Positions 1 to 64,000 of a stretch of DNA of 64,000 nucleotides are shown piece by piece; the first letter of the stretch is position 1, and each line of letters starts with the position of its first letter. The notes under the pieces were generated by a model. That model searched no databases. It was not told the origin of the DNA and saw nothing but the letters and a program-made list of their open reading frames with translations. The position numbers and the translations under genes are program-made. The DNA lies in contig RECY01000039.1 of NCBI GenBank assembly GCA_007693785.1, forward strand, positions 1 to 64,000, in the 5' to 3' direction. Source of the DNA: Phycisphaerales bacterium (lineage in GTDB: Bacteria; Planctomycetota; Phycisphaerae; Phycisphaerales; UBA1924).

Positions 1-284
1 GGGCCGGGCGCCGGGACCCCCGGGTGCCCCCGGGGCCCCCCCCCCCGGAGTTAAGGGGCGCCACGGGCCACCACCCCCCCCCGGGGACACGGCGGGAGGG
101 GAGGGAGGCGGACCCCCTCCGTCGGCTGCGCCGACACCTCCCCCGCAAGGGCGGGGGAGGGCGGGGAGAGAGAGCAAGGGGAAGAAGAAAAAGAAGAGGA
201 GGGGGCGTAGTCGGTTGATGGGCGTGCAGTTCTGGTGGGGTTTGGGGGGTGGGATGACCGATAACGACGTGTCAGGAGGACGCG
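1..284. other. Intergenic left edge, no gene seen
   Basis: No convincing reading frame. The first 110 bases carry long C and G runs (for example 11 to 12 consecutive C near 37-48), which are hard to sequence and may mark a contig end. The last bases hold a good ribosome binding site, AGGAGG at 274-279, for the gene starting at 285. Confidence 0.5.
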
Positions 285-1637
285 ATGGCACATGGGACGC
301 AGCGTGCGCAGTCGGCATTGGCTTCGGGCAGGGGATCGGCGGCCGTGATCGCCGAGCCCAAGCCGGGCGAGGCGGGTGACGCGGTGATCGAAGAGGTTTT
401 TCTCGCGCCGCGGGTGCTGGATCGTCGGGCGTTTGAGCAGTACGCCGAGGAGTTGAAGGGGCTGATCCGGTCGGCTTCGGCGGAGCAGCACGCGCTGGCT
501 GGGGCCGCGGGTGGGATCGGCGAGCTGCGTGAGTCCCTGCGCGAGGGCACGGGGCTGCTGCAGAAGAAGATCGAGGCGGCGGCGAAGCTGCTGCCGGGGC
601 TGGACGAGCGCCTGCGGGCGGCCGAGGCGCTGCTGAGCAAGGCGACCGATCAGGCGTCGCTCGCCGAGACAATCGAGCGCCGGATCGAGGCGGCGGTGAC
701 GGCCCGTGTCGAGGGGCTGGAGCAACGCCTGAGCGCGACGGTCGAGCGGCTGGAGGCGCGGGCGCTGGCGGCCGAGGCGAAGCTGGAGGCCGCGACGGCT
801 CGTCTGGAGCAGCTCGGCGAGGAAGCGGCGACGACGGCGGCGCGGAGCGCGGAGGCCGCGACGGGGCCTGTGATCGCGCGGGCCGAGGCCGCCGCGGCGA
901 CGCTGGAGCAGAAGGTCGCCTCGACCGAGCGAAAAGCGGGCGACCTGCAGGACCGGTTTGAGTCGCAGGGGGACGCGGCGCTGGCTTCGTTGGAAGCGAC
1001 GGGGCAGGCGGTGGCGTCGCGCCTTGCGGACCTGCACGCGGAGGCGGAGATGGCCGGGGCGGCGCTGGAGGCGCGGGCCGAGCGCGTAAGCGCGATGGCG
1101 AACGGTGCGGAGCTGGAGGCGGTGCGCGGGCTGCTCGAGCGGGCCGAGCGCCTCGTCGGGCGTCCGCTGGACGACGACTCAGGGGAAGAACCCGCGCCGG
1201 GGAGCCTGCTGGCGATCCTGTCGGAACTGGAATCGGCGGGCGCGATGAGCGATCGCCGGGCGTCGGAGCTGGCGTCGCTCGCGGAGCAGGGCGAGCGTGT
1301 GCGCGCGCTGCTGGTGGATGCGGTAACCGGGTCCGCCGAGAGCGTGGACGCGATCGAGCGCCGCCAGGAGGCGCTGATGCGCCGCGTGCGGGAGGTGGAG
1401 GACCGGTGCCGCGTGCTGGACAACGGGACCGAGGTGATCGACGAGAAGCTGGCGGAGGCGATGGAGCCGCGGATGGAGACGCTGCGTGTGCGCGTGGCGG
1501 AGGCGTCGTCGTGGCTATCGGGGCTGATCGATCGTGCGCACGAGGCGGCGCAGCTGCTGGCGATCGCGGTCGACGAGCAGCGGGATAGCGAGGCGTCGCG
1601 CCGGGACGACGGCGGCGCGTCCTCCTCGGCGGCATAA
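285..1637 (+). CDS. Predicted long coiled-coil protein, function unknown
   Basis: A 450-residue protein of Ala, Glu, Arg and Leu rich heptad-like sequence from about residue 45 to 430, with no membrane segment and no signal peptide visible, so probably a cytoplasmic coiled-coil scaffold. The tail is low-complexity (DDGGASSSAA). The start is well supported: AGGAGG lies six bases before the ATG. I recognise no catalytic motif. It stands alone and converges on the giant gene, sharing a bidirectional terminator at about 1.7 kb. Similar Ala/Glu/Arg coiled coils occur in chromosome-partition and polarity proteins, but nothing here proves such a role. Confidence 0.8.
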   Translation: MAHGTQRAQSALASGRGSAAVIAEPKPGEAGDAVIEEVFLAPRVLDRRAFEQYAEELKGLIRSASAEQHALAGAAGGIGELRESLREGTGLLQKKIEAAAKLLPGLDERLRAAEALLSKATDQASLAETIERRIEAAVTARVEGLEQRLSATVERLEARALAAEAKLEAATARLEQLGEEAATTAARSAEAATGPVIARAEAAAATLEQKVASTERKAGDLQDRFESQGDAALASLEATGQAVASRLADLHAEAEMAGAALEARAERVSAMANGAELEAVRGLLERAERLVGRPLDDDSGEEPAPGSLLAILSELESAGAMSDRRASELASLAEQGERVRALLVDAVTGSAESVDAIERRQEALMRRVREVEDRCRVLDNGTEVIDEKLAEAMEPRMETLRVRVAEASSWLSGLIDRAHEAAQLLAIAVDEQRDSEASRRDDGGASSSAA

Positions 1638-1688
1638 ACCTGGCCAACCCGGGCGCAGCCGCCCGCTGAAGACCAGAGCATCGAAATG

Positions 1689-1722
1689 AAAAGCCCCCGC
1701 GTGCACGCGGGGGCATTCTTTA
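1689..1722. terminator. Bidirectional intrinsic terminator
   Basis: A perfect 22-base palindrome at 1693-1714 (stem GCCCCCGCGTG) is flanked by AAATGAAAA on the left and ATTCTTTAT on the right, giving T-rich tracts in both directions. It sits exactly between the two convergent genes ending at 1637 and 1741. Confidence 0.85.
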
Positions 1723-1740
1723 TCTGCGTGTGTGATCGGC

Positions 1741-4700
1741 TTACGGCGTGGTCAGCAGCTTGTCGAGGAGCGAGCCGGAGGACTGGCGCCCGATGTAGAA
1801 CGCGGTGCGGCTGATCGAGTCGAACGGGTCGCTGAGGCGCCGGGCGACGCTGTCGATGTTGTAGCTGTTGCCGAGGCCCGGGACGGCGGTGACGCTGTTG
1901 GCGGCGAGGATGTCGCCGGTGAGCCCGAAGGGGTCGTTGGCGTTGAGTCGCAGCCCGAGGAGCTCGCCGACGCGCCGACCGACGGCCGCGGAGAGCGACT
2001 GGCTGAAGAGGGTGAGCCCGGTGGTACTGGGCGTGTAGCCGAGGGTGGCGAGGGAGGGGACAAAGACGACGGCCTCGTCGTTGGGATCGGTGTTGAGCGG
2101 GTCGGAGCGCTGGCTGTAGCCGTAGGGGTTGGTGAGGAAGTCGGCGAAGGGGTTGATGCCGAGGTCGGGGATGAAGTTGAAGCCGAAGCCGCTGAAGGGA
2201 TCGAAGTTGTCGGTGATGGGATCGACGCTGCCGGTGATGAAGACGGTGGAATAGTCCTGGAACTCGAAGTCGGCGGGATTGAAGCTGAAGCGGACGTCGA
2301 AGCCGGAGTCGCGGAAGACGGCGTCGAGGTTGCTGATGATGAGCTGCTGGACGAACTGCTCGATGGTGCGCCCGTCGGGGACGGTGCCGACGAAGCCGAG
2401 GGCGGCGAAGTTGAAGGCGTCGAGCTCGGTGGTGAGGCCGCCGGCCTCGAGCCAATCGACGGTGCCGCCCTGGAGCTCGATGAGGACGTTCTGGGATCGC
2501 GGGCCGCTGAAGGTGGAGCCGGGGAAGGTGACGATCTCGAGGGCGTAGTCGGTGTTGAACGCGCCCTGGACGTAGACGGCGTAGGTGGCGGGGTCCTGCC
2601 CGGGGAGGACGAACTCGATGAAGAAGTCGCCGTTGGCGTCGAACCCGTAGCGGTTGATGCCGTTGTCGGCGATGGTGAGGTTCGCCGGGCCGCCGTTGGG
2701 GCTGAAGTCGGTGGGCGCGAAGACGAGTTCGGCGTCTTCGACGGTCGTGGAGTTGGAGGTGTCGAAGAGGGCGAGGATGGCGTTGCCGACGAAGCTGAAG
2801 GAGTTTTCTTCGAGGACGAACCGCGAGCCGAGGTCGCCGCCGAACTCGGTGAGCTTGAGGGTGATGCGCATCCGTGTGCCGGGGTCGATGGGGTTGCGCC
2901 CGTTGAGGTGGTAGACGTCGAGGTCGGGGACGACGTCGTTGGGCACCCCGGCGAAGTTGGGGTTGCCGATCGCGCCGAGGACGGTGCTGGTGAGGACGCC
3001 GGTCTGCGGATCGCGGACGCTGGTGATGCCCTCGCTGTTGGTGCCGATGACGAAGGGGACGCCCTGCTCGTTGAACTGGACGCGGAAGGCGTAGTTCTCG
3101 CGGAAGACGACCTGGACGTCGTCGTCGGTGCCGAAGACGCCGTCGGGCCCGGCGAACTCGCTGAGCGGGGGCGCGTTGCGGACGATGTCGCCGTTGCCGG
3201 ACTCGGTGTCGGCGCTGAAGCCGGAGTTGCCGTCGTCGAAGACCTCGACGGTGAAGGTGTAGTTGCCGGTGGTGTTGAAGGCGAGGCCGGTATCGGCGAA
3301 GGGCGCGGGCCCGATGGCGTCGAAGGTGTCGAAGGAGTTGGCGACGCCGATGACGTAGGTGCCGGTCTCGAGGACGAGGTAGTTGTCGGTGAAGCTGGTG
3401 CCGTCGAACCCGACAGGGGCGCCGGGGAGTCGGCGGAGGGGCTCGTCGGCGCTAAAGCCGAAGAAGAGGTTGCCGTCGGTGTCGCTGATGAACCGGAGGG
3501 CGTCGGCGGCCGGGCCGGTGAGCGCGCCGAGGCGGAGGATCTGCCCGGCCTGAAGCGTGATGCTGTAGAGATCGACGTCCTCGATCGACTGGAAGAGGGA
3601 GGGGTCGGTGTCGGGGTGATCACCGAGGACGCCGCGAACGGTGAACGGCGTGTTCACGTCGGGCAGGCCGTCGGGCGAGTAGTTGTTGTCCATGACGACG
3701 TCGAGCGGGAAGGGCCCGTAGGCGTCGACGGTGATGGTGCGTCCGAGCGGATCGGTCACGTCGAAGAACTGCTGCTGGAGCCGGTCGCCGGCGTCGCCGA
3801 CGAAGTTGTCCTGGCTGAAGTTGTCGTTGGCTTCGACGACGCCGTCGCCGTCGCCGTCGAGGCGGGCGCCCTGATCGGCGGCCCGGAGGACGGCCTGATC
3901 GAGCTCGAAGCGGTAGACGCCGGGGCCCGCGAGGCCGTCGGTCTGCGGGAGGCTGCGCTCAGTAATGGCGCGGGCGAAGCGGACGCGGAGCTCGCGGTCG
4001 GCGGGGCTGTATTCGAGGAAGTAGTCCACGTCCTCGACGAGCGTGATGCGCTGGTTGCCGCGGACCTCGGTGACGGTGAGGGCCTGGCCGAGGGTGGCGG
4101 CGTTCATGTCCTGGTTGAAGATGATGCGCCCGGTGAAGACGGCCGAGGCGGAGGTGACGCGGAGATCGACGACCTGGATGGGCACGGGGGTGCGCTGGAG
4201 GTCGCGGATCTGGAAGTTGCCAGTGCTCTGCCCGGTCTGCTCGCCGATGCGGACGGGCCCGAGCGCGCCGGTGGAGGAGATGGCGTAGCTCTCGCTGAAG
4301 ACGTTGGAGCCGGTGCCGGTGCCGCCGATGTTGACCTCGCTGATGAGGCTGAGGCCCGGGGTGACCAGGTCGCTGGCGGTGTTGAAGAAGCCGTCGGACC
4401 CGCGGAGGCTGCCGGCGACGATGTTGCTCCGGAAGAAGTTGCCGCCGATGTTGATCGGGGCGTTGGCGAAGCCGGCGCGAACGGAGTCGTTGCCGGCGCC
4501 GGAGACGCTGTCGAAGTCGGCCTCGCGCCCGAGATTGACGCCGAACATGATGGCGGTGTTGGTCGAGTCGCCGACGACGTCGATGCCGTCGTTGAGGCTG
4601 TTGGTGATCGCGAGCCGCGTGTTGCGGAGGCTGTTGGTGGAGAACTGCCCGAGGCTGCCGGAGATCTGGATGAGCGCGACGTCGGTCTGCCCGGCGATGA

Positions 4701-7700
4701 TGACGCGTCCGACGGTGCCCTCGCTGAAGAGTCGCCCGCGGAAGTCGCCGTTGATGTTGATCGCGGCGGAGGAGACGATCTCGATCGCGCTGGGCCCGCG
4801 GCTGTCGAAGACGGCCGAGGCGAACGCGCCGTTGACGTTGAGCGTCGCGATGTTGGGCCCGCTGATGGTGCCGGCGAGGAAGGACCCGAGGCTGACGGTG
4901 GTGGCGTGCTCGCCGACGGTGAGGTTGCCGGTGCCGGTCCAGGGCCCGGTGACCTCGACATTCTGGACGTAGGCGTCGATGTAGATGTTGCTGTCGCCGC
5001 TGAGCGCGCCCTCGACGCGGATCAGGCCGATCGAGGCGTCGTTGACGCCGACGATGCGGAAGTTGGTGAGCTGCGCGGTGTCGCCGGTCGCGGTGACGCG
5101 GAGCTCGCTGGCGAAGTTGGTGTTGCGGAAGATGACGCGTCGCCCGATCTCGTCCCAGACCGCCTCGCCGGGGCCGGTGAAGGCGACGGTGGCGGCCTCG
5201 CCGGCGCCGAGGTCGATGTTCAGCGTCCCGCCGGAGGGGATGTTGGTCCCGACGAACGGGGCGTTGGCGTTGGGGTGATCGATGAGCGCGGGGCTGGCGG
5301 TGTTGAAGCGTGCGTCGGCGGCGAGCGCGTCGCCGAAGGCGTCGCTGACCACGCTCGTGCTGACGACGTTGGCGGCGTTGATCGCGCCGACGAAGCTGAC
5401 GCCGGGGCGGGCCAGGTCGTCCGCAGTGCCGTAGAGCCCGTCCGCGCCCGCGCTGACGCCCGCGGCGACAACGCTGTTGGCGATGCTGCCGGCCTCGATG
5501 CTGTAGATCTTGCCGCTCTTGCCCTGGTCGGCGTTGGCGCCGACGCCGCCCGGCCGCCCGTTGGCCCCGAAGCCCGTGACGCCCGCGAGGATGTAGGCGC
5601 GATCGATCGAGCCGGTGACGCGGATCTCGAAGATCGAATCGGCGGCGTTGATGACCGTCGGGATCCCGCCGGTCAGGCTGTCGGCCGTGATGCTCCCGTT
5701 GATCCAGATCGTGCCGATGGCGCGCCCGGCGGAGACGAAGGCCTCGAACATCGAGCCGTTGGAGGTGAAGATGCCGCCGATGTTCTGCCCGGCGGTGATG
5801 CGCGGCCCGTTGATGCCGCTGGTGGCGATCACCCCGGGCGGGAGCTGGTTGCGGGTGGCGCTGAAGGGCGTGAAGGCGGAGCGGTTGGGGTTGACGCCGA
5901 TGTCGCCGAAGATCCCGTCGTCGTCGGCGAAGACGCCGATGGCGCGGATCGTGTAGTCGGCGTGGATGTTGCCGTAAAGGTTTCCGCGGTCGATGCGGAT
6001 CTCGTCGATGGAGCCGGCCTCGGCGGTGATGGAGGCGCGGGGGAGGAGGGAGCCGTCGACGATCCCGACGCGCTGGATGCCGCCGGCATGGCTGATGATG
6101 CGTCCGCCGAAGTCGCCGATGATGATGACGGTGTTGATGCTGCCGCTGGCGACGATGTTGGGCGAGCCGATGACCGAGTTGCCCGGGAGGTTGGGCGCGA
6201 AGCCCGAAGCGTTGATGCCGATGGTGCCGGTGAGGTTGCCGCCGATGCGGATGTCGGAGTAGAGCTGCCCGCCGACGGTGACGTCCTGAAGGTTGTCGCG
6301 GAGGACGATCGAGTTGGTGACGGTCCGGCTCCCGAGGTTGCCCCCGGCGGAGATGGTGTTGACGCGTGCCGAGATGTCGGCGTCGAGCTCCATATCGCGT
6401 GCGGCGCGGATCTCGTTGACCGTGCCGCGGGCGGTGGTCGTCGTGAGACGGAGGCGGACGTCGCTCCCGGTGGACTCGACGCGCCCGACGGGCCCGGCGG
6501 AGTTGAGCACGCCGCTGAGCAGGCCCGGGGTGACGAGCGTGTCGAGCCGCCCGTCGGGCCCGGCGATGCTGATGACGGCGTTGCGGATCGCGACGTTGGC
6601 GCGGATCTCGAGGGCCGGCCCGCTGACGGTGATGGTGCTGGCGCTGAGCGTGGTGCCGACCTCGAAGCGGTTGACCGAGCCGAAGGTGAACTCGGAGCCG
6701 CCGACGGAGCCGGTGGTGAGGATGGTGTTGGCGTTGTTGGCGATGCCGAAGGTGCTCCGCGCGATGTTGCGGGCCTCGATGCGGTCGGTGAGGCGCCCGA
6801 CGACGGTGACGTCCAGGTCGAGGATGTCGCCGTTGTTGAGCGTGCGCAGCGTGGTCATGTTCCGACCGGCGTTGATGACGTTGAGACGCGTCTCGGTGAT
6901 CGCGCCGGCGAGGGTGCTGTTGCGGAAGTTGCTCGCCTCGATCAGCAGGGCGTCGCTGAGCGTGTCGATCGCCGAGGCGTCAAAGTCGCCGTTGGTCAGG
7001 CGGAAGCTGTTGAGCGTGAAGGTGCTGATGGTCGAGAAGCGGAAGTCGGCGTTGAGCCCGACGAGGTTGTTGACCACGCCGGAGACGATGTTCGAGTCAT
7101 CGACCGCGGTGTTGGCGCTCCAGAACGCGTGGAGCGTGGAGGTGTTGATGAAGGCGTTGACGAAATCCCCGCCGGAGCGGACCTCGATCCGGTCGATGCC
7201 CTGGACGCCGAAGGTCCCGTCGCTGTTGAGCGTGAGCCCGTCGCTGTTGAACGCGGCGATCACGCCCGAGATGTTCGAGCCCGGCACGTCGGCGAGCACC
7301 AGGCGGATGTCGTCGTCGGCGAAGATGCCGGCCTCGGCGAGCGGGCCGTTGCCCGGCCCCAGCAGCCCGTCGCCCACGTTCACGCTGTTGATGATGTGGG
7401 CGTAGATCGAGCCCACGATCCCGTGGAACTCGCCCTGCGGCGTCGTGCGGTTCGCGTTCGCGATGACACTGGTCACCTCGGTCCCCGCGCCGCCCTGGAG
7501 AATGACGTCGCCGATGGAGCCGTTGGCCGACACCAGGCTGACAAAGCCGGTGCGGATGACCGCCCCGTTGAGATACGGCGTGAACGGCGCGCCGTGATCG
7601 TCCGCGAAGCCGCTCGCACCCGGGATCGCGCGGAGTGGGCGATAGGTTCCGCCGTTCCAGAACTGCATCGAATCGGCCGCGATCCCGAGCGGGCCGTCGA

Positions 7701-10700
7701 CCGCGGTCTGGAGCCCGCTGGCGATGCCCAGGAACGGCCCGATGTGCTTCGGCGCCACCGAGGGCAGGCGGGTCGAACCGAGGTTGCCGCTGACGGTGAT
7801 GCGGTTGATGCCGACCACGTCGATCGCGACGATATCGCCGCCGGGCGTGATGTTCTCGATGAAGGTGAAGGCTTCGCCGCCGGTCTGGCGGACGCGCCAG
7901 ACGTCGATCTCGTTGGTCCCGTCGATGCGGATGCTGGCGCCCTCGGAGGCGTCGGTGATGTTGATCTGCCCGATGCTGATAGTGTCGCCGACGGGCCCGA
8001 GGCTCGTGATGTCCAGGCGGAACCCGCCCGAGAGGTCGATATCGATCCGAGCGACCGCGACGCCCTGCGAGCCGTTGATCGGCAGGACGCGGACCTGCCC
8101 GAAGTTGAAGCCCGCGGGGGCGCCGACGACGCTGATCCGGACGCGCCCGCCCGCGTCGTCCACGAACTCGAGCGGCTGCCCGCCGACGATCGGGAACGTC
8201 GCGTTGATGCTCGAGCCGATCGACACCTGGGGGAAGTCGACGAAACGGATATCCGAGCCCGGTCCGAGGTTGAAGATGCTCGCCGCGGTCCCGCCGAAGA
8301 TGCCCGGCGTGGTGCCGTTGACGTCCGTCTCGTTCTCAAGATCCTGGCTGATGACAAACCCGCCGACGACCGACCCGGGCGCGGTGTTGACGCGGAAGAT
8401 GTTGGCGTTGACGTGCGAGCCGACGCGGATGAAGCCGATATCGCCGGTGCCGTCGCCCAGCCCGGTGTTGATCACGAACGGCAGGCCGGGGATCGTGTCC
8501 GGGTCCGAGTCCTGCCCGAGCCCGATGGCGCCACGGATATCGAAGAAGCCCGCGGCCCCATCGACGTTGAACGTGATCCCCCAGACGTCGCCCTCGAGCC
8601 CGTCGTTGGTCGCGCCCGCCAGCGGGTTCAGGCCCGTCACGACGTGCCCGAGGTCCCCCCCGACGAAGAAGCGGATGCCCTGCCCGGCGCCCTCGATATC
8701 CCCGCCGGCCGTGACGCTGTAGAGGTTGCCCGCGACGCTGAACGACCCGCGGGTGAAGGCGATCGCGTCGTCGTCGTTGCTGAGGTTGGTGTTGATGAAC
8801 TCGAGCGGGCTGGCGAAGTCGCGGGAGCCGTCGAGGTAGGAGGTCCCGACGCGGACGTCGCCCATGCTGCCGTTGCGGACGTTGACGTTGGTGACGCCGC
8901 CGGTCGGGACGTTGCCCCCGACGCCGACGCGATAGGAGCCGAAGGTGACCGGCGCCATCCCGTTGATGAGCACCTGGTAGGCGATGTCGCCGATGACGCC
9001 CGCCTCGCCGAAGACCCCGCCGATCGGGCCCGACGGGCCGATGTCGAGGTAGAACGTCCCGTCGTGCGGGGCGACGAAGCGGACCTGCCCGCGCGAGCCG
9101 AGGCGGGCCGTGGTGTCCGGGCCCTGGAGCGCCGCGAGCGTGCGCCCGTCCACGTCGAGGACGCGGACGTTGAAGAACGCGGGCGCGTCGATCTCGATGA
9201 TGATCTCGCGTCCCTTGGCGGCCGGGAAGGCGTACACGTCCGAAAGATCCTCGGCGCTGGTGACCGGGTTCGCCCCGCCCAGCGTGCCGAAGATCTGCAC
9301 GCTCGTGCCCGCGTTGCCGACGTACTCGGCCGAGAGGAACGCGTCATTCGCGAACAGCGTGTTCCCGAACATCACGTCGAAGCGACCGTCCAGATCCGGG
9401 CCCTCGGAGAGCGCCTGCATCACCGCGGCCTCGTCGGACTCCAGCGAGATCGGGATCGTCCGCTCACGCTCGAAATACACGCGGACGTCGCGCGCCGGCA
9501 CGTTGTCCGGGTCGGTCAGGTCGCCGTTGACAGTGATATCCACCGCGGAGCGCCCCGCGACCAGATATTCCCCGATCGTCCGCCCGATGGTGATCCGCGA
9601 GCCCGTCGCAAAAATGCCCTCGACCACGCCCGCGGGCAGGTCCACGCCCGGGTCGTCCTGCCAGACGCCCGCGTCGCCGCCGACGATGATGTCCCGCACG
9701 TCGCCCGCGAAGTCGAGCGACCCGAGCAACACGCCCGCGCTGAACGTCCCCACCGTGCCGGTGAAGCGGCTCGACCCGTGGACAAACCCGAAGATGTCCA
9801 CCCGACCGATGTTCGAGCCGCCCTCGACGAACACGCCCTGATCGGCACGGTTGAACCCGCTCGTCACCGCCTGCCCGATGTTGATCCCCGGGGCGACACC
9901 CTCCGGGTTGTAATTGCCCAAGGGGCGGACCCACGGCGAGCCGATGACCACCGACCCGCCGGACTCCGGCAGGCCCGAGACCGCGAACGTGTCGTCAGCG
10001 GGGAGCGCGCGGAACCCGAAGCCGCTCTCCCCTTCGAGACGGTCGATCTCCCCGACCACGCTCTCGGTGAGATTGAACACCAGCGTGTTGTCTTCTTCCT
10101 CGATCAACCCCCCGATCATCGTCAGGCTCGAGCTGGCGTTGGTCCCGTTGATCACGATCCGGCCGATGCCGTCGTTGATGTTCGGCACGCCGTTGCGTTC
10201 CGGGTCGGCGATGATGAAGTCCGTACCCGGGATCGCCCCGATGAAGAGCGTGAGCTCGATCGGGCGGTTGTACAGGTCGTACATCTCGATCGTCGCGCCC
10301 GCCGGTGCGCGGAAGGTGAACCGCACGCCGTGGACACGATCGCCCAGCACCTGCGCGAACGGATTTTCGATCACCTCGTACTCGACGTTGTCGATCGTGA
10401 AGGTGTTCGTCGCGCCGCCGCTGACTTTGCGGAACCGGACTTCATCAAAGAACTCGTTCTGCGGGTCGCCGGTCACGAAGTTGAACAGGCCCGTCCCGCC
10501 CACGCCCGTCGTGTTCAGGTCGCGCAGCGATTGGCCGGTATACGACGCGACGATCTGCCCCTGGAACAACAGTTCCACGACCGTGTTGTCCGTGTCCAGC
10601 GGCTGCGCCGTCAGACCCCCAGACCCGATCGACATCCGCATCGAATTGACCGGCAGGAACACGCCCGGGTTGTCCTCCACCGACGGGCGGATGCTGAGCT

Positions 10701-11229
10701 GATCCCCAGGCTGGCGGAAGGTCACCTCGATCCGCTCGGTCCCGTCGATCGGCGCACCGTCCCCGTCCAGGTTCGTCCGGTACACCACGTTCGCAGCCGC
10801 GAACGGCAGGTTGTGGAAGATCCGGAGGTTGCTCTCCGGGAATGTAAACCCGCTCGGGATCCCCTGGTTCGGGTTCAGGCCCTCCACGTCGGAGAAGTCC
10901 TCAACGATCGTCTCGGCCTCGATGTCGAGATCGACCTCGGACGTCGGCGCCAGGTACGGCACAAAGTACGCGAACTGGGCCGTGATCTGACCCAGCGAGC
11001 CGGGCGGGCCCGGGACCACCAGCGGGCCGCCCGCGAACAGCAACTGGCGCGGCTCCAACGCGTCCACGTCCGCACGCCCCGCGAGCTGCGCCAGGCGACC
11101 GGCCCCCCCGCGCGAGGACGAGCCGTCCGAAGCCGCCGCCCAGGAATCCACCACACCCTCTCCCAACCCATCCAGCGAGGGCACGCGACGACGGACGGCT
11201 CGGGGCAACGGGCGACGGGAACGGTTCAT
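1741..11229 (-). CDS. Giant LEPR-XLL surface protein (3162 aa)
   Basis: Very large predicted exported or surface protein. Residues 58-65 read LEPRQLLF, the LEPR-XLL motif found near the N-terminus of large planctomycete proteins. The body is built of short beta-rich Gly/Asn/Asp/Val/Ile repeats (patterns such as GSIGDV, INGSIT and FADDDGI) suggesting a long beta-solenoid. Two stretches (about residues 650-730 and 2540-2665) resemble bacterial pre-peptidase C-terminal domains, with phrases such as DVDLYSITLQAGQ. Near the C-terminus, about residue 3084, GRRVGELLGLR looks like a zincin AHEIGHLLGLR helix that has lost its histidines. The start at 11229 is chosen because GAGGAG precedes it by a few bases; an upstream in-frame start at 11328 has no such site and would push LEPR-XLL further in. 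Exact function unknown. Confidence 0.85.
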   Translation of the reverse strand: MNRSRRPLPRAVRRRVPSLDGLGEGVVDSWAAASDGSSSRGGAGRLAQLAGRADVDALEPRQLLFAGGPLVVPGPPGSLGQITAQFAYFVPYLAPTSEVDLDIEAETIVEDFSDVEGLNPNQGIPSGFTFPESNLRIFHNLPFAAANVVYRTNLDGDGAPIDGTERIEVTFRQPGDQLSIRPSVEDNPGVFLPVNSMRMSIGSGGLTAQPLDTDNTVVELLFQGQIVASYTGQSLRDLNTTGVGGTGLFNFVTGDPQNEFFDEVRFRKVSGGATNTFTIDNVEYEVIENPFAQVLGDRVHGVRFTFRAPAGATIEMYDLYNRPIELTLFIGAIPGTDFIIADPERNGVPNINDGIGRIVINGTNASSSLTMIGGLIEEEDNTLVFNLTESVVGEIDRLEGESGFGFRALPADDTFAVSGLPESGGSVVIGSPWVRPLGNYNPEGVAPGINIGQAVTSGFNRADQGVFVEGGSNIGRVDIFGFVHGSSRFTGTVGTFSAGVLLGSLDFAGDVRDIIVGGDAGVWQDDPGVDLPAGVVEGIFATGSRITIGRTIGEYLVAGRSAVDITVNGDLTDPDNVPARDVRVYFERERTIPISLESDEAAVMQALSEGPDLDGRFDVMFGNTLFANDAFLSAEYVGNAGTSVQIFGTLGGANPVTSAEDLSDVYAFPAAKGREIIIEIDAPAFFNVRVLDVDGRTLAALQGPDTTARLGSRGQVRFVAPHDGTFYLDIGPSGPIGGVFGEAGVIGDIAYQVLINGMAPVTFGSYRVGVGGNVPTGGVTNVNVRNGSMGDVRVGTSYLDGSRDFASPLEFINTNLSNDDDAIAFTRGSFSVAGNLYSVTAGGDIEGAGQGIRFFVGGDLGHVVTGLNPLAGATNDGLEGDVWGITFNVDGAAGFFDIRGAIGLGQDSDPDTIPGLPFVINTGLGDGTGDIGFIRVGSHVNANIFRVNTAPGSVVGGFVISQDLENETDVNGTTPGIFGGTAASIFNLGPGSDIRFVDFPQVSIGSSINATFPIVGGQPLEFVDDAGGRVRISVVGAPAGFNFGQVRVLPINGSQGVAVARIDIDLSGGFRLDITSLGPVGDTISIGQINITDASEGASIRIDGTNEIDVWRVRQTGGEAFTFIENITPGGDIVAIDVVGINRITVSGNLGSTRLPSVAPKHIGPFLGIASGLQTAVDGPLGIAADSMQFWNGGTYRPLRAIPGASGFADDHGAPFTPYLNGAVIRTGFVSLVSANGSIGDVILQGGAGTEVTSVIANANRTTPQGEFHGIVGSIYAHIINSVNVGDGLLGPGNGPLAEAGIFADDDIRLVLADVPGSNISGVIAAFNSDGLTLNSDGTFGVQGIDRIEVRSGGDFVNAFINTSTLHAFWSANTAVDDSNIVSGVVNNLVGLNADFRFSTISTFTLNSFRLTNGDFDASAIDTLSDALLIEASNFRNSTLAGAITETRLNVINAGRNMTTLRTLNNGDILDLDVTVVGRLTDRIEARNIARSTFGIANNANTILTTGSVGGSEFTFGSVNRFEVGTTLSASTITVSGPALEIRANVAIRNAVISIAGPDGRLDTLVTPGLLSGVLNSAGPVGRVESTGSDVRLRLTTTTARGTVNEIRAARDMELDADISARVNTISAGGNLGSRTVTNSIVLRDNLQDVTVGGQLYSDIRIGGNLTGTIGINASGFAPNLPGNSVIGSPNIVASGSINTVIIIGDFGGRIISHAGGIQRVGIVDGSLLPRASITAEAGSIDEIRIDRGNLYGNIHADYTIRAIGVFADDDGIFGDIGVNPNRSAFTPFSATRNQLPPGVIATSGINGPRITAGQNIGGIFTSNGSMFEAFVSAGRAIGTIWINGSITADSLTGGIPTVINAADSIFEIRVTGSIDRAYILAGVTGFGANGRPGGVGANADQGKSGKIYSIEAGSIANSVVAAGVSAGADGLYGTADDLARPGVSFVGAINAANVVSTSVVSDAFGDALAADARFNTASPALIDHPNANAPFVGTNIPSGGTLNIDLGAGEAATVAFTGPGEAVWDEIGRRVIFRNTNFASELRVTATGDTAQLTNFRIVGVNDASIGLIRVEGALSGDSNIYIDAYVQNVEVTGPWTGTGNLTVGEHATTVSLGSFLAGTISGPNIATLNVNGAFASAVFDSRGPSAIEIVSSAAININGDFRGRLFSEGTVGRVIIAGQTDVALIQISGSLGQFSTNSLRNTRLAITNSLNDGIDVVGDSTNTAIMFGVNLGREADFDSVSGAGNDSVRAGFANAPINIGGNFFRSNIVAGSLRGSDGFFNTASDLVTPGLSLISEVNIGGTGTGSNVFSESYAISSTGALGPVRIGEQTGQSTGNFQIRDLQRTPVPIQVVDLRVTSASAVFTGRIIFNQDMNAATLGQALTVTEVRGNQRITLVEDVDYFLEYSPADRELRVRFARAITERSLPQTDGLAGPGVYRFELDQAVLRAADQGARLDGDGDGVVEANDNFSQDNFVGDAGDRLQQQFFDVTDPLGRTITVDAYGPFPLDVVMDNNYSPDGLPDVNTPFTVRGVLGDHPDTDPSLFQSIEDVDLYSITLQAGQILRLGALTGPAADALRFISDTDGNLFFGFSADEPLRRLPGAPVGFDGTSFTDNYLVLETGTYVIGVANSFDTFDAIGPAPFADTGLAFNTTGNYTFTVEVFDDGNSGFSADTESGNGDIVRNAPPLSEFAGPDGVFGTDDDVQVVFRENYAFRVQFNEQGVPFVIGTNSEGITSVRDPQTGVLTSTVLGAIGNPNFAGVPNDVVPDLDVYHLNGRNPIDPGTRMRITLKLTEFGGDLGSRFVLEENSFSFVGNAILALFDTSNSTTVEDAELVFAPTDFSPNGGPANLTIADNGINRYGFDANGDFFIEFVLPGQDPATYAVYVQGAFNTDYALEIVTFPGSTFSGPRSQNVLIELQGGTVDWLEAGGLTTELDAFNFAALGFVGTVPDGRTIEQFVQQLIISNLDAVFRDSGFDVRFSFNPADFEFQDYSTVFITGSVDPITDNFDPFSGFGFNFIPDLGINPFADFLTNPYGYSQRSDPLNTDPNDEAVVFVPSLATLGYTPSTTGLTLFSQSLSAAVGRRVGELLGLRLNANDPFGLTGDILAANSVTAVPGLGNSYNIDSVARRLSDPFDSISRTAFYIGRQSSGSLLDKLLTTP

Positions 11230-12000
11230 GGCGGCTCCTCGACAACGCTTCACTACACGCCTGCCGACACGCCCACGCACCGGGCGCGACGGCAGGAAAT
11301 CAGTTCGCTCTCTCGCGCCACGCGACACGCACCCGACGACCGGGCGCGATCACGGCGCACAACGGCGGCCCAAGCCACCCTCCGCAGCGGGCGTGATCGT
11401 AACCGGGTTGCCCCGTCCGAGCACGCCGCCGATCAACACACCCGACCAGGCCAGACCAGACGCCGACGACCACTCAAGCCGATCAACGCCCGAAGCCTCG
11501 CCTCACGGGCCGAATCGCTCCGTCCTGACGCTCCGCGATCGGCTTCGGCACAGGCGTCCGGAACCGCTCGCTCGTTCCTAAGGCTTGCCCGACGCTCGCT
11601 CGGGCCCCGCCCGGCGAAGGCCCACCCTCGGGCCGCACACGCCGGGACCGCTTCGCTCACACCCGAGCCCACCAGCCCACGCCGGACACTTCAGCACCCG
11701 GGCCGACACGCGGCCCAAGCCCTCAGAGATCCCACGCGACCGGCGCGGCCGAGCCTCGACCGGGCATCCAACGCGGCTCCGTTGCAGAGCCGACCCGGAC
11801 CGACGCGGAGCATACACCCGTTCCCCCCGCCGCACAAGCCGGCAAGGGATCCGCACCCGCGACCAACGCTCTACGACCCCCAGCCCCCACGGTTCCCAAC
11901 CCCAAACCAGCCCCGGGGACGCCCCATCCGCCTGCATCACGGACCTGAAATCGCCAAGGCCGTACTCCGCGCCTCCCAATGCTCCCTCACCCCACTCCCC
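11230..12000. other. Long intergenic region upstream of the giant gene
   Basis: About 770 bases with no supportable gene. Several open frames of 60 to 140 codons exist on both strands, but they are Arg/Pro/Ser/Gly rich, lack ribosome binding sites and look like by-products of high GC. The regulatory region of the giant gene must lie here; I could not identify a clear -35/-10 pair. Confidence 0.5.
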
Positions 12001-12032
12001 CCTAGTGCCTTGTGCCTGATGCCTAGTGCCTT
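12001..12032. repeat. Heptanucleotide tandem array (GCCTANT type)
   Basis: Degenerate 7-base units in tandem: CCTAGT, GCCTTGT, GCCTGAT, GCCTAGT, GCCTT. The array lies eight bases past the pheA stop codon. The same unit recurs in both orientations near 34.2-34.4 kb and 60.0-60.2 kb. No inverted partner array is visible within a few hundred bases of this copy. Confidence 0.75.
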
Positions 12033-12039
12033 CCCCAAC

Positions 12040-13236
12040 TCACAGAATCCGCGTCGACCGGGGGTAGCTCCCCAGCACCACGAGTTCCTTGCAATGCGTC
12101 CGGGCCTCGTCGATCGCTTTCGCGACCGGCTCGTCGTCGCGGTGCCCCTGGGCGTCGATGAAGAAGGTGTACTGCCAGTTGGTCTTGCCGCTGGGGCGTT
12201 TGTCGATGTGGGTTAGGTTGATTCCGTGGCGCTCGAAGACGCTCAGCACGCGGACCAGCGCCCCCGGCGAATCGGCGGTGTCGAACATGATCGAGGTCTT
12301 GTCGTCCCCGGTCCGCCCGGCCGCCTGGCGCCCGAGCACGAAGAACCGCGTGATGTTGCTCGGGTTGTCCTCGATCTCCTCGAAGAGGACGTTGAGCCCG
12401 TAGATGCTCCCGGCGAGCACCGAGCCGATCGCGGCCGACCCGGGGGGCGCGCCGATCGAGGCCGCCAGCTTGTCTTCCTCGATCGCGATCTGCACCGCGC
12501 GGCTCGAGCTCGGGGCCGCGACCAGTTCCGCCTGCGGGTACTGCGTCGCCAGCCACGTGCGGCACTGCGTGAAGACCTCGGGCTTGGAATGGATCCGGCG
12601 CACCGAAGCCGGGGCGCAGTTCGCCAAGAGCGCGTGGTGCACGTTGATCTGCACCTCGGCGTAGACGCTCAGCTCCCCCGCGCTGACCTTGAACGCGTCG
12701 AGCGCCTCGACGATCCCCCCGCCGGTGGAGTTCTCGATCGGCACCAGCCCGTAGTCCACGTGCCCGCGCCGGACCTCGGTAAAGACGCCCGCGATCTCAT
12801 GGAGGTCGTCGTACTCGACGCTCTGCCCGAACTGGCGCGTCGCCGCGAGGTGGCTGTAGGACCCGGGGGGTCCCAGATACCCGATCCGCAACGGCTGCTC
12901 CAGCGCGAACGACCCGCTCATGATCTCTTTGTACACCGCCTCGATCGTGCGCGCCGGGAGCGGGCCCTCGCTGAGCCCCAGCACGCGGTCGAGCACCCGC
13001 GCCTCGCGGTGCGGGGCGTAGATCGGCGTCCCGTCCCGCTGCTTGACCTTGCCGACCTGCTGCACGAGCTTGGCGCGGTCGTTGAGCAGGCGGACCAACG
13101 CCGCGTCGGCCGCGTCGATCCGCTCGCGCAGCTCGCGCAACGCCTCGTCCTGCGCGATCGTGCGTTCGTCCACCTGCGACGCCGTCGGCTGAATACCAGG
13201 CTCGGGCGTCGGGTTGGGTTCTCCCGTGTTGCTCAC
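12040..13236 (-). CDS. pheA: Bifunctional chorismate mutase / prephenate dehydratase
   Basis: Converts chorismate to prephenate and then phenylpyruvate, the committed route to phenylalanine. In order: an AroQ-type chorismate mutase helix region (about 30-115, with LRERIDAADAALVRLLNDRA), a prephenate dehydratase domain (about 125-305, starting RIGYLGPPGSYSHLAA and containing PIENSTGGGI), and a C-terminal ACT domain (about 315-395, starting TSIMFDTADSPGALVRVL) that normally binds Phe for feedback inhibition. I chose GTG at 13236 because AGGAGG lies eight bases upstream; an ATG seven codons earlier (13257) overlaps that site and has none of its own. 398 residues is usual for a P-protein. It is a single gene, next to a heptamer array at its 3' end. 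Confidence 0.93.
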   Translation of the reverse strand: MSNTGEPNPTPEPGIQPTASQVDERTIAQDEALRELRERIDAADAALVRLLNDRAKLVQQVGKVKQRDGTPIYAPHREARVLDRVLGLSEGPLPARTIEAVYKEIMSGSFALEQPLRIGYLGPPGSYSHLAATRQFGQSVEYDDLHEIAGVFTEVRRGHVDYGLVPIENSTGGGIVEALDAFKVSAGELSVYAEVQINVHHALLANCAPASVRRIHSKPEVFTQCRTWLATQYPQAELVAAPSSSRAVQIAIEEDKLAASIGAPPGSAAIGSVLAGSIYGLNVLFEEIEDNPSNITRFFVLGRQAAGRTGDDKTSIMFDTADSPGALVRVLSVFERHGINLTHIDKRPSGKTNWQYTFFIDAQGHRDDEPVAKAIDEARTHCKELVVLGSYPRSTRIL

Positions 13237-13587
13237 GTGGTCATCCTCCTCGCTCATCGCATCAGCACGCGCCGAACTTGCGCGTGCGCACGCCCTGCGC
13301 GTGTTCACGGCCCAGCCCGCGATCTTTGCCCACACCCCGCACATCGGCTCAGCCGGACGCGGACTCTTTTCCAGACACCAAACCGCGAACCCGCACGACC
13401 GCAAACCCGCGCATCGCCGATACCCCTATCGGGTGGTGCCCGTGCACGACCCGATGCGAAACGGATCGTTCTTGGCCGGAACAACGCCCGACGTTCGGGG
13501 ATCCGGGCCCCGGCCGATATGATGAACCCGGAACAGGATCGTGCGAGGCACGCACGGAGATCGAGACCCCCACGCCCCCATGAACCC

Positions 13588-14967
13588 ATGACCGCGCCGC
13601 GCGACAACACGCCCGACCGCACCTCCCCCACGCCCCGGGCGGCCGCGATCGCTGCGCCGATCGGCGCCAGCGCTGCGGTTGCGTCGCACGCGGCCGCGCG
13701 CGACGACTGGGACGACTGGGTCCGCTCGCCCGAGCCCGGGCAGGTTCCCCGTCCGGCTCCGCTGCGCCCCGACGAGACCGTGCGCCCGCCGAGTAGCGAA
13801 CAGCCCCGCGACACCGAGGCGACCGAGCCGAGCTCCGCACCCGACACCACGCCCGAAGTCGACCCCGACGCCGGGCGCGACACGGGCGACACGCTCGCGG
13901 GCGATCTGGAAGCCGCGGGCGAGAGCCTGCTCAGCGACCCCGCCTGGGGCGAGTTCGCCGCCGGCGTGGGCGAGCGCCTCAGCAGTTGGGCCAGCGGGGG
14001 CCCGTTCGAGCTCCACGCCCTGCTGGGCGTCGCGATCCTCGCCGGCGTCGGGCTCTGGCTCTTCGGCGCACGCCTCGCCAAGCCGATGTTCCTCGTCTTC
14101 GGCTTCGTCCTCGGCGCCACGCTCGGCTTCGTTCTTCTGCCCGTCTTCGGGCCGGACGTCATCGAGGGCGTTCCCTCGCCCTACATCGGCTTCGCCGGCG
14201 GGTCCGTGCTCGGGATGATCGCGTCGGCGATCGTTTTCCGGTTCACGATCGCGCTGGCCGCGGCCGGCGTCTTCGCCGTCGCGGGCGTCCTCGCGTCGAG
14301 CCTCTACATCGACCGCTACGGCCTGCCCGACACCCCAACCCGAGCCGTCGCGGCCGCGGTGGAATCCGCCGAAGGACAGCGCAACGCCGACGGACGCGTC
14401 CGCACCGGGCGCGCCTCCATCGACCGCGGCGTGCTGGAGATGCCCCTCCGCATCGACCTCGGCCTCGGGCGACGCGCCGCGCGTGACGCTGAGGACCAGC
14501 CCAACGAACAGCCCAACGACCATCGCACCGCCCGGCCGGCCTCGCGCGAGCGCCACGCCGAGGGCGCCTGGGCCGATCCCGAAACCGGCGAGACGCGGGA
14601 GACGCTGGCCGCCCGGACACGCTCGGCCCTCGACTCCGGACGCTCCGAAGCGGGCACGTTCTGGCACTCGATCCCGCCCAAGGAACGCTTCGTCCTGCTC
14701 GGCGCGGGCATCGCCGGCGGCGTGCTCGGGCTGCTCGTCGGGCTCGCGATGCCCAAGCGATCGGCGATGCTCGTCACCGCCCTCGCCGGCTCGGCCGTCT
14801 GGCTCCTCGGGCTCGCGCTCGCCGCCGGCACGGCTCAACTCACGATCCCGAGCATGCTCGGCGAGGACCCGGCCGCACGACTCATCCTCTGGGTCGCCGT
14901 CGCCCTCGTCGGCGTCGGGGGGCAGGTCATCGTCACCAAACGAGCCAAGCCCACCCCGGCGGTCTGA
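13588..14967 (+). CDS. Multi-pass membrane protein with charged linkers, unknown function
   Basis: A 459-residue protein. Residues 1 to about 140 are Pro/Thr/Asp/Glu-rich and probably disordered. A block of about four hydrophobic segments follows (residues 145-255, with LLGVAILAGVGLWLFGARLAK), then a charged linker of about 110 residues, then about three more segments near the C-terminus ending in TKRAKPTPAV. The paired blocks with Gly-rich helices recall DUF4203/TMEM198-like proteins, but this is a weak impression. An in-frame ATG at 13519 is possible, but TATGAT at that spot looks more like a -10 element, so I prefer 13588. The neighbouring genes give no functional hint. Confidence 0.7.
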   Translation: MTAPRDNTPDRTSPTPRAAAIAAPIGASAAVASHAAARDDWDDWVRSPEPGQVPRPAPLRPDETVRPPSSEQPRDTEATEPSSAPDTTPEVDPDAGRDTGDTLAGDLEAAGESLLSDPAWGEFAAGVGERLSSWASGGPFELHALLGVAILAGVGLWLFGARLAKPMFLVFGFVLGATLGFVLLPVFGPDVIEGVPSPYIGFAGGSVLGMIASAIVFRFTIALAAAGVFAVAGVLASSLYIDRYGLPDTPTRAVAAAVESAEGQRNADGRVRTGRASIDRGVLEMPLRIDLGLGRRAARDAEDQPNEQPNDHRTARPASRERHAEGAWADPETGETRETLAARTRSALDSGRSEAGTFWHSIPPKERFVLLGAGIAGGVLGLLVGLAMPKRSAMLVTALAGSAVWLLGLALAAGTAQLTIPSMLGEDPAARLILWVAVALVGVGGQVIVTKRAKPTPAV

Positions 14968-15003
14968 GATCACAAGAAGTTATAGCTTGGGCGCGACACC
15001 GGA

Positions 15004-15151
15004 CCGGTGCCATGGAAACGCGCAGGCCGCCGCGGCCGAAGCTTTTCCATGAGCGGGAGCGGACGGGCCCGAGTTCCATCCATGAGCGATGGGAGACGGG
15101 GAAGACCCGGAAAAGCTCCGCCGCGACGGCTCCGCGTTTCCGGGGCACCGG
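15004..15151. repeat. MITE-like element, copy 1 (hairpin terminal inverted repeats)
   Basis: The element begins CCGGTGCC and ends with the reverse complement GGCACCGG. Each end, about 45 bases, is also an internal hairpin: GGAAACGCG pairs imperfectly with AAGCTTTTCC on the left, and CCGGAAAAGC pairs with GCGTTTCCGG on the right. The outer and inner symmetry together gives a 148-base palindromic unit. It lies between convergent genes (membrane protein and nuoN). There is no coding capacity. Related copies lie at 22461-22605 and 58189-58300. Confidence 0.8.
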
Positions 15152-15176
15152 ACAGGGAAGATCACGACATCCGCAT

Positions 15177-15210
15177 GTGCCACTGACCTTGTCCGCAAGG
15201 TCAGTGCTCC
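15177..15210. repeat. Hairpin module C, copy 1
   Basis: GTGCCACTGACCTTG, loop TCCG, then CAAGGTCAGTGCTCC form a strong hairpin (arms CACTGACCTTG / CAAGGTCAGTG). It follows the MITE-like element by 25 bases, as in the copy at 22630. With no T-run it is a poor intrinsic terminator, but it could still stop or stabilise the converging transcripts. Confidence 0.75.
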
Positions 15211-15230
15211 CACTACGAACAGCGCCGCGC

Positions 15231-16832
15231 TCAGGGGGCTTCGGGCAGTTCTGCGGCCTGTGAGGCTCGCCCGGCGGCTTCGAGATACCGCTCGGCCTCG
15301 TCGTGGGTCATCGGGGCGTACGTCCCCGCTTGCTCGGCCGCGGTCATCAGCCCACCCGCCGCGATCGTCAGCACGATCACGCCGCCCGTCGCGACCACCG
15401 CCGCGACGCGGCGCAACGGCAGCGGCGTCTCGCGGAGCGTCTCGCCCTTCGGGTCCGGGTCGCTGAGCAGGGCCGCGTTGACCAGGCGGAGGTAATAGAA
15501 CGCCGCGATCGCGGAGTTGATCGCCAGCACCAGCACCAGCGCGATCTCCCCGGCCGCGATCCCGCTGGTAAACAGCGGCACCTTGCCGAAAAACCCGAGC
15601 AGCGGCGGCAGGCCCAGCAGGCCCAGGCTGCTGATCACGATCACCCAGCCCATCACCGGCTTCGTGCGGCACAGGCCCTTGAGGTCGTCGATGTGGTCGG
15701 CCTCGTCGGGCTCGGTGGTGTCGCCCCGGTCGTGCTCGAGGCACGCGACGATCGCGAACGCGCCGAGGTTGAGCACGCCGTAGGTCAGGAGGTAGAACAG
15801 CACCGCCGCCACGCCGTTCTGCGTGAACGACCCGTCGCCGGGCCCGGCGATCACGCCGACGAGCATGTAGCCGGTGTGCGCGATCGAGGAGTAGGCGAGG
15901 ATGCGTTTGATGCTGGTCTGCATGAGCGCGAGCGTGTTGCCAACGGTCATCGTGAGGGCCGCGATAACCCAGAGGGTGACGCGGAGCTCGGGCGGGAGGC
16001 TCTCGCCGCTGGTCCCATAGGCCCAGCCCGGGGCCGCGACGATCGCGAGGATCGCAAGGAAGCCGGCGGTCTTGGGGACGAAGGCGAGGAAGGCGCTGAC
16101 GCTTGCGGCCGCCCCCTGGTAGACGTCGGCGGTGTAGAAGTGCATCGGCACTGCGGCGATCTTGAACCCGATACCCACGATGCTGATCACCAGCCCCGCG
16201 GTCGCGATCGGGTTGAGCCCGTTGGCGGCGAAGTAGGCGTGCATCTCGGTGAGGTTGGTCGTGCCCGTGCCGCCGTAGAGCAGCGCGAACCCATAAAGGA
16301 AGATCGCGGCCCCGAGCGCGCCGAGGAAGAAGTACTTGACGCCCGCCTCCTGGCTGCGCGTGCCTCGGGTCGAAATCGCAACCATGACGTACGTCGGCAG
16401 GCTCGTCAGCTCGAGCGCGAGGAAGAGCCAGATCAGGTCGTCGGCCGAGGCGCAGAGCATCAGCCCCGTCAGGCTGAACAGGAAGAACGCATAAAACTCG
16501 CCACGGGTCGCCCGGAGCGGGTCGAACGTGCGCTGCCCGGCGGCGATCGCGCGTTCCTCGGCCCGGTCCACCGTGCCCGTCGCCAGCAGCAACAGGAGCA
16601 GGCCGATGATCGCGATCAGGCCCTTGCTGTAGTTCATGAGCTCGGGCAGCAACGCCGAGCCGCCGGAGGGCGCGAGCGAGCCGACGATGCCCGCGAGGAC
16701 GATCGCGATCGCCGCGACGGCCGCGCAGGCCTTGCGGGCCTCGATCCGCGGGCTCAGCCCGAGGATCATCACCACGCAGGTGCCGAGGAACAGGATGATC
16801 TCGGGCCAGAGGATCGCCAGCTTTTCACTCAC
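15231..16832 (-). CDS. nuoN: NADH-quinone oxidoreductase subunit N
   Basis: Antiporter-like proton-pumping subunit of respiratory complex I in the inner membrane. 533 residues with about 14 hydrophobic segments; the Mrp-type transporter core includes the typical AYSSIAHTGYMLVGV stretch and a charged Lys helix region. The usual family length is 470 to 500, the excess lying in a soluble tail (PMTHDEAERYLEAAGRASQ). The start is GTG, overlapping the nuoM stop as GTGA, so translation is coupled. Last gene of nuoJKLMN; beyond its stop lie module C and the repeat element, which may mark the transcript end. Confidence 0.95.
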   Translation of the reverse strand: MSEKLAILWPEIILFLGTCVVMILGLSPRIEARKACAAVAAIAIVLAGIVGSLAPSGGSALLPELMNYSKGLIAIIGLLLLLLATGTVDRAEERAIAAGQRTFDPLRATRGEFYAFFLFSLTGLMLCASADDLIWLFLALELTSLPTYVMVAISTRGTRSQEAGVKYFFLGALGAAIFLYGFALLYGGTGTTNLTEMHAYFAANGLNPIATAGLVISIVGIGFKIAAVPMHFYTADVYQGAAASVSAFLAFVPKTAGFLAILAIVAAPGWAYGTSGESLPPELRVTLWVIAALTMTVGNTLALMQTSIKRILAYSSIAHTGYMLVGVIAGPGDGSFTQNGVAAVLFYLLTYGVLNLGAFAIVACLEHDRGDTTEPDEADHIDDLKGLCRTKPVMGWVIVISSLGLLGLPPLLGFFGKVPLFTSGIAAGEIALVLVLAINSAIAAFYYLRLVNAALLSDPDPKGETLRETPLPLRRVAAVVATGGVIVLTIAAGGLMTAAEQAGTYAPMTHDEAERYLEAAGRASQAAELPEAP

Positions 16833-18481
16833 GGCATCACCTCCGCGGGACGGTCGGCCGGCGCGTCCGTGTCACCGGTCGGCATCATCGCCGGCAGTTC
16901 CACGCGGTCGTCGTACAAGCTGACGATGTTCGACACGCTCGGCTCGATCGTGTCCAGCACCGGCGAGGGGTACAGCCCCAGCACCAGGCAACCGGCCGCG
17001 AGGGGCAGCAGCGTCCAGATCTCCCGCGGCGTCAAATCGGCCGGAAGGTGGTGGTCGCCTTCGTGCCCATCCCCGTGCGCGTGCTGGTCGTGCCCGGCGG
17101 GCTCGACCAGCGGGCCGAAGCAGACCTTGCCGACCATGTAGAGCACGTACATCGCGCCGATGATCACGCCCGTGCCCGCAGCCAGCGCGAACCAGGGCCC
17201 GAGAGGGCCGGGCGTCGAGCCGGGCACCTGAGCCGCACTCCCCGCGGCCGCCGCCCACGCGTCGTCCGCCTGGAAGACGCCCATCATGCACATGAACTCG
17301 CTGACGAACCCGTTCAGCCCGGGCAGGGCGACCGAGGCCATCGCGAAGAAGACCATGAACGTCGCCCAGACGGGCATCTTCGCCGCCAGCCCGCCGAGCT
17401 CTTTCATGCTCCGCGTGTGGTAGCGCTCATAAGCCATGCCGATGAGGAGGAAGAGCGCCCCGGTGCTCAGCCCGTGGTTGATCATGTACATGACCGACCC
17501 GCTGATCCCGACGTGGTTGAGCGCGAACAGGCCGATGACGCAGAAGCCCAGGTGGCTGACCGAGCTGTAGGCGACGAGCTTCTTGACGTCGGTCTGCACC
17601 CAGCAGATCAGCCCGGCGTAGACGATGCCGATGATGCTGAGGACCGCGATCGTCGGGGCCGCGACCGCGACCGCCTCGGGCACGAACGGGAGCACGAACC
17701 GGTAGATGCCGTAGGTCCCGAGCTTGAGCAGCACGCCGGCGAGGATGACCGAGCCGGCCGTCGGCGCCTCGGTGTGCGCCAAAGGCAGCCACGTGTGCAC
17801 CGGGAAGAGCGGCACCTTGACCGCGAAGCCAAGCAGCATCGCGATCATCACCGGCATCTGCACGCTCAGCGGCATCTGGCGGGCCGTCTCGCCCAGCGTC
17901 GCGATCGCGAACGTCCACTCCCCCGCGCCCCGCGCGTGCCACCACGCGACGTAGATCAGGCCCGCGAGCGCGACGATCGAGCCCGTGAACGTGTACAGGA
18001 AGAACTTGGTCGCGGCCTTCTTCCGGTTCGTCGAGCCGAACAGGCTGATCAGCACGTACATCGGGATCAGCGTGAACTCAAAGCAGACATAGAAGAAGAT
18101 CAGGTCGCGGGCCGCGAAGACCCCGACCATCGCGGTCTGCAGGATCAGCAGCCAGGCGTAATAGGTCCGCTGCTGCCACGTGATCGCCGTCCAGCTCGCG
18201 AGCACGCAGATCGGCCCGAGCAGGGCGGTGAGCGCGATGAGCAGGAGGCTGACCGAGTCGACCCCGACGTCGAGCGTGACGCCGAGGGCGGGGATCCAGG
18301 GCGTGTGGGCCTCAAGCTGCGTGGAGCCGCCGAAGGCGTAGCTGAACTGGAGCATCGCGAAGAGCGTCACCCCAAGCGCGACGAAGGAGCCGACCAGCGC
18401 GATCCACCGCGCGTGCTCGGGCGGACGCGTCGCGATGACCGCGGCGAACAGCAGGGGGACGGCCATCAACAGGTAGAGCAT
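16829..18481 (-). CDS. nuoM: NADH-quinone oxidoreductase subunit M
   Basis: Second antiporter-like proton pump of complex I. 550 residues, about 14 membrane segments, with AYSSVSHLGFCVIGL and the conserved ETPT-like entry written here as TEAPTAGSVILAG. Between the last two helices (about residues 457-484) is an unusual His/Asp/Gly-rich loop (QHAHGDGHEGDHHLP). The start ATG overlaps the nuoL stop as TGATG and the stop overlaps nuoN as GTGA, so L, M and N are one translation-coupled block. Confidence 0.95.
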   Translation of the reverse strand: MLYLLMAVPLLFAAVIATRPPEHARWIALVGSFVALGVTLFAMLQFSYAFGGSTQLEAHTPWIPALGVTLDVGVDSVSLLLIALTALLGPICVLASWTAITWQQRTYYAWLLILQTAMVGVFAARDLIFFYVCFEFTLIPMYVLISLFGSTNRKKAATKFFLYTFTGSIVALAGLIYVAWWHARGAGEWTFAIATLGETARQMPLSVQMPVMIAMLLGFAVKVPLFPVHTWLPLAHTEAPTAGSVILAGVLLKLGTYGIYRFVLPFVPEAVAVAAPTIAVLSIIGIVYAGLICWVQTDVKKLVAYSSVSHLGFCVIGLFALNHVGISGSVMYMINHGLSTGALFLLIGMAYERYHTRSMKELGGLAAKMPVWATFMVFFAMASVALPGLNGFVSEFMCMMGVFQADDAWAAAAGSAAQVPGSTPGPLGPWFALAAGTGVIIGAMYVLYMVGKVCFGPLVEPAGHDQHAHGDGHEGDHHLPADLTPREIWTLLPLAAGCLVLGLYPSPVLDTIEPSVSNIVSLYDDRVELPAMMPTGDTDAPADRPAEVMP

Positions 18482-20784
18482 CAACTCGCCACCCCCGCCC
18501 CGGCAACCGCCATCAGGACCACGACCAGCAGAACGAACGCCAGCCCGACCGCCATCCCCACCGCGTACCCCTGCAGCTGCCCGCTCTGCACCGGGCGCAG
18601 GGCCGAGCCGATCATCCGCGGCAGCACGCCGAACAGGTTCACCAGCCCGTCCACGATCAGCTTGTCGATCACGTGGAAGATGTGGCTGATCACCCGCAGC
18701 GGCTTCACGATCACCATGTCGTACAGCTCGTCCACGCGCCACTTGTCCTGCGCCCAGGTCGCGATCGGGCCCATCGCCGGCAGCAGCTTGTCGGCCCGCG
18801 ACGTCGCCGCCTCGGTCCGCCCCAGGTAGTGCAGCACGAACGCGACCCCGATCCCGATCAGCCCCACCACCGCCGAGACGTAGTACATCGCCTTGTGCGG
18901 GTCGAAGCCGAGGAACGTCCCCTTCGCCGCGGGCTCGGCGGTCACGAGCGCGTAGCCCGAGGCCCGCGTGCCCTCCTGGGTCAGGTAGACCTGCTGAGCC
19001 GTCGAGCTCTGGAGCATCCCGTCGACCCAGCCCTTGTCGCCGATGAAGTACAGCCCGGCGGCGAGGATCGACGCGAGCGCGAGCGTCGCCAGCACCGTGT
19101 TGATCGCCCACCCCGGCGGGTGCGGGTGGAAGTGCCCGTGCCCGTGCTCGTGGTCCTCGGCTTCATCGGCCCCGTGGGCCTCGTCGCCGACGTCGTGCGC
19201 CTTCTCACCGACCGCCTCGGCCTGCGGGTTGCCCTGCTCGACCTGTTCGGAGTGCTCCTCGACGTCCGTCTCTGCTTCGCCGTGCGCGTCGTCGCCCGGG
19301 TGGAACTCCTTCGGCCCCACAAAGACGCGGAAGAAGACGCGGAAGGTGTAGTACGCCGTCAGGCCCGCGGTGAAGAGCAGGATCCATCCGATCGGGGCCA
19401 TCGTCGGCGTAATGAACGCCTCGGCCAGAATCAGGTCCTTGCTGAAATACCCGGCCGTGAACGGGAACCCCGCCAGGTTCAGGCACCCCACGAGCATCGC
19501 GAGACCGACGATCAGCCACCCCGGCATGAACATCACGCCCGAGAGCTTGCGCAGGTCGAGCTGCCCGGCGAAGCCGTGCATCACCGCGCCGCACGCGAGG
19601 AAGAGCGTCGCCTTGAAGAACGCGTGAGTCAGCACGTGGAAGACGCCGCCCGCGGTCGTCAGCACCGCGAGCCCGCAGAACATGAACCCGAGCTGGCTCA
19701 CGGTCGAGTACGCCATGATGCGCTTGATGTCGAACTGGGCCATGCCGATCGTCGCCGCGAGCAGGGCCGTGATCGCCCCGACCCACGCCACCAGCGGCAG
19801 CGCGATATCCGACGCCAGGAAGAGCGGGTATGTCCGCGCGATCAGGTAGACGCCCGCGGTCACCATCGTCGCCGCGTGGATCAGGGCGCTGACCGGCGTC
19901 GGGCCCTCCATCGCGTCCGGGAGCCAGACGTACAGCGGGAACTGGGCGCTCTTGCCGAACGCCCCGATCGCGAGCAGCACCGGGATCAGGTTCACGATCG
20001 CCGGGATGTCCCCGATCCGCCCCTGCTGCAGCGCGAGCACGTATGGCTCGGCCAGCGCGAACAGCTCGCGGTACTCCACCGTCCCGAAGTGGACGAAGGT
20101 CAGAAAAATCCCCATCAGCAGACCGAGGTCGCCGATGCGGTTCATGATGAACGCCTTCTTTGCCGCCGCCACGGCGCTCGGCTTCTTGTAGTAATACCCG
20201 ATGAGCAGGTACGAGCAGAGGCCCACGCCCTCCCAGCCCAGGAAGAGCAGGATCAGGTTGTCGCCCAGGACGAGGCAGCTCATGCTGAAAACGAACAGGC
20301 AGAACGCCGCGAAGAAGCGGCAGTAGCCCGTCCCCACCTCGTGGCTCATGTACTCGCTCGCGTAGAGCGCGATCAGCGTCGCCAGCCCCGTCACGAACAG
20401 CATCCAGAGGATGCTCAGGTTGTCGGCGTAGAAGCTGAAGTTGGCCGTGAAGATCTGGTCCGCTTCCGGGCCCCAGCGGAACTCGATCCACCGGAAGGCG
20501 TGGCTGATGCTCGCCCCGCCCGAGAGCTGCTGGAACATCGCGACGGTGATCGCGAAGGAAGTCGCGAGCAGGGCGACGGTGATCCAGGCGGGGAGCTTGC
20601 TCTTGACCTTGAACGCCGCGCACAGCCCGCAGAGGGCCGCGCCCAGCAAGGGCAGGAACGGGATCAACGCGACCCACCAGGGGCCTTCGGTGACTTCGGG
20701 GAGCGCGAACGCGCGTGCGGCATCGGCGGCCGACACCGCTCCGCCCACCACAGCCTCCGCCGCGTTCTGCACCGCGCTGTGCAT
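18481..20784 (-). CDS. nuoL: NADH-quinone oxidoreductase subunit L
   Basis: Largest proton-pumping subunit of complex I, distal end of the membrane arm. 767 residues, longer than the usual 610-650. The core contains FLGWEGVGLCSYLLIGYYY, PTPVSALIHAATMVTAGVYL and AYSTVSQLGFMFCG, all family hallmarks. A His/Glu/Asp-rich insertion (about 492-558, ending in HEHGHGHFHPHPP) splits the C-terminal part before the last helices. I chose ATG 20784, with GGAGGG 12 bases upstream; a TTG at 20796 abuts that site and is unlikely. 74 bases separate it from nuoK. Confidence 0.95.
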   Translation of the reverse strand: MHSAVQNAAEAVVGGAVSAADAARAFALPEVTEGPWWVALIPFLPLLGAALCGLCAAFKVKSKLPAWITVALLATSFAITVAMFQQLSGGASISHAFRWIEFRWGPEADQIFTANFSFYADNLSILWMLFVTGLATLIALYASEYMSHEVGTGYCRFFAAFCLFVFSMSCLVLGDNLILLFLGWEGVGLCSYLLIGYYYKKPSAVAAAKKAFIMNRIGDLGLLMGIFLTFVHFGTVEYRELFALAEPYVLALQQGRIGDIPAIVNLIPVLLAIGAFGKSAQFPLYVWLPDAMEGPTPVSALIHAATMVTAGVYLIARTYPLFLASDIALPLVAWVGAITALLAATIGMAQFDIKRIMAYSTVSQLGFMFCGLAVLTTAGGVFHVLTHAFFKATLFLACGAVMHGFAGQLDLRKLSGVMFMPGWLIVGLAMLVGCLNLAGFPFTAGYFSKDLILAEAFITPTMAPIGWILLFTAGLTAYYTFRVFFRVFVGPKEFHPGDDAHGEAETDVEEHSEQVEQGNPQAEAVGEKAHDVGDEAHGADEAEDHEHGHGHFHPHPPGWAINTVLATLALASILAAGLYFIGDKGWVDGMLQSSTAQQVYLTQEGTRASGYALVTAEPAAKGTFLGFDPHKAMYYVSAVVGLIGIGVAFVLHYLGRTEAATSRADKLLPAMGPIATWAQDKWRVDELYDMVIVKPLRVISHIFHVIDKLIVDGLVNLFGVLPRMIGSALRPVQSGQLQGYAVGMAVGLAFVLLVVVLMAVAGAGVAS

Positions 20785-20858
20785 CAACAAGCGCAACCCT
20801 CCAGCCCGTCAGGGGCTCGACGCGAGCCCGTGGTCAACCCGCGCAACGACGCGGGCGA

Positions 20859-21212
20859 TCAGCCGCGCATCTCCTGCCACGCCTCGGTGCTCAGGCTGTC
20901 GCGACGGCGGAACAGCAAGACGACCAGCGCGAGCGCCAGCGCCGCCTCCGCCGCCGCGACGGTGAGCACGAAGATCACAAACGTCTGCCCGGACATCTCC
21001 ATGTGGTAGCGGGCGAAGGCGATCAGCGCGATCCCCGACGCCTGGAACATCAGCTCCGTGCACAGGAACATCACGATCAGGTTCCGGCGCACCAGAAACC
21101 CGACCAGCCCGAGCGCGAACATCGCCGCCGAGACGAAGAGGTAGTGCGCGAGCGTCACACCCGCCATCGGGGGCGTGCCGCCCGCCTGCGCCAGCGTCAA
21201 CACGTCCTGCAT
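20859..21212 (-). CDS. nuoK: NADH-quinone oxidoreductase subunit K
   Basis: Small three-helix membrane subunit (117 residues from this ATG) that links the proton channel of NuoJ/H to the antiporter subunits. The conserved NLIVMFLCTELM with its membrane glutamate, and the second acidic helix VAAAEAALALAL, are both present. Start ATG 21212 overlaps the nuoJ stop as TGATG; GTG one codon earlier (21215) would give a GTGA overlap and is equally possible. Coupled translation with nuoJ either way. Confidence 0.95.
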   Translation of the reverse strand: MQDVLTLAQAGGTPPMAGVTLAHYLFVSAAMFALGLVGFLVRRNLIVMFLCTELMFQASGIALIAFARYHMEMSGQTFVIFVLTVAAAEAALALALVVLLFRRRDSLSTEAWQEMRG

Positions 21213-22312
21213 CACGCCTGCCCCCCGCCCGGCGCGTCACGCCCGCCGGAGCTGAACCGCCCGCCCGGCAGCCCGCGCTGTGTCGATGCCGCATCGCCGC
21301 GTTCCGGCGCCTTCGGGACGGGCTGGGCCGCACCCCCGCCGCCCGGGCCCAGACGCAGCTTGCTCGCCTGCGCCGCCTTGAGGTCCTCGTCCAGCTCCAC
21401 CTGCCGACGGCTCAGCACCGTCGCCCCCAGCATCGCCATCAGCAAAATCACGCCCGCGATCTCGATCGTCGCCGGGTGCTCGTTCAGAAAATTGAACGCC
21501 AGGCTCTCGACGTTCCGCAGACGCAAATCGTCCGGCAGCCCCACCGCCTCCACCTCGCCCGTCGCCCGGCGCACCAGCACCGTCCGCTCGACCGCGTCCA
21601 GCTCCAACGCCCACGGCTCATCCGCCCGGTAGACCAGCTCATCCCCCCGGTTCAGGAGGTCATCGCCCCGGAGCGAGCTCTCGACCCGCCTCGGCAGCTC
21701 GGCCATCAGCCCCTCGCGGGCCATCGCATCCCGAGGCTCCGGCAACTGCCCGATCCCCGAAAACAGCAGCGTCGTCAGGACTGCGAGCAGCACGAACGCC
21801 GCCCCGGTCGCGACCACGGGCTCCCGGGCCGCCCGGTCGTAGTCCGCCAGCATGTCCAGGCGGTCCTCCGTCGGCGACTGCGTCGCGAGCATGATCACGA
21901 ACAGATAGGTAATCAGGATCGCCCCGGCGTAGATGATGATCAGGGCGAAGGCCATAAACTCCGCGCTCAGCAAGAGATACAGGCCCGCCGAGCTCAGCAC
22001 CACCAGGACGAAGTAGAGCGCCGCGTAGACCGGTCGCGGGTGCGAGATGACCCGTAGCGCCGAGCCGAGCGCAATCGCTGAGAAGATATAAAAATGGATA
22101 TTCGGCAGCGCCTCGGGCGCGCCGAGGCCCAGCCCGATCAGGACCGCCGCCCCGGCGATCGCCGCGAGCAGCGCCCCGATCGCCTGCGGGCTCACACCCC
22201 GGCGCGGCAGCGCGACGCACACGCCGATCCCGCCCAGCGCAATCGCCCCGTACAGCAGGAACGGGTTGACCAGTTGCTCCACGAGCGGCACCCCTTCTCG
22301 CGAGGGCTCCAT
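21212..22312 (-). CDS. nuoJ: NADH-quinone oxidoreductase subunit J, extended
   Basis: Membrane subunit of complex I next to NuoK. The N-terminal half shows the family core, with helices around YIFSAIALGSALRVI, RPVYAALYFVLVVLSSAGLYLLL and IIYAGAILITYLFVIML. At 366 residues it is about twice the usual 165-200. The surplus is a hydrophilic region between helices (about 155-285, DRLDMLADYDRAARE to DLRLRNVESLA) and a Gly/Pro-rich C-terminal tail (GPGGGGAAQPVPKAPE). It is the first gene of the nuoJKLMN operon; nuoA to nuoI are not upstream, since pgsA diverges there. No strong ribosome binding site precedes ATG 22312. Confidence 0.92.
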   Translation of the reverse strand: MEPSREGVPLVEQLVNPFLLYGAIALGGIGVCVALPRRGVSPQAIGALLAAIAGAAVLIGLGLGAPEALPNIHFYIFSAIALGSALRVISHPRPVYAALYFVLVVLSSAGLYLLLSAEFMAFALIIIYAGAILITYLFVIMLATQSPTEDRLDMLADYDRAAREPVVATGAAFVLLAVLTTLLFSGIGQLPEPRDAMAREGLMAELPRRVESSLRGDDLLNRGDELVYRADEPWALELDAVERTVLVRRATGEVEAVGLPDDLRLRNVESLAFNFLNEHPATIEIAGVILLMAMLGATVLSRRQVELDEDLKAAQASKLRLGPGGGGAAQPVPKAPERGDAASTQRGLPGGRFSSGGRDAPGGGQA

Positions 22313-22460
22313 CACGACCAAGCCGCCAACCGACGGCCCGACCCACCGCCCGCGCAGACCGCGCGAGCCGAGGCGGGGGGCAGGATAGATCCACCCCGAC
22401 ACACCTTCAACCAACCCGACACCCTCATCCACAACCGACAGCCCCGCGCCCGATTCCTCT
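22313..22460. other. nuoJ upstream region
   Basis: 148 bases between nuoJ and repeat copy 2, and the only place for the nuo operon promoter unless it lies beyond the repeat. No clear -35/-10 pair was found by eye. Confidence 0.4.
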
Positions 22461-22605
22461 CCGGTGCCATGGAAACGCGCAGGCCGTCGCGGCCGAAGCT
22501 TTTCCATGACGGGAGCGGACCGACGCGAGATGCGCCATGAGCGATGGAAGAAGGGAAGTCCCGGAAAAGCTCCGCCGCCGACGGCTCCGCGTTTCCGGGG
22601 CACCG
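22461..22605. repeat. MITE-like element, copy 2
   Basis: Same architecture as the copy at 15004: starts CCGGTGCCATGGAAACGCG, ends CGTTTCCGGGGCACC, each end a hairpin. 145 bases; the ends match copy 1 closely while the middle differs. This copy lies in a divergent intergenic region, between nuoJ and pgsA. Confidence 0.8.
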
Positions 22606-22629
22606 AGCGAGGGAGAACAGAGAAGATTC

Positions 22630-22665
22630 GGAGCACTGACCTCTCGGAAGAGGTCAGTGGCACAT
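22630..22665. repeat. Hairpin module C, copy 2
   Basis: GGAGCACTGACCTCT, loop CGGA, AGAGGTCAGTGGCACAT. It is virtually identical to the module at 24061-24096, including the upstream AGAGAAGATTC, and inverted relative to the copies at 15177 and 23947. It lies 44 bases before pgsA. Confidence 0.75.
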
Positions 22666-22708
22666 CCGGACCTCTGCGTACCGGCCCGCCCGAGTACCAT
22701 CGCCCGCG

Positions 22709-23401
22709 ATGCCGGACGCCGCCGCACAACCCGCCGCACCCGCGACCGGGTGGCGCGCCCACACGCCCAACGCGCTCACCGGGCTGCGCCTGATCCTCAC
22801 CGGCGCCGTCGTCGCCCTGCTCGCGGTCGCGACGCTCGAGCCGATCGCGGACGCGAGCCCGGCCCTTGCCGACCGGCTCGCCCACGCCTGGGATCGCCAC
22901 GCGCTCGTCCTCCTCGCGGCCTTCTTTTTCATCGTCGCCGCGATCACCGACGCGCTCGACGGCTACCTGGCGCGCAAGTGGCACGCCGTCAGCGTCTTCG
23001 GGCGCGTGATGGACCCGCTGGCCGACAAACTGCTCGTGCTTGGCACGTTCGTCATGCTCGCTGGGCCCGCCTTCGAGGGGCTCGGGCTCGAGGCGTGGAT
23101 GGTCGTGGTCATCCTCGGGCGGGAGTTGCTGGTCACCAGCCTGCGGGGCGTCTACGAGGCGATGGGTGTGGACTTCTCCGCCTCGCTGAGCGGGAAGCTG
23201 AAGATGATCGCCCAATCCGCGGCGGCCCCGCTCCTGCTGATCATCGCCGCCGCCTGGACACCGACGCCCGAATCCCCCTCGCTCGCGGGCGCGATCCTCG
23301 CCTGGGCGACGACCCTGATCACCCTCGCGAGCGCCTGGCCCTATCTCGCAAAAGCCGTGCGCGCCGCACGGACACACCCGACCACGAAAGCCCGCCCATG
23401 A
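22709..23401 (+). CDS. pgsA: CDP-diacylglycerol--glycerol-3-phosphate 3-phosphatidyltransferase
   Basis: Inner-membrane enzyme that makes phosphatidylglycerol phosphate from CDP-diacylglycerol and glycerol 3-phosphate. The CDP-alcohol phosphatidyltransferase signature is complete: D-x2-DG-x2-AR-x8-G-x3-D-x3-D, reading DALDGYLARKW then FGRVMDPLADK. About six membrane segments, 230 residues. The ATG has no clear ribosome binding site; a TACCAT hexamer lies eight bases upstream (22695-22700), so the message may be leaderless or nearly so. The stop overlaps the pgpA start as ATGA, and the two enzymes catalyse consecutive steps. Confidence 0.92.
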   Translation: MPDAAAQPAAPATGWRAHTPNALTGLRLILTGAVVALLAVATLEPIADASPALADRLAHAWDRHALVLLAAFFFIVAAITDALDGYLARKWHAVSVFGRVMDPLADKLLVLGTFVMLAGPAFEGLGLEAWMVVVILGRELLVTSLRGVYEAMGVDFSASLSGKLKMIAQSAAAPLLLIIAAAWTPTPESPSLAGAILAWATTLITLASAWPYLAKAVRAARTHPTTKARP

Positions 23402-23916
23402 CCGACACCCGCCCCCTCTCCGCCCGACGCTTCCCGCTGCTCACCGTCTTCGGGCTCGGGCACCTGCCGATGAGCGGCACCTTCGGTTCCATCCCCCCGG
23501 TGGTCGTCGCCGGGCTCGCGATCGCGATGGGTCTCCACCCCGCGACGCACCCGGTGCTCTACAACGCGCTCATCCTCGCGATGCTCGTCGGCGCCTCGGT
23601 CGCGTGCGTCGTGCAGGGGGATCTCGCCGAGATCCGGTTCCGCCGGAAGGACCCGAAGGAAGTCGTCGCCGACGAGGTCGCGGGGCAGTCGGTCGCGCTG
23701 CTCGCGCTCCCGGTCGCGGTCGGGACGAGCGGATGGACGATCGGCGCGCTGCTCGTCGCGTCGTTCTTGGCCTTCCGCGCGTTCGACATCGCCAAGTTCT
23801 GGCCGATGAGCCGCCTGGAGCGGCTCCCCGGCGGGTGGGGCGTGCTGCTCGACGACATCGCCGCCGGCGTCTTCGCGTGGATCACGATCCAGGTCGCGGC
23901 GGCCGTCCTGCTGTAA
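23398..23916 (+). CDS. pgpA: Phosphatidylglycerophosphatase A
   Basis: Removes the phosphate from phosphatidylglycerol phosphate, the step after PgsA. 172 residues with the PgpA pattern: FGLGHLPMSGTFGSIPP near the N-terminus and DEVAGQSVALL in the middle, plus several hydrophobic segments. The start ATG overlaps the pgsA stop by four bases, so the genes form a translation-coupled pair. The inverted pair of module C hairpins directly follows, before the convergent dinB. Confidence 0.9.
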   Translation: MTDTRPLSARRFPLLTVFGLGHLPMSGTFGSIPPVVVAGLAIAMGLHPATHPVLYNALILAMLVGASVACVVQGDLAEIRFRRKDPKEVVADEVAGQSVALLALPVAVGTSGWTIGALLVASFLAFRAFDIAKFWPMSRLERLPGGWGVLLDDIAAGVFAWITIQVAAAVLL

Positions 23917-23946
23917 GTCTCCCGGACCGTCAGACCCACCATCCGG

Positions 23947-24096
23947 ATGTGCCACTCACCTTGGCCGCCAAGGTCAGTGCTCCCGGTCGCCCTCCTGCCT
24001 CTTCTCTCCCCCCATTCCGAAGCCCCACAACCGACAAGCGAGGAAGAAGAGAGAAGATTCGGAGCACTGACCTCTCGGAAGAGGTCAGTGGCACAT
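23947..24096. repeat. Inverted pair of module C hairpins (150-base element)
   Basis: Left end ATGTGCCACTCACCTTGG with CCAAGGTCAGTGCTCC (23947-23983). The right end (24061-24096) is its reverse complement apart from the loop-proximal bases: GGAGCACTGACCTCT, CGGA, AGAGGTCAGTGGCACAT. Similarity extends inward (TCTTCTCT on the left, AGAGAAGA on the right). The unit is thus a second small palindromic element whose terminal repeats are hairpins. It fills the gap between convergent pgpA and dinB. Confidence 0.75.
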
Positions 24097-24099
24097 CGT

Positions 24100-25317
24100 T
24101 TACCACCATGACCGATCGTCGCCGTCGCGCATCGATCTCGCCCGGCGCACGGCGTTCTTCCCGAACTTTGCCGCGATCGCGTCCGCCGCCCGGTCGAGCG
24201 CGCGCTGGCGTTCGTCTGTCGCCTCGGGCGCGCCGAACAGGCCCATCTGTGTTTCGGTCGCGCCGCTCTCGCTCAGCCCGCTGACGCTGACGCCGATGAG
24301 GCGCACCGGTCGGAACTGGCGTACCCACGCCTCGAAGAGCGCGCGGGCCGCGGCCCAGATCGCGTCGGTGCGATCGGTCGGGCGCTCGTGGTCGTCGTCG
24401 ATCGCGCGCTGGCGTGTGATCGTCTCGAAGTTCCCGTACCGCACCTTGATCGTCACCGTCCGCGCCAGGCGGGCGTGCTTGCGGAGCCGTCTCGCCACGT
24501 CCTCGGCGTGCGCGCACAGCACGCCGCGGACCTCCTCCGGATCGCTCAAATCCTCGCCGAATGTCCGCTCATGCCCGATGCTCTTCGCCTCGCGATCCGG
24601 GCGCACGGGGCGGTCGTCGAGGCCCTGCGCGAGGCGGTGGACGCGCTCGCCGAAGGTGCCGAGCCGCTCGCGCACGACCTCCGTCGGCAGCGCGCGCAGC
24701 GCCCCGATCGTGCGCACGCCGAGGCTCGCCAGGCTCGCCTCACCCGCCGGCCCGATGCCGTGGATCGCCCCCACCAGCATCGGGTCGAGCACCTCGTGCA
24801 CGCGCTCGGGCTCGATGACCACCAGCCCGTCCGGCTTGTCGAGTTCGCTGGCGATCTTGGCGAGAAACTTGTTCGGCGCGACGCCGACCGAGCACGTCAG
24901 CCCGCCCGTCGCCTCGAAGACCTCCCGCCGGATGCGCTCGGCGATCGCCCGCGGCTCGCCCAGCAGGCGCACGCTCCCGGTCACGTCCAGGAACGCCTCG
25001 TCGATCGAGAGCGGCTGCACCAGCGGCGTCACCCGCTCGAACACCCCGAACGCACGCTCGCTCTGATCGCGGATCCGGCCCGGGCCCGGCCTCGCGATGA
25101 TCGCCTGCGGGCACAGTCGCATCGCAACGCCCGTCGGCTGCGCGCTGCGGCACCCGAACGCCCGCGCCTCGTAGCTCGCCGCCGCCACCACGCCCCGCTT
25201 GCCCGAGCCCCCCACCAGCACCGGCTTGCCCCGCAGTTCCGGCTGATCGAGCTGGACCACCGACGCGAAGAAGGCGTCCATGTCGACGTGCAGGATGACA
25301 CGGGGCCACGGCGGCAT
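24100..25317 (-). CDS. dinB: DNA polymerase IV (translesion, Y family)
   Basis: Error-prone lesion-bypass polymerase. 405 residues. Catalytic motifs are present: VDMDAFFASV near residue 10 and SIDEAFLDVTG near 105 supply the metal-binding carboxylates, and GVAPNKFLAKIASELDKP is the usual palm motif. The helix-hairpin-helix region (LVGAIHGIGPAG) and the little-finger domain follow. QMGLFG near residue 365 fits a sliding-clamp-binding motif (QxxLF). ATG 25317 gives the standard N-terminus (MPPWPRVILHVDMDAFF); the ribosome binding site is weak. No LexA-like box was recognised upstream. Confidence 0.94.
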   Translation of the reverse strand: MPPWPRVILHVDMDAFFASVVQLDQPELRGKPVLVGGSGKRGVVAAASYEARAFGCRSAQPTGVAMRLCPQAIIARPGPGRIRDQSERAFGVFERVTPLVQPLSIDEAFLDVTGSVRLLGEPRAIAERIRREVFEATGGLTCSVGVAPNKFLAKIASELDKPDGLVVIEPERVHEVLDPMLVGAIHGIGPAGEASLASLGVRTIGALRALPTEVVRERLGTFGERVHRLAQGLDDRPVRPDREAKSIGHERTFGEDLSDPEEVRGVLCAHAEDVARRLRKHARLARTVTIKVRYGNFETITRQRAIDDDHERPTDRTDAIWAAARALFEAWVRQFRPVRLIGVSVSGLSESGATETQMGLFGAPEATDERQRALDRAADAIAAKFGKNAVRRARSMRDGDDRSWW

Positions 25318-25664
25318 CGAGGATTGAACGCCGCCCGAACCACCCGCGTCGCCAGCCCACGGCAAACGGGCCGCGGACGTCGGGCCCGAGCGAGCCCTCG
25401 CGAGGGCGGAACCGCCCCTCCCGCGCCCGCGTACCGCTCCGGGACCCCGCCCCAAGGCTCGGCGTTCGCCCGGAGGAGTGGCCCGGACGGACGCCGATTT
25501 CACATCCGTCCTCACGCCCGGGGCGCCCGCGGCAGGGGTTGGGTGACCCCACAAGATGCCGGATGCCCGCCCCCGCCCCGCTTGGCGCTGCGCCTCGGGT
25601 CGCGTACCGTACCGCCCCGGGCGATCGCGCCCGACCCACTGAGCCCACGCCGGAGACCACGACC
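25318..25664. other. Divergent intergenic region dinB / HTH protein
   Basis: 347 bases, GC-rich, with no supportable gene. It must hold both promoters. Only the ribosome binding site of the right-hand gene (GGAG at 25652-25655) is clear. Confidence 0.4.
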
Positions 25665-26636
25665 ATGGCCAAGATGTTCTACACCCTTGAAGAGGCCGCC
25701 CAGCGTCTCGGCAAGAGCGTCGAGGAGGTGCAGGAGATGGCCACCAGCGGCCAGATCCAGGAGTTCCGAGCCGACGGCAAGCTCATGCTCAAGAAAGACC
25801 AGGTCGACCTGCTCGCCGGCGACGACGACGACATCGACCTCGCCGACTCGGCCGCGGGCGATATCGGGCTCGCCGACTCCGGCAACGACTTCGACCTCGG
25901 CGACGCCAGCGCCGCCTCCAGCATGGGCGGCAAAAGCAAGGGCGGCACTGCCAGCCCTGAGGACGACGACGACTTCATCCCGCTCGCCGACTCCTCTGGC
26001 GACCTCGAGCCCATCAGCCTCAGCTCCAGCGGCTCGGCTGGCGCGATCAACCTCGAGGACTCCACCAACAAAGGCGAGACCGGCATCAGCATCTTCGACC
26101 CCGACGAAACCGAAGACGCCGACCCCGCCGCCCAGACCCAGGTCACCGACGGGCCCGACCTCGGCGACTTCGCCACCACCGGCGGGAGCGGGTTCGACTC
26201 CAGCGCCTCCGGCTCCGGCCTGCTCGACCTCACCCGAGAGGGCGACGACACCAGCCTCGGTGCCGACCTCATGGACGACGTCTACGCCGGCGGCGACGAC
26301 GGCGCGGGCGCCGAAACCTTCGCCGGCGGGGACCTCTTCGAGTCCCCCAGCGCCGCGACCGGCTTCACCGAGCCCGCCGCACCCATGATGGTCGCCGCCG
26401 AGCCCTACGACGGCGCCGGCTCCGGGCTCGTCGGCGGGCTCGCCCTCGGCATGATCGCCGCCCTCGCCCTCGCCGCCACCGTCACGATCCTCGCCTTCAT
26501 CAGCCACAGCAGCAACATCAGCCGCGGCGGGATGGTCGAGACCATCGCCGGCAACTGGGTCATGTACACCGGCATCGCCGCGGGCGTTGTCCTCCTCGCG
26601 GCCCTCATCGGCTGGGCCCTCGGGCGACGCAGCTAA
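25665..26636 (+). CDS. MerR/excisionase-like HTH domain fused to acidic linker and membrane anchor
   Basis: 323 residues. The N-terminus (about 1-48, FYTLEEAAQRLGKSVEEVQEMATSGQIQEFR then LMLKKDQVD) is a winged-helix domain of the excisionase/MerR type. Residues about 50-245 are extremely rich in Asp, Ser and Gly and likely disordered. Two hydrophobic segments (about 254-279 and 298-320) end the protein. An HTH tied to the membrane by an acidic linker suggests a membrane-bound DNA-binding or signalling protein, but the HTH may instead act in protein contacts. ATG 25665 has GGAG nine bases upstream. A good terminator follows. Confidence 0.82.
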   Translation: MAKMFYTLEEAAQRLGKSVEEVQEMATSGQIQEFRADGKLMLKKDQVDLLAGDDDDIDLADSAAGDIGLADSGNDFDLGDASAASSMGGKSKGGTASPEDDDDFIPLADSSGDLEPISLSSSGSAGAINLEDSTNKGETGISIFDPDETEDADPAAQTQVTDGPDLGDFATTGGSGFDSSASGSGLLDLTREGDDTSLGADLMDDVYAGGDDGAGAETFAGGDLFESPSAATGFTEPAAPMMVAAEPYDGAGSGLVGGLALGMIAALALAATVTILAFISHSSNISRGGMVETIAGNWVMYTGIAAGVVLLAALIGWALGRRS

Positions 26637-26661
26637 ACCCCACGCCGACAAAAACTTTCAC

Positions 26662-26698
26662 AACGCGGGCGTTCGCAACGGACGCCCGCATTGTTGTC
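26662..26698 (+). terminator. Intrinsic terminator after the HTH membrane protein
   Basis: Stem GCGGGCGT / ACGCCCGC (26665-26672 and 26682-26689), loop TCGCAACGG, then ATTGTTGT. It lies 26 bases past the stop at 26636. Confidence 0.7.
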
Positions 26699-26759
26699 AT
26701 GTGGCCTGATTTTGTGACCGGATGCTCGAAAAAGCAGCGCCCGCGTGCCCGCCTCTGGC

Positions 26760-27272
26760 TCAGCTCGCCGCGATCACCACGCCGAGTGATTCGTACCGCC
26801 CGCCCGCGATCCCCAGACGCGTGAAAAGGTCTGACCGGGCGTAGACCAGCTCCAGCCCCTCGCCGCCGACACGGATCACCGCCGACGGGCCCTCCGGGCG
26901 GCGCTCGTCATCGCTCCCCTCGCCGCGGATCGCGTCCAGGTGGACGAACGAGCCGTCGCCGACTACCCGCGCCCACGCGGGCCTCGGCGTCCGCCCGTTC
27001 AGCCCCCGGAGCCCCGGAGGCAGCACCGGCTCCACCCGGCACACACCCGCCGACGCGCCCGCCACAAAACGCCAACCCACCGTCACCATCCCGCGACAAC
27101 CGCCCGCACCCTCGCCCTCATCCCCGAGCCCCAGCAGACGCCCGGCGACCGCCCAACGCACCAGCAGCGACTCCCCTCGCCCCGCCCACCCCGCGGCCCA
27201 CGACACCCCCGACCCGCGCTCGGCACGCGACGACACCCCGACCACGAAGCGCGAGCCACCCAGCGCCGTCAC
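26760..27272 (-). CDS. Small unknown protein coupled to the GbsR-like regulator
   Basis: 170 residues, no recognised family, no signal peptide or membrane segment. It is Gly/Arg/Val-rich with a mixed pattern that could be a small beta domain (FVHLDAIRGEGSDDE, GGEGLELVYARSDLF). The main support is its GTG start, which overlaps the stop of the upstream regulator gene as GTGA, implying coupled translation. Its role may be tied to that regulator. It could be a spurious high-GC frame, but the overlap and ordinary C-terminal composition argue for a real gene. Confidence 0.55.
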   Translation of the reverse strand: MTALGGSRFVVGVSSRAERGSGVSWAAGWAGRGESLLVRWAVAGRLLGLGDEGEGAGGCRGMVTVGWRFVAGASAGVCRVEPVLPPGLRGLNGRTPRPAWARVVGDGSFVHLDAIRGEGSDDERRPEGPSAVIRVGGEGLELVYARSDLFTRLGIAGGRYESLGVVIAAS

Positions 27273-27952
27273 GACTCACCCCCGCCGCCGACACGACCGT
27301 TCCCAACCTTGCTCAACAGCGTCGCCGCGATTTGGAGGCCCCGCCCCGTCGGGCTCACGAACCGCTGGCTCAGACGCTCGGCGACCTCGAAGAACTCCAG
27401 CATCGCATCGAGGCGGTCGTTGTGCGCACGCAGCTCGCCCGCGTCGCCACGCGCCGCGCGACGGTCCCGGTGCAACGCCGAGGCCCCCGTCATGTCCCGG
27501 ATCTCGTGCAGCGACGCCAGCATCGGGTCGATCTCGCGCTTGATCCGCTCCCGCACGATCGCGCGGAACATCGACCACACGTCCTGCTCCGCCACGAAAT
27601 ACTCTTTCCGATCACCACGCTTGTGCGTCCGGTACACCACGCCCCAGTCGAGGAGCGCACGCAGGCTCATGCTCGCGTTCCCGCGGCTGATCTGCAGACG
27701 GTCCATGATGTCGTCGGCACACATCGGCTCGCCGGTGATGTACAGCAGCGCGTGGACCTCGGCCATCGTCCGGCTGATCCCCCACGCCCCGCCCATCTGA
27801 CCCCACACCGAGACAAACCGCTCCCGGGCCTCCTCAATCACCTGCGCGTCGGACCCCGAGCCACCGCCGCCCGACCGGTCGCCCGACGCCTCCGGGGCCC
27901 GATCGGGCCCCCGTGCTCCACCAGAACCAAGCTCGTGCGGTCCACCAAGCAT
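27269..27952 (-). CDS. GbsR/MarR-type transcriptional regulator
   Basis: 227 residues from ATG 27952. A winged HTH occupies about residues 40-125 (WGISRTMAEVHALLYITGEPMCADDIMDRLQISRGNASM in two adjoining pieces, then LLDWGVVYRTHKRGDRKEYFVAE), typical of the GbsR subgroup, which in other bacteria controls compatible-solute genes. A C-terminal helical region (DRLDAMLEFFEVAERLS) would form the dimer. The chosen ATG has GGAGG 15 bases upstream, which is long; a start further inside is possible. The frame continues upstream to 28201, but that part covers a terminator-proximal dyad and looks non-coding. Two dyad sequences upstream (27993-28013, 28158-28193) are candidate operators for autoregulation. 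Confidence 0.85.
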   Translation of the reverse strand: MLGGPHELGSGGARGPDRAPEASGDRSGGGGSGSDAQVIEEARERFVSVWGQMGGAWGISRTMAEVHALLYITGEPMCADDIMDRLQISRGNASMSLRALLDWGVVYRTHKRGDRKEYFVAEQDVWSMFRAIVRERIKREIDPMLASLHEIRDMTGASALHRDRRAARGDAGELRAHNDRLDAMLEFFEVAERLSQRFVSPTGRGLQIAATLLSKVGNGRVGGGGES

Positions 27953-27992
27953 GCAGAAGTATGCCGTCCTCCAAGGGGTCCCGTCCACTGTG

Positions 27993-28013
27993 ATTTCAAA
28001 AATTCCTGAAAAT
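27993..28013. promoter_or_regulatory. AT-rich dyad upstream of the GbsR-like gene
   Basis: TTTCA, eight bases, TGAAA inside a 25-base AT-rich stretch, very unusual for this genome. It lies about 40 to 60 bases before the start codon, the place expected for a repressor site or for the regulator's own promoter. Binding by the neighbouring regulator is inference. Confidence 0.45.
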
Positions 28014-28157
28014 AAAAAACATCGCCCGTTCCTGCTTTTTCTGAACCCCTGCGCCACCTCCGGCCCCATCCGGACCACGCTCGCGCGCCCGCGGCCCCAC
28101 CGACCGAGCCGGGAGCCACAGCCCGGACCCGATGCAGGACCTGCCCAGCTCTTCACA

Positions 28158-28193
28158 CTCGTTCGAGACACCCACGCACCCGTCTCGAACGAG
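28158..28193. promoter_or_regulatory. Long perfect dyad, candidate operator
   Basis: CTCGTTCGAGAC, 12 bases, GTCTCGAACGAG: 12-base perfect arms. The right arm continues as GTCTCGAACGAGCGAGAC, itself a smaller inverted repeat. There is no T-run on either side, so it is not an intrinsic terminator. It lies between the candidate small RNA and the GbsR-like gene. Confidence 0.5.
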
Positions 28194-28224
28194 CGAGACA
28201 CACGCGTTCCAAAACACAGCGCGC

Positions 28225-28262
28225 AAAAAAAGGCGGCGAGGCACCGGGGTGCCGTCGCCGCC
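28225..28262 (-). terminator. Strong intrinsic terminator, minus strand
   Basis: Near-perfect stem GGCGGCGA-GGCACC / GGTGCC-GTCGCCGCC at 28232-28262, followed on the minus strand by seven T (28231-28225). It ends either the ubiA transcript or the short transcript predicted from the promoter at 28290-28317. Confidence 0.88.
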
Positions 28263-28283
28263 CTTCCGGGGGCAAAGTTGGTC
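28225..28283 (-). ncRNA. Candidate small RNA of about 60 nt
   Basis: A minus-strand promoter (TTGTCA, 16 bases, TACTAT) would start transcription near 28283, and a strong intrinsic terminator ends at 28225. The predicted RNA holds a small 5' stem-loop (TTGGCAGACCAA, 28272-28283 region) and the terminator stem. There is no frame with a ribosome binding site. It could instead be a leader with a built-in attenuator for the GbsR-like gene, whose start is 270 bases further on. The RNA itself is inferred. Confidence 0.4.
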
Positions 28284-28289
28284 TGCCAA

Positions 28290-28317
28290 ATAGTACCAAA
28301 TTTACCCCACTTGACAA
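28290..28317 (-). promoter_or_regulatory. Promoter-like pair, minus strand
   Basis: Read on the minus strand: TTGTCA (28317-28312), 16 bases, TACTAT (28295-28290). It sits in a local AT-rich pocket between ubiA and the terminator at 28225. Confidence 0.5.
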
Positions 28318-28458
28318 GTAGTCAGTAGCAATTTGCCCTAGACACCGAACCGTACATCGCGCATTCTTGCTTTTGACACACCCACATCCGGGCACGCCGT
28401 TTCGCAACGTCGAATCACCGAGACCAACGAAAACCCTTGAACACCGCATCGCAATGAT

Positions 28459-29379
28459 TTACAGCACGAGCGAGAGCACGCCGCCGAGCCCGAGCAGGCA
28501 GCTCACCACGCCGTTGAGCGTGAAGAACGCCATTTGGAGCCCCTCGCGCCCGCGCCGGGCGAGCACCACGTGCTCGGCGATCAGCAGCCCGCCCACCGGC
28601 GCGACCGCGAGCCAATAGACAAGCCCGAACCGGGGCTCGACCAGCCCGCCCGCCACCAGCGACGTGAACGCGAGCACGTGCAACCCCCGCGCCAGCCACG
28701 ACGCCCCGCGCCATCCCAGCCTCGCGGGCGCTGAGTGCAGCCCGCGCGACCGATCAAAATCCATGTCCTGCAGGGCGTAGATCATGTCGAACCCCGCGAC
28801 CCAGCAGAGCACCATGCCGGACAACCACCAGAGGGCGGGCGTGTCGGCGAGCGCCTCGGGGCGCACGGCGATTGCAGCGGCCAGCGGGCTGGCCGCGAGC
28901 GCCCCGCCCAGAAACACGTGGCACAACGCCGTGAACCGCTTCGTGAACGAGTAGAACGCGATCCACGCGAGCGTGGGGACCGCGAGGGCGATCGGCCACG
29001 GGTTCCCGAAGGCGATCCAGAACATCCCGCAGCACGCGAGAAAGCCCCCGGCGCTCGCCGCCCCGAGCGCGGCCGCCGAGCCCGGCGACACACGCCCTGA
29101 CGGAATCGCGCGCCCCGCGGTCCGCGGGTTGTCGGCGTCGATCTCCCGATCGGCCCACCGGTTCACGAGCATCGCCCACGTCCGCGCCAGCACCATGCAC
29201 ACGACCACGACCGCGAGCTGAGCCGCGAACCGCCCCCACGACGAGCCCGGCTCGCGCGCGAGAAACGACGCGAGCACCGCGAACGGGAGCGCAAAGACGC
29301 TGTGCGCGAGCTTGATGTCGCCCATCGCCGCGGGGATCGACGCGAGCGTCACGGAGCGGTTGGTCGGCGCGAGAGTCAT
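28459..29379 (-). CDS. ubiA: UbiA-family polyprenyltransferase
   Basis: Integral membrane prenyltransferase that attaches a polyprenyl chain to an aromatic ring in quinone biosynthesis. The two Asp-rich motifs are present: NRWADREIDADNPRTAGR (about residue 75-92) and YALQDMDFDRSRGLHS (about 200-215). About eight membrane segments, 306 residues. The substrate cannot be read from sequence: 4-hydroxybenzoate (UbiA) or the futalosine-route menaquinone prenyltransferase MqnP are both possible, the latter fitting a menaquinone user. I chose ATG 29379; the upstream GTG at 29415 would overlap the terminator of the preceding gene. Confidence 0.88.
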   Translation of the reverse strand: MTLAPTNRSVTLASIPAAMGDIKLAHSVFALPFAVLASFLAREPGSSWGRFAAQLAVVVVCMVLARTWAMLVNRWADREIDADNPRTAGRAIPSGRVSPGSAAALGAASAGGFLACCGMFWIAFGNPWPIALAVPTLAWIAFYSFTKRFTALCHVFLGGALAASPLAAAIAVRPEALADTPALWWLSGMVLCWVAGFDMIYALQDMDFDRSRGLHSAPARLGWRGASWLARGLHVLAFTSLVAGGLVEPRFGLVYWLAVAPVGGLLIAEHVVLARRGREGLQMAFFTLNGVVSCLLGLGGVLSLVL

Positions 29380-29416
29380 GCGGGAGGCAACCGTAGGCAG
29401 CGACCCCGGAAACACA

Positions 29417-29446
29417 CCGCCCCGCCCGCGAACGCGGGCGGGGCGG
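29417..29446 (-). terminator. Hairpin terminator after the subtilase
   Basis: Perfect 14-base stem CCGCCCCGCCCGCG / CGCGGGCGGGGCGG with a two-base AA centre. On the minus strand TGTGTTTCC follows, a weak T-rich tract. It lies 83 bases beyond the subtilase stop and just before ubiA. Confidence 0.7.
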
Positions 29447-29528
29447 CTTCAGGAGTTCCGCATTCAGAAACCCGGGTCGCGACGGCTCGGCGACGCTGAT
29501 GCCAAGCCGCCTGCTCGGGAAAGCCGGC

Positions 29529-31544
29529 TCAGTCGCAGCCGTTCGACCAGCCGTTGATGTAGTAGTTGAGATCGGCGATGGTCACGAGCCCATCCGGCTC
29601 GCCGTCGAGCGCCGGGCCGGTCAGGTCAGCCGCCGGGGCCTCGTTAATCCAGAGCCCGACGTAGTAGTTCAGGTCGGCGATCGTGATCTCCCCGTCGGGC
29701 ACGCCGTCGAGCGCCGGGCCGGTCAGGTCGAACTCGCACGGCGTGCCGAACGAGGTCCCGTAGATCCGGAGCTGGGCGTTCTGCCAGGTCGCGATATCGC
29801 CGGCCGCCAGGTCGCGGACACGAACCGTCCACGTGCCCTCGCTCTGCTCGCCGAAGTGGCGGAGGCTGGTGAGGCGGTAGTTGATCATGTTGGACTGCGG
29901 GTCGTTGCGCCCGCCGACGGTCAGGATCGAGTTGGTGCCCTGCGGGCTGGTGATGTCGATCTGGAGGTCACCGACGTAGCTGGTCTGGATGTTGACGATC
30001 AGCTCGACCGCTTCGATGCGGACGTTCTCGTCGATCTCGATCTCGCGGGTGACGCCGACCTGGTTGTTGTCGGGCACCTGCACGTTGTAGGTCTGCGTGC
30101 CGCTGAGAACCTGGACTTCCTCGCCGACGTTCTCCCAGTCTCGCGCGACGATCACGGCCTGCTCGGCGTCGATCGCGCCGAAGCCGTAGTTGTAATTGAT
30201 GTCATACCCCGCGGCGTTAGTCGTCCACTGGTTGTTGCTGGGGTGGACCTTGCGGGCGCTCTCGATCAGCACGTGCTGCACGTCGCGCCAGGTGAGGCTC
30301 GGGTTGGCCTCGAGCATGAGCGCGACCACGCCGGCCCCGAGCGGGCTCGCGCTGCTGGTGCCGCCGAAGTTGCTGGTGTAGCTGCTCCCGGTCGTGGTCG
30401 TCCACGTCCCGCGGTTGTTGCCCGAGGAGTGAGTCACGACGAGCATGCTCGACCCGAGCTCGTTGTACCACGCGCGGATGTCCTGATCGCCCACGGCACC
30501 GATCGCCAGCGAGAAGCGGCTCGCGGCCCACGGGTCGTACTCGACCCGGTCGTTGGTCCCGCCGTTGCCCGCGGCCCACGCGATGATCGTGCCCAGGCCG
30601 TCCCGCCCGTTGACCGAGTTCGCCAGGGCGGCGTATTCCACGCTGCTGATCGTGTGCAGGCGCCCGTTGTCCGACGGGCCCCACGAGTTGCTCTTGATCG
30701 CGTTGAGGTCGTTGCGGAAGTTGAGCGCGCTGGCGGTCTGGGTTGCCGAGCCGTAGAGCTGCCCGCTGATGCCGGCATTGAACGCCGCCCCGACGCCCCC
30801 GATCCCGTTGTTGCCCACCGCCGCCGCGATACCCGCGCACGCCGTCGCGTGGCTCGTCGGCGAGCCGGCCTGCGTCGCGGCGGAGACGTAGTTCGCGTTC
30901 AGGTCCGGGTGGCTGTACTGCCAGCCGCCCTCAAGAATCCCCACCGTCACGCCCTGCCCCGTGTACCCCTCGGCCCACGCCCCGGGCAGGTTCGCGCTCG
31001 CGATCGGGTTCTGCAGGTTCCGAAGGTGCCACTGCTGGTTGAAGCTCGGGTCCGTCGGGAGCGTGCGCAACGTCCGCGGACGCTCCAGATCGATGTACGC
31101 CTCCGCGACGCCCTCGGCATCTTGCAACGCCGACGCGAGGTCGATCGCCTCCTGCACGTGCGCCGTGCGGATCAGATAGAACCCGGGCGCAAAATCCAAC
31201 GCCTCAGCCTGGTGGTTGCCCGCCCACGCCGCCGCCCCGACCACGCCCTCCGCCTGGCGCACGATCACCGCGTTGTGCAGCACGTACCCGGGCGTTGGCG
31301 CGGGGATGAACCCGTCTTTCTCGACGTGGTCGTTGTTGACACGCCACGCCGGGCTGGTCGCGCCGAGCGGGTCATCGATCAGGAAAAACTCCGCGACGTA
31401 TCCGGTCTGGACCGGGGTGCCGTCGAAGGCCCCGTCGCCGATCGCCGACCCCGCGAGAGCCGCGGGCGTCGCGAGCCCGATGAGGAGCCCCGCCACGCCG
31501 CACAGCACGCCAGCCGTCACGCCACACGCTCGATCACGTCGCAT
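29529..31544 (-). CDS. Secreted subtilisin/kexin-like protease with P domain and dockerin-like repeats
   Basis: 671 residues. Signal peptide 1 to about 31 (LIGLATPAALAGS). The S8 domain spans about 180-470: His232 in SHATACAG, Ser397 in GGTSSASP and the oxyanion Asn in IIAWAAGNGG are present, but the first triad position reads ILEGGWQYSHPDL with Glu205 where Asp is expected. A proprotein-convertase P domain follows (about 490-600, ending GTWTVRVRDLAAGDIATWQNA). The tail has two near-identical repeats, DLTGPALDGxPDG then TIADLNYY, ending in GCD, as in GC-type dockerin-anchored planctomycete proteins. ATG 31544 has GAGG five bases upstream; the frame extends further but without a signal peptide at that start. 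Confidence 0.9.
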   Translation of the reverse strand: MRRDRACGVTAGVLCGVAGLLIGLATPAALAGSAIGDGAFDGTPVQTGYVAEFFLIDDPLGATSPAWRVNNDHVEKDGFIPAPTPGYVLHNAVIVRQAEGVVGAAAWAGNHQAEALDFAPGFYLIRTAHVQEAIDLASALQDAEGVAEAYIDLERPRTLRTLPTDPSFNQQWHLRNLQNPIASANLPGAWAEGYTGQGVTVGILEGGWQYSHPDLNANYVSAATQAGSPTSHATACAGIAAAVGNNGIGGVGAAFNAGISGQLYGSATQTASALNFRNDLNAIKSNSWGPSDNGRLHTISSVEYAALANSVNGRDGLGTIIAWAAGNGGTNDRVEYDPWAASRFSLAIGAVGDQDIRAWYNELGSSMLVVTHSSGNNRGTWTTTTGSSYTSNFGGTSSASPLGAGVVALMLEANPSLTWRDVQHVLIESARKVHPSNNQWTTNAAGYDINYNYGFGAIDAEQAVIVARDWENVGEEVQVLSGTQTYNVQVPDNNQVGVTREIEIDENVRIEAVELIVNIQTSYVGDLQIDITSPQGTNSILTVGGRNDPQSNMINYRLTSLRHFGEQSEGTWTVRVRDLAAGDIATWQNAQLRIYGTSFGTPCEFDLTGPALDGVPDGEITIADLNYYVGLWINEAPAADLTGPALDGEPDGLVTIADLNYYINGWSNGCD

Positions 31545-32044
31545 CTTGACCTCGTTTGTCTTCTGTGTTCCAAGTGCCCGTTTCGGTCCGCGGCTCGCCG
31601 AAGCCAACCGCCCTCTACCCATCCCCACACAGCCCCCGGAAGCCGACCCCAGAACGCACGGGCACGACGACCCCAATCCCGATCCCATACATACCCTGAC
31701 GCCAAGCGCACTTTTTTGCAAGCCCCAAGCCCCAAATAGGGCTTATTCGGCCCGCTGCACGCGCCATACATGCCCCCAGAAACCAAAAAAGAGCTTCTAA
31801 ATACCAAACAAAACACGTTATGCCGCGAACAGTTTCGCACAGGGACGTATCACGAGACTGAAGCGTGCGGCTTGCGAGCGATCGCCCGCGCTGGAAAGAA
31901 GCCGCGAAAAAGCCGCGACGCAGTGGGATACGCCCCGCTCGGGTGGTCGGTTTCGACCGGGGGCGGCGGATCGCATATTCGTGGGCGCAGATCGCGCGGG
32001 ATGCGGAGGCGTGCGCACGTCTCGGAATGGGTTTGTGGGAGGCG
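31545..32044. other. Intergenic region between subtilase and tRNA-Thr
   Basis: About 500 bases without a supportable gene, with an AT-richer core at about 31690-31830. A hairpin AAGCCC-TATTTG-GGGCTT (minus strand) lies at about 31722-31740. The subtilase promoter should be here; TATGTA near 31690 on the minus strand is a possible -10, without a clear -35. Confidence 0.4.
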
Positions 32045-32072
32045 TTGACCGGCGGGTGGTCTGGCCTACGAT
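32045..32072 (+). promoter_or_regulatory. Promoter of tRNA-Thr (and probably tuf)
   Basis: TTGACC (32045-32050), 16 bases, TACGAT (32067-32072). The expected start site is about 45 bases before the tRNA. It is the closest match to the standard sigma-70 consensus in the window. Confidence 0.65.
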
Positions 32073-32125
32073 GGACGCTCGCGACTCCGCGCGGCGCTCC
32101 CGGTGCGCCTCGCGGGTGCGTGTTG

Positions 32126-32197
32126 GCCGCTGTAGCTCAGTGGTAGAGCGCACCCTTGGTAAGGGTGAGGTCGAGGGTTCAAGTCCCTCCAGCGGCT
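32126..32197 (+). tRNA. tRNA-Thr (anticodon GGT)
   Basis: Cloverleaf complete: acceptor GCCGCTG / CAGCGGC with discriminator T, D arm GCTCAGTGGTAGAGC, anticodon stem CACCC / GGGTG around loop TTGGTAA, T arm GAGGG TTCAAGT CCCTC. CCA is not encoded. It lies upstream of tuf, the arrangement found in many bacteria. Confidence 0.97.
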
Positions 32198-32627
32198 TGT
32201 TTTGGGGTTCTGGGTCCGCCTTTGGAAGAGGGCGAGGCCCCGGACCTGCCTTGCTGGATCTGTCCGGCTGGACGGGCCTGTCGGGGGTCGGCTTGGGATG
32301 GCCGAGTCTCGTCGTACGGGTGGCCCGTCGGTGTTCGGGAGTTCGGTGTTCGGGTCGCGGCTTCGGGGCCGCGGGCCCGCCCCGGTCGTCGGGGCGCAGG
32401 ACGCCGCTGCCGACGGACGTTGGCGAGGGAATGATCGTGTCCGGCCTCGGGGCCGGGCGTTCGGCACGGTTGCGGTTTCGGGGCACGCGCCCCGGGCGGC
32501 CGAGCCGGGAAAGATGAGTTGGTTGGCAGAGGCGGGCGTACGCCCCTGCCGCGACGGCGCAGCAGCCCCGGCACGGTCGGGCCTCCGCTGGCCGGGACAC
32601 CTGTTAGACGGTGGAGGAACACCCACA
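32198..32627. other. tRNA-Thr to tuf spacer / tuf leader
   Basis: 430 bases without a gene. It contains GC-rich hairpins (GCGGCTTCGGGGCCGC near 32359-32374 and CCGGCCTCGGGGCCGG near 32441-32456) and a short direct repeat of TTCGGTGTTCGGG-like sequence near 32329-32353. If tuf is co-transcribed with the tRNA, these may be processing or attenuation structures. No separate promoter was recognised. Confidence 0.4.
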
Positions 32628-33830
<1,203 letters not shown>

Positions 33831-33902
33831 GCACCCGGTGACGACCCGCCCGCGACGGGCCTCGGAAGAGGGCCGACGCGGACGCGACCGCAAGATCCAG
33901 CA

Positions 33903-33937
33903 CCGGCCCGCGGGAGCAACACCCGCGGGCCGGCTTT
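33903..33937 (+). terminator. Intrinsic terminator after tuf
   Basis: Perfect 12-base stem CCGGCCCGCGGG / CCCGCGGGCCGG, loop AGCAACA, then CTTTCC. It lies 73 bases past the tuf stop and 70 before rpmG, so it may be partial, with read-through to rpmG. Confidence 0.75.
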
Positions 33938-34006
33938 CCGAGAACGACCCGGCGGGCACACCACCCGCCAACGGGCCCGGCACGGGCCTGCAACCGGAGC
34001 GAACCG

Positions 34007-34189
34007 ATGGCCAAGAAGAAGTCCAATGCCCGCGAGTACGTCTGGCTCCAGTGCACGGAGTGCGGCGATCTCAACTACCGAACCTCGATCAACGTCAAGG
34101 GCGGCATCGAGGACCGCATCAAGGAAGGGTTCCAAAAGTACAGCCCGCGTCTGCGCAAGCACACGCTGCACAAGATCAAGCGGAAGTGA
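34007..34189 (+). CDS. rpmG: 50S ribosomal protein L33
   Basis: Small large-subunit ribosomal protein, 60 residues. WLQCTECGDLNYRTS carries the first CxxC pair and KHTLHKIKRK is the usual C-terminus. The second CxxC of zinc-binding L33 (typically CPWC before KHT) is replaced by SPRL, so this is the form that has lost half its zinc site. Its place between tuf and tRNA-Trp/secE is conserved in many bacteria. GGAG precedes the ATG by several bases. Confidence 0.95.
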   Translation: MAKKKSNAREYVWLQCTECGDLNYRTSINVKGGIEDRIKEGFQKYSPRLRKHTLHKIKRK

Positions 34190-34190
34190 G

Positions 34191-34225
34191 AAGGCACTAG
34201 GCAATAGGGACTAGGCATTAGGGGG
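34191..34225. repeat. Heptamer array, left arm of inverted pair
   Basis: Units ACTAGGC, AATAGGG, ACTAGGC, ATTAGGG in tandem directly after rpmG. This is the reverse complement of the GCCTANT arrays and pairs with the array at 34353-34387. Confidence 0.75.
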
Positions 34226-34352
34226 AGAGGGCTTGGAGAGCAGAGAGAGGCGAGAAAGTGGCGTTCAAAAGATTTGTCGCTGCTTTCCGAGTCTCTTCTC
34301 TCCACTGATGTCCGCGGCCTCACCGAATGCCCGACCCGTCCCACGACGCCAC

Positions 34353-34387
34353 AGGCCTATTGCCTAGTGCCCAATGCCTATTGCCTT
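34353..34387. repeat. Heptamer array, right arm of inverted pair
   Basis: GCCTATT, GCCTAGT, GCCCAAT, GCCTATT, GCCTTA in tandem, ending seven bases before tRNA-Trp. Together with the array at 34191-34225 it could form a long stem around a 127-base loop that holds no gene. Confidence 0.75.
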
Positions 34388-34393
34388 ACCTCT

Positions 34394-34466
34394 ACGCCAA
34401 TAGCTCAATTGGTAGAGCAGCTGATTCCAAATCAGCAGGTTGGGGGTTCGAGTCCCTCTTGGCGTG
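34394..34466 (+). tRNA. tRNA-Trp (anticodon CCA)
   Basis: Cloverleaf complete: acceptor ACGCCAA / TTGGCGT with discriminator G, anticodon stem GCTGA / TCAGC around TTCCAAA, T arm GGGGG TTCGAGT CCCTC with one mismatch. CCA is not encoded. It lies upstream of secE as in many bacteria. Confidence 0.97.
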
Positions 34467-34483
34467 TTCGAGCCCGGTCCGTG

Positions 34484-34508
34484 CCGCCCCCTTCCGATGA
34501 GGGGGCGG
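34484..34508 (+). terminator. Hairpin between tRNA-Trp and secE
   Basis: Nine-base stem CCGCCCCCT / AGGGGGCGG with loop TCCGATG. There is no T-run, so it is more likely an RNA-processing or attenuating structure in the secE leader than a full terminator. Confidence 0.4.
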
Positions 34509-34578
34509 GGTGTTCCGGGCTGCTCTGGTCCGGGGCCGCCCCGCACGCCGGCGAGCCCCGGCGGGAAGAAGTGTTGCT

Positions 34579-35274
34579 ATGAGCCTGATTTACAAGCCGA
34601 ACCAGGGGTACTGGGTCCGGACGATGACGGCCGTCTTTGTGGGCGTGCTCGTCCTCGCCGGCGCGGGCTGGACGTGGCAGCAGTTCGAGCTGGTCCGCCT
34701 CCCGACGCCCACCTGGCAGCTCGACGTGGTCGGGCTCCAGGGCGAGCCCCCCGTCGCGGGGCAGGGAGTGGAGCTACTCGATGCCAGCGGCGTTGAAACC
34801 CTCGACGTCGCGACCGCGACCGTTGAATCCTGGTCCCCCGGGACACGCGGCACCGGCACCCTCGTCGTCCGCGGCGTCACCCTCGCGGACCGCGACTTCG
34901 AGCTCGTCAACGCCAACACCTTCCGCGCCGGCGGCGCCACCGCCCTCGGCACGCCCGCGAGCGAGGGCACCGTCCGGACCGCGCGCGGCATCCCGATCTT
35001 CGAGCCCACGTACCTCCAGGCCGGCGGCGCCGGGATCGTCCTGATCCTCGGGGCGGCGCTCATCTACTGGCTCGTGGGCGTGAAGCGCAAGACCGTCGAG
35101 TTCCTCATCGCGACCGACGGCGAGATGAAGAAAGTCAACTGGTCCACGCGGAAGGAAGTCACCGGCTCCACGATCGTGGTCGTCGTCGCGACCTTCCTGA
35201 TCGCGGGCGTGCTGTTCGTCATCGACATGGTGTTCAGCTATGCCTTCGCGAGCGCGGGCGTGCTCGAACGCTGA
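34579..35274 (+). CDS. secE: Preprotein translocase subunit SecE, with large N-terminal extension
   Basis: Essential clamp subunit of the SecYEG channel. The true SecE part is the C-terminal 60 residues (about 171-225): FLIATDGEMKKVNWSTRKEV, then one membrane helix (TIVVVVATFLIAGVLFVIDM). Before it come a first membrane segment (about 15-34), a 110-residue hydrophilic, probably beta-rich region (about 38-147) and a second membrane segment (about 148-168). Most bacterial SecE are 60 to 70 residues with one helix and E. coli has three helices in 127, so 231 with a folded inter-helix domain is unusual. The position before nusG supports the identity. Confidence 0.93.
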   Translation: MSLIYKPNQGYWVRTMTAVFVGVLVLAGAGWTWQQFELVRLPTPTWQLDVVGLQGEPPVAGQGVELLDASGVETLDVATATVESWSPGTRGTGTLVVRGVTLADRDFELVNANTFRAGGATALGTPASEGTVRTARGIPIFEPTYLQAGGAGIVLILGAALIYWLVGVKRKTVEFLIATDGEMKKVNWSTRKEVTGSTIVVVVATFLIAGVLFVIDMVFSYAFASAGVLER

Positions 35275-35331
35275 CGCACCCCGAGGTCCCCCCCCGCATC
35301 GACCGCGAGCCCGGAAAGGGCAGGCAACGCC

Positions 35332-36147
35332 ATGCAGAACATTCACGACGAGCCGCAGCACGCCGAGACCAACGCCGGCGACCCGCAGCCCGAAGCCACG
35401 CGGGCCGCCGAGCAGCAGGCCGCCGGCGAGGGCGCCCCGCCCGAAGGGCACCCCGATGCGCATCCCGATGCACAGGCCGACACGCAGGCCGAGCCCAAGC
35501 CGTCGGGCAAGAGCCCTGCCGCCCCGGCCATGGACGGCAAGCCCGACGAGAAGGCCGACCTGATCGCCGAGGACGAGCCGATCCGCCACGAGGGCATGAA
35601 CTGGTTCGTCCTCCGCGTCGCGAGCAACAAGGAAAATTCCGTTCGCGAGACGCTGCTCCGCAAGGTGCAGATCGAGAAGATGACCCACCTGGTCAGCCGC
35701 ATCCTCGTGCCGACCGAGAAGACCAAGACCATCAAGGGCGGCAAGCAGAAGATCACCGAGACCAAGCTCTACCCGGGCTACGTCTTCGTCGAGATGCGCC
35801 TGGAAGACGACGGGCGCATCCCGCAGGACGTCTTCTTCCTCATCAAAGAGACCACCGGCGTGGGCGACTTCGTCGGCACCGCCGGACGGCCCACCCCGAT
35901 GCAGGAGCACGAGATCGAGAAGATGCTCCGCGACTCCAAGCGCCCCGAAGAAGAACCCGTCGTCCGCATGGTCTTCGAAAAGGGCGAGCACGTCATCATC
36001 AAGGAAGGCCCGTTCGAGAACTACGAGGGCACAATCGACGAGCTCCACCCGGAGAAAGGCGAGGTCACTGTCCTGGTCACGATCTTCGGGCGTCAGGCCC
36101 CGATCAACCTGGAAGAGTGGCAGATCGCCAAGGCCGACGAGGTCTGA
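35332..36147 (+). CDS. nusG: Transcription termination/antitermination factor NusG
   Basis: RNA polymerase processivity factor coupling transcription to ribosomes and Rho. The NGN domain starts at about residue 88 (MNWFVLRVASNKENSVRETL) and contains LYPGYVFVEM. The KOW domain is at about 215-265 (GEHVIIKEGPFENYEGTIDE). The first 87 residues are a Pro/Glu/Ala/His-rich disordered extension not found in the 180-residue E. coli protein. Only 57 bases separate it from secE. A hairpin follows, and the usual rplK-rplA genes are absent downstream. Confidence 0.96.
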   Translation: MQNIHDEPQHAETNAGDPQPEATRAAEQQAAGEGAPPEGHPDAHPDAQADTQAEPKPSGKSPAAPAMDGKPDEKADLIAEDEPIRHEGMNWFVLRVASNKENSVRETLLRKVQIEKMTHLVSRILVPTEKTKTIKGGKQKITETKLYPGYVFVEMRLEDDGRIPQDVFFLIKETTGVGDFVGTAGRPTPMQEHEIEKMLRDSKRPEEEPVVRMVFEKGEHVIIKEGPFENYEGTIDELHPEKGEVTVLVTIFGRQAPINLEEWQIAKADEV

Positions 36148-36196
36148 GCCGATCGGTTCTTGCCGCCAGCCGCCATCCCGACCAGCACTCCCCCGC

Positions 36197-36230
36197 GGCC
36201 CGGCCTCTCGCCGGGCCGTGATCTTTGCGG
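36197..36230 (+). terminator. Terminator-like hairpin after nusG
   Basis: Stem GGCCCGGC / GCCGGGCC with loop CTCTC, then GTGATCTTTG. It lies 49 bases after the nusG stop. The T-tract is weak. Confidence 0.5.
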
Positions 36231-36354
36231 CCTCTGCCCCGCCCGACGCACACGAGGGCCGACGCCGCGTCACGGGCGTCGGCTCGCCGGGCGTGGAACC
36301 ATCCCCCGCCCGGGGGCGTTGATCCTTCAGGAGCGTGCAGCCGCCGCGGGGTGG

Positions 36355-36360
36355 TATAGG
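36355..36360 (+). promoter_or_regulatory. Possible -10 element of the AsmA-like gene
   Basis: TATAGG after GGTGG, 46 bases before the ATG. The position fits, but no convincing -35 stands 17 bases upstream (AGCGTG). Confidence 0.3.
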
Positions 36361-36405
36361 TTTGTTCAATCGCGGGCCGATTTCGCGGACGCCAGGAGCG
36401 ATGCC

Positions 36406-39400
36406 ATGTCGACGGCTGAGGGTTCGGGTCATCAGGATGCAGCACACCGCGGGGCGAAGAAGCCGGGGCGCACGCCCGAGCGACGCCGGCGCGGGCTGAA
36501 GATCGCGGTCGGCGTCGCGACGGGGCTGCTCGTCCTGCTCGTGGTCGTCGTTTTACTGCTTCCGACGATCGTCGGCGGCCTCGCCCGCGGGCCGATCTCC
36601 CGAGCCGCCAGCGACTCGATCGACGGCGACGTCCAACTCGACACCCTCCGCATCCGCTGGCTCGGCGGCGTCCGAGCCCAAGGCGTCCGACTCCTTGAGC
36701 CGGACGGCACGCCCGTCGCCGACCTCACACTCGAAACCTCGAAGGGCCTCCTCGGGCTTGCCTTCGCCGGCGGGAACTTCGGCGAGGTCCGCGTCAGCGG
36801 TGAGGTCGACGTGCGCGTCGACGCCGACGGGCGCACCAACCTCGACCGCGCCATCGGCACACACGACCCCGCCGCCCCCGCGACACCGTCCCCCGATGCG
36901 CCCCAGCCGCAACCCTCACCCCGGGGTGAGCCGTCCGCGCCATCCCCCGCCGCCGAGCCGGTGCGTGTGCCCGCAAACCTCCACGCGACGCTGGTCCTCG
37001 ACGGGCTCCGCATCCGCTACGCCGACCCGTCGCTCGCGGAGGTCTCCGCGAACGAGCTGACGGCCCTCGCGATGCGGGTCGATCGAGGGCGGGCCACGCT
37101 CGTCGCCGGCGAAGCCGCGACCGTCGATCTCGAAGTCCGCATCGAGCGCACGGGGAGCGCGACGCCCGTCGCCCCCGGCGCGCTCACGCTCAAGCTCGAC
37201 GCGCGGAACTGGTCCACACGCGACGGCCTGCTCACGCCGGAGCTCGCGACCGGCGACATCGAGCTCCGCCTGGACGCGCCGGACCTCCAGCTCGACGCGG
37301 CCCTCGCCTACGCCGACGGACGCGCGAGCCTCGCGCGCGAGCTGACCCTGACGGCCGAGGGCTCGGCCCCGTTGCTGATCCCGATCTTGAACGCCGCGGG
37401 CGTGCAGGCCGACCGCCTCGCGGGCGTCGATGTCCGCGTCGAGCGGTTCGACCTGCGCCCGGACCGCCTGCCGACACTCATCGCCGCGATCGGCAGCGCG
37501 ATGGAGGGCGTCGCCCCCGCGGAGCCCGACGCGGGGGACGCGGTCGCGGTGCGCGCGCGCGTCGGCGTGCGCGAGGCGTCGCTGCGCTTGCCGCCGGAGA
37601 TGGAGGGCGCCCCGCGGCGCGTGCGCGTCGAGAACCTCGCGCTCGAGATCAACGCGGCCGACCTCGCGGGCGACGTGACCGTCGCGCTCCGAGCCGCGGG
37701 GGCGGCCGACGGCGCGCCGCTCGGCAACATCCGCGCCAACCTCGCCGCCCGCGGGCTGCTCAGCGCCACCCCCGCGATCTCGGGCGACATGACCCTTCCG
37801 CGCCTCGTCCCGCTCCTCCGCCCCGCGATGGCGGCCCAGGGGATCGACGCCGACGAGCTGCTCGGCCCCACCACCTCGCTGATCGTCGCCCTCCGCGGCG
37901 AGGGCTCCGCCGACGCCCCGCGCGTCGAGGCTCGCCTCGACATCAGCGGCGAACGCGTGCGCCTCGCCGCGCCGCTGGTCTTCGAGGGCGGCGTGCTGCG
38001 GAGCGGCGCGCAGCCGATCACCGGACGCGTGGACAACCTCCAAGCCCTCCTCGGCGCGCTGCAGGACGCGGAGCTGCCGGTCGAGATCGCCCAAGCCGGC
38101 CGCGTGGACTTCCGAGCCGCGGACCTGCGCCTGCCGATCGCGCTCACCGCCAGCGAAGCCGGGCCCGCGGGCCCGGACCTCTCGCGCCTGCAGCTCTCGA
38201 GCGAGCTGACGCTGAGCGGCGCAAGCGTGCTGGAAGCGACGGCCGGTCGCGTGGACGTGAGCCGGGCGCATGTGCAACTCGTCGCGCTCCCGGGCGAGGC
38301 GGGGCGCACCTCGCGCCTGGAGTTCACGCTGCAGGCGGCCGCCGAGCGTGAGGGCGCGCCCGTCACCGTGCAGGGCAACGCGCGGAGCGCCACGCTGCTC
38401 GGCGCCATCACGGGCATCATGGCCCACCGGGGCGACGGGCCGGCACCGGTGCTCGATCCCGTCTCGCTCGGGATCACCGGGAGCCTCCGCGTCAACGACG
38501 CGCCCTCGGCCCTCATCGCCGCCTTCATGCCCGCGCCCGAGAGCGACGAAGCGCCGGACCTCGCGGCCGCCGTCCGCGCCATCGCGGGCGAGACGGCCCA
38601 CCTCGCGATCGACCTCGCCCCGACCGCCGGCGGCTCCGCGATCGCAATGCGCGCCTGGACGGGCGCGCAGAGCCTGCAGGCGCGTGCCTCGCTGCTGCGC
38701 GACGCGCTCACCGTCAGCGAGCTCACCATCAACGCGGGCCTCGGCGAGCCGCGGGCGCGCGCGCTGGCGACGGCCCTGCGCCAAGACCCGGCGCTCGTGC
38801 CCCCGCTGGCCGAGCCCGTCGCGATGCGCGTCAATGTCCAGCCCCTGCGCGTGCCGTTCGTCCAAGGCTTCGAGCCCGACATGAGCGCCGTCGCGGCCCT
38901 CACGCTCGAAGCGACCGCGACGCTGACGGCCGCACTCCGCGACTACATCCTGCCCGCCGACCCCGACGATCCGGAGAGCCGCCCGGTCCACCTCGGCCCG
39001 ATCGCCATTCGCCCGCTCACGATCGACCTCGCTCTCCCCCTCGTCGGCGTGCTGACCAACGACGCGGGCGAGCCACTGACGACCGAGCCCGCCGCCGCGA
39101 CGCTGGTCGCGCGCGCCGAGATCCGCCACGGCGCACAGGGCGGCGCACGCCTGCTCCTCACCGAGACCCACGCGAGCGTGCCCCTCGCCGGCGGCGCGCC
39201 CGCGGGCGTCGCCGCCCTCTGGGGCACGTTCAACGAGCTCGATCTCGCCTGGGTCGAGCAACGCTTCGCGAGCGAGGGCGCGATCACCGGCCCGCTCGGC
39301 CCCGCGCTCTTCGGCGAATACGCCTTCGACGGCAACCCCGCCGAGCTCGCGCAGCTGCTCGCGGGCGAAACGGGCCTCGAGCCCGCGACCGTCGCCGCCC

Positions 39401-40881
39401 GCGTCTTCAGCCAGAACCTGCACGCCCAGGAACGCCTCACGCTCCGCATCGAGCCCGCGACCGACCAGCTCCCGCCGCGGATCATGCTCGCCGAGCCGGT
39501 CACGCTCCCCTATGTCCTGCCTGTCGCTTACGGCTCCACGCTGCTCGGCGAGGGCGGGCGGCTGCTCGAGCCCGTCGAGGCCAACCTCCATCTGGAGCGC
39601 CTGACGCTCGTCGTCCCCGGGCACGCGCAGGGCCTGCCCGGCGTCGCGTACGGGATGTCGCAGAACACCGGCGGCCCGCTCGTCCACGAGATCTTCGACC
39701 TTGCCGGTGAGCTGCGCGCCGCCGCCGCCCACATCGACCTCGGCCCGCGCGGGCGTGTCACCCTCCGCGACGTCCGAGCCACGCTCGCCGACGCCTCCGC
39801 CACCTTCCAACAGACGCTGCTTGTCGGCCTCCGCGCCACGCTCACCGCCACCCCCGAGCAGGGCGGCGTCCGCGGCGAACCGATCACCGGCGACGCCTTC
39901 GCCATGATCGCCGACGCCTACGGGCACCCCATCGAGCAACCCATCCTCACCGATCTCAACCTCGACATGGACCGCGTCCCCACCGCGCTCGTCGACGCCC
40001 TCGCCCAGCAGAACGGGCTGCTCGTCGACATCCTCGGCTCGGAGATCTCCGCCAAGCTCCGCGCCCGCGAACTCGGCGTCGCCGGGGACACCATCGGCGG
40101 CTATTTCGAGCTCACCGCCTCCAGCCCGCGCGCCACCGCTGAGTTGCAAGGGCGGGTGCGCGACAACGTCCTCGCGCTCAGCAGCATGGAGATCCTCCGC
40201 ATCACGCAGATCGCCCCCGAACTCGCCCAGCGCTTCACGGCCGGGCTCCCGCTCGTCAGCGGCTTCGAAAAACAATCCGGCGACGAGCCCGCGACCGTCA
40301 CCGTCACCGACCTCCGCCTCCCCCTCGACGGCAACCTCGCCAACCTCGCCGGCGCGATCGCGATCGACCCCGGCGTCGGACGCTTCTTCACCGGCGAGCT
40401 GTTCAGCTCGCTCCTCCGCGTCGAGCGCGAGCACACGATCGGGCAGAGCCTCCCGCCGCTGCAGCTCACCGCCGACGCGGGCGTGCTCAAGTACGACCGC
40501 TTCGTGCTCCCCCTGGGCGAGTTCAGCTTCGAGACCTCCGGCTCGGTCGACCTGCTCCGCCAGCAGATCGACGTGCTGACGTGGATCCCGCTCGGCGCGC
40601 TGACCGAAGAGGCCGCGGGCGCGTTCAACACCAGCCTTGTCAGCCGACTCGGCGGCGACATCCCCGGGCTCGGGCGCGACACCATGATGCCCTTCCGCAC
40701 CCGCGGCTCGCTCTCCAATCCCTCCACCGCGCCGGACCTCGAAACCTTCATCCAGACCGCCCCTGACCGACTCGCCCCGGACATCCTCGAACGACTCCTC
40801 GACGGCAACACCGGACGCGAGATCGAACGCGGCCTCCGCGACCTGCTCCGGCGCAACCGCGACCGAGACGGCGACCGCTGA
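36406..40881 (+). CDS. AsmA/TamB-like large membrane-anchored protein
   Basis: 1491 residues. A cytoplasmic basic start (RRRRGLKIA) is followed by one membrane helix (about 33-55), then a very long periplasmic region of repeated beta-strand segments (DLTLETSKGLLGL, EVDVRVDADGRTNLDRAIG) as in AsmA, TamB and YhdP. Such proteins form grooves that carry phospholipids between inner and outer membrane. The C-terminal part (about 1330-1460, VLKYDRFVLPLGEFSFETSG and LGGDIPGL) resembles the AsmA C-terminal domain. A Pro-rich break lies near 150-180. AGGAG is seven bases before ATG 36406. Transport function is inferred from the fold pattern. Confidence 0.82.
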   Translation: MSTAEGSGHQDAAHRGAKKPGRTPERRRRGLKIAVGVATGLLVLLVVVVLLLPTIVGGLARGPISRAASDSIDGDVQLDTLRIRWLGGVRAQGVRLLEPDGTPVADLTLETSKGLLGLAFAGGNFGEVRVSGEVDVRVDADGRTNLDRAIGTHDPAAPATPSPDAPQPQPSPRGEPSAPSPAAEPVRVPANLHATLVLDGLRIRYADPSLAEVSANELTALAMRVDRGRATLVAGEAATVDLEVRIERTGSATPVAPGALTLKLDARNWSTRDGLLTPELATGDIELRLDAPDLQLDAALAYADGRASLARELTLTAEGSAPLLIPILNAAGVQADRLAGVDVRVERFDLRPDRLPTLIAAIGSAMEGVAPAEPDAGDAVAVRARVGVREASLRLPPEMEGAPRRVRVENLALEINAADLAGDVTVALRAAGAADGAPLGNIRANLAARGLLSATPAISGDMTLPRLVPLLRPAMAAQGIDADELLGPTTSLIVALRGEGSADAPRVEARLDISGERVRLAAPLVFEGGVLRSGAQPITGRVDNLQALLGALQDAELPVEIAQAGRVDFRAADLRLPIALTASEAGPAGPDLSRLQLSSELTLSGASVLEATAGRVDVSRAHVQLVALPGEAGRTSRLEFTLQAAAEREGAPVTVQGNARSATLLGAITGIMAHRGDGPAPVLDPVSLGITGSLRVNDAPSALIAAFMPAPESDEAPDLAAAVRAIAGETAHLAIDLAPTAGGSAIAMRAWTGAQSLQARASLLRDALTVSELTINAGLGEPRARALATALRQDPALVPPLAEPVAMRVNVQPLRVPFVQGFEPDMSAVAALTLEATATLTAALRDYILPADPDDPESRPVHLGPIAIRPLTIDLALPLVGVLTNDAGEPLTTEPAAATLVARAEIRHGAQGGARLLLTETHASVPLAGGAPAGVAALWGTFNELDLAWVEQRFASEGAITGPLGPALFGEYAFDGNPAELAQLLAGETGLEPATVAARVFSQNLHAQERLTLRIEPATDQLPPRIMLAEPVTLPYVLPVAYGSTLLGEGGRLLEPVEANLHLERLTLVVPGHAQGLPGVAYGMSQNTGGPLVHEIFDLAGELRAAAAHIDLGPRGRVTLRDVRATLADASATFQQTLLVGLRATLTATPEQGGVRGEPITGDAFAMIADAYGHPIEQPILTDLNLDMDRVPTALVDALAQQNGLLVDILGSEISAKLRARELGVAGDTIGGYFELTASSPRATAELQGRVRDNVLALSSMEILRITQIAPELAQRFTAGLPLVSGFEKQSGDEPATVTVTDLRLPLDGNLANLAGAIAIDPGVGRFFTGELFSSLLRVEREHTIGQSLPPLQLTADAGVLKYDRFVLPLGEFSFETSGSVDLLRQQIDVLTWIPLGALTEEAAGAFNTSLVSRLGGDIPGLGRDTMMPFRTRGSLSNPSTAPDLETFIQTAPDRLAPDILERLLDGNTGREIERGLRDLLRRNRDRDGDR

Positions 40882-41091
40882 TCCCCGCGGGAGTTGGCGC
40901 CGCTCGACGCCTCGCCCCGACGCTCACACCAGGCGGCGTGCCGCGTCCGACGCGTGCACGGCGCGGACGCGGGATCTCCGCCCCGAGCGCAGCACCAGTC
41001 CCGATGACTTTCACCCACGGGGGCAACACCCAGATCGCACGCCTGTTCGGGCGCTGGTCCTCGCACGAAAACCACGGCGGCGGCCTCGCGC
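40882..41091. other. Intergenic region
   Basis: 210 bases after the AsmA-like gene. I see no clear terminator hairpin and no gene. Confidence 0.35.
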
Positions 41092-41120
41092 TTGGAGCGT
41101 GCCGAACGGCGTGGTAGAGT
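41092..41120 (+). promoter_or_regulatory. Promoter of the TIGR03790-family gene
   Basis: TTGGAG (41092-41097), 17 bases, TAGAGT (41115-41120), followed 14 bases before the ATG by AGGAGG. It is one of several TTGGAG/TAGAnT promoters in the window. Confidence 0.65.
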
Positions 41121-41139
41121 CGTGCGAGGAGGTGACGAG

Positions 41140-42762
41140 ATGCCGCGGCGGACCATGATCGTGCGCGCGCCCGGCCTGGGCGTGCGACTGGGCCTGTTCA
41201 TCGCGTTGCTGCTCGCCGCAGGCGCGCACGCGCAGCTCGCGCCGCGCGAGGTGCTGGTCGTCTATGACAGCCGCATCGCGGATTCGCGGCTCGTCGCCGA
41301 GCACTACGCGGGCAGCGCCAAGGTGCCCGGCGGGGTGGGCGGTGTCGCGCCGGCGCGCCCCGGCGTCCGCGTGGTCGATCTCGCGAGCCTCGGCGCCCCC
41401 GCGCCGACCGGCGCCACGCTCAGCTACGCCAACTTCAAGACCCGACTCCGCGACCCCATTGCCAACTACTTGCGCGACGAGAACCTGACCCGCGCCGTCC
41501 GCTCCCTCGTGCTCACCAAGGGGATCGCCCACCGCGTGCAGGACATCGCCTCGGCCAACGTCGGCGACGCGCCCGCCAGCGCCGCCAACCTCTACCTGCA
41601 GGGCAACGCCACCTACGCCAGCGTCGACAGCGAGTTGACCCTCGTCCTCCAGACGCTTGACGACGGCGAGAGCGGCGGCTCGGGCGACTCCTTCGCCGAC
41701 GGGAACATCGTCAACCCCTATCACCGCAGCAACGAGCAGATCGCCGCGTTCTCCAGGGCCGCCGCGGGCGAGCCCATCCGGCTCATCCCGGTCATCCCCG
41801 GGCAGATCTGGCGCGGGGCGCTCCCCGCCGGGGGCGCGCCCGCCGGCCTCACCCCCGGGCAGATGCTGCTGGTCTCGCGCCTCGACGGGCACACCGTCGA
41901 TGACGTCCGCGCCATGATCGATCGCGCCCAACACGTGGTCCTCGATCCGGGATCGAGCGCCATCGTGCTCGATGAATCCGGGAGCAACGGCGTCGCCGAC
42001 GCGGGGCCCAACAACGAGCTCGACAACCGAGGCATCTCCATCATTCGCGCCGGCGACGACTACGAGATGACCCGCGATCACCTGCTCGCCGACGGGCGAT
42101 GGAACCCCGCGATGATCCGCTACGACGAGGCGAGCGGGGCGAGCCGCTTCCTCGTCGGCCCGCGCCTCGACTACAACAACGAGGGCCTGCTCGTGGAGGA
42201 CCCGGTCGTCCTGCTCGCGCACTACGGCTCCAACCACGCCGGCGCCAAGCCCGGGGGGACCGCCGGACGCACGTATCCCGAGAGCTTCCACTACGCCCCC
42301 GGTGCGGTGTTCAACACGATCGAGAGCTACAACGCCCGCGCGTTCAACGGGCTCGGCTCGACGCTCGGGCAGGCGCAGGCCGCGGATTTTCTGGCCGCGG
42401 GCGGGACGTTCGCGATCGGGCACGTGTGGGAGCCGTTCGCGGACTTCATCCCGGACAACGACTTCCTCGTCCGGAACTTCCTGCTCGGGCACCTGAGCTG
42501 GGCGGAGGCCGCGTGGACGAGCATCCCCGTCCTGAGCTGGCAGCACGTCGTGCTGGGCGACCCGCTCGCCCGTGTCGTGCGCACGAGCGAGGATCTGAAC
42601 GGCGACGGGCGCGTCGATATCGACGACCTTTATGAGTGGTACCGCCTCGGCGGCGTGGACATCAACAACGACGGGGTCATCGACGAGGCGGACAAGCAGC
42701 TCCTGATCGAGGCGATTCGCTTCGGGGAAACCCTGGAGCAGCGGGAGTCGGCCCGCCCCTGA
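41140..42762 (+). CDS. TIGR03790-family secreted protein with EF-hand/dockerin-like tail
   Basis: 540 residues. Signal peptide at the N-terminus (LGLFIALLLAAGAHAQ). The main body matches the TIGR03790 family of unknown function: early LAPREVLVVYDSRIADSR, a middle section LVLTKGIAHRVQ, and later LLAHYGSNHAG and HVWEPFADFIPDNDF. The C-terminus (about 485-525) holds two calcium-loop repeats, DLNGDGRVDIDDLYEWY and DINNDGVIDEADKQLL, as in type I dockerins. ATG 41140 has AGGAGG seven bases upstream. Predicted to be exported; enzyme activity unknown. Confidence 0.88.
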   Translation: MPRRTMIVRAPGLGVRLGLFIALLLAAGAHAQLAPREVLVVYDSRIADSRLVAEHYAGSAKVPGGVGGVAPARPGVRVVDLASLGAPAPTGATLSYANFKTRLRDPIANYLRDENLTRAVRSLVLTKGIAHRVQDIASANVGDAPASAANLYLQGNATYASVDSELTLVLQTLDDGESGGSGDSFADGNIVNPYHRSNEQIAAFSRAAAGEPIRLIPVIPGQIWRGALPAGGAPAGLTPGQMLLVSRLDGHTVDDVRAMIDRAQHVVLDPGSSAIVLDESGSNGVADAGPNNELDNRGISIIRAGDDYEMTRDHLLADGRWNPAMIRYDEASGASRFLVGPRLDYNNEGLLVEDPVVLLAHYGSNHAGAKPGGTAGRTYPESFHYAPGAVFNTIESYNARAFNGLGSTLGQAQAADFLAAGGTFAIGHVWEPFADFIPDNDFLVRNFLLGHLSWAEAAWTSIPVLSWQHVVLGDPLARVVRTSEDLNGDGRVDIDDLYEWYRLGGVDINNDGVIDEADKQLLIEAIRFGETLEQRESARP

Positions 42763-42846
42763 GCCCGGGGCGCGGAGCCGGGCGGTGGAACAGGCCGGGC
42801 GGCGGAACTTTTGCCCCCGGGCGCGGGCGCGAGCCGATGCTCCAAC

Positions 42847-43317
42847 GTGCGCGCACCGGCCGAACACATCCTCGACCCCGGGTGGGGCTTCCTGCTGGCG
42901 GGGCTCGCCTGCCTGGCGGCGGCCGTGCTCATCCCGGCACAGCTCGACCTGGGCGAAGCGAGGCACCAACGCGACCGGGCGCTGGTCTACGAAGCGTTGC
43001 ACACCGAGCGCCTCGCACGTCACGACGCGTTTCTCGGCGCGCTCGATCAGGGGGACCCGATCCTGCTTCGGGCGCTGGCCGCCAGCCAGCTGAACCTGAT
43101 CCCCGCGGGGCTCCAGCAGCTCGGGGACGTCCCGACGGCGCAGCCGGCCTCGGTCTTCGCTCACCTCGAACCGCCGCCGGCCGCCGCCCCGGTCCGGGCG
43201 AGGCTCGACTCCCGCCTGGCCCGCCTCGCGACGCACCGCACGACACGCCTGCTCCTGATCGTCGGCGGCGCGATCGCGGTCTTCATCGCCCTGCTCCCAC
43301 CCTCCCGCAACGCCTAG
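42847..43317 (+). CDS. Small two-helix membrane protein, unknown
   Basis: 156 residues from GTG 42847. Hydrophobic segments at about 15-32 (GFLLAGLACLAAAVLIP) and 136-152 (LLLIVGGAIAVFIALLP) flank a helical, Arg/Leu-rich soluble region (LGEARHQRDRALVYEALHTERLARHDAFLGAL in adjoining pieces). An alternative TTG start lies at 42811. It follows the TIGR03790 gene by 84 bases on the same strand and may be in its operon. Confidence 0.65.
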   Translation: MRAPAEHILDPGWGFLLAGLACLAAAVLIPAQLDLGEARHQRDRALVYEALHTERLARHDAFLGALDQGDPILLRALAASQLNLIPAGLQQLGDVPTAQPASVFAHLEPPPAAAPVRARLDSRLARLATHRTTRLLLIVGGAIAVFIALLPPSRNA

Positions 43318-43368
43318 GTTCTGTCTGAAGGCGCATTCGATCCGTCACAGAATCGATGTGCCGAACCC

Positions 43369-45171
43369 CTACACCCTGAAGATCGCGCCGAGCTTCTTGC
43401 CCAGCAGCAGGCTCGCGCCGAAGAGCGCTGTCGCCAGAAGCGCCATGCCCCAGACGCCCAACGCGCTCGCGATATACGGCCCATCACCCAGCCGCATCGT
43501 GAACGCGTAGATCGCCTTGGTCAGCGGGTAGTGGATCTCCTGCTGCGCCAGGATCAGGCTGTCGGACACCTCCAGCATGCTGAAGCTGAACACGAGCAGC
43601 CCGCCCGCGATCAGGTTCGCCATGATCAGCGGGACGATGATCTTGCGCACGGCCGTGATCCGGCTCGCGCCCAGGTTCACCGCCGCCTCCTCGAGCTCGC
43701 CCGAGGTCTGCTCCAGCCCAGCGACCGTCGAACGCACGATGTAGGGCAGCCGTCGCACGGCGTAGGCGATCGTCAGCAGCAAGAACGGGTTCGGCGTCAG
43801 CGTCGGGTCCTCGCTCGACACTGTGCTCGTCACGCTCAGCATCCGCGCCAGCTCGCTGAAGCCCTGCCCCGCGAGCCACTCCCGCACCTGCGGGACCGGC
43901 CACTGCAGCGTCAGCGCCACGTACCCGAACGCCATCACCAGCCCCGGCACCGCCAAGGGCAGCATGCACAGGCTGTCGAGCAGGTTCCGGCCCACCAGCT
44001 TCGTGCGCACGATGATGTACCCGATCAGGATCCCCAGCCCGATGTTCAGGATCACCGCCATCGCGCTGAGCTGCAGGCTGTTCTTGATCGCGTTGAACGA
44101 GTCCGGCGCGCTCAGCGCCTGGTCGAAGTGGTCCAGCGTCCACCCCGTCGGCAGCACCGTCCGGTACCACTGCCCCGGCTCGGTCAGCGCCACCAGCACG
44201 ACCCCAAGGTGCGGGAGCACCGCCAGCAGCGTCACGAACGCGAACCCGCCCACCGCCAGCAGCGAGCCCCACCACGGGAGCGTCTTCTCCGAACCCGCGC
44301 GCGACGCCTTCGCGTACATCGCGTAGGCCTTGCCGCCGAAGGCGATCTTCCCCACCAGATAAAAGATCACCGCGCTGGTCAGGAGCACCACCGTGAGCGC
44401 GTAGGGCTCGGCGCTCGACTCGATCTGCTGCAGCCCGTAGAAGATCTGCACCGGCGTCGTCGTCGTGTAATCGAAAATCAGCGGCGTGCCCAGCTCCGTG
44501 AACGCCCAGATGAAGACGATCGTCGAGCCCGCGAACAGCCCGGGGCGGATCAGCGGGAGCGTGATCTTGATCAGACGCTTCCACCCGCCCGCGCCGAGGT
44601 TCTCGGCGGCCTCGTCGAGCGCCGGGTCCAGGTTCGCCAGGGCCGCCGTCGCGTTCAGATAGATGATCGGGTAGAGGTGCAGCGCGATGACGAACGCGAC
44701 CGCGAACAGGCGCCCGTCGATCCCGAGCACGTCGAACTGCCCGCCGAGGTAGTCGATGTCGGTCCCGAGGAATGAGTTCAGCATCCCCTGTCGCCCGAGG
44801 ATCGCCTTCATCCCGAGCGCGCCGACGAACGGCGGGAGGATCAGCGGCACCAGCACGGCCGCGTTCCAGAACGCCTTCCCGGGCAGCTTGTACCGAGCCG
44901 AGACGATCGCCAGGGGGAGCGCGAGCAGGATCGAGAAGGACGTCGCGACGACCGCGAGCTGCAGCGCGTTGACCAGGCCCTGGACCAGGGCGGGGTCTTC
45001 GAAGACGAGTTGGAGGTGGCGGAGGGTCCAGCCGGTGCCGCTCGCCGGGTCGTCGGCGAAGCCGCCGCGGACGGTGAGCGCGATCGGGACAAGCAGAAAG
45101 AGCGTCAGCAGGGCGAGGAGCCCGCCGAGGAGCGCGTACTGCCAGATGGTTCGCCAGGCGCCCGCTTTCAT
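43369..45171 (-). CDS. Fe3+-type ABC transporter permease (fused, two domains)
   Basis: 600 residues with about 12 membrane helices, two tandem permease domains in one chain as in FbpB/SfuB iron(III) importers. Each half has the EAA loop that contacts the ATPase: EAAENLGAGGWKRLIKITLP (about 185) and EAAVNLGASRITAVRKIIVP (about 500). No substrate-binding protein or ATPase gene lies next to it, so partners must be elsewhere. It is downstream of the S1 gene but separated by a terminator, so it is probably transcribed on its own. The substrate may be iron or another anion or sugar-phosphate of this permease class. Confidence 0.9.
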   Translation of the reverse strand: MKAGAWRTIWQYALLGGLLALLTLFLLVPIALTVRGGFADDPASGTGWTLRHLQLVFEDPALVQGLVNALQLAVVATSFSILLALPLAIVSARYKLPGKAFWNAAVLVPLILPPFVGALGMKAILGRQGMLNSFLGTDIDYLGGQFDVLGIDGRLFAVAFVIALHLYPIIYLNATAALANLDPALDEAAENLGAGGWKRLIKITLPLIRPGLFAGSTIVFIWAFTELGTPLIFDYTTTTPVQIFYGLQQIESSAEPYALTVVLLTSAVIFYLVGKIAFGGKAYAMYAKASRAGSEKTLPWWGSLLAVGGFAFVTLLAVLPHLGVVLVALTEPGQWYRTVLPTGWTLDHFDQALSAPDSFNAIKNSLQLSAMAVILNIGLGILIGYIIVRTKLVGRNLLDSLCMLPLAVPGLVMAFGYVALTLQWPVPQVREWLAGQGFSELARMLSVTSTVSSEDPTLTPNPFLLLTIAYAVRRLPYIVRSTVAGLEQTSGELEEAAVNLGASRITAVRKIIVPLIMANLIAGGLLVFSFSMLEVSDSLILAQQEIHYPLTKAIYAFTMRLGDGPYIASALGVWGMALLATALFGASLLLGKKLGAIFRV

Positions 45172-45242
45172 GAGGGCCGGAGTCTACGCGGGGGGGCGGG
45201 CCCGGGGCGGGATCTGCCGGCGGTGCGGGCGTTCAGATTCTG

Positions 45243-45278
45243 CAAAGAAGGGGCGTCGGACGATGCCGAACGCCCCCG
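45243..45278 (-). terminator. Intrinsic terminator after the S1-domain gene
   Basis: Minus strand: GGGGGCGTTCGG, loop CATCG, TCCGACGCCCC, then TTCTTTG. It lies 35 bases after the S1-gene stop, before the permease. Confidence 0.75.
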
Positions 45279-45312
45279 ACATGCGGTGACCGGTCTGTTT
45301 GCGTGGCGTGGG

Positions 45313-47073
45313 TTAGAGCTTGAGGTCGCCGAGGCCCATGCCGAGCCCGCCGAGGTCGCCGAGCCCGCCCTGGCCGGAGCCGCGGCTCTGCTGCTTGGCG
45401 CGTTGCTTGGCCTGCTCCTTGAGGCGGCGCAGGTGCGGGGTCTCCTTGAGGATTTCTTCGGGTGTGCGGTCGTCGCGCTCGCCGCGGCCGCCACGTCCGC
45501 CGCGACCGCCCGGCGCGCCCTCGCGCTTCGGGGCTTCCTTCAACGCCTTGATGCTCAGCGAGATCTTCCGGTCGCTCGGGTCGATCTTCAGCACGCGGCA
45601 CTGCACGACCTCGTCGGGCTTCAGCACGTCCGACGGGTGCCCGACGCGCCGCCACTCCAGCTCCGAGATGTGGCAGAGCCCCTCGACGCCCGGGCGGATC
45701 TCGATGAACGCGCCGAAGTCCACGATGCGCACCACGCGCCCGGAGACGTCGGCCCCCTCGGCGATCTCCTGGGCGATCTCGCCGAACGGGTCGGCCTGGA
45801 GCTGCTTCATCCCCAGGCTGATGCGGTTCTTCTCCCACTCGATCTTCAGGATCTGCACCGAGACCTGCTTGCCGACCTCGACGAACCGACCGACGTTCTT
45901 CTCGCCCTGGTTCACGCGGTCGTGGCTCAGGTCGGAGATGTGGATCAACCCGTCGATCCCACCCAGGTCGACGAACGCGCCGAAGGGCATGATCTTGCGG
46001 ACCGTGCCGGTGACCGTGTCGCCCTCTTTCAGCACGCCCTTGAGCTTCTCGCCCTCGCGGGCGCGCTCCTCGGCCAGCATGTCGCGACGGCTCAGCACGA
46101 TGTTGCCCGTCCCGCGACGGTCGATCCGCTGCACGCGGCAGGCCAGCTTCTGCCCGACAAACACCGAGAGGTCCGCGATGTGGTCGAGCGCGACCTGGCT
46201 CGCGGGCATGAACGCGCGGTGCCCCGCGATCTCGAGCTCCAGCCCGCCCTTATTGGTCCCGGTCACCTTCGCCTCGACGGTGTCGCCGGGCTGGAGCATC
46301 TCCCACTCGGCCTTCTGCACCTGCCCGGGCAGCGAGCAGACATAGATGCTCTCCCCGGGCTCGAACCGCTCGACCGCGACCTCCAGCGCCTCGCCGATCT
46401 TGGGCAGGTCGGCCTCGGTCTTGAACTGGGTGCGGTCAACGACGCCGAGCTCCTTGGGCCCGAACTCGACGAACACGTCCGACGGCCCGACGCTGACGAC
46501 CTGCCCGGTGCGGTGCTCGCGCCCGCCCTGGACGACCCGCGGCTTGGCGCGGGCCGGGGCGGCGCCGGTCACCGGGGTCACCGTGTCCCGCGGGGAGCGG
46601 GGCTGCGCGGGCTTGGCGGGGGCCTGCGTCGCGGAGCCGCCGCGGCCGCCACCGCCACCACCGCCGCTCGAGCCGAAGCCGAGCTGCGCCATCGCGGCAT
46701 CGACCTCGGCGTCCATCGCCGCCCCGACCTCGACGCGCATGTTCTTCGGGTCATTCGCCGAGTCAGCCGCGTCCTTCGGCTTCGCCGGGGGCTGCTGGGG
46801 GGCTGGGTCCTGCTCGGTCGGGCCGCTGGAGCGACCGCTGTCGCGCGCGTCCTCGGCGCTCGGCGGGGCGGTGGGCTCGCCGGTGGTCGGCTTCGGGGGC
46901 TCGGACTGCGGCGTGGGACGCTCGGACGCCTCCTGCTTGGTCTCCTGCGACTTTTCCGACGCCGGCTGCTCGCCCTGCGGCGGCTTCTTGCCCGACTCGC
47001 CCGTCGGATCGTTGGTCGCGGGCTGGTCGGCGTGGGGCTTCTCGTTGGGCTCTTGGGTGTGCTCGTTGGTCAT
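45313..47073 (-). CDS. S1 RNA-binding-domain protein (ribosomal protein S1-like)
   Basis: 586 residues. The first 150 or so are a Glu/Pro/Lys-rich disordered region with a Gly run. Four S1 (OB-fold) domains follow at about 188-250, 262-335, 351-425 and 439-510. The last two are the most canonical (TVRKIMPFGAFVDLGGIDGL and RVVRIVDFGAFIEIRPGVEGL). A short RGG-like stretch (GGRGGRGGRGE) and a Gly/Leu tail end the protein. Likely helps mRNA bind the ribosome or binds RNA generally; four domains rather than the six of E. coli S1 is common outside proteobacteria. A TAGACT promoter lies about 170 bases upstream. Confidence 0.88.
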   Translation of the reverse strand: MTNEHTQEPNEKPHADQPATNDPTGESGKKPPQGEQPASEKSQETKQEASERPTPQSEPPKPTTGEPTAPPSAEDARDSGRSSGPTEQDPAPQQPPAKPKDAADSANDPKNMRVEVGAAMDAEVDAAMAQLGFGSSGGGGGGGRGGSATQAPAKPAQPRSPRDTVTPVTGAAPARAKPRVVQGGREHRTGQVVSVGPSDVFVEFGPKELGVVDRTQFKTEADLPKIGEALEVAVERFEPGESIYVCSLPGQVQKAEWEMLQPGDTVEAKVTGTNKGGLELEIAGHRAFMPASQVALDHIADLSVFVGQKLACRVQRIDRRGTGNIVLSRRDMLAEERAREGEKLKGVLKEGDTVTGTVRKIMPFGAFVDLGGIDGLIHISDLSHDRVNQGEKNVGRFVEVGKQVSVQILKIEWEKNRISLGMKQLQADPFGEIAQEIAEGADVSGRVVRIVDFGAFIEIRPGVEGLCHISELEWRRVGHPSDVLKPDEVVQCRVLKIDPSDRKISLSIKALKEAPKREGAPGGRGGRGGRGERDDRTPEEILKETPHLRRLKEQAKQRAKQQSRGSGQGGLGDLGGLGMGLGDLKL

Positions 47074-47244
47074 CGCAGAAAACCGGCCTGTTCGCGTCCC
47101 GCGGCGGTGGATGATGGTGTCGCGAGCGGTGCTGGTGCCGCGGTCGGCCGCTCGCGCGGGCGGTGTGCCCGGTGCTCGATGCTGGAATCTGTCTCCGAAT
47201 TGGTCTCGGATGTCTGCCCTCGTGGGTGTGGCGCGTTGCCGTGC

Positions 47245-47273
47245 AGTCTACCGGGCCCCGCCCCCGACGCCTA
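47245..47273 (-). promoter_or_regulatory. Promoter of the S1-domain gene
   Basis: Minus strand: TAGGCG (47273-47268), 17 bases, TAGACT (47250-47245). It implies a 5' leader of about 165 bases before ATG 47073. This leader has no obvious hairpin switch. Confidence 0.5.
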
Positions 47274-47336
47274 GACCCGCAAACGCCCCTGCATCCGCGG
47301 ACGAAACCCCTCCCCGTACGACCGCGCCGCCAAGGG

Positions 47337-48431
47337 TTAACGCACGAACTGCTGGATCGCTTCCACGATCCGCTGGGCCGTCGCGACGTTCGCCAGCCCC
47401 GCCTCCGCGTTAATCTCCGGCGGCTCGCCCGTCCGCACCGCCTCCAAGAACGCCTCGATCTCGCTCACGATCGGCTCCTGATCATCGATCACCAGGGGCT
47501 CGATGTTCACCAGTTCCGACCAGTTCAGGTCCGTCAGGTCCTTCCCCTGGCGGAGCTGCTCGTGCACCTCGCGCATCTGGATCTCGTTGGCGGTCCGGCG
47601 GATGATCGTCCCCGTCTTGGCGGCGTAATCGACCTTGATGTACGCGTTTTCACCCGTGATCCGCGTCACACGCTCGGTCTTGAGCGCCAGGCGGCTGGCC
47701 GTCAGGTTTGCCACGCACGGGCCCCAAGGACGGTTAAAGGTCAGGCGCGCGTTGCAGATGTCCTCGTGCTCGGTGATGACCGGGACGCCCGAGGCCTGCA
47801 CGTCGTCGGGCTCCTGCCCGCCCATCAGCATCAGCACCACGTCCAGGTCGTGGATCATCATGTCCATCACGACGCCGATGTCGACCGAGCGGAAGGTCAT
47901 CGGGCTGACGCGGTGGACCTCGATGAACCGGGGGCGGACCTCGCGGTCGGCGGCCGTCGCGCGCCGCATCGCCCGCATGATCGGGTTGAACCGCTCGATG
48001 TGCCCGACCATCAGCACCGCGCCGCCCCGCTCGGCCAGTTCCTTGATCCGCAGCGCCTCGTCGCGGTCCTGCGCCAAGGGCTTCTCGATCAGGCAGGCGA
48101 CGCCGGCTTCCAGAAACGGCTCGGCCGTCTCGCGGTGGTAGATCGTCGGCACCGCGATCGAGACCGCGTCCACGCCCGCGTCGATCAGCTCTTGCGGGTC
48201 GGCGAACGCCTTGCACCCGTGCCGATCGGCGACGGTCTCGCGCCGCTCCTCGTCGGCATCGACGACGCCGACCAGCTCGACGTTGTCGAGCTCGGCGTAG
48301 ACGCGGGCGTGGTGACGCCCCATCCGCCCGACGCCGACCGCCCCGCAGCGGAGGCGTTCACGGTCGGGCGTACGAACCGCCCGGGGCGAGACGCCCGCGG
48401 ACAGGCCGGTGGAGTGATCAGTCTGGGTCAT
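47337..48431 (-). CDS. Gfo/Idh/MocA-family oxidoreductase
   Basis: 364 residues. Nucleotide-binding Rossmann fold near residue 30 (CGAVGVGRMGRHHARVYAEL) and the EKPLA motif (CLIEKPLAQDRDEAL, about 115) that carries the catalytic Lys are clear. The C-terminal alpha/beta domain includes DMMIHDLDVVLMLMG with the conserved His/Asp pair. These enzymes oxidise or reduce sugars, inositols or amino-sugars with NAD(P); the substrate cannot be read here. It lies 94 bases after trxA on the same strand. The first 25 residues are a loose extension before the domain. Confidence 0.92.
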   Translation of the reverse strand: MTQTDHSTGLSAGVSPRAVRTPDRERLRCGAVGVGRMGRHHARVYAELDNVELVGVVDADEERRETVADRHGCKAFADPQELIDAGVDAVSIAVPTIYHRETAEPFLEAGVACLIEKPLAQDRDEALRIKELAERGGAVLMVGHIERFNPIMRAMRRATAADREVRPRFIEVHRVSPMTFRSVDIGVVMDMMIHDLDVVLMLMGGQEPDDVQASGVPVITEHEDICNARLTFNRPWGPCVANLTASRLALKTERVTRITGENAYIKVDYAAKTGTIIRRTANEIQMREVHEQLRQGKDLTDLNWSELVNIEPLVIDDQEPIVSEIEAFLEAVRTGEPPEINAEAGLANVATAQRIVEAIQQFVR

Positions 48432-48525
48432 GAGTGGACGCCGGGCGTGGGCTTCGGGTCGGGCGCGGCCGCTGTTTCGCGAGCCCGCCCGGCGGTGGTC
48501 AGAGGATTCCCGGAAAGGGCGCGAT

Positions 48526-48858
48526 TCAGCCGGCGGCCTCGTTCAAGGCCGACGCGAGGTCGTCCTTGCTCGTCAGCCCGATGAACTTCTTGAAGACCTC
48601 GCCGTTCTTGAACAGGATCACCGTCGGGATCGCGCTGATCCCGTACTTGACCGGGACGTTGCGGTTCGCGTCGGTATCCAGCTTGCCCACGACCGCCTTG
48701 CCGTCGAAGTCGCTCGCGACCTCCTCGATCGTCGGCGCGAGCATGCGGCACGGGGCGCACCACTCGGCCCAGAAGTCGACAAGCACGGGCTTGTCGCTAC
48801 CGAGCACGTCGCTCTCGAAGTTCGCGTCCGTGAATTCCTTGACGTTGTCCGCAGCCAT
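48526..48858 (-). CDS. trxA: Thioredoxin
   Basis: Cytoplasmic disulfide reductase, 110 residues, full thioredoxin fold. The active site reads WAEWCAPCRML (WCAPC instead of the common WCGPC), and the cis-Pro loop is ISAIPTVILFKNG. GGAG lies five bases before ATG 48858. A longer upstream frame exists but has no homology-like features. It sits between folP and the oxidoreductase. Confidence 0.95.
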   Translation of the reverse strand: MAADNVKEFTDANFESDVLGSDKPVLVDFWAEWCAPCRMLAPTIEEVASDFDGKAVVGKLDTDANRNVPVKYGISAIPTVILFKNGEVFKKFIGLTSKDDLASALNEAAG

Positions 48859-48974
48859 CGAGGCTCCTTCATGAGCAGGGCGACCGCGCGTGTGCGCACG
48901 ACGCCCGCGATCAGAACTCCACACCCGGGACGCTCGGCCCCATTGATGGATCCTTGCCCCCGCGCCGAGGCCGA

Positions 48975-49961
48975 TCAACCATCACCTGTTCCCATCGGTC
49001 GCCCCCCGCCCCCGTCGCCCGGCACGTCTTCCAGCACCGCCCAAGCCGCCCGCAAAGCCGCGCCCTGCGCCGCCGCGTCGTGGACACGGAACAGCCGCGC
49101 CCCGCAGGCAAGGTGCAGCACGCTGAACGCCAGCGACCCCGCCAATCTTCCCTCCGGGCCCGGCAGGGGCCGATCGCCCCCGCCCGCCCGGGCCCCGCCC
49201 CCCGCCTGCGCCCAAGCGACGAAGCTCTTTCGGCTCGTTGCGCTCAGCACCGGGAAGAGCCCCAGCCCGGGCAGTTCCGGGTGCGGGCCGGCGAGATCGG
49301 GCGTCGCGCGGAGGAGCTCGATGTTCTGGCGCGGGCTCTTGCCGAAGCCCAGGCCGGGGTCCAGCAAGATCGCACCCGGGGCGACCCCCGCGGCGAGCGC
49401 CGCCCGGGCCCGCTCGGCCAGGAACCCGCGGACCGCTCCGATCACCCCCGCCGCCCCGTAGTCCGGCTCGGCGTCGTAGCCCGTCGAGTACCGATCCGAC
49501 CTGGGGGGCGCGAGACGGTGCATCAGGCAGAGCCCCGCGCCCGTCTCCGCCGCGAGCGCGAGCACGCCCTCGTCCTCTGTCCCGCCCGAGACGTCGTTGA
49601 TCGCGTCCGCCCCGCGCTCGATCGCCTCGCGAGCGACCTGGGCGAGGGTCGTGTCCACGCTGATCGGGACGCTCGCGACCGCGGGGTCCGCGTCGGCGCG
49701 GATCGCCTCGATCGCCGGGATCAGGCGTCGGAGCTGTTCATCCCCCGGCACACGCTCGGCCCCCGGGCGGGTGCTCTCCGCCCCCAAGTCCAGCATGTCC
49801 GCACCGTCTGCGACCGCCGCCCGGGCCATCGCGAGCGCCTGCGACGCCCCCTCGGCCCGGCTGCCCGCAAAGAAGCTGTCCGGCGTCAGGTTCACGATCG
49901 CCATCACCCGCGGGCGATCCAGCACCACCGACCGACCGTGCGCGAGCCGCCACGTCTGCAT
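48975..49961 (-). CDS. folP: Dihydropteroate synthase
   Basis: Folate biosynthesis: condenses 6-hydroxymethyl-dihydropterin pyrophosphate with p-aminobenzoate; sulfonamide target. 328 residues. Family motifs in order: IVNLTPDSFF, DLGAESTRPGA, SVDTT, NDVSGG, LLDPGLGFGKS and SATSRKSF. The chosen ATG at 49961 (MQTWRLAHGRSVVL) has no ribosome binding site. Instead a TATTCT hexamer ends six bases upstream, suggesting a leaderless message, and an inverted repeat surrounds that hexamer. Confidence 0.94.
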   Translation of the reverse strand: MQTWRLAHGRSVVLDRPRVMAIVNLTPDSFFAGSRAEGASQALAMARAAVADGADMLDLGAESTRPGAERVPGDEQLRRLIPAIEAIRADADPAVASVPISVDTTLAQVAREAIERGADAINDVSGGTEDEGVLALAAETGAGLCLMHRLAPPRSDRYSTGYDAEPDYGAAGVIGAVRGFLAERARAALAAGVAPGAILLDPGLGFGKSPRQNIELLRATPDLAGPHPELPGLGLFPVLSATSRKSFVAWAQAGGGARAGGGDRPLPGPEGRLAGSLAFSVLHLACGARLFRVHDAAAQGAALRAAWAVLEDVPGDGGGGRPMGTGDG

Positions 49962-49980
49962 GTGTTCAGAATAGGAACAC
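49962..49980 (-). promoter_or_regulatory. folP -10 element inside a dyad
   Basis: GTGTTC, seven bases, GAACAC (49962-49967 and 49975-49980). On the minus strand the centre contains TATTCT (49973-49968), a good -10, six bases before the folP ATG. A protein bound to the dyad would block the promoter. Confidence 0.5.
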
Positions 49981-50106
49981 CCGACATCATCGATCGCCGG
50001 GGCGTGCCAAGGCCCAACGCGGAACCCGCGATCGCTTCTTGTGCGGATGGACCCTCGGCCCGCGTTCATCGTCGCAGGCCCGGGCATTTTTTGAGAAGAT
50101 GGCGAC

Positions 50107-50532
50107 ATGCACCTGCCCTGCCCAGCCTGCGGGTACAACCTGGTCGGCGTGCCGCACGCGTCCGGGGAGGACGCCCGCCTCCGCTGCCCGGAGTGCGGCG
50201 AGACGACGAGCCTGCACGACATCGAGCACCCGACGAAGGCGAGCGTGCTCGAGCACCTGCTGATTTCAATCTGTTGTGCGTGCTCGCTTATGGCCTATTT
50301 TGTGCTTGCTTCGTTGATGTACGACAACTATTGGCGGTCGATGGGCGAGCCCTACCCTTGGGAACACCTGCTCTGGATCACGCCGTCTGTGGTGATCGTC
50401 GCCTTGCCGTGGGTGCTCGCGTTCACCTCGTTGCGCAAGGTGATTCCCAAGCGTTGGCAGTGGGCGATATACGCCCTGTATGCCGTCGCCGGGCTCGCGT
50501 TCTATGTCTTCCTTGTGGACCACTACCTTTGA
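50107..50532 (+). CDS. Zinc-ribbon membrane protein (N-terminal ribbon)
   Basis: 141 residues. An N-terminal zinc ribbon, CPACGYNLVG then CPECGE (residues 5-31), is followed by two or three membrane helices (about 50-70, 87-107 and 117-137). The CxxCGYxLxG ribbon is shared with the protein at 58284-58742, where it is C-terminal. No enzymatic motif. It is divergent from folP with a 145-base gap. Role unknown. Confidence 0.78.
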   Translation: MHLPCPACGYNLVGVPHASGEDARLRCPECGETTSLHDIEHPTKASVLEHLLISICCACSLMAYFVLASLMYDNYWRSMGEPYPWEHLLWITPSVVIVALPWVLAFTSLRKVIPKRWQWAIYALYAVAGLAFYVFLVDHYL

Positions 50533-50611
50533 TGATCGCGACTACCGGCATCGATCAGATGCTTCGGCGTGGCTCCGAGTCGAGGCGCGCCTCGCCCCGT
50601 GTCCGTCCCGC

Positions 50612-51772
50612 CTACTTCTCGATCACGCGTCCTTTGCCCTTGACGATCCTGCCGATCTCGAAGACCGTCTCGCCCGCTTTTTCCAGGCGTTTCTTCACGC
50701 CCTCGGCGAAGGTCGGGCGGACGACCAGGCAGTAGCCGACGCCCATGTTGAAGACGCGGCGCATCTCGGCTTCTTCGACGGCGCCGTGGTGCTGGAGGAA
50801 ACTGAACAGGGGCGGGACGTCCCAGGCTTTGCGGTCGATCTGGGCATCGCAGTCTTCGGGGATGGATCGTTCGAGGTTGCCCGCGAGCCCGCCGCCGGTG
50901 ATGTGGGCCATCGCGGTGACGACCTGCTTGACCTTGTACGAGCGGATCGTCTTGATGACGCTGGCGGCGTAGATCCGTGTGGGCTCCAGCAGGACGTCGC
51001 CGAGCGGGCGGTCGTCTTCCAGTTCCGGATAGGCCTTGTCGAGCTTGAGCTTGGCGTGGGCGACGATGCGCCGGACGAGGGAGTAGCCGTTGGAGTGGAC
51101 GCCGCTGGAGGCGAGGGCGAGCACAACGTCGCCGGGTCGGACGCGTTCGGCGTTGGTGACGCGTTTGAGCTCCGCGACGCCGACGGCGAAGCCGGCGAGA
51201 TCGAAATCGCCCGGGGCGTAGAGGTCGTTCATCTCGGCCGTCTCGCCCCCGAGCAGGGCGCACCCGGCCTGGCGGCAGCCCTCGCTGACGCCCTTGACGA
51301 TGTCGTGGAGCATCCGCTGCTCGACCTTGTGGACGGCGATGTAGTCGAGGAAGAGCAGGGGCTCGGCCCCGAGGACGATGAGGTCGTTGACGCTCATCGC
51401 GACGAGGTCGATGCCGACGGTGTCGTACTTGTTGCAGTCGATGGCGAGCTTGACCTTGGTGCCGACGCCGTCGGTGCAGGCGACAAGGACGGGGTCCTTG
51501 TAGTTGCGTTGGAATAATTTTTCGTTGTAGTCGAGGCGGAGCATGCCGGCGAAGCCGCCGGGGTTGTCGATGACGCGCGGGCCGTGGGTCCGCCTGAGAA
51601 GCGTGGCGATGGAGGCGGCGAAAGCGTCGCCGGCGTCGATAGATACGCCGCTGTCGGCATAGGTCAGGCCGCGGCGTGCGCCGGCGCGGGCGCCGATGGG
51701 CGTCGCGGGCTTGTCGCCCCGGGTGGTTCGTCTGATCGGCGTGCGTCCGGGCTTCTCGGTGTTTGGCGGCAT
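50612..51772 (-). CDS. purM: Phosphoribosylformylglycinamidine cyclo-ligase (AIR synthetase)
   Basis: Fifth step of purine biosynthesis, ATP-dependent ring closure of FGAM to AIR. 386 residues. Family stretches are clear: CTDGVGTKVKLA, DLVAMSVNDLIVLGAEPLLFLDYIA, GGETAEMNDLY, ALASSGVHSNGYSLVRR and HITGGGLAGNLER. An N-terminal extension of about 40 residues (MPPNTEKPGRTPIRRTT) precedes the domain, which begins at LTYADSGVSIDAGD. ATG 51772 is chosen as the first start downstream of the promoter at 51816-51844. Confidence 0.95.
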   Translation of the reverse strand: MPPNTEKPGRTPIRRTTRGDKPATPIGARAGARRGLTYADSGVSIDAGDAFAASIATLLRRTHGPRVIDNPGGFAGMLRLDYNEKLFQRNYKDPVLVACTDGVGTKVKLAIDCNKYDTVGIDLVAMSVNDLIVLGAEPLLFLDYIAVHKVEQRMLHDIVKGVSEGCRQAGCALLGGETAEMNDLYAPGDFDLAGFAVGVAELKRVTNAERVRPGDVVLALASSGVHSNGYSLVRRIVAHAKLKLDKAYPELEDDRPLGDVLLEPTRIYAASVIKTIRSYKVKQVVTAMAHITGGGLAGNLERSIPEDCDAQIDRKAWDVPPLFSFLQHHGAVEEAEMRRVFNMGVGYCLVVRPTFAEGVKKRLEKAGETVFEIGRIVKGKGRVIEK

Positions 51773-51815
51773 GGCATCCGAGGGTAGCGTGGGGTCGAAG
51801 GGGATGGCGATTGGT

Positions 51816-51844
51816 AGAATATTGCGAAGGCCGAAGATGTTCAC
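51816..51844 (-). promoter_or_regulatory. purM promoter (with overlapping -10 for the divergent gene)
   Basis: Minus strand: GTGAAC (51844-51839), 17 bases, TATTCT (51821-51816). The same bases read TAGAAT on the plus strand (51815-51820), a possible -10 for the divergent desaturase, so the two promoters may compete. Confidence 0.45.
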
Positions 51845-51959
51845 CGCGTGCCACGCGCGGTCCATCCGTTTCGGCTGGGCTCGGATCGGGCACGCCACGC
51901 GATCCCAGCTATGGTGCGGGAAAGACTGCGAGGCGGAGGAACCAGCCATCCACTCATCA

Positions 51960-53015
51960 ATGAACGCTGTGCGGGGCGATGACCTCGTTCGTGATCCCGC
52001 CCAAGAGCCTGTGCACGGGGCGAGCACGCAACTCGCCACCGGTGCGGACGCAGGCGGTCACGCCAGCGCAGAGGCTGTGCGAGTGACTGCCGAAGAAACG
52101 ACGCCCGAGACGAAACCCTTTGAGGCGCTGCCGCTCGGGGATCGGATCGCGAACTTTGTGGTGATCGTGGTCCCACTGATCGCGCTCGCGGCGGCGATCG
52201 TGCTGCTGTGGCCCTGGGGCGTGAGCTGGACGGCGTTGGCGCTCTTCTTCGGCATGTACATCGTGACCGGCTTCGGCGTCACGGTCGGGTATCACCGCCT
52301 GTTCACGCACAGGTCGTTCGAGACCGGGCCGGTGCTGAAGGCGATCCTCGGCGTCCTGGGCTCGATGAGCGTGCAGGGGTCGATCATTCACTGGTGCGGC
52401 TATCACCGCCAGCACCACCAGCACTCGGACCACGATGGGGACCCGCACTCGCCGCACACCCACGGGCACGGGCACGGGATCGGCGGCGTGCTCCGCGGGC
52501 TCTGGCGGGCCCAGGTCGGCTGGATGCTCGAGCGCGACCGCCCCACCTTTGCCCGCAACTACACGGCGGACCTCGAAAAGGACCCCGTCGTCGCGTGGAT
52601 CGACAAGCGGACGTGGCTCTGGATCACGCTGAGCCTGTTGATCCCCACCGTGCTGGGTGGGCTGATCACGATGAGCTGGGCGGGGGCCTTGCTGGGGTTC
52701 CTCTGGGGCGGGGCGATTCGGATCGCCTTCGTGCACCACGTCACATGGAGCGTGAACAGCGTCTGCCACATCTGGGGGAGCGCGCCGTTCCGCAGCCACG
52801 ACGAGAGCCGCAACAACGCGTTGATCGGCCTGCTCGCCCTCGGCGAGGGCTGGCACAACAACCACCACGCCTTCCCCACGAGCGCCCGTCACGGGCTGCG
52901 GTGGTGGCAGTTCGACCCGAGCTATCTGATGATCCGGGTGCTCGAGAAGCTGGGCCTGGCCCGCCGCGTCCGCGTGCCGAGCTCCGAACGACAAGCGGAA
53001 AAGCGGGCGGCCTGA
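51960..53015 (+). CDS. Membrane fatty acid (acyl-CoA/lipid) desaturase
   Basis: Delta-9-type di-iron desaturase, 351 residues. All three His boxes are present: HRLFTH (about 113), HRQHHQH (about 148) and HNNHH (about 298). A His-rich stretch (HSPHTHGHGHG) follows box two. About four membrane helices. Introduces a double bond into membrane acyl chains, adjusting fluidity. The first 50 residues are polar and not part of the family. The start ATG 51960 has no close ribosome binding site; GGAGG about 20 bases upstream is too far. Confidence 0.92.
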   Translation: MNAVRGDDLVRDPAQEPVHGASTQLATGADAGGHASAEAVRVTAEETTPETKPFEALPLGDRIANFVVIVVPLIALAAAIVLLWPWGVSWTALALFFGMYIVTGFGVTVGYHRLFTHRSFETGPVLKAILGVLGSMSVQGSIIHWCGYHRQHHQHSDHDGDPHSPHTHGHGHGIGGVLRGLWRAQVGWMLERDRPTFARNYTADLEKDPVVAWIDKRTWLWITLSLLIPTVLGGLITMSWAGALLGFLWGGAIRIAFVHHVTWSVNSVCHIWGSAPFRSHDESRNNALIGLLALGEGWHNNHHAFPTSARHGLRWWQFDPSYLMIRVLEKLGLARRVRVPSSERQAEKRAA

Positions 53016-53075
53016 TCCGCCCGCGCCCCCTCTGGGCGTGCGCCCCTACCCCGCCCCCGCGTGACCGGGCGACAG

Positions 53076-53104
53076 TGGTTTCAGCCCGGTTCGCCCGGTA
53101 GCAT
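53076..53104 (+). promoter_or_regulatory. Possible metK promoter
   Basis: TGGTTT (53076-53081), 17 bases, TAGCAT (53099-53104). The leader that follows (about 100 bases) holds two hairpins, GCCCG-TTT-CGGGC and GCCAACGCCC / GGGCGCTGGC (53131-53152). Confidence 0.4.
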
Positions 53105-53213
53105 CGTCTCCTCGCCCGTTTCGGGCCAGGGCCAACGCCCGAGGGCGCTGGCGAAAGACACGACACGAGGGCCACCCCCGCCCGGGGACGCCCCCGACGC
53201 ACGCAGGGAGAAG

Positions 53214-54377
53214 ATGCGCATGGGCCACCTGTTCACGAGCGAGTCCGTCTCGATGGGGCACCCCGACAAGGTCGCCGACCAGATTTCCGACGCCATCCTG
53301 GACGCGATGCTGTCCGACGACCCGCACTCGCGCGTGGCGTGTGAGACGATGGTCGCGACCGGGCTGGTCGTCGTCGCCGGCGAGATCACGACCACCACCT
53401 ACGTCGACATCCAGGACGTCGTCCGCGCCAAGATCGCGGAGATCGGCTACACCGACGCGCACATGCGGTTCGACTCCGAGAGCTGCGCCGTGCTCGTCGC
53501 GCTCAACAAGCAGTCGCCGGACATCGCGCAGGGCGTGGACAAAGAGGGCGCGGGCGACCAGGGCATGATGTTCGGCTTCGCCTGCCGCGAGACCGAGGCG
53601 CTGATGCCGCTCCCGATCCAGCTCGCCCACCGCCTGGTGGAGCGCCACGCGCAGGTCCGGCGCGACGGAATCGTCCCCGGCCTCCGCCCCGACGCCAAGA
53701 GCCAGGTCACCGTCGAGTACGACGGGCGCACCCCCGTCCGCGTCGACACCCTCGTCCTCAGCACCCAGCACGACAAGAGCTGGAACGATCGCCAGAAAGA
53801 ACTGCACAAGGCCGTGACCGAGGAGATCCTCAAGCCCGTGCTCGGCGACTGGTGGAACCCGGGCATCAAGATCCACGTCAACCCCACCGGGCGTTTCGAG
53901 ATCGGCGGGCCCCACGGCGACGCCGGGCTCACCGGGCGCAAGGTCATCGTGGACACCTACGGCGGGCGCGGTCGCCACGGCGGCGGTGCCTTCAGCGGCA
54001 AGGACGCGACCAAGGTCGACCGCTCCGCGACCTATATGGCCCGGTACATCGCGAAGAACGTTGTCGCCGCCGAGCTCGCCGACGAGTGCGAGATCCAACT
54101 CAGCTACGCGATCGGCGTTGTCGAGCCGACCAGCGTCCACGTCGACTGCTTCGGCACCGAGAAGGCCGACCCCGCCAAGATCGCCAAGGCGATCCGCGAC
54201 GTCTTCCCCCTCACCCCCCGCGGCATCATCGACACGCTCCAGCTCCGCAAGCCCATCTTCAGCCCGACGGCGCGCCACGGGCACTTCGGGCGCAAGCCCT
54301 ATGAGAAGAACGGGATGACCTTCTTCACGTGGGAACAGACCGACAAGGCCGACGCGCTTAAGAACGCCGTCAAGTAA
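53214..54377 (+). CDS. metK: S-adenosylmethionine synthase
   Basis: Makes SAM from methionine and ATP. 387 residues. Motifs: [20 protein letters not shown] (residue after SVS is Met, usually Glu), [26 protein letters not shown] and the Gly-rich [15 protein letters not shown] loop, followed by [19 protein letters not shown] 53214 is only about three bases from the GGGAG ribosome binding site; ATG 53220, two codons later, has nine bases and may be the true start. A strong terminator follows. Confidence 0.96.
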
Positions 54378-54403
54378 GCGGCTCAGGCAAACGATAACCA
54401 CCA

Positions 54404-54434
54404 CGGCACGGGCGCTTGCGCCCGTGCTTTTTTT
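54404..54434. terminator. Intrinsic terminator between metK and nadD
   Basis: Stem GCACGGGCGC / GCGCCCGTGC (54406-54427) with a TT loop, then seven T. It lies 28 bases after metK, and the convergent nadD stop abuts it. Strongest in the metK direction. Confidence 0.92.
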
Positions 54435-55120
54435 CATGCCGGCGCGTACAGCCCGTGCGACTCGATGTACGCGCGCACCGCCGGGGCGAGCACGCCCCTC
54501 GACGCGCCCGCGCGGACGTCGGTCGCGCGTGCATCCAGCACGCCGACCTCGGCGATCGCGCCGCGCCACGCCGCGAGCTCCTCGCCCGACCACGCGCCCG
54601 ACGCCGCCATCGCGTCGAGCACCCGCTCGGGCGTGTCCAGCGGCGACCGCGGCAGCACGACCGGTCCGCCGAGCTCCAGCACCTCCCGGAACGCGCGCCA
54701 CCTGTGGAAGCTCGCCGCCTGATCCGCGCCGATGAGAAAGCGCAGGTCCGCCCCCGCCCCGAGCAGGGCTCTCGCGGCGCGGATGGTGTCCACGAAATAG
54801 CTCGCCTCGCCCGTCTGCGCGGCGCGGTCGAGCTCTTCGGTCCAGACCGACGCGCGCGGGTCGTCTCGGAACGCCAGGCGGAGCATCGCGACGCGCGACG
54901 GGCCGCTCGCGACGGGGCCGACGGCTTTGTGCGGGCTGCGAGCCGCCGGGATCAGCACGAGCCGGGCGTCACCGCCCGGAAAGACCGCGTCGCGCGCCAG
55001 CGACGCCAGTTCCGCGTGGGCCGCGTGCGGCGGGTCGAACGACCCCCCGAAGAGCAGCACACACCCCGCCCCGGGCGGGATCGGCATCGGCGTCGGGCGT
55101 CGGCGCGGTGCGTCGCTCAC
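54434..55120 (-). CDS. nadD: Nicotinate-nucleotide adenylyltransferase
   Basis: NAD biosynthesis: nicotinate mononucleotide plus ATP gives deamido-NAD. 228 residues, adenylyltransferase fold. GGSFDPPHAAHAELA carries the HxxH-type nucleotide motif, FLIGADQAASFHRW the substrate region, and ARATDVRAGASRG stands at the SxTxxR position near the C-terminus (Ala-Thr instead of Ser-Ser). GTG 55120 is preferred because GAGG lies about nine bases upstream; the frame runs back to 55171 without support. Confidence 0.9.
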   Translation of the reverse strand: MSDAPRRRPTPMPIPPGAGCVLLFGGSFDPPHAAHAELASLARDAVFPGGDARLVLIPAARSPHKAVGPVASGPSRVAMLRLAFRDDPRASVWTEELDRAAQTGEASYFVDTIRAARALLGAGADLRFLIGADQAASFHRWRAFREVLELGGPVVLPRSPLDTPERVLDAMAASGAWSGEELAAWRGAIAEVGVLDARATDVRAGASRGVLAPAVRAYIESHGLYAPA

Positions 55121-55238
55121 GCGGGCATCCTCGCACGCCGGCGACACCCGTGCCACACCCCCCAGCCACAAAAATCAGTCCGCTCGCCCCCGCCTCAACA
55201 CGCCCCGCCTCGCCAGCCGGGCCTCACCGAGCCCGGCC

Positions 55239-55718
55239 TCACCACGCCCCGCCCGGCTCCGGCGCGAGCATGATCGGCGAGTTCGGCGAGCCCTCCGAGA
55301 CCGACTGCAAGTCCCGCACGTCCAGCCCGGGGACCGTCCGGTAGACCTCGTCGGCGTGCAGCCCGCGCGACAGCACCGTGCCGTCGGCGTTCAGCACCGT
55401 GTACCGCGGCCCGTCCACGCCCGCATAGACCAGGATCCGGAAGTCGCTGCTGATCAACTCGCCTACAAACGGGCCCAACGCCTCGTCGGTCTCGATCGCT
55501 CCGCGTGACGAGGCATCGCGGGATGACGGGTTCAGGTCCTGATGGCGAGACGCCCCGGAGAGCGTCGGGGCGGCCTCGCTGGGTCGCGGGTTCTGCACGG
55601 CCGCCACCGTCCCCAGCACACCGAGCACCAAAGCCACCGCCAACCCCCGTCGCAACCCGCGCCGGGGTCGAAAAAAGGCTTGAACGCGTGCAGCAACGTC
55701 TTCGCGCAGGCTCGGCAT
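55239..55718 (-). CDS. Small anchored or secreted protein, unknown
   Basis: 159 residues. A basic start (RPRRGLRRG) and hydrophobic stretch (LAVALVLGVLGTVAAVQ, about 24-41) form a membrane anchor or signal peptide. A linker rich in Ser/Asp follows, then a small domain (FRILVYAGVDGPRYTVLNADGTVL split over about 92-118). The C-terminal half reads like a short beta domain. I recognise no family. Located 118 bases from nadD on the same strand. Confidence 0.65.
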   Translation of the reverse strand: MPSLREDVAARVQAFFRPRRGLRRGLAVALVLGVLGTVAAVQNPRPSEAAPTLSGASRHQDLNPSSRDASSRGAIETDEALGPFVGELISSDFRILVYAGVDGPRYTVLNADGTVLSRGLHADEVYRTVPGLDVRDLQSVSEGSPNSPIMLAPEPGGAW

Positions 55719-55872
55719 ATCTCAGGTATCGGATTCGACGCCCTCCAAAGCCAGCCGATCGCGAGGGTTCCGCCCGTTCTCGGACCCGACCCGACGCGCC
55801 CGCCCCGCGCAGGGCCCCGAGGCAAAAACGGGCCGCGGGTGCAAAAAACCGCGGTTTGACCGGGCATGTGTG

Positions 55873-55902
55873 TGGAGCTTTGCGGGGGATGGGCGATAGA
55901 CT
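55873..55902 (+). promoter_or_regulatory. Promoter of tRNA-Glu
   Basis: TGGAGC (55873-55878), 18 bases, TAGACT (55897-55902), 48 bases before the tRNA. The -10 matches those of the S1 gene and the DppB-type permease. Confidence 0.5.
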
Positions 55903-55950
55903 CCGCAGCGAGCCGGGACGCGTGAGCGTTGTCGGCCCGTGTGAAAAGTT

Positions 55951-56025
55951 GGCCCCATCGTCTAGTCTGGTCCAGGACACCAGGTTTTCATCCTGGTAAC
56001 GGGGGTTCGAATCCCCCTGGGGTCA
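55951..56025 (+). tRNA. tRNA-Glu (anticodon TTC)
   Basis: Cloverleaf complete: acceptor GGCCCCA / TGGGGTC, discriminator A, anticodon stem CCAGG / CCTGG around TTTTCAT, T arm GGGGG TTCGAAT CCCCC. CCA is not encoded. 75 bases. Confidence 0.97.
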
Positions 56026-56164
56026 TTCAACGCCGCCGCCCTTCCGGGGGGCGTGCGGAGGGTTGGGCGGTCGGCGGAGCCGACCGGACGCGTCGGCGAG
56101 GCTGGCGTCGGCAGGAAGCCTTCGCGGCTCAGCGCTCGGCGCCTGCTCGGAAGGAGCCGACGCG

Positions 56165-57073
56165 ATGGGCGTGCTGACGCGACTGGGCGGGGTCTTCAAG
56201 AAAAAATCCAACGAGCCGACGCGGGTCGCCTCCGAGCGCGCCGGTGATCGTGCCGCTGACCGGGGGAACGACCGGGCCGCCGGCGGGCGTCCGAGCACGC
56301 CGGCGGGCGTCCGCCTCGGGAGCGTGGCGCAGGGCGCGTCCCGAGCCAGCGCCCACCAGCCGGCCCACCCCACGGCCGACGACGTGCGCCGCGCCGAACC
56401 GCCCCGCCCGAACTCGCCCGTCGAGGTCGAGGCGCGTGCCGCAACGGGCGAGTCCGCCATCATCGAGCCGAAAGGCCCCCCGAGGCCCGCCCACGCCCCG
56501 ACCGACGCGCTCGCGACTGGCTCGGCCGCGCCCAAAAACAAGCAAGAACTGCTCAGCGAACTCCAGAAGAACTACGCCGAGGTCGTCAGCCTGGTCCGCA
56601 AGGTCGATCAGCACCTCGACGCGCAGGACCGCCGCTCGGCTCGGCTCATGGAGATCGCCGAAAGCATCCCCTCGGCGCTCGAAGCGCTCCCCGCGATCCG
56701 AGCCGAGAGCGAGAAGATCGGCGAGCGCCTCGACGCCCTCCTCCACGCCCAGCAGACCCAGTCCGCCGACGCCCAATCGATCCGCAAGGCCCAGGTCGAA
56801 GCGCTCGGCGACGTCCGGTCGCTACTGGAATCCAGCCGCGAGGCCGAGCACCGCGTCGCGGAAAGCCTCGACCAGTTCCGCGGGACCATCGGGAGCATGT
56901 CCGAAGCGACCGGCACGCTCGGCACCGTGCTCCACAAGATGCGCGAGAGCGACGAGAAGCGGGACGACCGGCTCGCGGCGCTCGTCGCGGGAAACAACCG
57001 CGCGATGATGACCGTCGCCGGGCTCGTCGGTGTGCTGCTGATCATCGCCGTCGTGATCGCGCTGGTCCTCTGA
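56165..57073 (+). CDS. Coiled-coil protein with C-terminal membrane anchor
   Basis: 302 residues. Residues 1 to about 125 are Arg/Ala/Pro-rich and low-complexity (TRLGGVFKKKSNEPTR). A long coiled coil spans about 127-275 (KQELLSELQKNYAEVVSLVRKV, SALEALPAIRAESEKIGERL). One hydrophobic segment (about 281-302, MTVAGLVGVLLIIAVVIALVL in two pieces) ends the chain, so it is probably a tail-anchored inner-membrane scaffold. AAGGAG lies eight bases before ATG 56165. It resembles the left-edge coiled-coil gene only in style. Role unknown. Confidence 0.82.
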   Translation: MGVLTRLGGVFKKKSNEPTRVASERAGDRAADRGNDRAAGGRPSTPAGVRLGSVAQGASRASAHQPAHPTADDVRRAEPPRPNSPVEVEARAATGESAIIEPKGPPRPAHAPTDALATGSAAPKNKQELLSELQKNYAEVVSLVRKVDQHLDAQDRRSARLMEIAESIPSALEALPAIRAESEKIGERLDALLHAQQTQSADAQSIRKAQVEALGDVRSLLESSREAEHRVAESLDQFRGTIGSMSEATGTLGTVLHKMRESDEKRDDRLAALVAGNNRAMMTVAGLVGVLLIIAVVIALVL

Positions 57074-57107
57074 GCGGACGCCGGCGTCCCCCGCTTTGGG
57101 ACGCGTG

Positions 57108-57113
57108 TAGACT
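57108..57113 (+). promoter_or_regulatory. -10 element for a leaderless DppB-type gene
   Basis: TAGACT with only six bases (CGCGTC) before ATG 57120, so transcription would start at or next to the start codon. No ribosome binding site is present. The -35 (CGTCCC at the 17-base position) is poor. Confidence 0.45.
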
Positions 57114-57119
57114 CGCGTC

Positions 57120-58130
57120 ATGTTCGGCCTCATCGTTCGACGCCTCGTCCAACTCCCGGTGATCGTGCTCGTGATCTACACGATCACGCTGACGCTGGCG
57201 TGGGCCGTCCCGGGAAACCCGCTGGAGAACCCCGAGGGTCGTCAGCCGCCGCCGCAGGTGGTGGAGCAGATGCAGCGCCAGTACAACCTGGACAGCTTCC
57301 CGCGTTTTTACACGAGCTATCTGCGGAGCGCGACGGGGCTGGAGTGGGTGCTGGACACGCTGAGCGGGCAGCGGGCCGCGGAGGCGGCCCGGGCCGAGGG
57401 TGCGGGGATGGCCGCGCCGGATCGCCCGGTGTTCGACCTTGGGCCGAGCTTGCAATACGAGGATTGGTCGGTGAACGAGATCATCGCGGGGAGCCTGCCG
57501 GTGTCGGTGACGCTGGGGGCGGCCGCGATCGTGATCGCGGTGATCGTGGGCGTCTTCGCGGGTGTGGTCGGGGCGGTCAAGCCCAACAGCCCGGCCGACC
57601 TGGCGACGCTGGCGATCGCGCTGGTGGGGATCAGCCTGCCGAGCTTTGTCATCGGGACGGTGCTGCTGCTGCTGTTCGCGGTGCTGATCCCGGTGTTCCC
57701 GGTCGGCGGGTGGGGGAGTTTGCGGACGATGGTGCTCCCGGCCGTCACGCTGAGCCTGCCGTTCGCCGCCTACATCGCCCGCCTCACACGGATGGGCATG
57801 ATCGACGCGCTCGGCACCGACTACATCCGCACGGCCCGCGCCAAGGGGCTGGACGAGAAACGCGTCCTGCTCAAGCACGCGCTGAAGAACGCCTTTTTAC
57901 CGGTGCTCAGCTTCCTCGGCCCCGCGACGGCGTACGCGATGACGGGCTCGTTCGTGGTCGAGCGGGTCTTCAACGTACCGGGGCTGGGGCAGCACTTTGT
58001 GAACGCCGTGCAGAACAAGGATTTGTTCCTGATCATGGGGGTGGTGCTGATCTTCTCGACGATGCTGATCTTGTTTAACCTGGCGGTGGACGTGCTGTAC
58101 CGGTGGGTGGATCCGCGGATTGAGGGGTAA
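57120..58130 (+). CDS. Dipeptide/oligopeptide ABC transporter permease (DppB/OppB family)
   Basis: 336 residues, six membrane helices. An N-terminal helix (LIVRRLVQLPVIVLVIYTIT) precedes a loop of about 90 residues with Ala/Glu-rich sequence. The permease core has the EAA-like loop DYIRTARAKGLDEKRVLLKH and ends RWVDPRIEG, all DppB/OppB features. The usual partner permease (DppC), ATPases and binding protein do not follow; the next gene is convergent. It may work with components encoded elsewhere. Confidence 0.9.
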   Translation: MFGLIVRRLVQLPVIVLVIYTITLTLAWAVPGNPLENPEGRQPPPQVVEQMQRQYNLDSFPRFYTSYLRSATGLEWVLDTLSGQRAAEAARAEGAGMAAPDRPVFDLGPSLQYEDWSVNEIIAGSLPVSVTLGAAAIVIAVIVGVFAGVVGAVKPNSPADLATLAIALVGISLPSFVIGTVLLLLFAVLIPVFPVGGWGSLRTMVLPAVTLSLPFAAYIARLTRMGMIDALGTDYIRTARAKGLDEKRVLLKHALKNAFLPVLSFLGPATAYAMTGSFVVERVFNVPGLGQHFVNAVQNKDLFLIMGVVLIFSTMLILFNLAVDVLYRWVDPRIEG

Positions 58131-58188
58131 GAGAGCCGCGGCGCGGGCGTGCGGCCTGTGCGAACGCTTTTTGGGTTGCGTCGATGGT

Positions 58189-58300
58189 CCGGTGCCCCGG
58201 AAACGCGGAGCCCGCTTCGGGCAGAGCTTTTCCGGGCTAGGTGCGTCGTGTGAGGCCGACATGGAAAAGCTTCGACCGCGAGCTCAGCTTTTCCGTGACG
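58189..58300. repeat. MITE-like element, copy 4 (divergent)
   Basis: Starts CCGGTGCCCCGGAAACGCGG; the left hairpin closes with AGAGCTTTTCCGGG (58222-58235). A second hairpin at 58261-58296 has ATGGAAAAGC on its left side and CAGCTTTTCCGT on its right. No GGCACCGG right end is seen, so the element is worn or truncated. It overlaps the 3' end of the gene at 58284-58742. Confidence 0.65.
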
Positions 58301-58742
58301 GGCTCGGCGGGCTGACGTCGCCAGAGTTCGCGCCGGCTCGCAGGGCGCCGCACTCGGGACACCCCGGCTCGGCTAAACCGACCAGTGAATAGCCACAGGA
58401 AGCGCACACCGACCGATCTGCCCACCCCGCGTTCGGCAGCCCGAACCGCAGCGCCAGCGCAATGACCAGCACCATCCCCGGCATCGCCAGCGGTGCGTCG
58501 TAGATCACGAGCGTCAGCACCGTGGCACCGAGGATGAGCACGGTGCCGATACCGATCGTCAGCGCCAGCGGCTTCCGGCAGCACAGCGAGGCGATCAGCA
58601 ACGCGAGCAGTCCACCCGCTCCACACGCGAAAAGCAGCGCCACGTCAAAGAACGGCGCATCCTGCCACGCCCAGATCGCGATGGCGATCGCTTCGAGCAT
58701 GAAGACAATCCAGAGCCAGAAGAACCGTTCGCGGGGTGCCAT
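58284..58742 (-). CDS. Membrane protein with C-terminal zinc ribbon
   Basis: 152 residues. Four hydrophobic segments (FFWLWIVFMLEAIAIAIWAW, DVALLFACGAGGLLALLIA, LTIGIGTVLILGATVLTLVI, MPGMVLVIALALRFGL) are followed by a zinc ribbon CASCGYSLVGLAEPGCPECG (about 113-132). The last residues (SPPSPSRKS) and the stop codon are encoded inside the repeat element at 58189-58300, so the tail was probably changed by that insertion. Shares the ribbon type with the protein at 50107-50532. Confidence 0.75.
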   Translation of the reverse strand: MAPRERFFWLWIVFMLEAIAIAIWAWQDAPFFDVALLFACGAGGLLALLIASLCCRKPLALTIGIGTVLILGATVLTLVIYDAPLAMPGMVLVIALALRFGLPNAGWADRSVCASCGYSLVGLAEPGCPECGALRAGANSGDVSPPSPSRKS

Positions 58743-58811
58743 GCTCGGATCCTGACACGCCGGACGCGGTGATCGCACGGGCGGGACGCCCGTGCCACGA
58801 GGGGATGGTTC

Positions 58812-59255
58812 TTACACGCTCTCCGTGAACGTCGCGCCTCGGAGGACGTCGAAGCTGACGAAGTCGCCGGGCTCGAACTGGTCGGCCCGCTGGCGGGCGT
58901 CGGTCAGGCGGCAGACAATCGGGACGCCCGCGTGGACGGTGATGGTGTTGGCCTTGTCGTCCTTCGCCACGATCGAGCCCTGGACGCGCCGGGGCCGCCC
59001 GAAGACGGGCTCGACGTAGCGACCGCCGGAGCCGACCTTGTCGACCCGGCGCGCGTCGGCCTGGATCACGCCCTCGATCCGCTTGCCCAGCTCGGTGCGG
59101 ATCGCGCCCTGCGGGTGCAGATGGATGCGGTAGCTGGTGTTTGGGAAGCTGACGACGATGTAGGACGGCTTGGTGGCCGTCGCGTCGACAACCTCCAACA
59201 GCTTGCCCAGAGCGATATGCAAGGGACGCGAGGTGACGGGGGCGGGGTGCAGCAT
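58812..59255 (-). CDS. Conserved-looking small soluble protein, unknown
   Basis: 147 residues, no membrane segment. Balanced composition with beta-strand periodicity (SYIVVSFPNTSYRIHLHP, GSIVAKDDKANTITVHAGVP, GDFVSFDVLRGATF) suggesting one or two OB-like or beta-barrel units. It starts nine bases after the trpG stop, so it is very probably co-transcribed with it. I recognise no named family. Confidence 0.75.
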   Translation of the reverse strand: MLHPAPVTSRPLHIALGKLLEVVDATATKPSYIVVSFPNTSYRIHLHPQGAIRTELGKRIEGVIQADARRVDKVGSGGRYVEPVFGRPRRVQGSIVAKDDKANTITVHAGVPIVCRLTDARQRADQFEPGDFVSFDVLRGATFTESV

Positions 59256-59264
59256 AAGGCGAGT

Positions 59265-60005
59265 TTACGCGGGCTCCGGGCGGGGGGCCGAGCGGGCGGG
59301 GGACATCGCGTCTTGCGCGGTCGGCGCGGCGCTCGGCATGTTCAGGAAATTCCGAAGGAGGCTCGGGCCCTCGTCGGTCAGGAAGCTCTCGGGGTGGAAC
59401 TGGACGCCCTCGAGCGGGGCCTTGGCGGGGTCGCGCCAGACGCGCCGGAGGCCCATGACGACACGTTGGGTGCCGCCGCCGGGCGCGGGCTCGTCGGTCC
59501 AGGCGCTGACGGCCCAGCCGTCGGCGAGGGGGCGTCCCGCGGCGTCGGTTGCCGGGGGCTCAGGCACGGCCTCGACGGGGACGACCAGGGAGTGGTAGCG
59601 GGTCGCGGTGAAGGGCTGGGGGAGGTTGGCGAAGACGCCTTGGGCGTCGTGGTGGATGGGGCTGGTCTTGCCGTGCATGAGGACGTTGTGGCGTATGACC
59701 GGCATCGCGTGCCGATCCGCGATGCACTGGTGCCCGAGACAGACGCCGAGGATAGGGATGCGGCCCGCGAAACGCTCGATGAACGCCCCGCTTTCCCCCG
59801 CCTCGCGGGGCGTGCAGGGCCCCGGGCTGACGATCAGGCGCGATGGCCCCAGGCCGCCGCGGAGACGCTCGGCCTCCGCTGGGATCATCTTATCGTTGCG
59901 CACAACCACCAAGTCCTCGCCCAGACGCAGCGACGGATCCAGCTCGCCCAGGCGGTGCACGAGGTTCCAGGTGAAGCTGTCGTAGTTGTCGATGACGAGG
60001 ATCAT
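59265..60005 (-). CDS. trpG: Anthranilate / aminodeoxychorismate synthase glutamine amidotransferase
   Basis: Class I glutamine amidotransferase that feeds ammonia to TrpE (tryptophan) or PabB (folate). 246 residues, with VIDNYDSFTWNLVHRLGEL at the N-terminus, the catalytic Cys in ILGVCLGHQCIA (about residue 89), and the His/Glu pair in VQFHPESFLT. An insertion of about 30 residues (PEPPATDAAGRPLADGW) lies before the C-terminal triad. No trpE or pabB is adjacent, so which pathway it serves, or both, is open; folP is 9 kb away. A downstream small gene is in the same operon. Confidence 0.93.
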   Translation of the reverse strand: MILVIDNYDSFTWNLVHRLGELDPSLRLGEDLVVVRNDKMIPAEAERLRGGLGPSRLIVSPGPCTPREAGESGAFIERFAGRIPILGVCLGHQCIADRHAMPVIRHNVLMHGKTSPIHHDAQGVFANLPQPFTATRYHSLVVPVEAVPEPPATDAAGRPLADGWAVSAWTDEPAPGGGTQRVVMGLRRVWRDPAKAPLEGVQFHPESFLTDEGPSLLRNFLNMPSAAPTAQDAMSPARSAPRPEPA

Positions 60006-60021
60006 GGGTGGAGGATAGGGG

Positions 60022-60060
60022 GGGAGGCATTAGAGATTGGGCATGAGGCACTAGGGGCAG
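60022..60060. repeat. Heptamer array, left arm of second inverted pair
   Basis: Units ATTAGAG, ATTGGGC, ATGAGGC, ACTAGGG: the reverse-complement form of GCCTANT. It starts 17 bases before the trpG start codon, so it lies in that gene's leader. Confidence 0.7.
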
Positions 60061-60190
60061 GGAGGGGCAAAGGGAGGGAGCGCGGATGGCGTGAGCGCGA
60101 GGTGGGCGGGTTCGGCTCCCATCGCGCATCTGCATCTCGCCGAACACCCCCGCTGGTCGGACAGCGCACGGCCCACCTTCGGCGACCACC

Positions 60191-60224
60191 CACCTATTGC
60201 CTAGTCCCTAATGCCTAGCGCCTT
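60191..60224. repeat. Heptamer array, right arm of second inverted pair
   Basis: ACCTATT, GCCTAGT, CCCTAAT, GCCTAGC, GCCTTCC. The loop between the arms is 130 bases, almost the same as the 127 bases at 34226-34352, although the loop sequences look unrelated. Lies just past the stop of the DUF1444 gene. Confidence 0.7.
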
Positions 60225-60235
60225 CCTCCGCCTTC

Positions 60236-61042
60236 CTATGCCGCTTCGAGGTCGGCCCGGAGAGTGCCGGCGACGCCGTCGCGGGTGCAGTAGAAAAACT
60301 GATCGGTGATGGGATAGGGCAGGCGTCGGTAGTCGTGCTCGACGCGGTCGCGCAGGCGACGGAGGAAGGTGCTCGGGCCCTCGCTGAGGGCGACGAACAT
60401 GTCTCGGGCGGGCGTGGCGACGTAAAAGTTGCCGCCGAGCTGGCGGGCGAGGCGGGTGTAGAGCCCGCTCATCAGCACCCGGGCGGCGTCGTAGCCGTCC
60501 TGCTCGCTGAGGATCGCGGCCTTGCCGCCCTCCTTGCTCTCGATGACCTGCACCTCCAGCTCCGGCGCGTACGCGTCGAGGTTCTGGCGTGCGATCTCTT
60601 CCACCTCGTCGGCGACCACGCCCCAGCGGATGAGCTGCTCGGTCGTGATGCTCACGGTCATGTTGGGCATGTCGGTGACGAAGACGATCACCGTGTCGTT
60701 GACATAGGGCACGTGGGCGACCATCTCCCGGTTGAGGTGGTCGAAGATCGACTCGGGCTGGATGCGCGGCATGATGCGCGAACGGGCGAAATCGAAGCTC
60801 ATCGCGGCGACTTCGCTCGCCTCGGCGCTGAAGAGCTGCTCGAGGTAGTGGGTAATGATTTCCGCGCCGCGGTCGGGCTCGTGGGTGACCATGCGGAAGA
60901 GGTTTTCCAGGTCGAGGCGTCGCCCGTTGACCAGGAGTTCGCGCGGGCCGGTGTGATCGACCTCAAACCCCGGACGCATCTGCTTGAGCAGGCCTGCGAC
61001 GAAGTCCGAGAACGCGCTGGGATCGTGCGGGATGGGCGACAT
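60236..61042 (-). CDS. DUF1444-family protein
   Basis: 268 residues, soluble, no signal peptide. The overall pattern fits DUF1444, a family of unknown function: an early VNGRRLDLENLFRMV, the central PRIQPESIFDHLNREMVAHV, and VVADEVEEIARQNLDAYAP. Its start faces acpP across a 421-base region. Downstream on the same strand lie trpG and a small unknown gene, but a heptamer repeat pair separates them. Confidence 0.82.
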   Translation of the reverse strand: MSPIPHDPSAFSDFVAGLLKQMRPGFEVDHTGPRELLVNGRRLDLENLFRMVTHEPDRGAEIITHYLEQLFSAEASEVAAMSFDFARSRIMPRIQPESIFDHLNREMVAHVPYVNDTVIVFVTDMPNMTVSITTEQLIRWGVVADEVEEIARQNLDAYAPELEVQVIESKEGGKAAILSEQDGYDAARVLMSGLYTRLARQLGGNFYVATPARDMFVALSEGPSTFLRRLRDRVEHDYRRLPYPITDQFFYCTRDGVAGTLRADLEAA

Positions 61043-61330
61043 CAGAACACAACCTCCCCTGAGAGCCCCTCCGAGGGCAAAGAACGCATGAACAGTCGGC
61101 CGTGTTCCGTGCGTTGCCGCCGGCCGACGGGGGAGTCATCGTCCTGTGGTCCGCGAGGCTTGCCCGTCGGTTCCCTGTGGCGCGGGAAGTCGTCGGCAGA
61201 AGCCGCACAGGTCGCCACGGGTCCCGAGTCCGAGCCCGGGTCGCGACGTCGCGAGTCCCCGAAACCCGCCGAACCCGCCGGAACAGGGGTTGGATTTCCG
61301 GGTCGGGGCGATCGGCGCGGGCGGGGCGTG
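61043..61330. other. Divergent intergenic region DUF1444 / acpP
   Basis: 288 bases without a gene, upstream of the acpP promoter. GC-rich with no clear dyad. The DUF1444 gene has a ribosome binding site (AGGGGAGG on the minus strand at about 61053-61060), but no clear promoter was read. Confidence 0.4.
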
Positions 61331-61359
61331 TGGCGTGTCGGGAGAGGTCTGGGTAGAAT
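61331..61359 (+). promoter_or_regulatory. acpP-fabF promoter
   Basis: TGGCGT (61331-61336), 17 bases, TAGAAT (61354-61359). The 5' leader would be about 97 bases. Confidence 0.5.
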
Positions 61360-61463
61360 CGCACCGCGCAGGAGCGGGCCTCGCGCCCCGGTCGTGTTCG
61401 CCGGGGGCCGGGCTGGCGGCTTCCTATTTTTCTGAGCGTGCGCGCTAGAGCGGAGTCCACACC

Positions 61464-61721
61464 GTGACGGAAGCCGAGATCGAAGCAAAAGTGATCGATA
61501 TTGTCGCCGAGCAGATGAACGTCAGCGATCGGTCCAAAATCACCCGCGAAACGAGCTTCGTGGAGGACCTGAACGCCGACAGCCTCGACACCGTCGAGCT
61601 GGTCATGGAGTTCGAGGACGTCTTCGAGACCTCGATCCCCGATGATCAGGCCGAGAAGATCAAGACCGTCGGCGAAGCGATCGAGTTCCTCTCCAAGGCC
61701 CACGAAGCCAGCGAGAGCTGA
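61464..61721 (+). CDS. acpP: Acyl carrier protein
   Basis: Carries growing acyl chains in fatty acid synthesis. 85 residues, acidic, four-helix fold. The phosphopantetheine attachment Ser is in [19 protein letters not shown] (about residue 40). The start codon is GTG. fabF follows about 200 bases downstream, the usual pairing. Confidence 0.97.
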
Positions 61722-61923
61722 GCCCCGCGCCCGCGACGGGGCGGAGCAACCGGGACCGAAGCGCACGATCGCGGCCCCCGGGGCCCGGGGGGGTGATCCA
61801 CCCGGGACCGGGGGCGGGGTCTGTTTCAGAGCGCACACCACACCCACGGGTGACGGGCGACCGCCCGCTCCCTTGGCTCCGAGCCGCCGGCGAGCTCCGA
61901 GCCCCCAACCACAGGAAGTGCAG

Positions 61924-63210
61924 ATGACCGCACGCGAGCAAGGCGCGCCCCGAGTCGTGATCACCGGCATGGGCGCGGTGACGGACCTGGGCCTCGACGC
62001 CCCCACCACTTGGCGCGCCGTGCGCGAGGGGCAGAGCGGCATCCGCACCATCCAGGGCGAGGGTTTCGACCGCGAGCTGGACAAATGGGCCGTCACGATC
62101 GCCGGGCAGGTCCAGAACTTCAACCCCGACGACGTCATGGACCCGCGCGAAGCCCGTCGCCTCGACCGAGTGACGCACCTGGGCGTCGGCGCAGCCGTCG
62201 AAGCCGTCCGCCAGTCCGGGATCGATTTCACCAAGGAAAACCCCGAGCGGTGCGGGGTCTGCATCGGGTCGGGCGTTGGCGGGATCAGCACGATCGAGGA
62301 ATCGGTCAAGGTCCTCGAAAGCCGCGGCGCCCACCGCATCAACCCGTTCACCGTTCCCCGCCTGATGGTCAACGCCGTCGCGGGCAACCTGAGCATCCGC
62401 TACGGGCTCATGGGCCCGGCCGGGGCGCACGCGACGGCCTGCGCCTCCTCCGGGCACGCGATCGCCGACGCCGTCCAGCAGATCCGCCTCGGACGGGCGG
62501 ACGTCATGCTCGTCGGCGGGGCCGAGGCCGCCGTCACCCCCCTCTGTGTCGGCGCGTTCATGACGATGAAGGCTCTGAGCAGCCGCAACGATGAGCCCAC
62601 ACGCGCCAGCCGCCCGTTCGATCAAGACCGCGACGGGTTCGTCCTCGCCGAGGGCGCCGCCTGCTTCGTCCTCGAGTCCGAGGCCCACGCCAAGGCGCGC
62701 GGGGCCGAGATCTTGGGCCTGCTCGTCGGGTACGGCAACAGCTCCGACGCCTCGCACATCACCGCCCCCGACCCCGAAGGTCGCGGCGCCGCCCGCAGCA
62801 TGCGATGGGCACTCGAAGACGCCGGGCTCGACCCGACCGACATCGATTACGTCAACGCCCACGGCACCAGCACGCCCCTCGGCGATAAGGCCGAGGTCGC
62901 CGCCGTCCTCAGCGTCTTCGGCGACCACGCCCGCAAGTCCACCGGCGGCAAGCTCCGCATGAGCTCCACCAAGAGCGTCCACGGGCACACTCTCGGCGCC
63001 TCCGGAGCCGTCGAGCTCGTCGCCTGCCTCGAAGCCATCCGCGAGCGCGTCGTCCCCCCCACCATCAACCTCGAAAAACCGGACGCCGGCGCCGACGTCC
63101 ATCTCGTCCCCAACCAGGCCGAGAGCCACCCCATCCGCTACGCGATGAACAACACCTTCGGCTTCGGCGGGCACAACGTCACCCTCATCGCCGGACGCTA
63201 CGACGCCTGA
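61924..63210 (+). CDS. fabF: 3-oxoacyl-ACP synthase II
   Basis: Condenses malonyl-ACP with acyl-ACP in chain elongation. 428 residues, thiolase fold. The Cys-His-His triad is complete: HATACASSGHAIADAV, NAHGTSTPLGD and STKSVHGHTLGASG. AGGAAG lies five bases before the ATG. It sits downstream of acpP, with a 202-base gap that has no gene but GC-rich repeats (CCCGGGACCGGGGGCGGGG). The gap is long for one transcript, though no promoter is clear within it. Confidence 0.97.
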   Translation: MTAREQGAPRVVITGMGAVTDLGLDAPTTWRAVREGQSGIRTIQGEGFDRELDKWAVTIAGQVQNFNPDDVMDPREARRLDRVTHLGVGAAVEAVRQSGIDFTKENPERCGVCIGSGVGGISTIEESVKVLESRGAHRINPFTVPRLMVNAVAGNLSIRYGLMGPAGAHATACASSGHAIADAVQQIRLGRADVMLVGGAEAAVTPLCVGAFMTMKALSSRNDEPTRASRPFDQDRDGFVLAEGAACFVLESEAHAKARGAEILGLLVGYGNSSDASHITAPDPEGRGAARSMRWALEDAGLDPTDIDYVNAHGTSTPLGDKAEVAAVLSVFGDHARKSTGGKLRMSSTKSVHGHTLGASGAVELVACLEAIRERVVPPTINLEKPDAGADVHLVPNQAESHPIRYAMNNTFGFGGHNVTLIAGRYDA

Positions 63211-63252
63211 CCCCTCCCACTCCCTCACCCCCGCACCGATCCCACCACACGC

Positions 63253-63290
63253 AAACACCGCCCGGGTGCGCACCCGGGCGGTGTTCGTTG
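63253..63290. terminator. Bidirectional intrinsic terminator between fabF and rplU
   Basis: A perfect 32-base palindrome (arms AACACCGCCCGGGTGC) at 63254-63285, followed by GTTGTG with TGTTTGC on the other side. It lies between the convergent stops at 63210 and 63332. Confidence 0.88.
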
Positions 63291-63331
63291 TGTCTGCTCT
63301 TTTCGGGCACGCGTCCCGAGCGGGGATCGGC

Positions 63332-63658
63332 TCAGCCCTGGATGCCGGTGATCTCCACCGCGGTGTAGCGCTGGCGGTGACCGGTCTTGCGCCGGTACCC
63401 GGTCTTCGGCTTGAACTTGTGGATGTCCAGCTTCTCGCCCTTGACCATCGGGTCGATGATCTTCGCCGAGACGGTCGCCCCCGAGACGTACGGCGTGCCC
63501 AGCTTCGCCGAGCCGCCCGCCTCGCCCACCACCAGCACCTTGTCGAACGTGATCGTGTCGCCCACGCCCGCCTCGCCGCCCTCGTGGAGGTCGATCCAGA
63601 GCGTGTCACCCTGCACCACGCGTCGCTGCGCGCCGGAATTCTCGATAATCGCGTACAT
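63332..63658 (-). CDS. rplU: 50S ribosomal protein L21
   Basis: 108 residues. MYAIIENSGAQRRVVQGDTL is the standard L21 start, and KGEKLDIHKFKPKTGYRRKTGHRQ followed by YTAVEITGIQ is the conserved C-terminus that binds 23S rRNA. GAGG lies six bases before ATG 63658. The usual downstream partner rpmA (L27) is absent; a terminator and convergent fabF follow. Confidence 0.97.
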   Translation of the reverse strand: MYAIIENSGAQRRVVQGDTLWIDLHEGGEAGVGDTITFDKVLVVGEAGGSAKLGTPYVSGATVSAKIIDPMVKGEKLDIHKFKPKTGYRRKTGHRQRYTAVEITGIQG

Positions 63659-63937
63659 CGCTGCCTCGTTTCCCGTCGGCCCGGTCGCCCGGAGCCTCAT
63701 CCGCGCCGAACCGGAGCGGGCAGGTCGCTGCCCGGCTTCCTCACCCGGTCGGCTTCGGGGCCGAGATGGTAGGCGACTCGCCGCACCCGGGCGATCCCGA
63801 CATCCTCAACCCCACCCCCCATCGCCCATCGCCAGACGCCCGGCACACGGTTTGCGGCCTCCACCTCCCGCGCGGGGCCCCACAAACCCGCGACCTGCCC
63901 CGCCATCTGCGTCGATCCCGCTCCCGAGGAGGCCGAT
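63659..63937. other. Divergent intergenic region rplU / right-edge gene
   Basis: 279 bases. An 87-codon open frame on the minus strand (63697-63960) overlaps the start region of the right-edge gene and has no ribosome binding site. I do not accept it as a gene. Confidence 0.4.
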
Positions 63938-64000
63938 ATGGGTGTCATGACCGCGAGCAAACCCGCACCCGCACCCGGGCCCGCTGGTCGGCGAAAGCCC
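63938..64000 (+). CDS. Start of a gene cut by the window edge
   Basis: ATG at 63938 with GAGGAGG (63926-63932) five bases upstream, open to the end of the window: 21 codons reading MGVMTASKPAPAPGPAGRRK and one more Pro. A second in-frame ATG is three codons in. The Pro/Ala-rich start resembles the disordered N-termini of other genes here. Identity cannot be told. Confidence 0.5.
   Translation, partial: MGVMTASKPAPAPGPAGRRKP

Follow-up and report, generated by a model that had tools for sequence, protein, structure and literature searches.

The repeated units found at 15004-15151 and 22461-22605, and as a worn copy at 58189-58300, of the window (the whole 64-kb stretch of DNA that was analysed) are most probably REPINs, in which two outward-facing REP-type hairpins are moved as one by the only RAYT (TnpA_REP) of the genome acting in trans; a rough probability of 0.9 was given to this reading. 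Four characteristics of REPs and REPINs were observed: dispersed short palindromes located mainly between genes, an unpaired, conserved tetranucleotide head 5' of the hairpin foot, pairs in excess of single arms, and a RAYT gene flanked by copies. REPs rank with the most frequent repeats of bacteria, and how a RAYT picks its REP and the cleavage site is an open question. The present analysis allows unexplained Phycisphaerales repeats to be annotated as an element whose likely mover is named.

Units in the window

Direct reading of the sequence agreed with the preliminary description of the first two units, which start with CCGGTGCC and end with GGCACCG(G), and each end of which folds on itself. 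The third was likewise a worn copy, with an intact arm C and a degenerate second arm that had lost its head. The features of this family (referred to as family A) were as follows.

15004-15151, + strand: REPIN copy 1, consisting of arm M, a spacer with GCGGACGG, and arm C
15006-15051, + strand: arm M of copy 1, GGTGC head and CATGGAAAcGC..GCtTTTCCATG hairpin with an inner helix (covariance model, 70.4 bits, E 1.2e-12)
15106-15149, - strand: arm C of copy 1, GGTGC head and CCCGGAAAcGC..GCtTTTCCGGG hairpin, followed by CT (67.8 bits)
22461-22605, + strand: REPIN copy 2, in the gap between the divergent genes nuoJ (-) and a pgsA-like CDP-alcohol phosphatidyltransferase gene (22709-23401, +)
22463-22508, + strand: arm M of copy 2 (covariance model, 68.3 bits)
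22560-22604, - strand: arm C of copy 2 (covariance model, 67.0 bits)
58189-58300, + strand: REPIN copy 3, worn, with an intact arm C at 58191-58236 (65.6 bits) and a headless second arm at ~58262-58300

Copy 1 was located between the 3' ends of two convergent genes, one ending at 14967 and the other nuoN-like (15231-16832, -). When folding energies were compared with those of dinucleotide shuffles, the z values were -5.0 (15004-15151), -5.5 (22461-22605), and -3.8 (58189-58300), and for all three copies none of 200 shuffles folded as well as the real sequence.

Arm anatomy and polarity of the unit

Each unit end was a single hairpin arm of 36-53 nt, where REP palindromes measure about 20-65 nt. 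Behind the GGTGC head came a stem of 8 bp, then a C-T mismatch followed by two G-C pairs, and beyond a 3x3 internal loop an inner helix, variable in length and sequence, that changed in a compensatory way. In an alignment of 51 distinct arms with 18 base pairs, 10 of these pairs varied on both sides, 99.2% of the cells were paired, and the covariation score was 0.247, versus 0.081 in shuffles and at most 0.039 in controls with slid (shifted) pairing.

The two ends had been described as imperfect inverted copies of each other. Both were indeed hairpins, but they were not equivalent: the stem of arm M was CATGGAAA/TTTTCCATG and that of arm C CCCGGAAA/TTTTCCGGG, and the differences between them were compensatory changes. 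An M-type arm was combined with a C arm in 42 of the 49 pairs read (close variants counted), and the remaining seven, on contigs C30, C32, and C43, were C-C pairs with one shortened arm each. The units on these contigs formed a shorter REPIN subfamily of 112-134 bp, with a C arm and a C-type arm of 36-39 nt in which the inner internal loop was apparently missing. The spacer beside arm M retained CGGG-n-GCGGACGG. Of 24 C arms, 21 were followed by a CT dinucleotide, either directly or with one base in between, but it was present after only 3 of 19 M arms (absent in the other 16). Its lack after arm M is a point against the REPIN reading, and from the difference between the arms, cutting is predicted on the C-arm side.

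Copy number and distribution in the genome

The genome from which the window derives is a draft of a single species (3.06 Mb, 45 contigs, 95% complete). The expectation that many copies would exist was borne out, with about 45 places detected by a DNA search and 116 arms (E < 1e-3) by the covariance model of the arm, a search that had been proposed in the preliminary description. The 116 arms were resolved into 50 head-out inverted pairs (112-172 bp) and 16 single arms, corresponding to a single-to-pair ratio of 0.32, where a value below 2 is taken to indicate REPINs (PMC3116915). According to a crude gene caller, 86% of the sequence was coding, yet 24 of 33 copies lay outside the called genes and the other 9 overlapped one; 10 of the 24 sat between convergent genes. 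Since the copies differ from one another (nearest-neighbour identity, 77-94%), the family may by now have lost most of its activity.

The compensatory changes in the helices and the frequent position between convergent genes might also be expected of a structured RNA (a terminator, mRNA stabilizer, or riboregulator) kept for its function and not by transposition, and REPs elsewhere acquire such roles. On the other hand, no match to the element was found at the gathering score among the Rfam 15 covariance models, whose only matches in the window were three tRNAs; furthermore, both orientations are used, the head and tail are conserved though unpaired, and the element is missing at a corresponding site in relatives (see below). 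An origin as a functional RNA is thus considered very improbable, while a secondary RNA role is possible.

The RAYT gene

The units, of ~145 bp, contain no gene, as stated in the preliminary description, according to which a transposase from elsewhere would be needed if they were mobile, and which had proposed a search for a RAYT. Searches of the genome with PF01797 and NF047646 yielded a single match above the cut-off, an intact gene at C13:27098-27637 (-), whose product we propose to act in trans. The protein passed the NCBIfam equivalog REP_Tyr_transpos (NF047646; 106.5 bits, cut-off 80) and contained the core motifs of Y1 HUH enzymes: MPEHVH (HxH), WQ, and the catalytic Tyr as Y-x-x-x-NP. 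The best PDB match of its predicted fold (mean pLDDT, 89.6) was 4er8 (E 4.6e-10), the solved complex of E. coli RAYT with a REP hairpin, which was also the best match by sequence.

Two copies of the element (26942-27083 and 27653-27794) bracketed the RAYT frame at ~15 bp from each end. These flanking copies differed from most others, their arm M carrying GTGG and their arm C GGAGA. This difference would fit REPINs spread by another RAYT, either lost or encoded in the 4-5% of the genome that is missing from the assembly, and family B (see below), which has no RAYT of its own, indicates that loss of a RAYT happens or that one RAYT serves several families. However, the sole RAYT carries family A on both sides, and flanking by its own palindromes is the normal REPtron layout (PMC6006769, PMC8266576); a different mover is therefore regarded as improbable, and the flanked RAYT as the likely one.

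Known RAYTs bind single-stranded REPs through the guide and an irregularity of the stem, and cleave them at a CT next to the hairpin (PMC8266576). By analogy with IS200/IS605 and the biochemistry of E. coli RAYT, each arm would fold on single-stranded (lagging-strand) DNA and be bound by the RAYT through its head, mismatch, and stem, with the 5' GTGC serving as the putative guide that chooses the cleavage site. The RAYT tyrosine would then cut close to the conserved CT immediately 3' of arm C, and the single-stranded intermediate would be joined elsewhere with no target duplication. The long cruciform to which both arms contribute probably represents the quiet form.

Relatives, empty site, and proposed mode of insertion

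Among 100 genomes of this taxonomic family, half had a relative of the RAYT, but the arm was not found in any of the 99 besides the present one. The exact arm pattern, with 75 matches in this genome and none for the reversed control, gave none in 396 other genomes of the class, and a search of viral contigs likewise failed to detect the element; a phage part and a widely shared RNA were thereby ruled out.

Empty sites in relatives had been suggested as a check. The nuoJ-pgsA gene pair that surrounds copy 2 was conserved in 19 relatives, and no arm was present in the gap between them in any (61-286 bp, median 164 bp). The gap is 396 bp in this genome and includes the 145-bp unit and a 61-bp stretch with a family-B palindrome; the comparison is one between genera, in which intergenic bases do not align. 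Neither outcome named against a mobile element, a lack of further copies or conservation in relatives as an RNA, occurred: further copies exist, and no relative carries the element as a conserved RNA. The spacer of one family-B REPIN (L017 1445-1690) contained a family-A REPIN (C19:9241-9381). In 26 copies, examined with boundary shifts of 0-5, duplications of 2-8 bp were no commoner than in shuffled pairs. The empty site, the nesting, and the lack of duplication are consistent with single-strand insertion, the movement itself being inferred from sequence comparison.

REP/BIME and MITE had been named as the nearest known types; the former held, as REPIN, whereas MITE in the sense of a DDE-transposase element did not, because of the missing target-site duplication. 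Inverted ends, a length of ~145 bp, and the lack of an internal gene would all suit a MITE mobilized by a DDE transposase through terminal inverted repeats. However, no boundary choice tested revealed a target-site duplication, both ends fold into hairpins of their own that are preceded by an unpaired, conserved head, and the family brackets a Y1 HUH transposase. The MITE reading was rejected on the result from the 26 copies, and is highly improbable. The bracketing of the RAYT, the absence from relatives, and the lack of target duplication together identify the units as a lineage-specific REPIN family with its RAYT, for which we infer movement, and not as a DDE-transposase MITE or a conserved RNA.

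Second and third palindrome families

Another palindrome family of the genome (referred to as family B), GTGCC-ACTGACCT..AGGTCAGTG-CTCC, comprised about 74 arms, 64 of which formed 32 head-out pairs, mostly of 131-160 bp. It shared the GTGCC head with family A, and CT directly followed 34 of 35 of its hairpins. The window contained the following.

15177-15210, + strand: single family-B arm, GTGCC-ACTGACCTTG..CAAGGTCAGTG-CTCC, 26 bp from copy 1
22630-22664, - strand: single family-B arm, adjoining copy 2
23949-24094, no strand assigned: family-B REPIN, head-out pair of CACTGACC palindromes with GTGCC heads on both

Family-A units lay within 150 bp of a family-B arm in 10 of 31 cases, versus 3.1 expected, and a value as high was reached in 1 of 1000 placements. 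A RAYT specific to family B was not found in the genome; either one RAYT serves all families, or that of family B is gone. A third stem, CACGGTTTGG, shared the head and tail, and a third small palindrome family, GGTGCC-ACGGTTTGGATTCCGATCCAAACCGT-GCTCCC, adjoined family-A copies (flanks of L013, L018, and L027; L216 618; L222 5519 and 7741).

The GTGC head among related RAYT loci

Among the heads of 115 arms read, 108 were GTGC, 5 were GTGG, and 2 were others. The canonical guide GT[AG]G was thus represented by GTGG in 5 of 115 arms only and by GTAG in none, and for this reason the family was not placed in the GTAG-tagged superfamily but classified as a GTGC variant. Membership of the CGTC-tagged REPs was ruled out by the GTGC head. 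At hairpin feet in 464 kb, GTGCC was the commonest 5-mer (79, versus a background of at most 11); the exception to this background was GGAGC (43), the other end of family B. The REP heads given in the article texts of PMC3733652 and PMC6006769 are GTAG, its variants at positions 2-3, and GTGG; GTGC does not occur in those article texts.

Among 71 loci around RAYT relatives, 39 had GTGCC at the foot of a hairpin no more than 300 bp from the gene and 8 had it in the far control (800-1400 bp, where more sequence was scanned); for GTAG the counts were 2 near and 3 far. A looser scan of 111 loci gave GTGC 134, GTGG 49, and GTAG 2. The simple hairpin scan supports only an enrichment near versus far and not a comparison of head types across phyla: at the E. 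coli rayT locus, it did not isolate GTAG, the REPs there lying within larger palindromes. The stems of the palindromes beside related RAYTs varied from genome to genome; in one relative (G033) the RAYT palindrome was dispersed at many places, and in another (G051) it occurred beside the RAYT only.

Most of the related RAYTs contained the motif WQ-x-GGG-(Y/F)D, in which, compared with E. coli, three residues are inserted into the guide-contacting loop. The insertion was seen, e.g., in the Planctomycetota RAYT of locus L031 ((-) 1249-1788, residues FWQSGGGYDRN). At least two GTGC/GTGG heads were present in 44 of 57 loci with the insertion versus 11 of 53 without it (p 4e-9, kinship ignored), suggesting that the insertion may be linked to the changed guide. 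From sequence comparison, the GTGC tag appears to be an undescribed variant common to many Planctomycetota. A broader proposal, which we put forward tentatively and consider unlikely as a whole, is that a RAYT branch of Planctomycetota and neighbours uses a GTGC guide, the GGG insertion in the guide loop having changed together with the fourth guide base, and that within one genome a single RAYT would spread several REPIN families with unlike stems by reading head, tail, and shape, and not the stem sequence.

Comparison with known systems

REPINs are already known as a kind of element, and it is the guide variant that is apparently undescribed. As in the REPINs of Pseudomonas fluorescens SBW25 (PMC3116915), an inverted REP pair is the replicative unit, pairs outnumber singles, a RAYT is linked, and two alternative folds, a long hairpin or a two-hairpin clover, are available. 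The ends of the SBW25 REPINs are symmetrical, whereas here fixed compensatory changes distinguish arm M from arm C and the unit is polar; furthermore, the arms here are longer with an inner variable helix, and the head is GTGC in place of GTAG. The E. coli REP/BIME system (Y, Z1, and Z2 with RayT; PMC8266576, PDB 4ER8) shares the long mismatch-interrupted arms, unlike arms within one unit, a single REP-flanked RAYT gene, CT beside the hairpin, and the protein fold. It differs in its guide, GTAG, and in the RAYT of this genome GGG is inserted into the loop by which the E. coli protein contacts its guide (W94-Q95 to R104).

The GTAG- and CGTC-tagged superfamilies, reported also in Planctomycetes in the article text of PMC3733652, likewise consist of small tagged palindromes, often in inverted pairs; the degeneracy of GTAG given there concerns positions 2 and 3 (GYAG, GTRG, GTMG, and GTGG), in contrast to GTGC here. 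The CnGA-footed structures of TnpA_Y1 class 3 (PMC6006769) are similar in occurring in Planctomycetes as atypical palindromes beside a Y1 gene, but class 3 has Y----Q and W[TA], whereas the present RAYT, with Y-x-x-x-NP and WQ, corresponds to class 2 and its foot is GTGC. The RAYT experiments in the literature compared here concern GTAG guides, and a clade in which RAYTs sit next to GTGC palindromes whose stems are particular to each genome offers a natural series on which the guide rule can be tested.

Another repeat, distinct from REP hairpins, was also noted: arrays of a 7-base unit, CCTARTG, arranged as inverted pairs 110-270 bp apart. A three-unit pattern gave 57 matches in the genome versus 0 for the reversed control, and further inverted pairs were present on C9, C12, C13, C24, C29, and C35. 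The arrays in the window were at 34192-34222 (-)/34355-34386 (+), 60039-60055 (-)/60193-60223 (+), and 12001-12031 (+), and the pair at 34192-34386 stops 8 bp before a tRNA gene.
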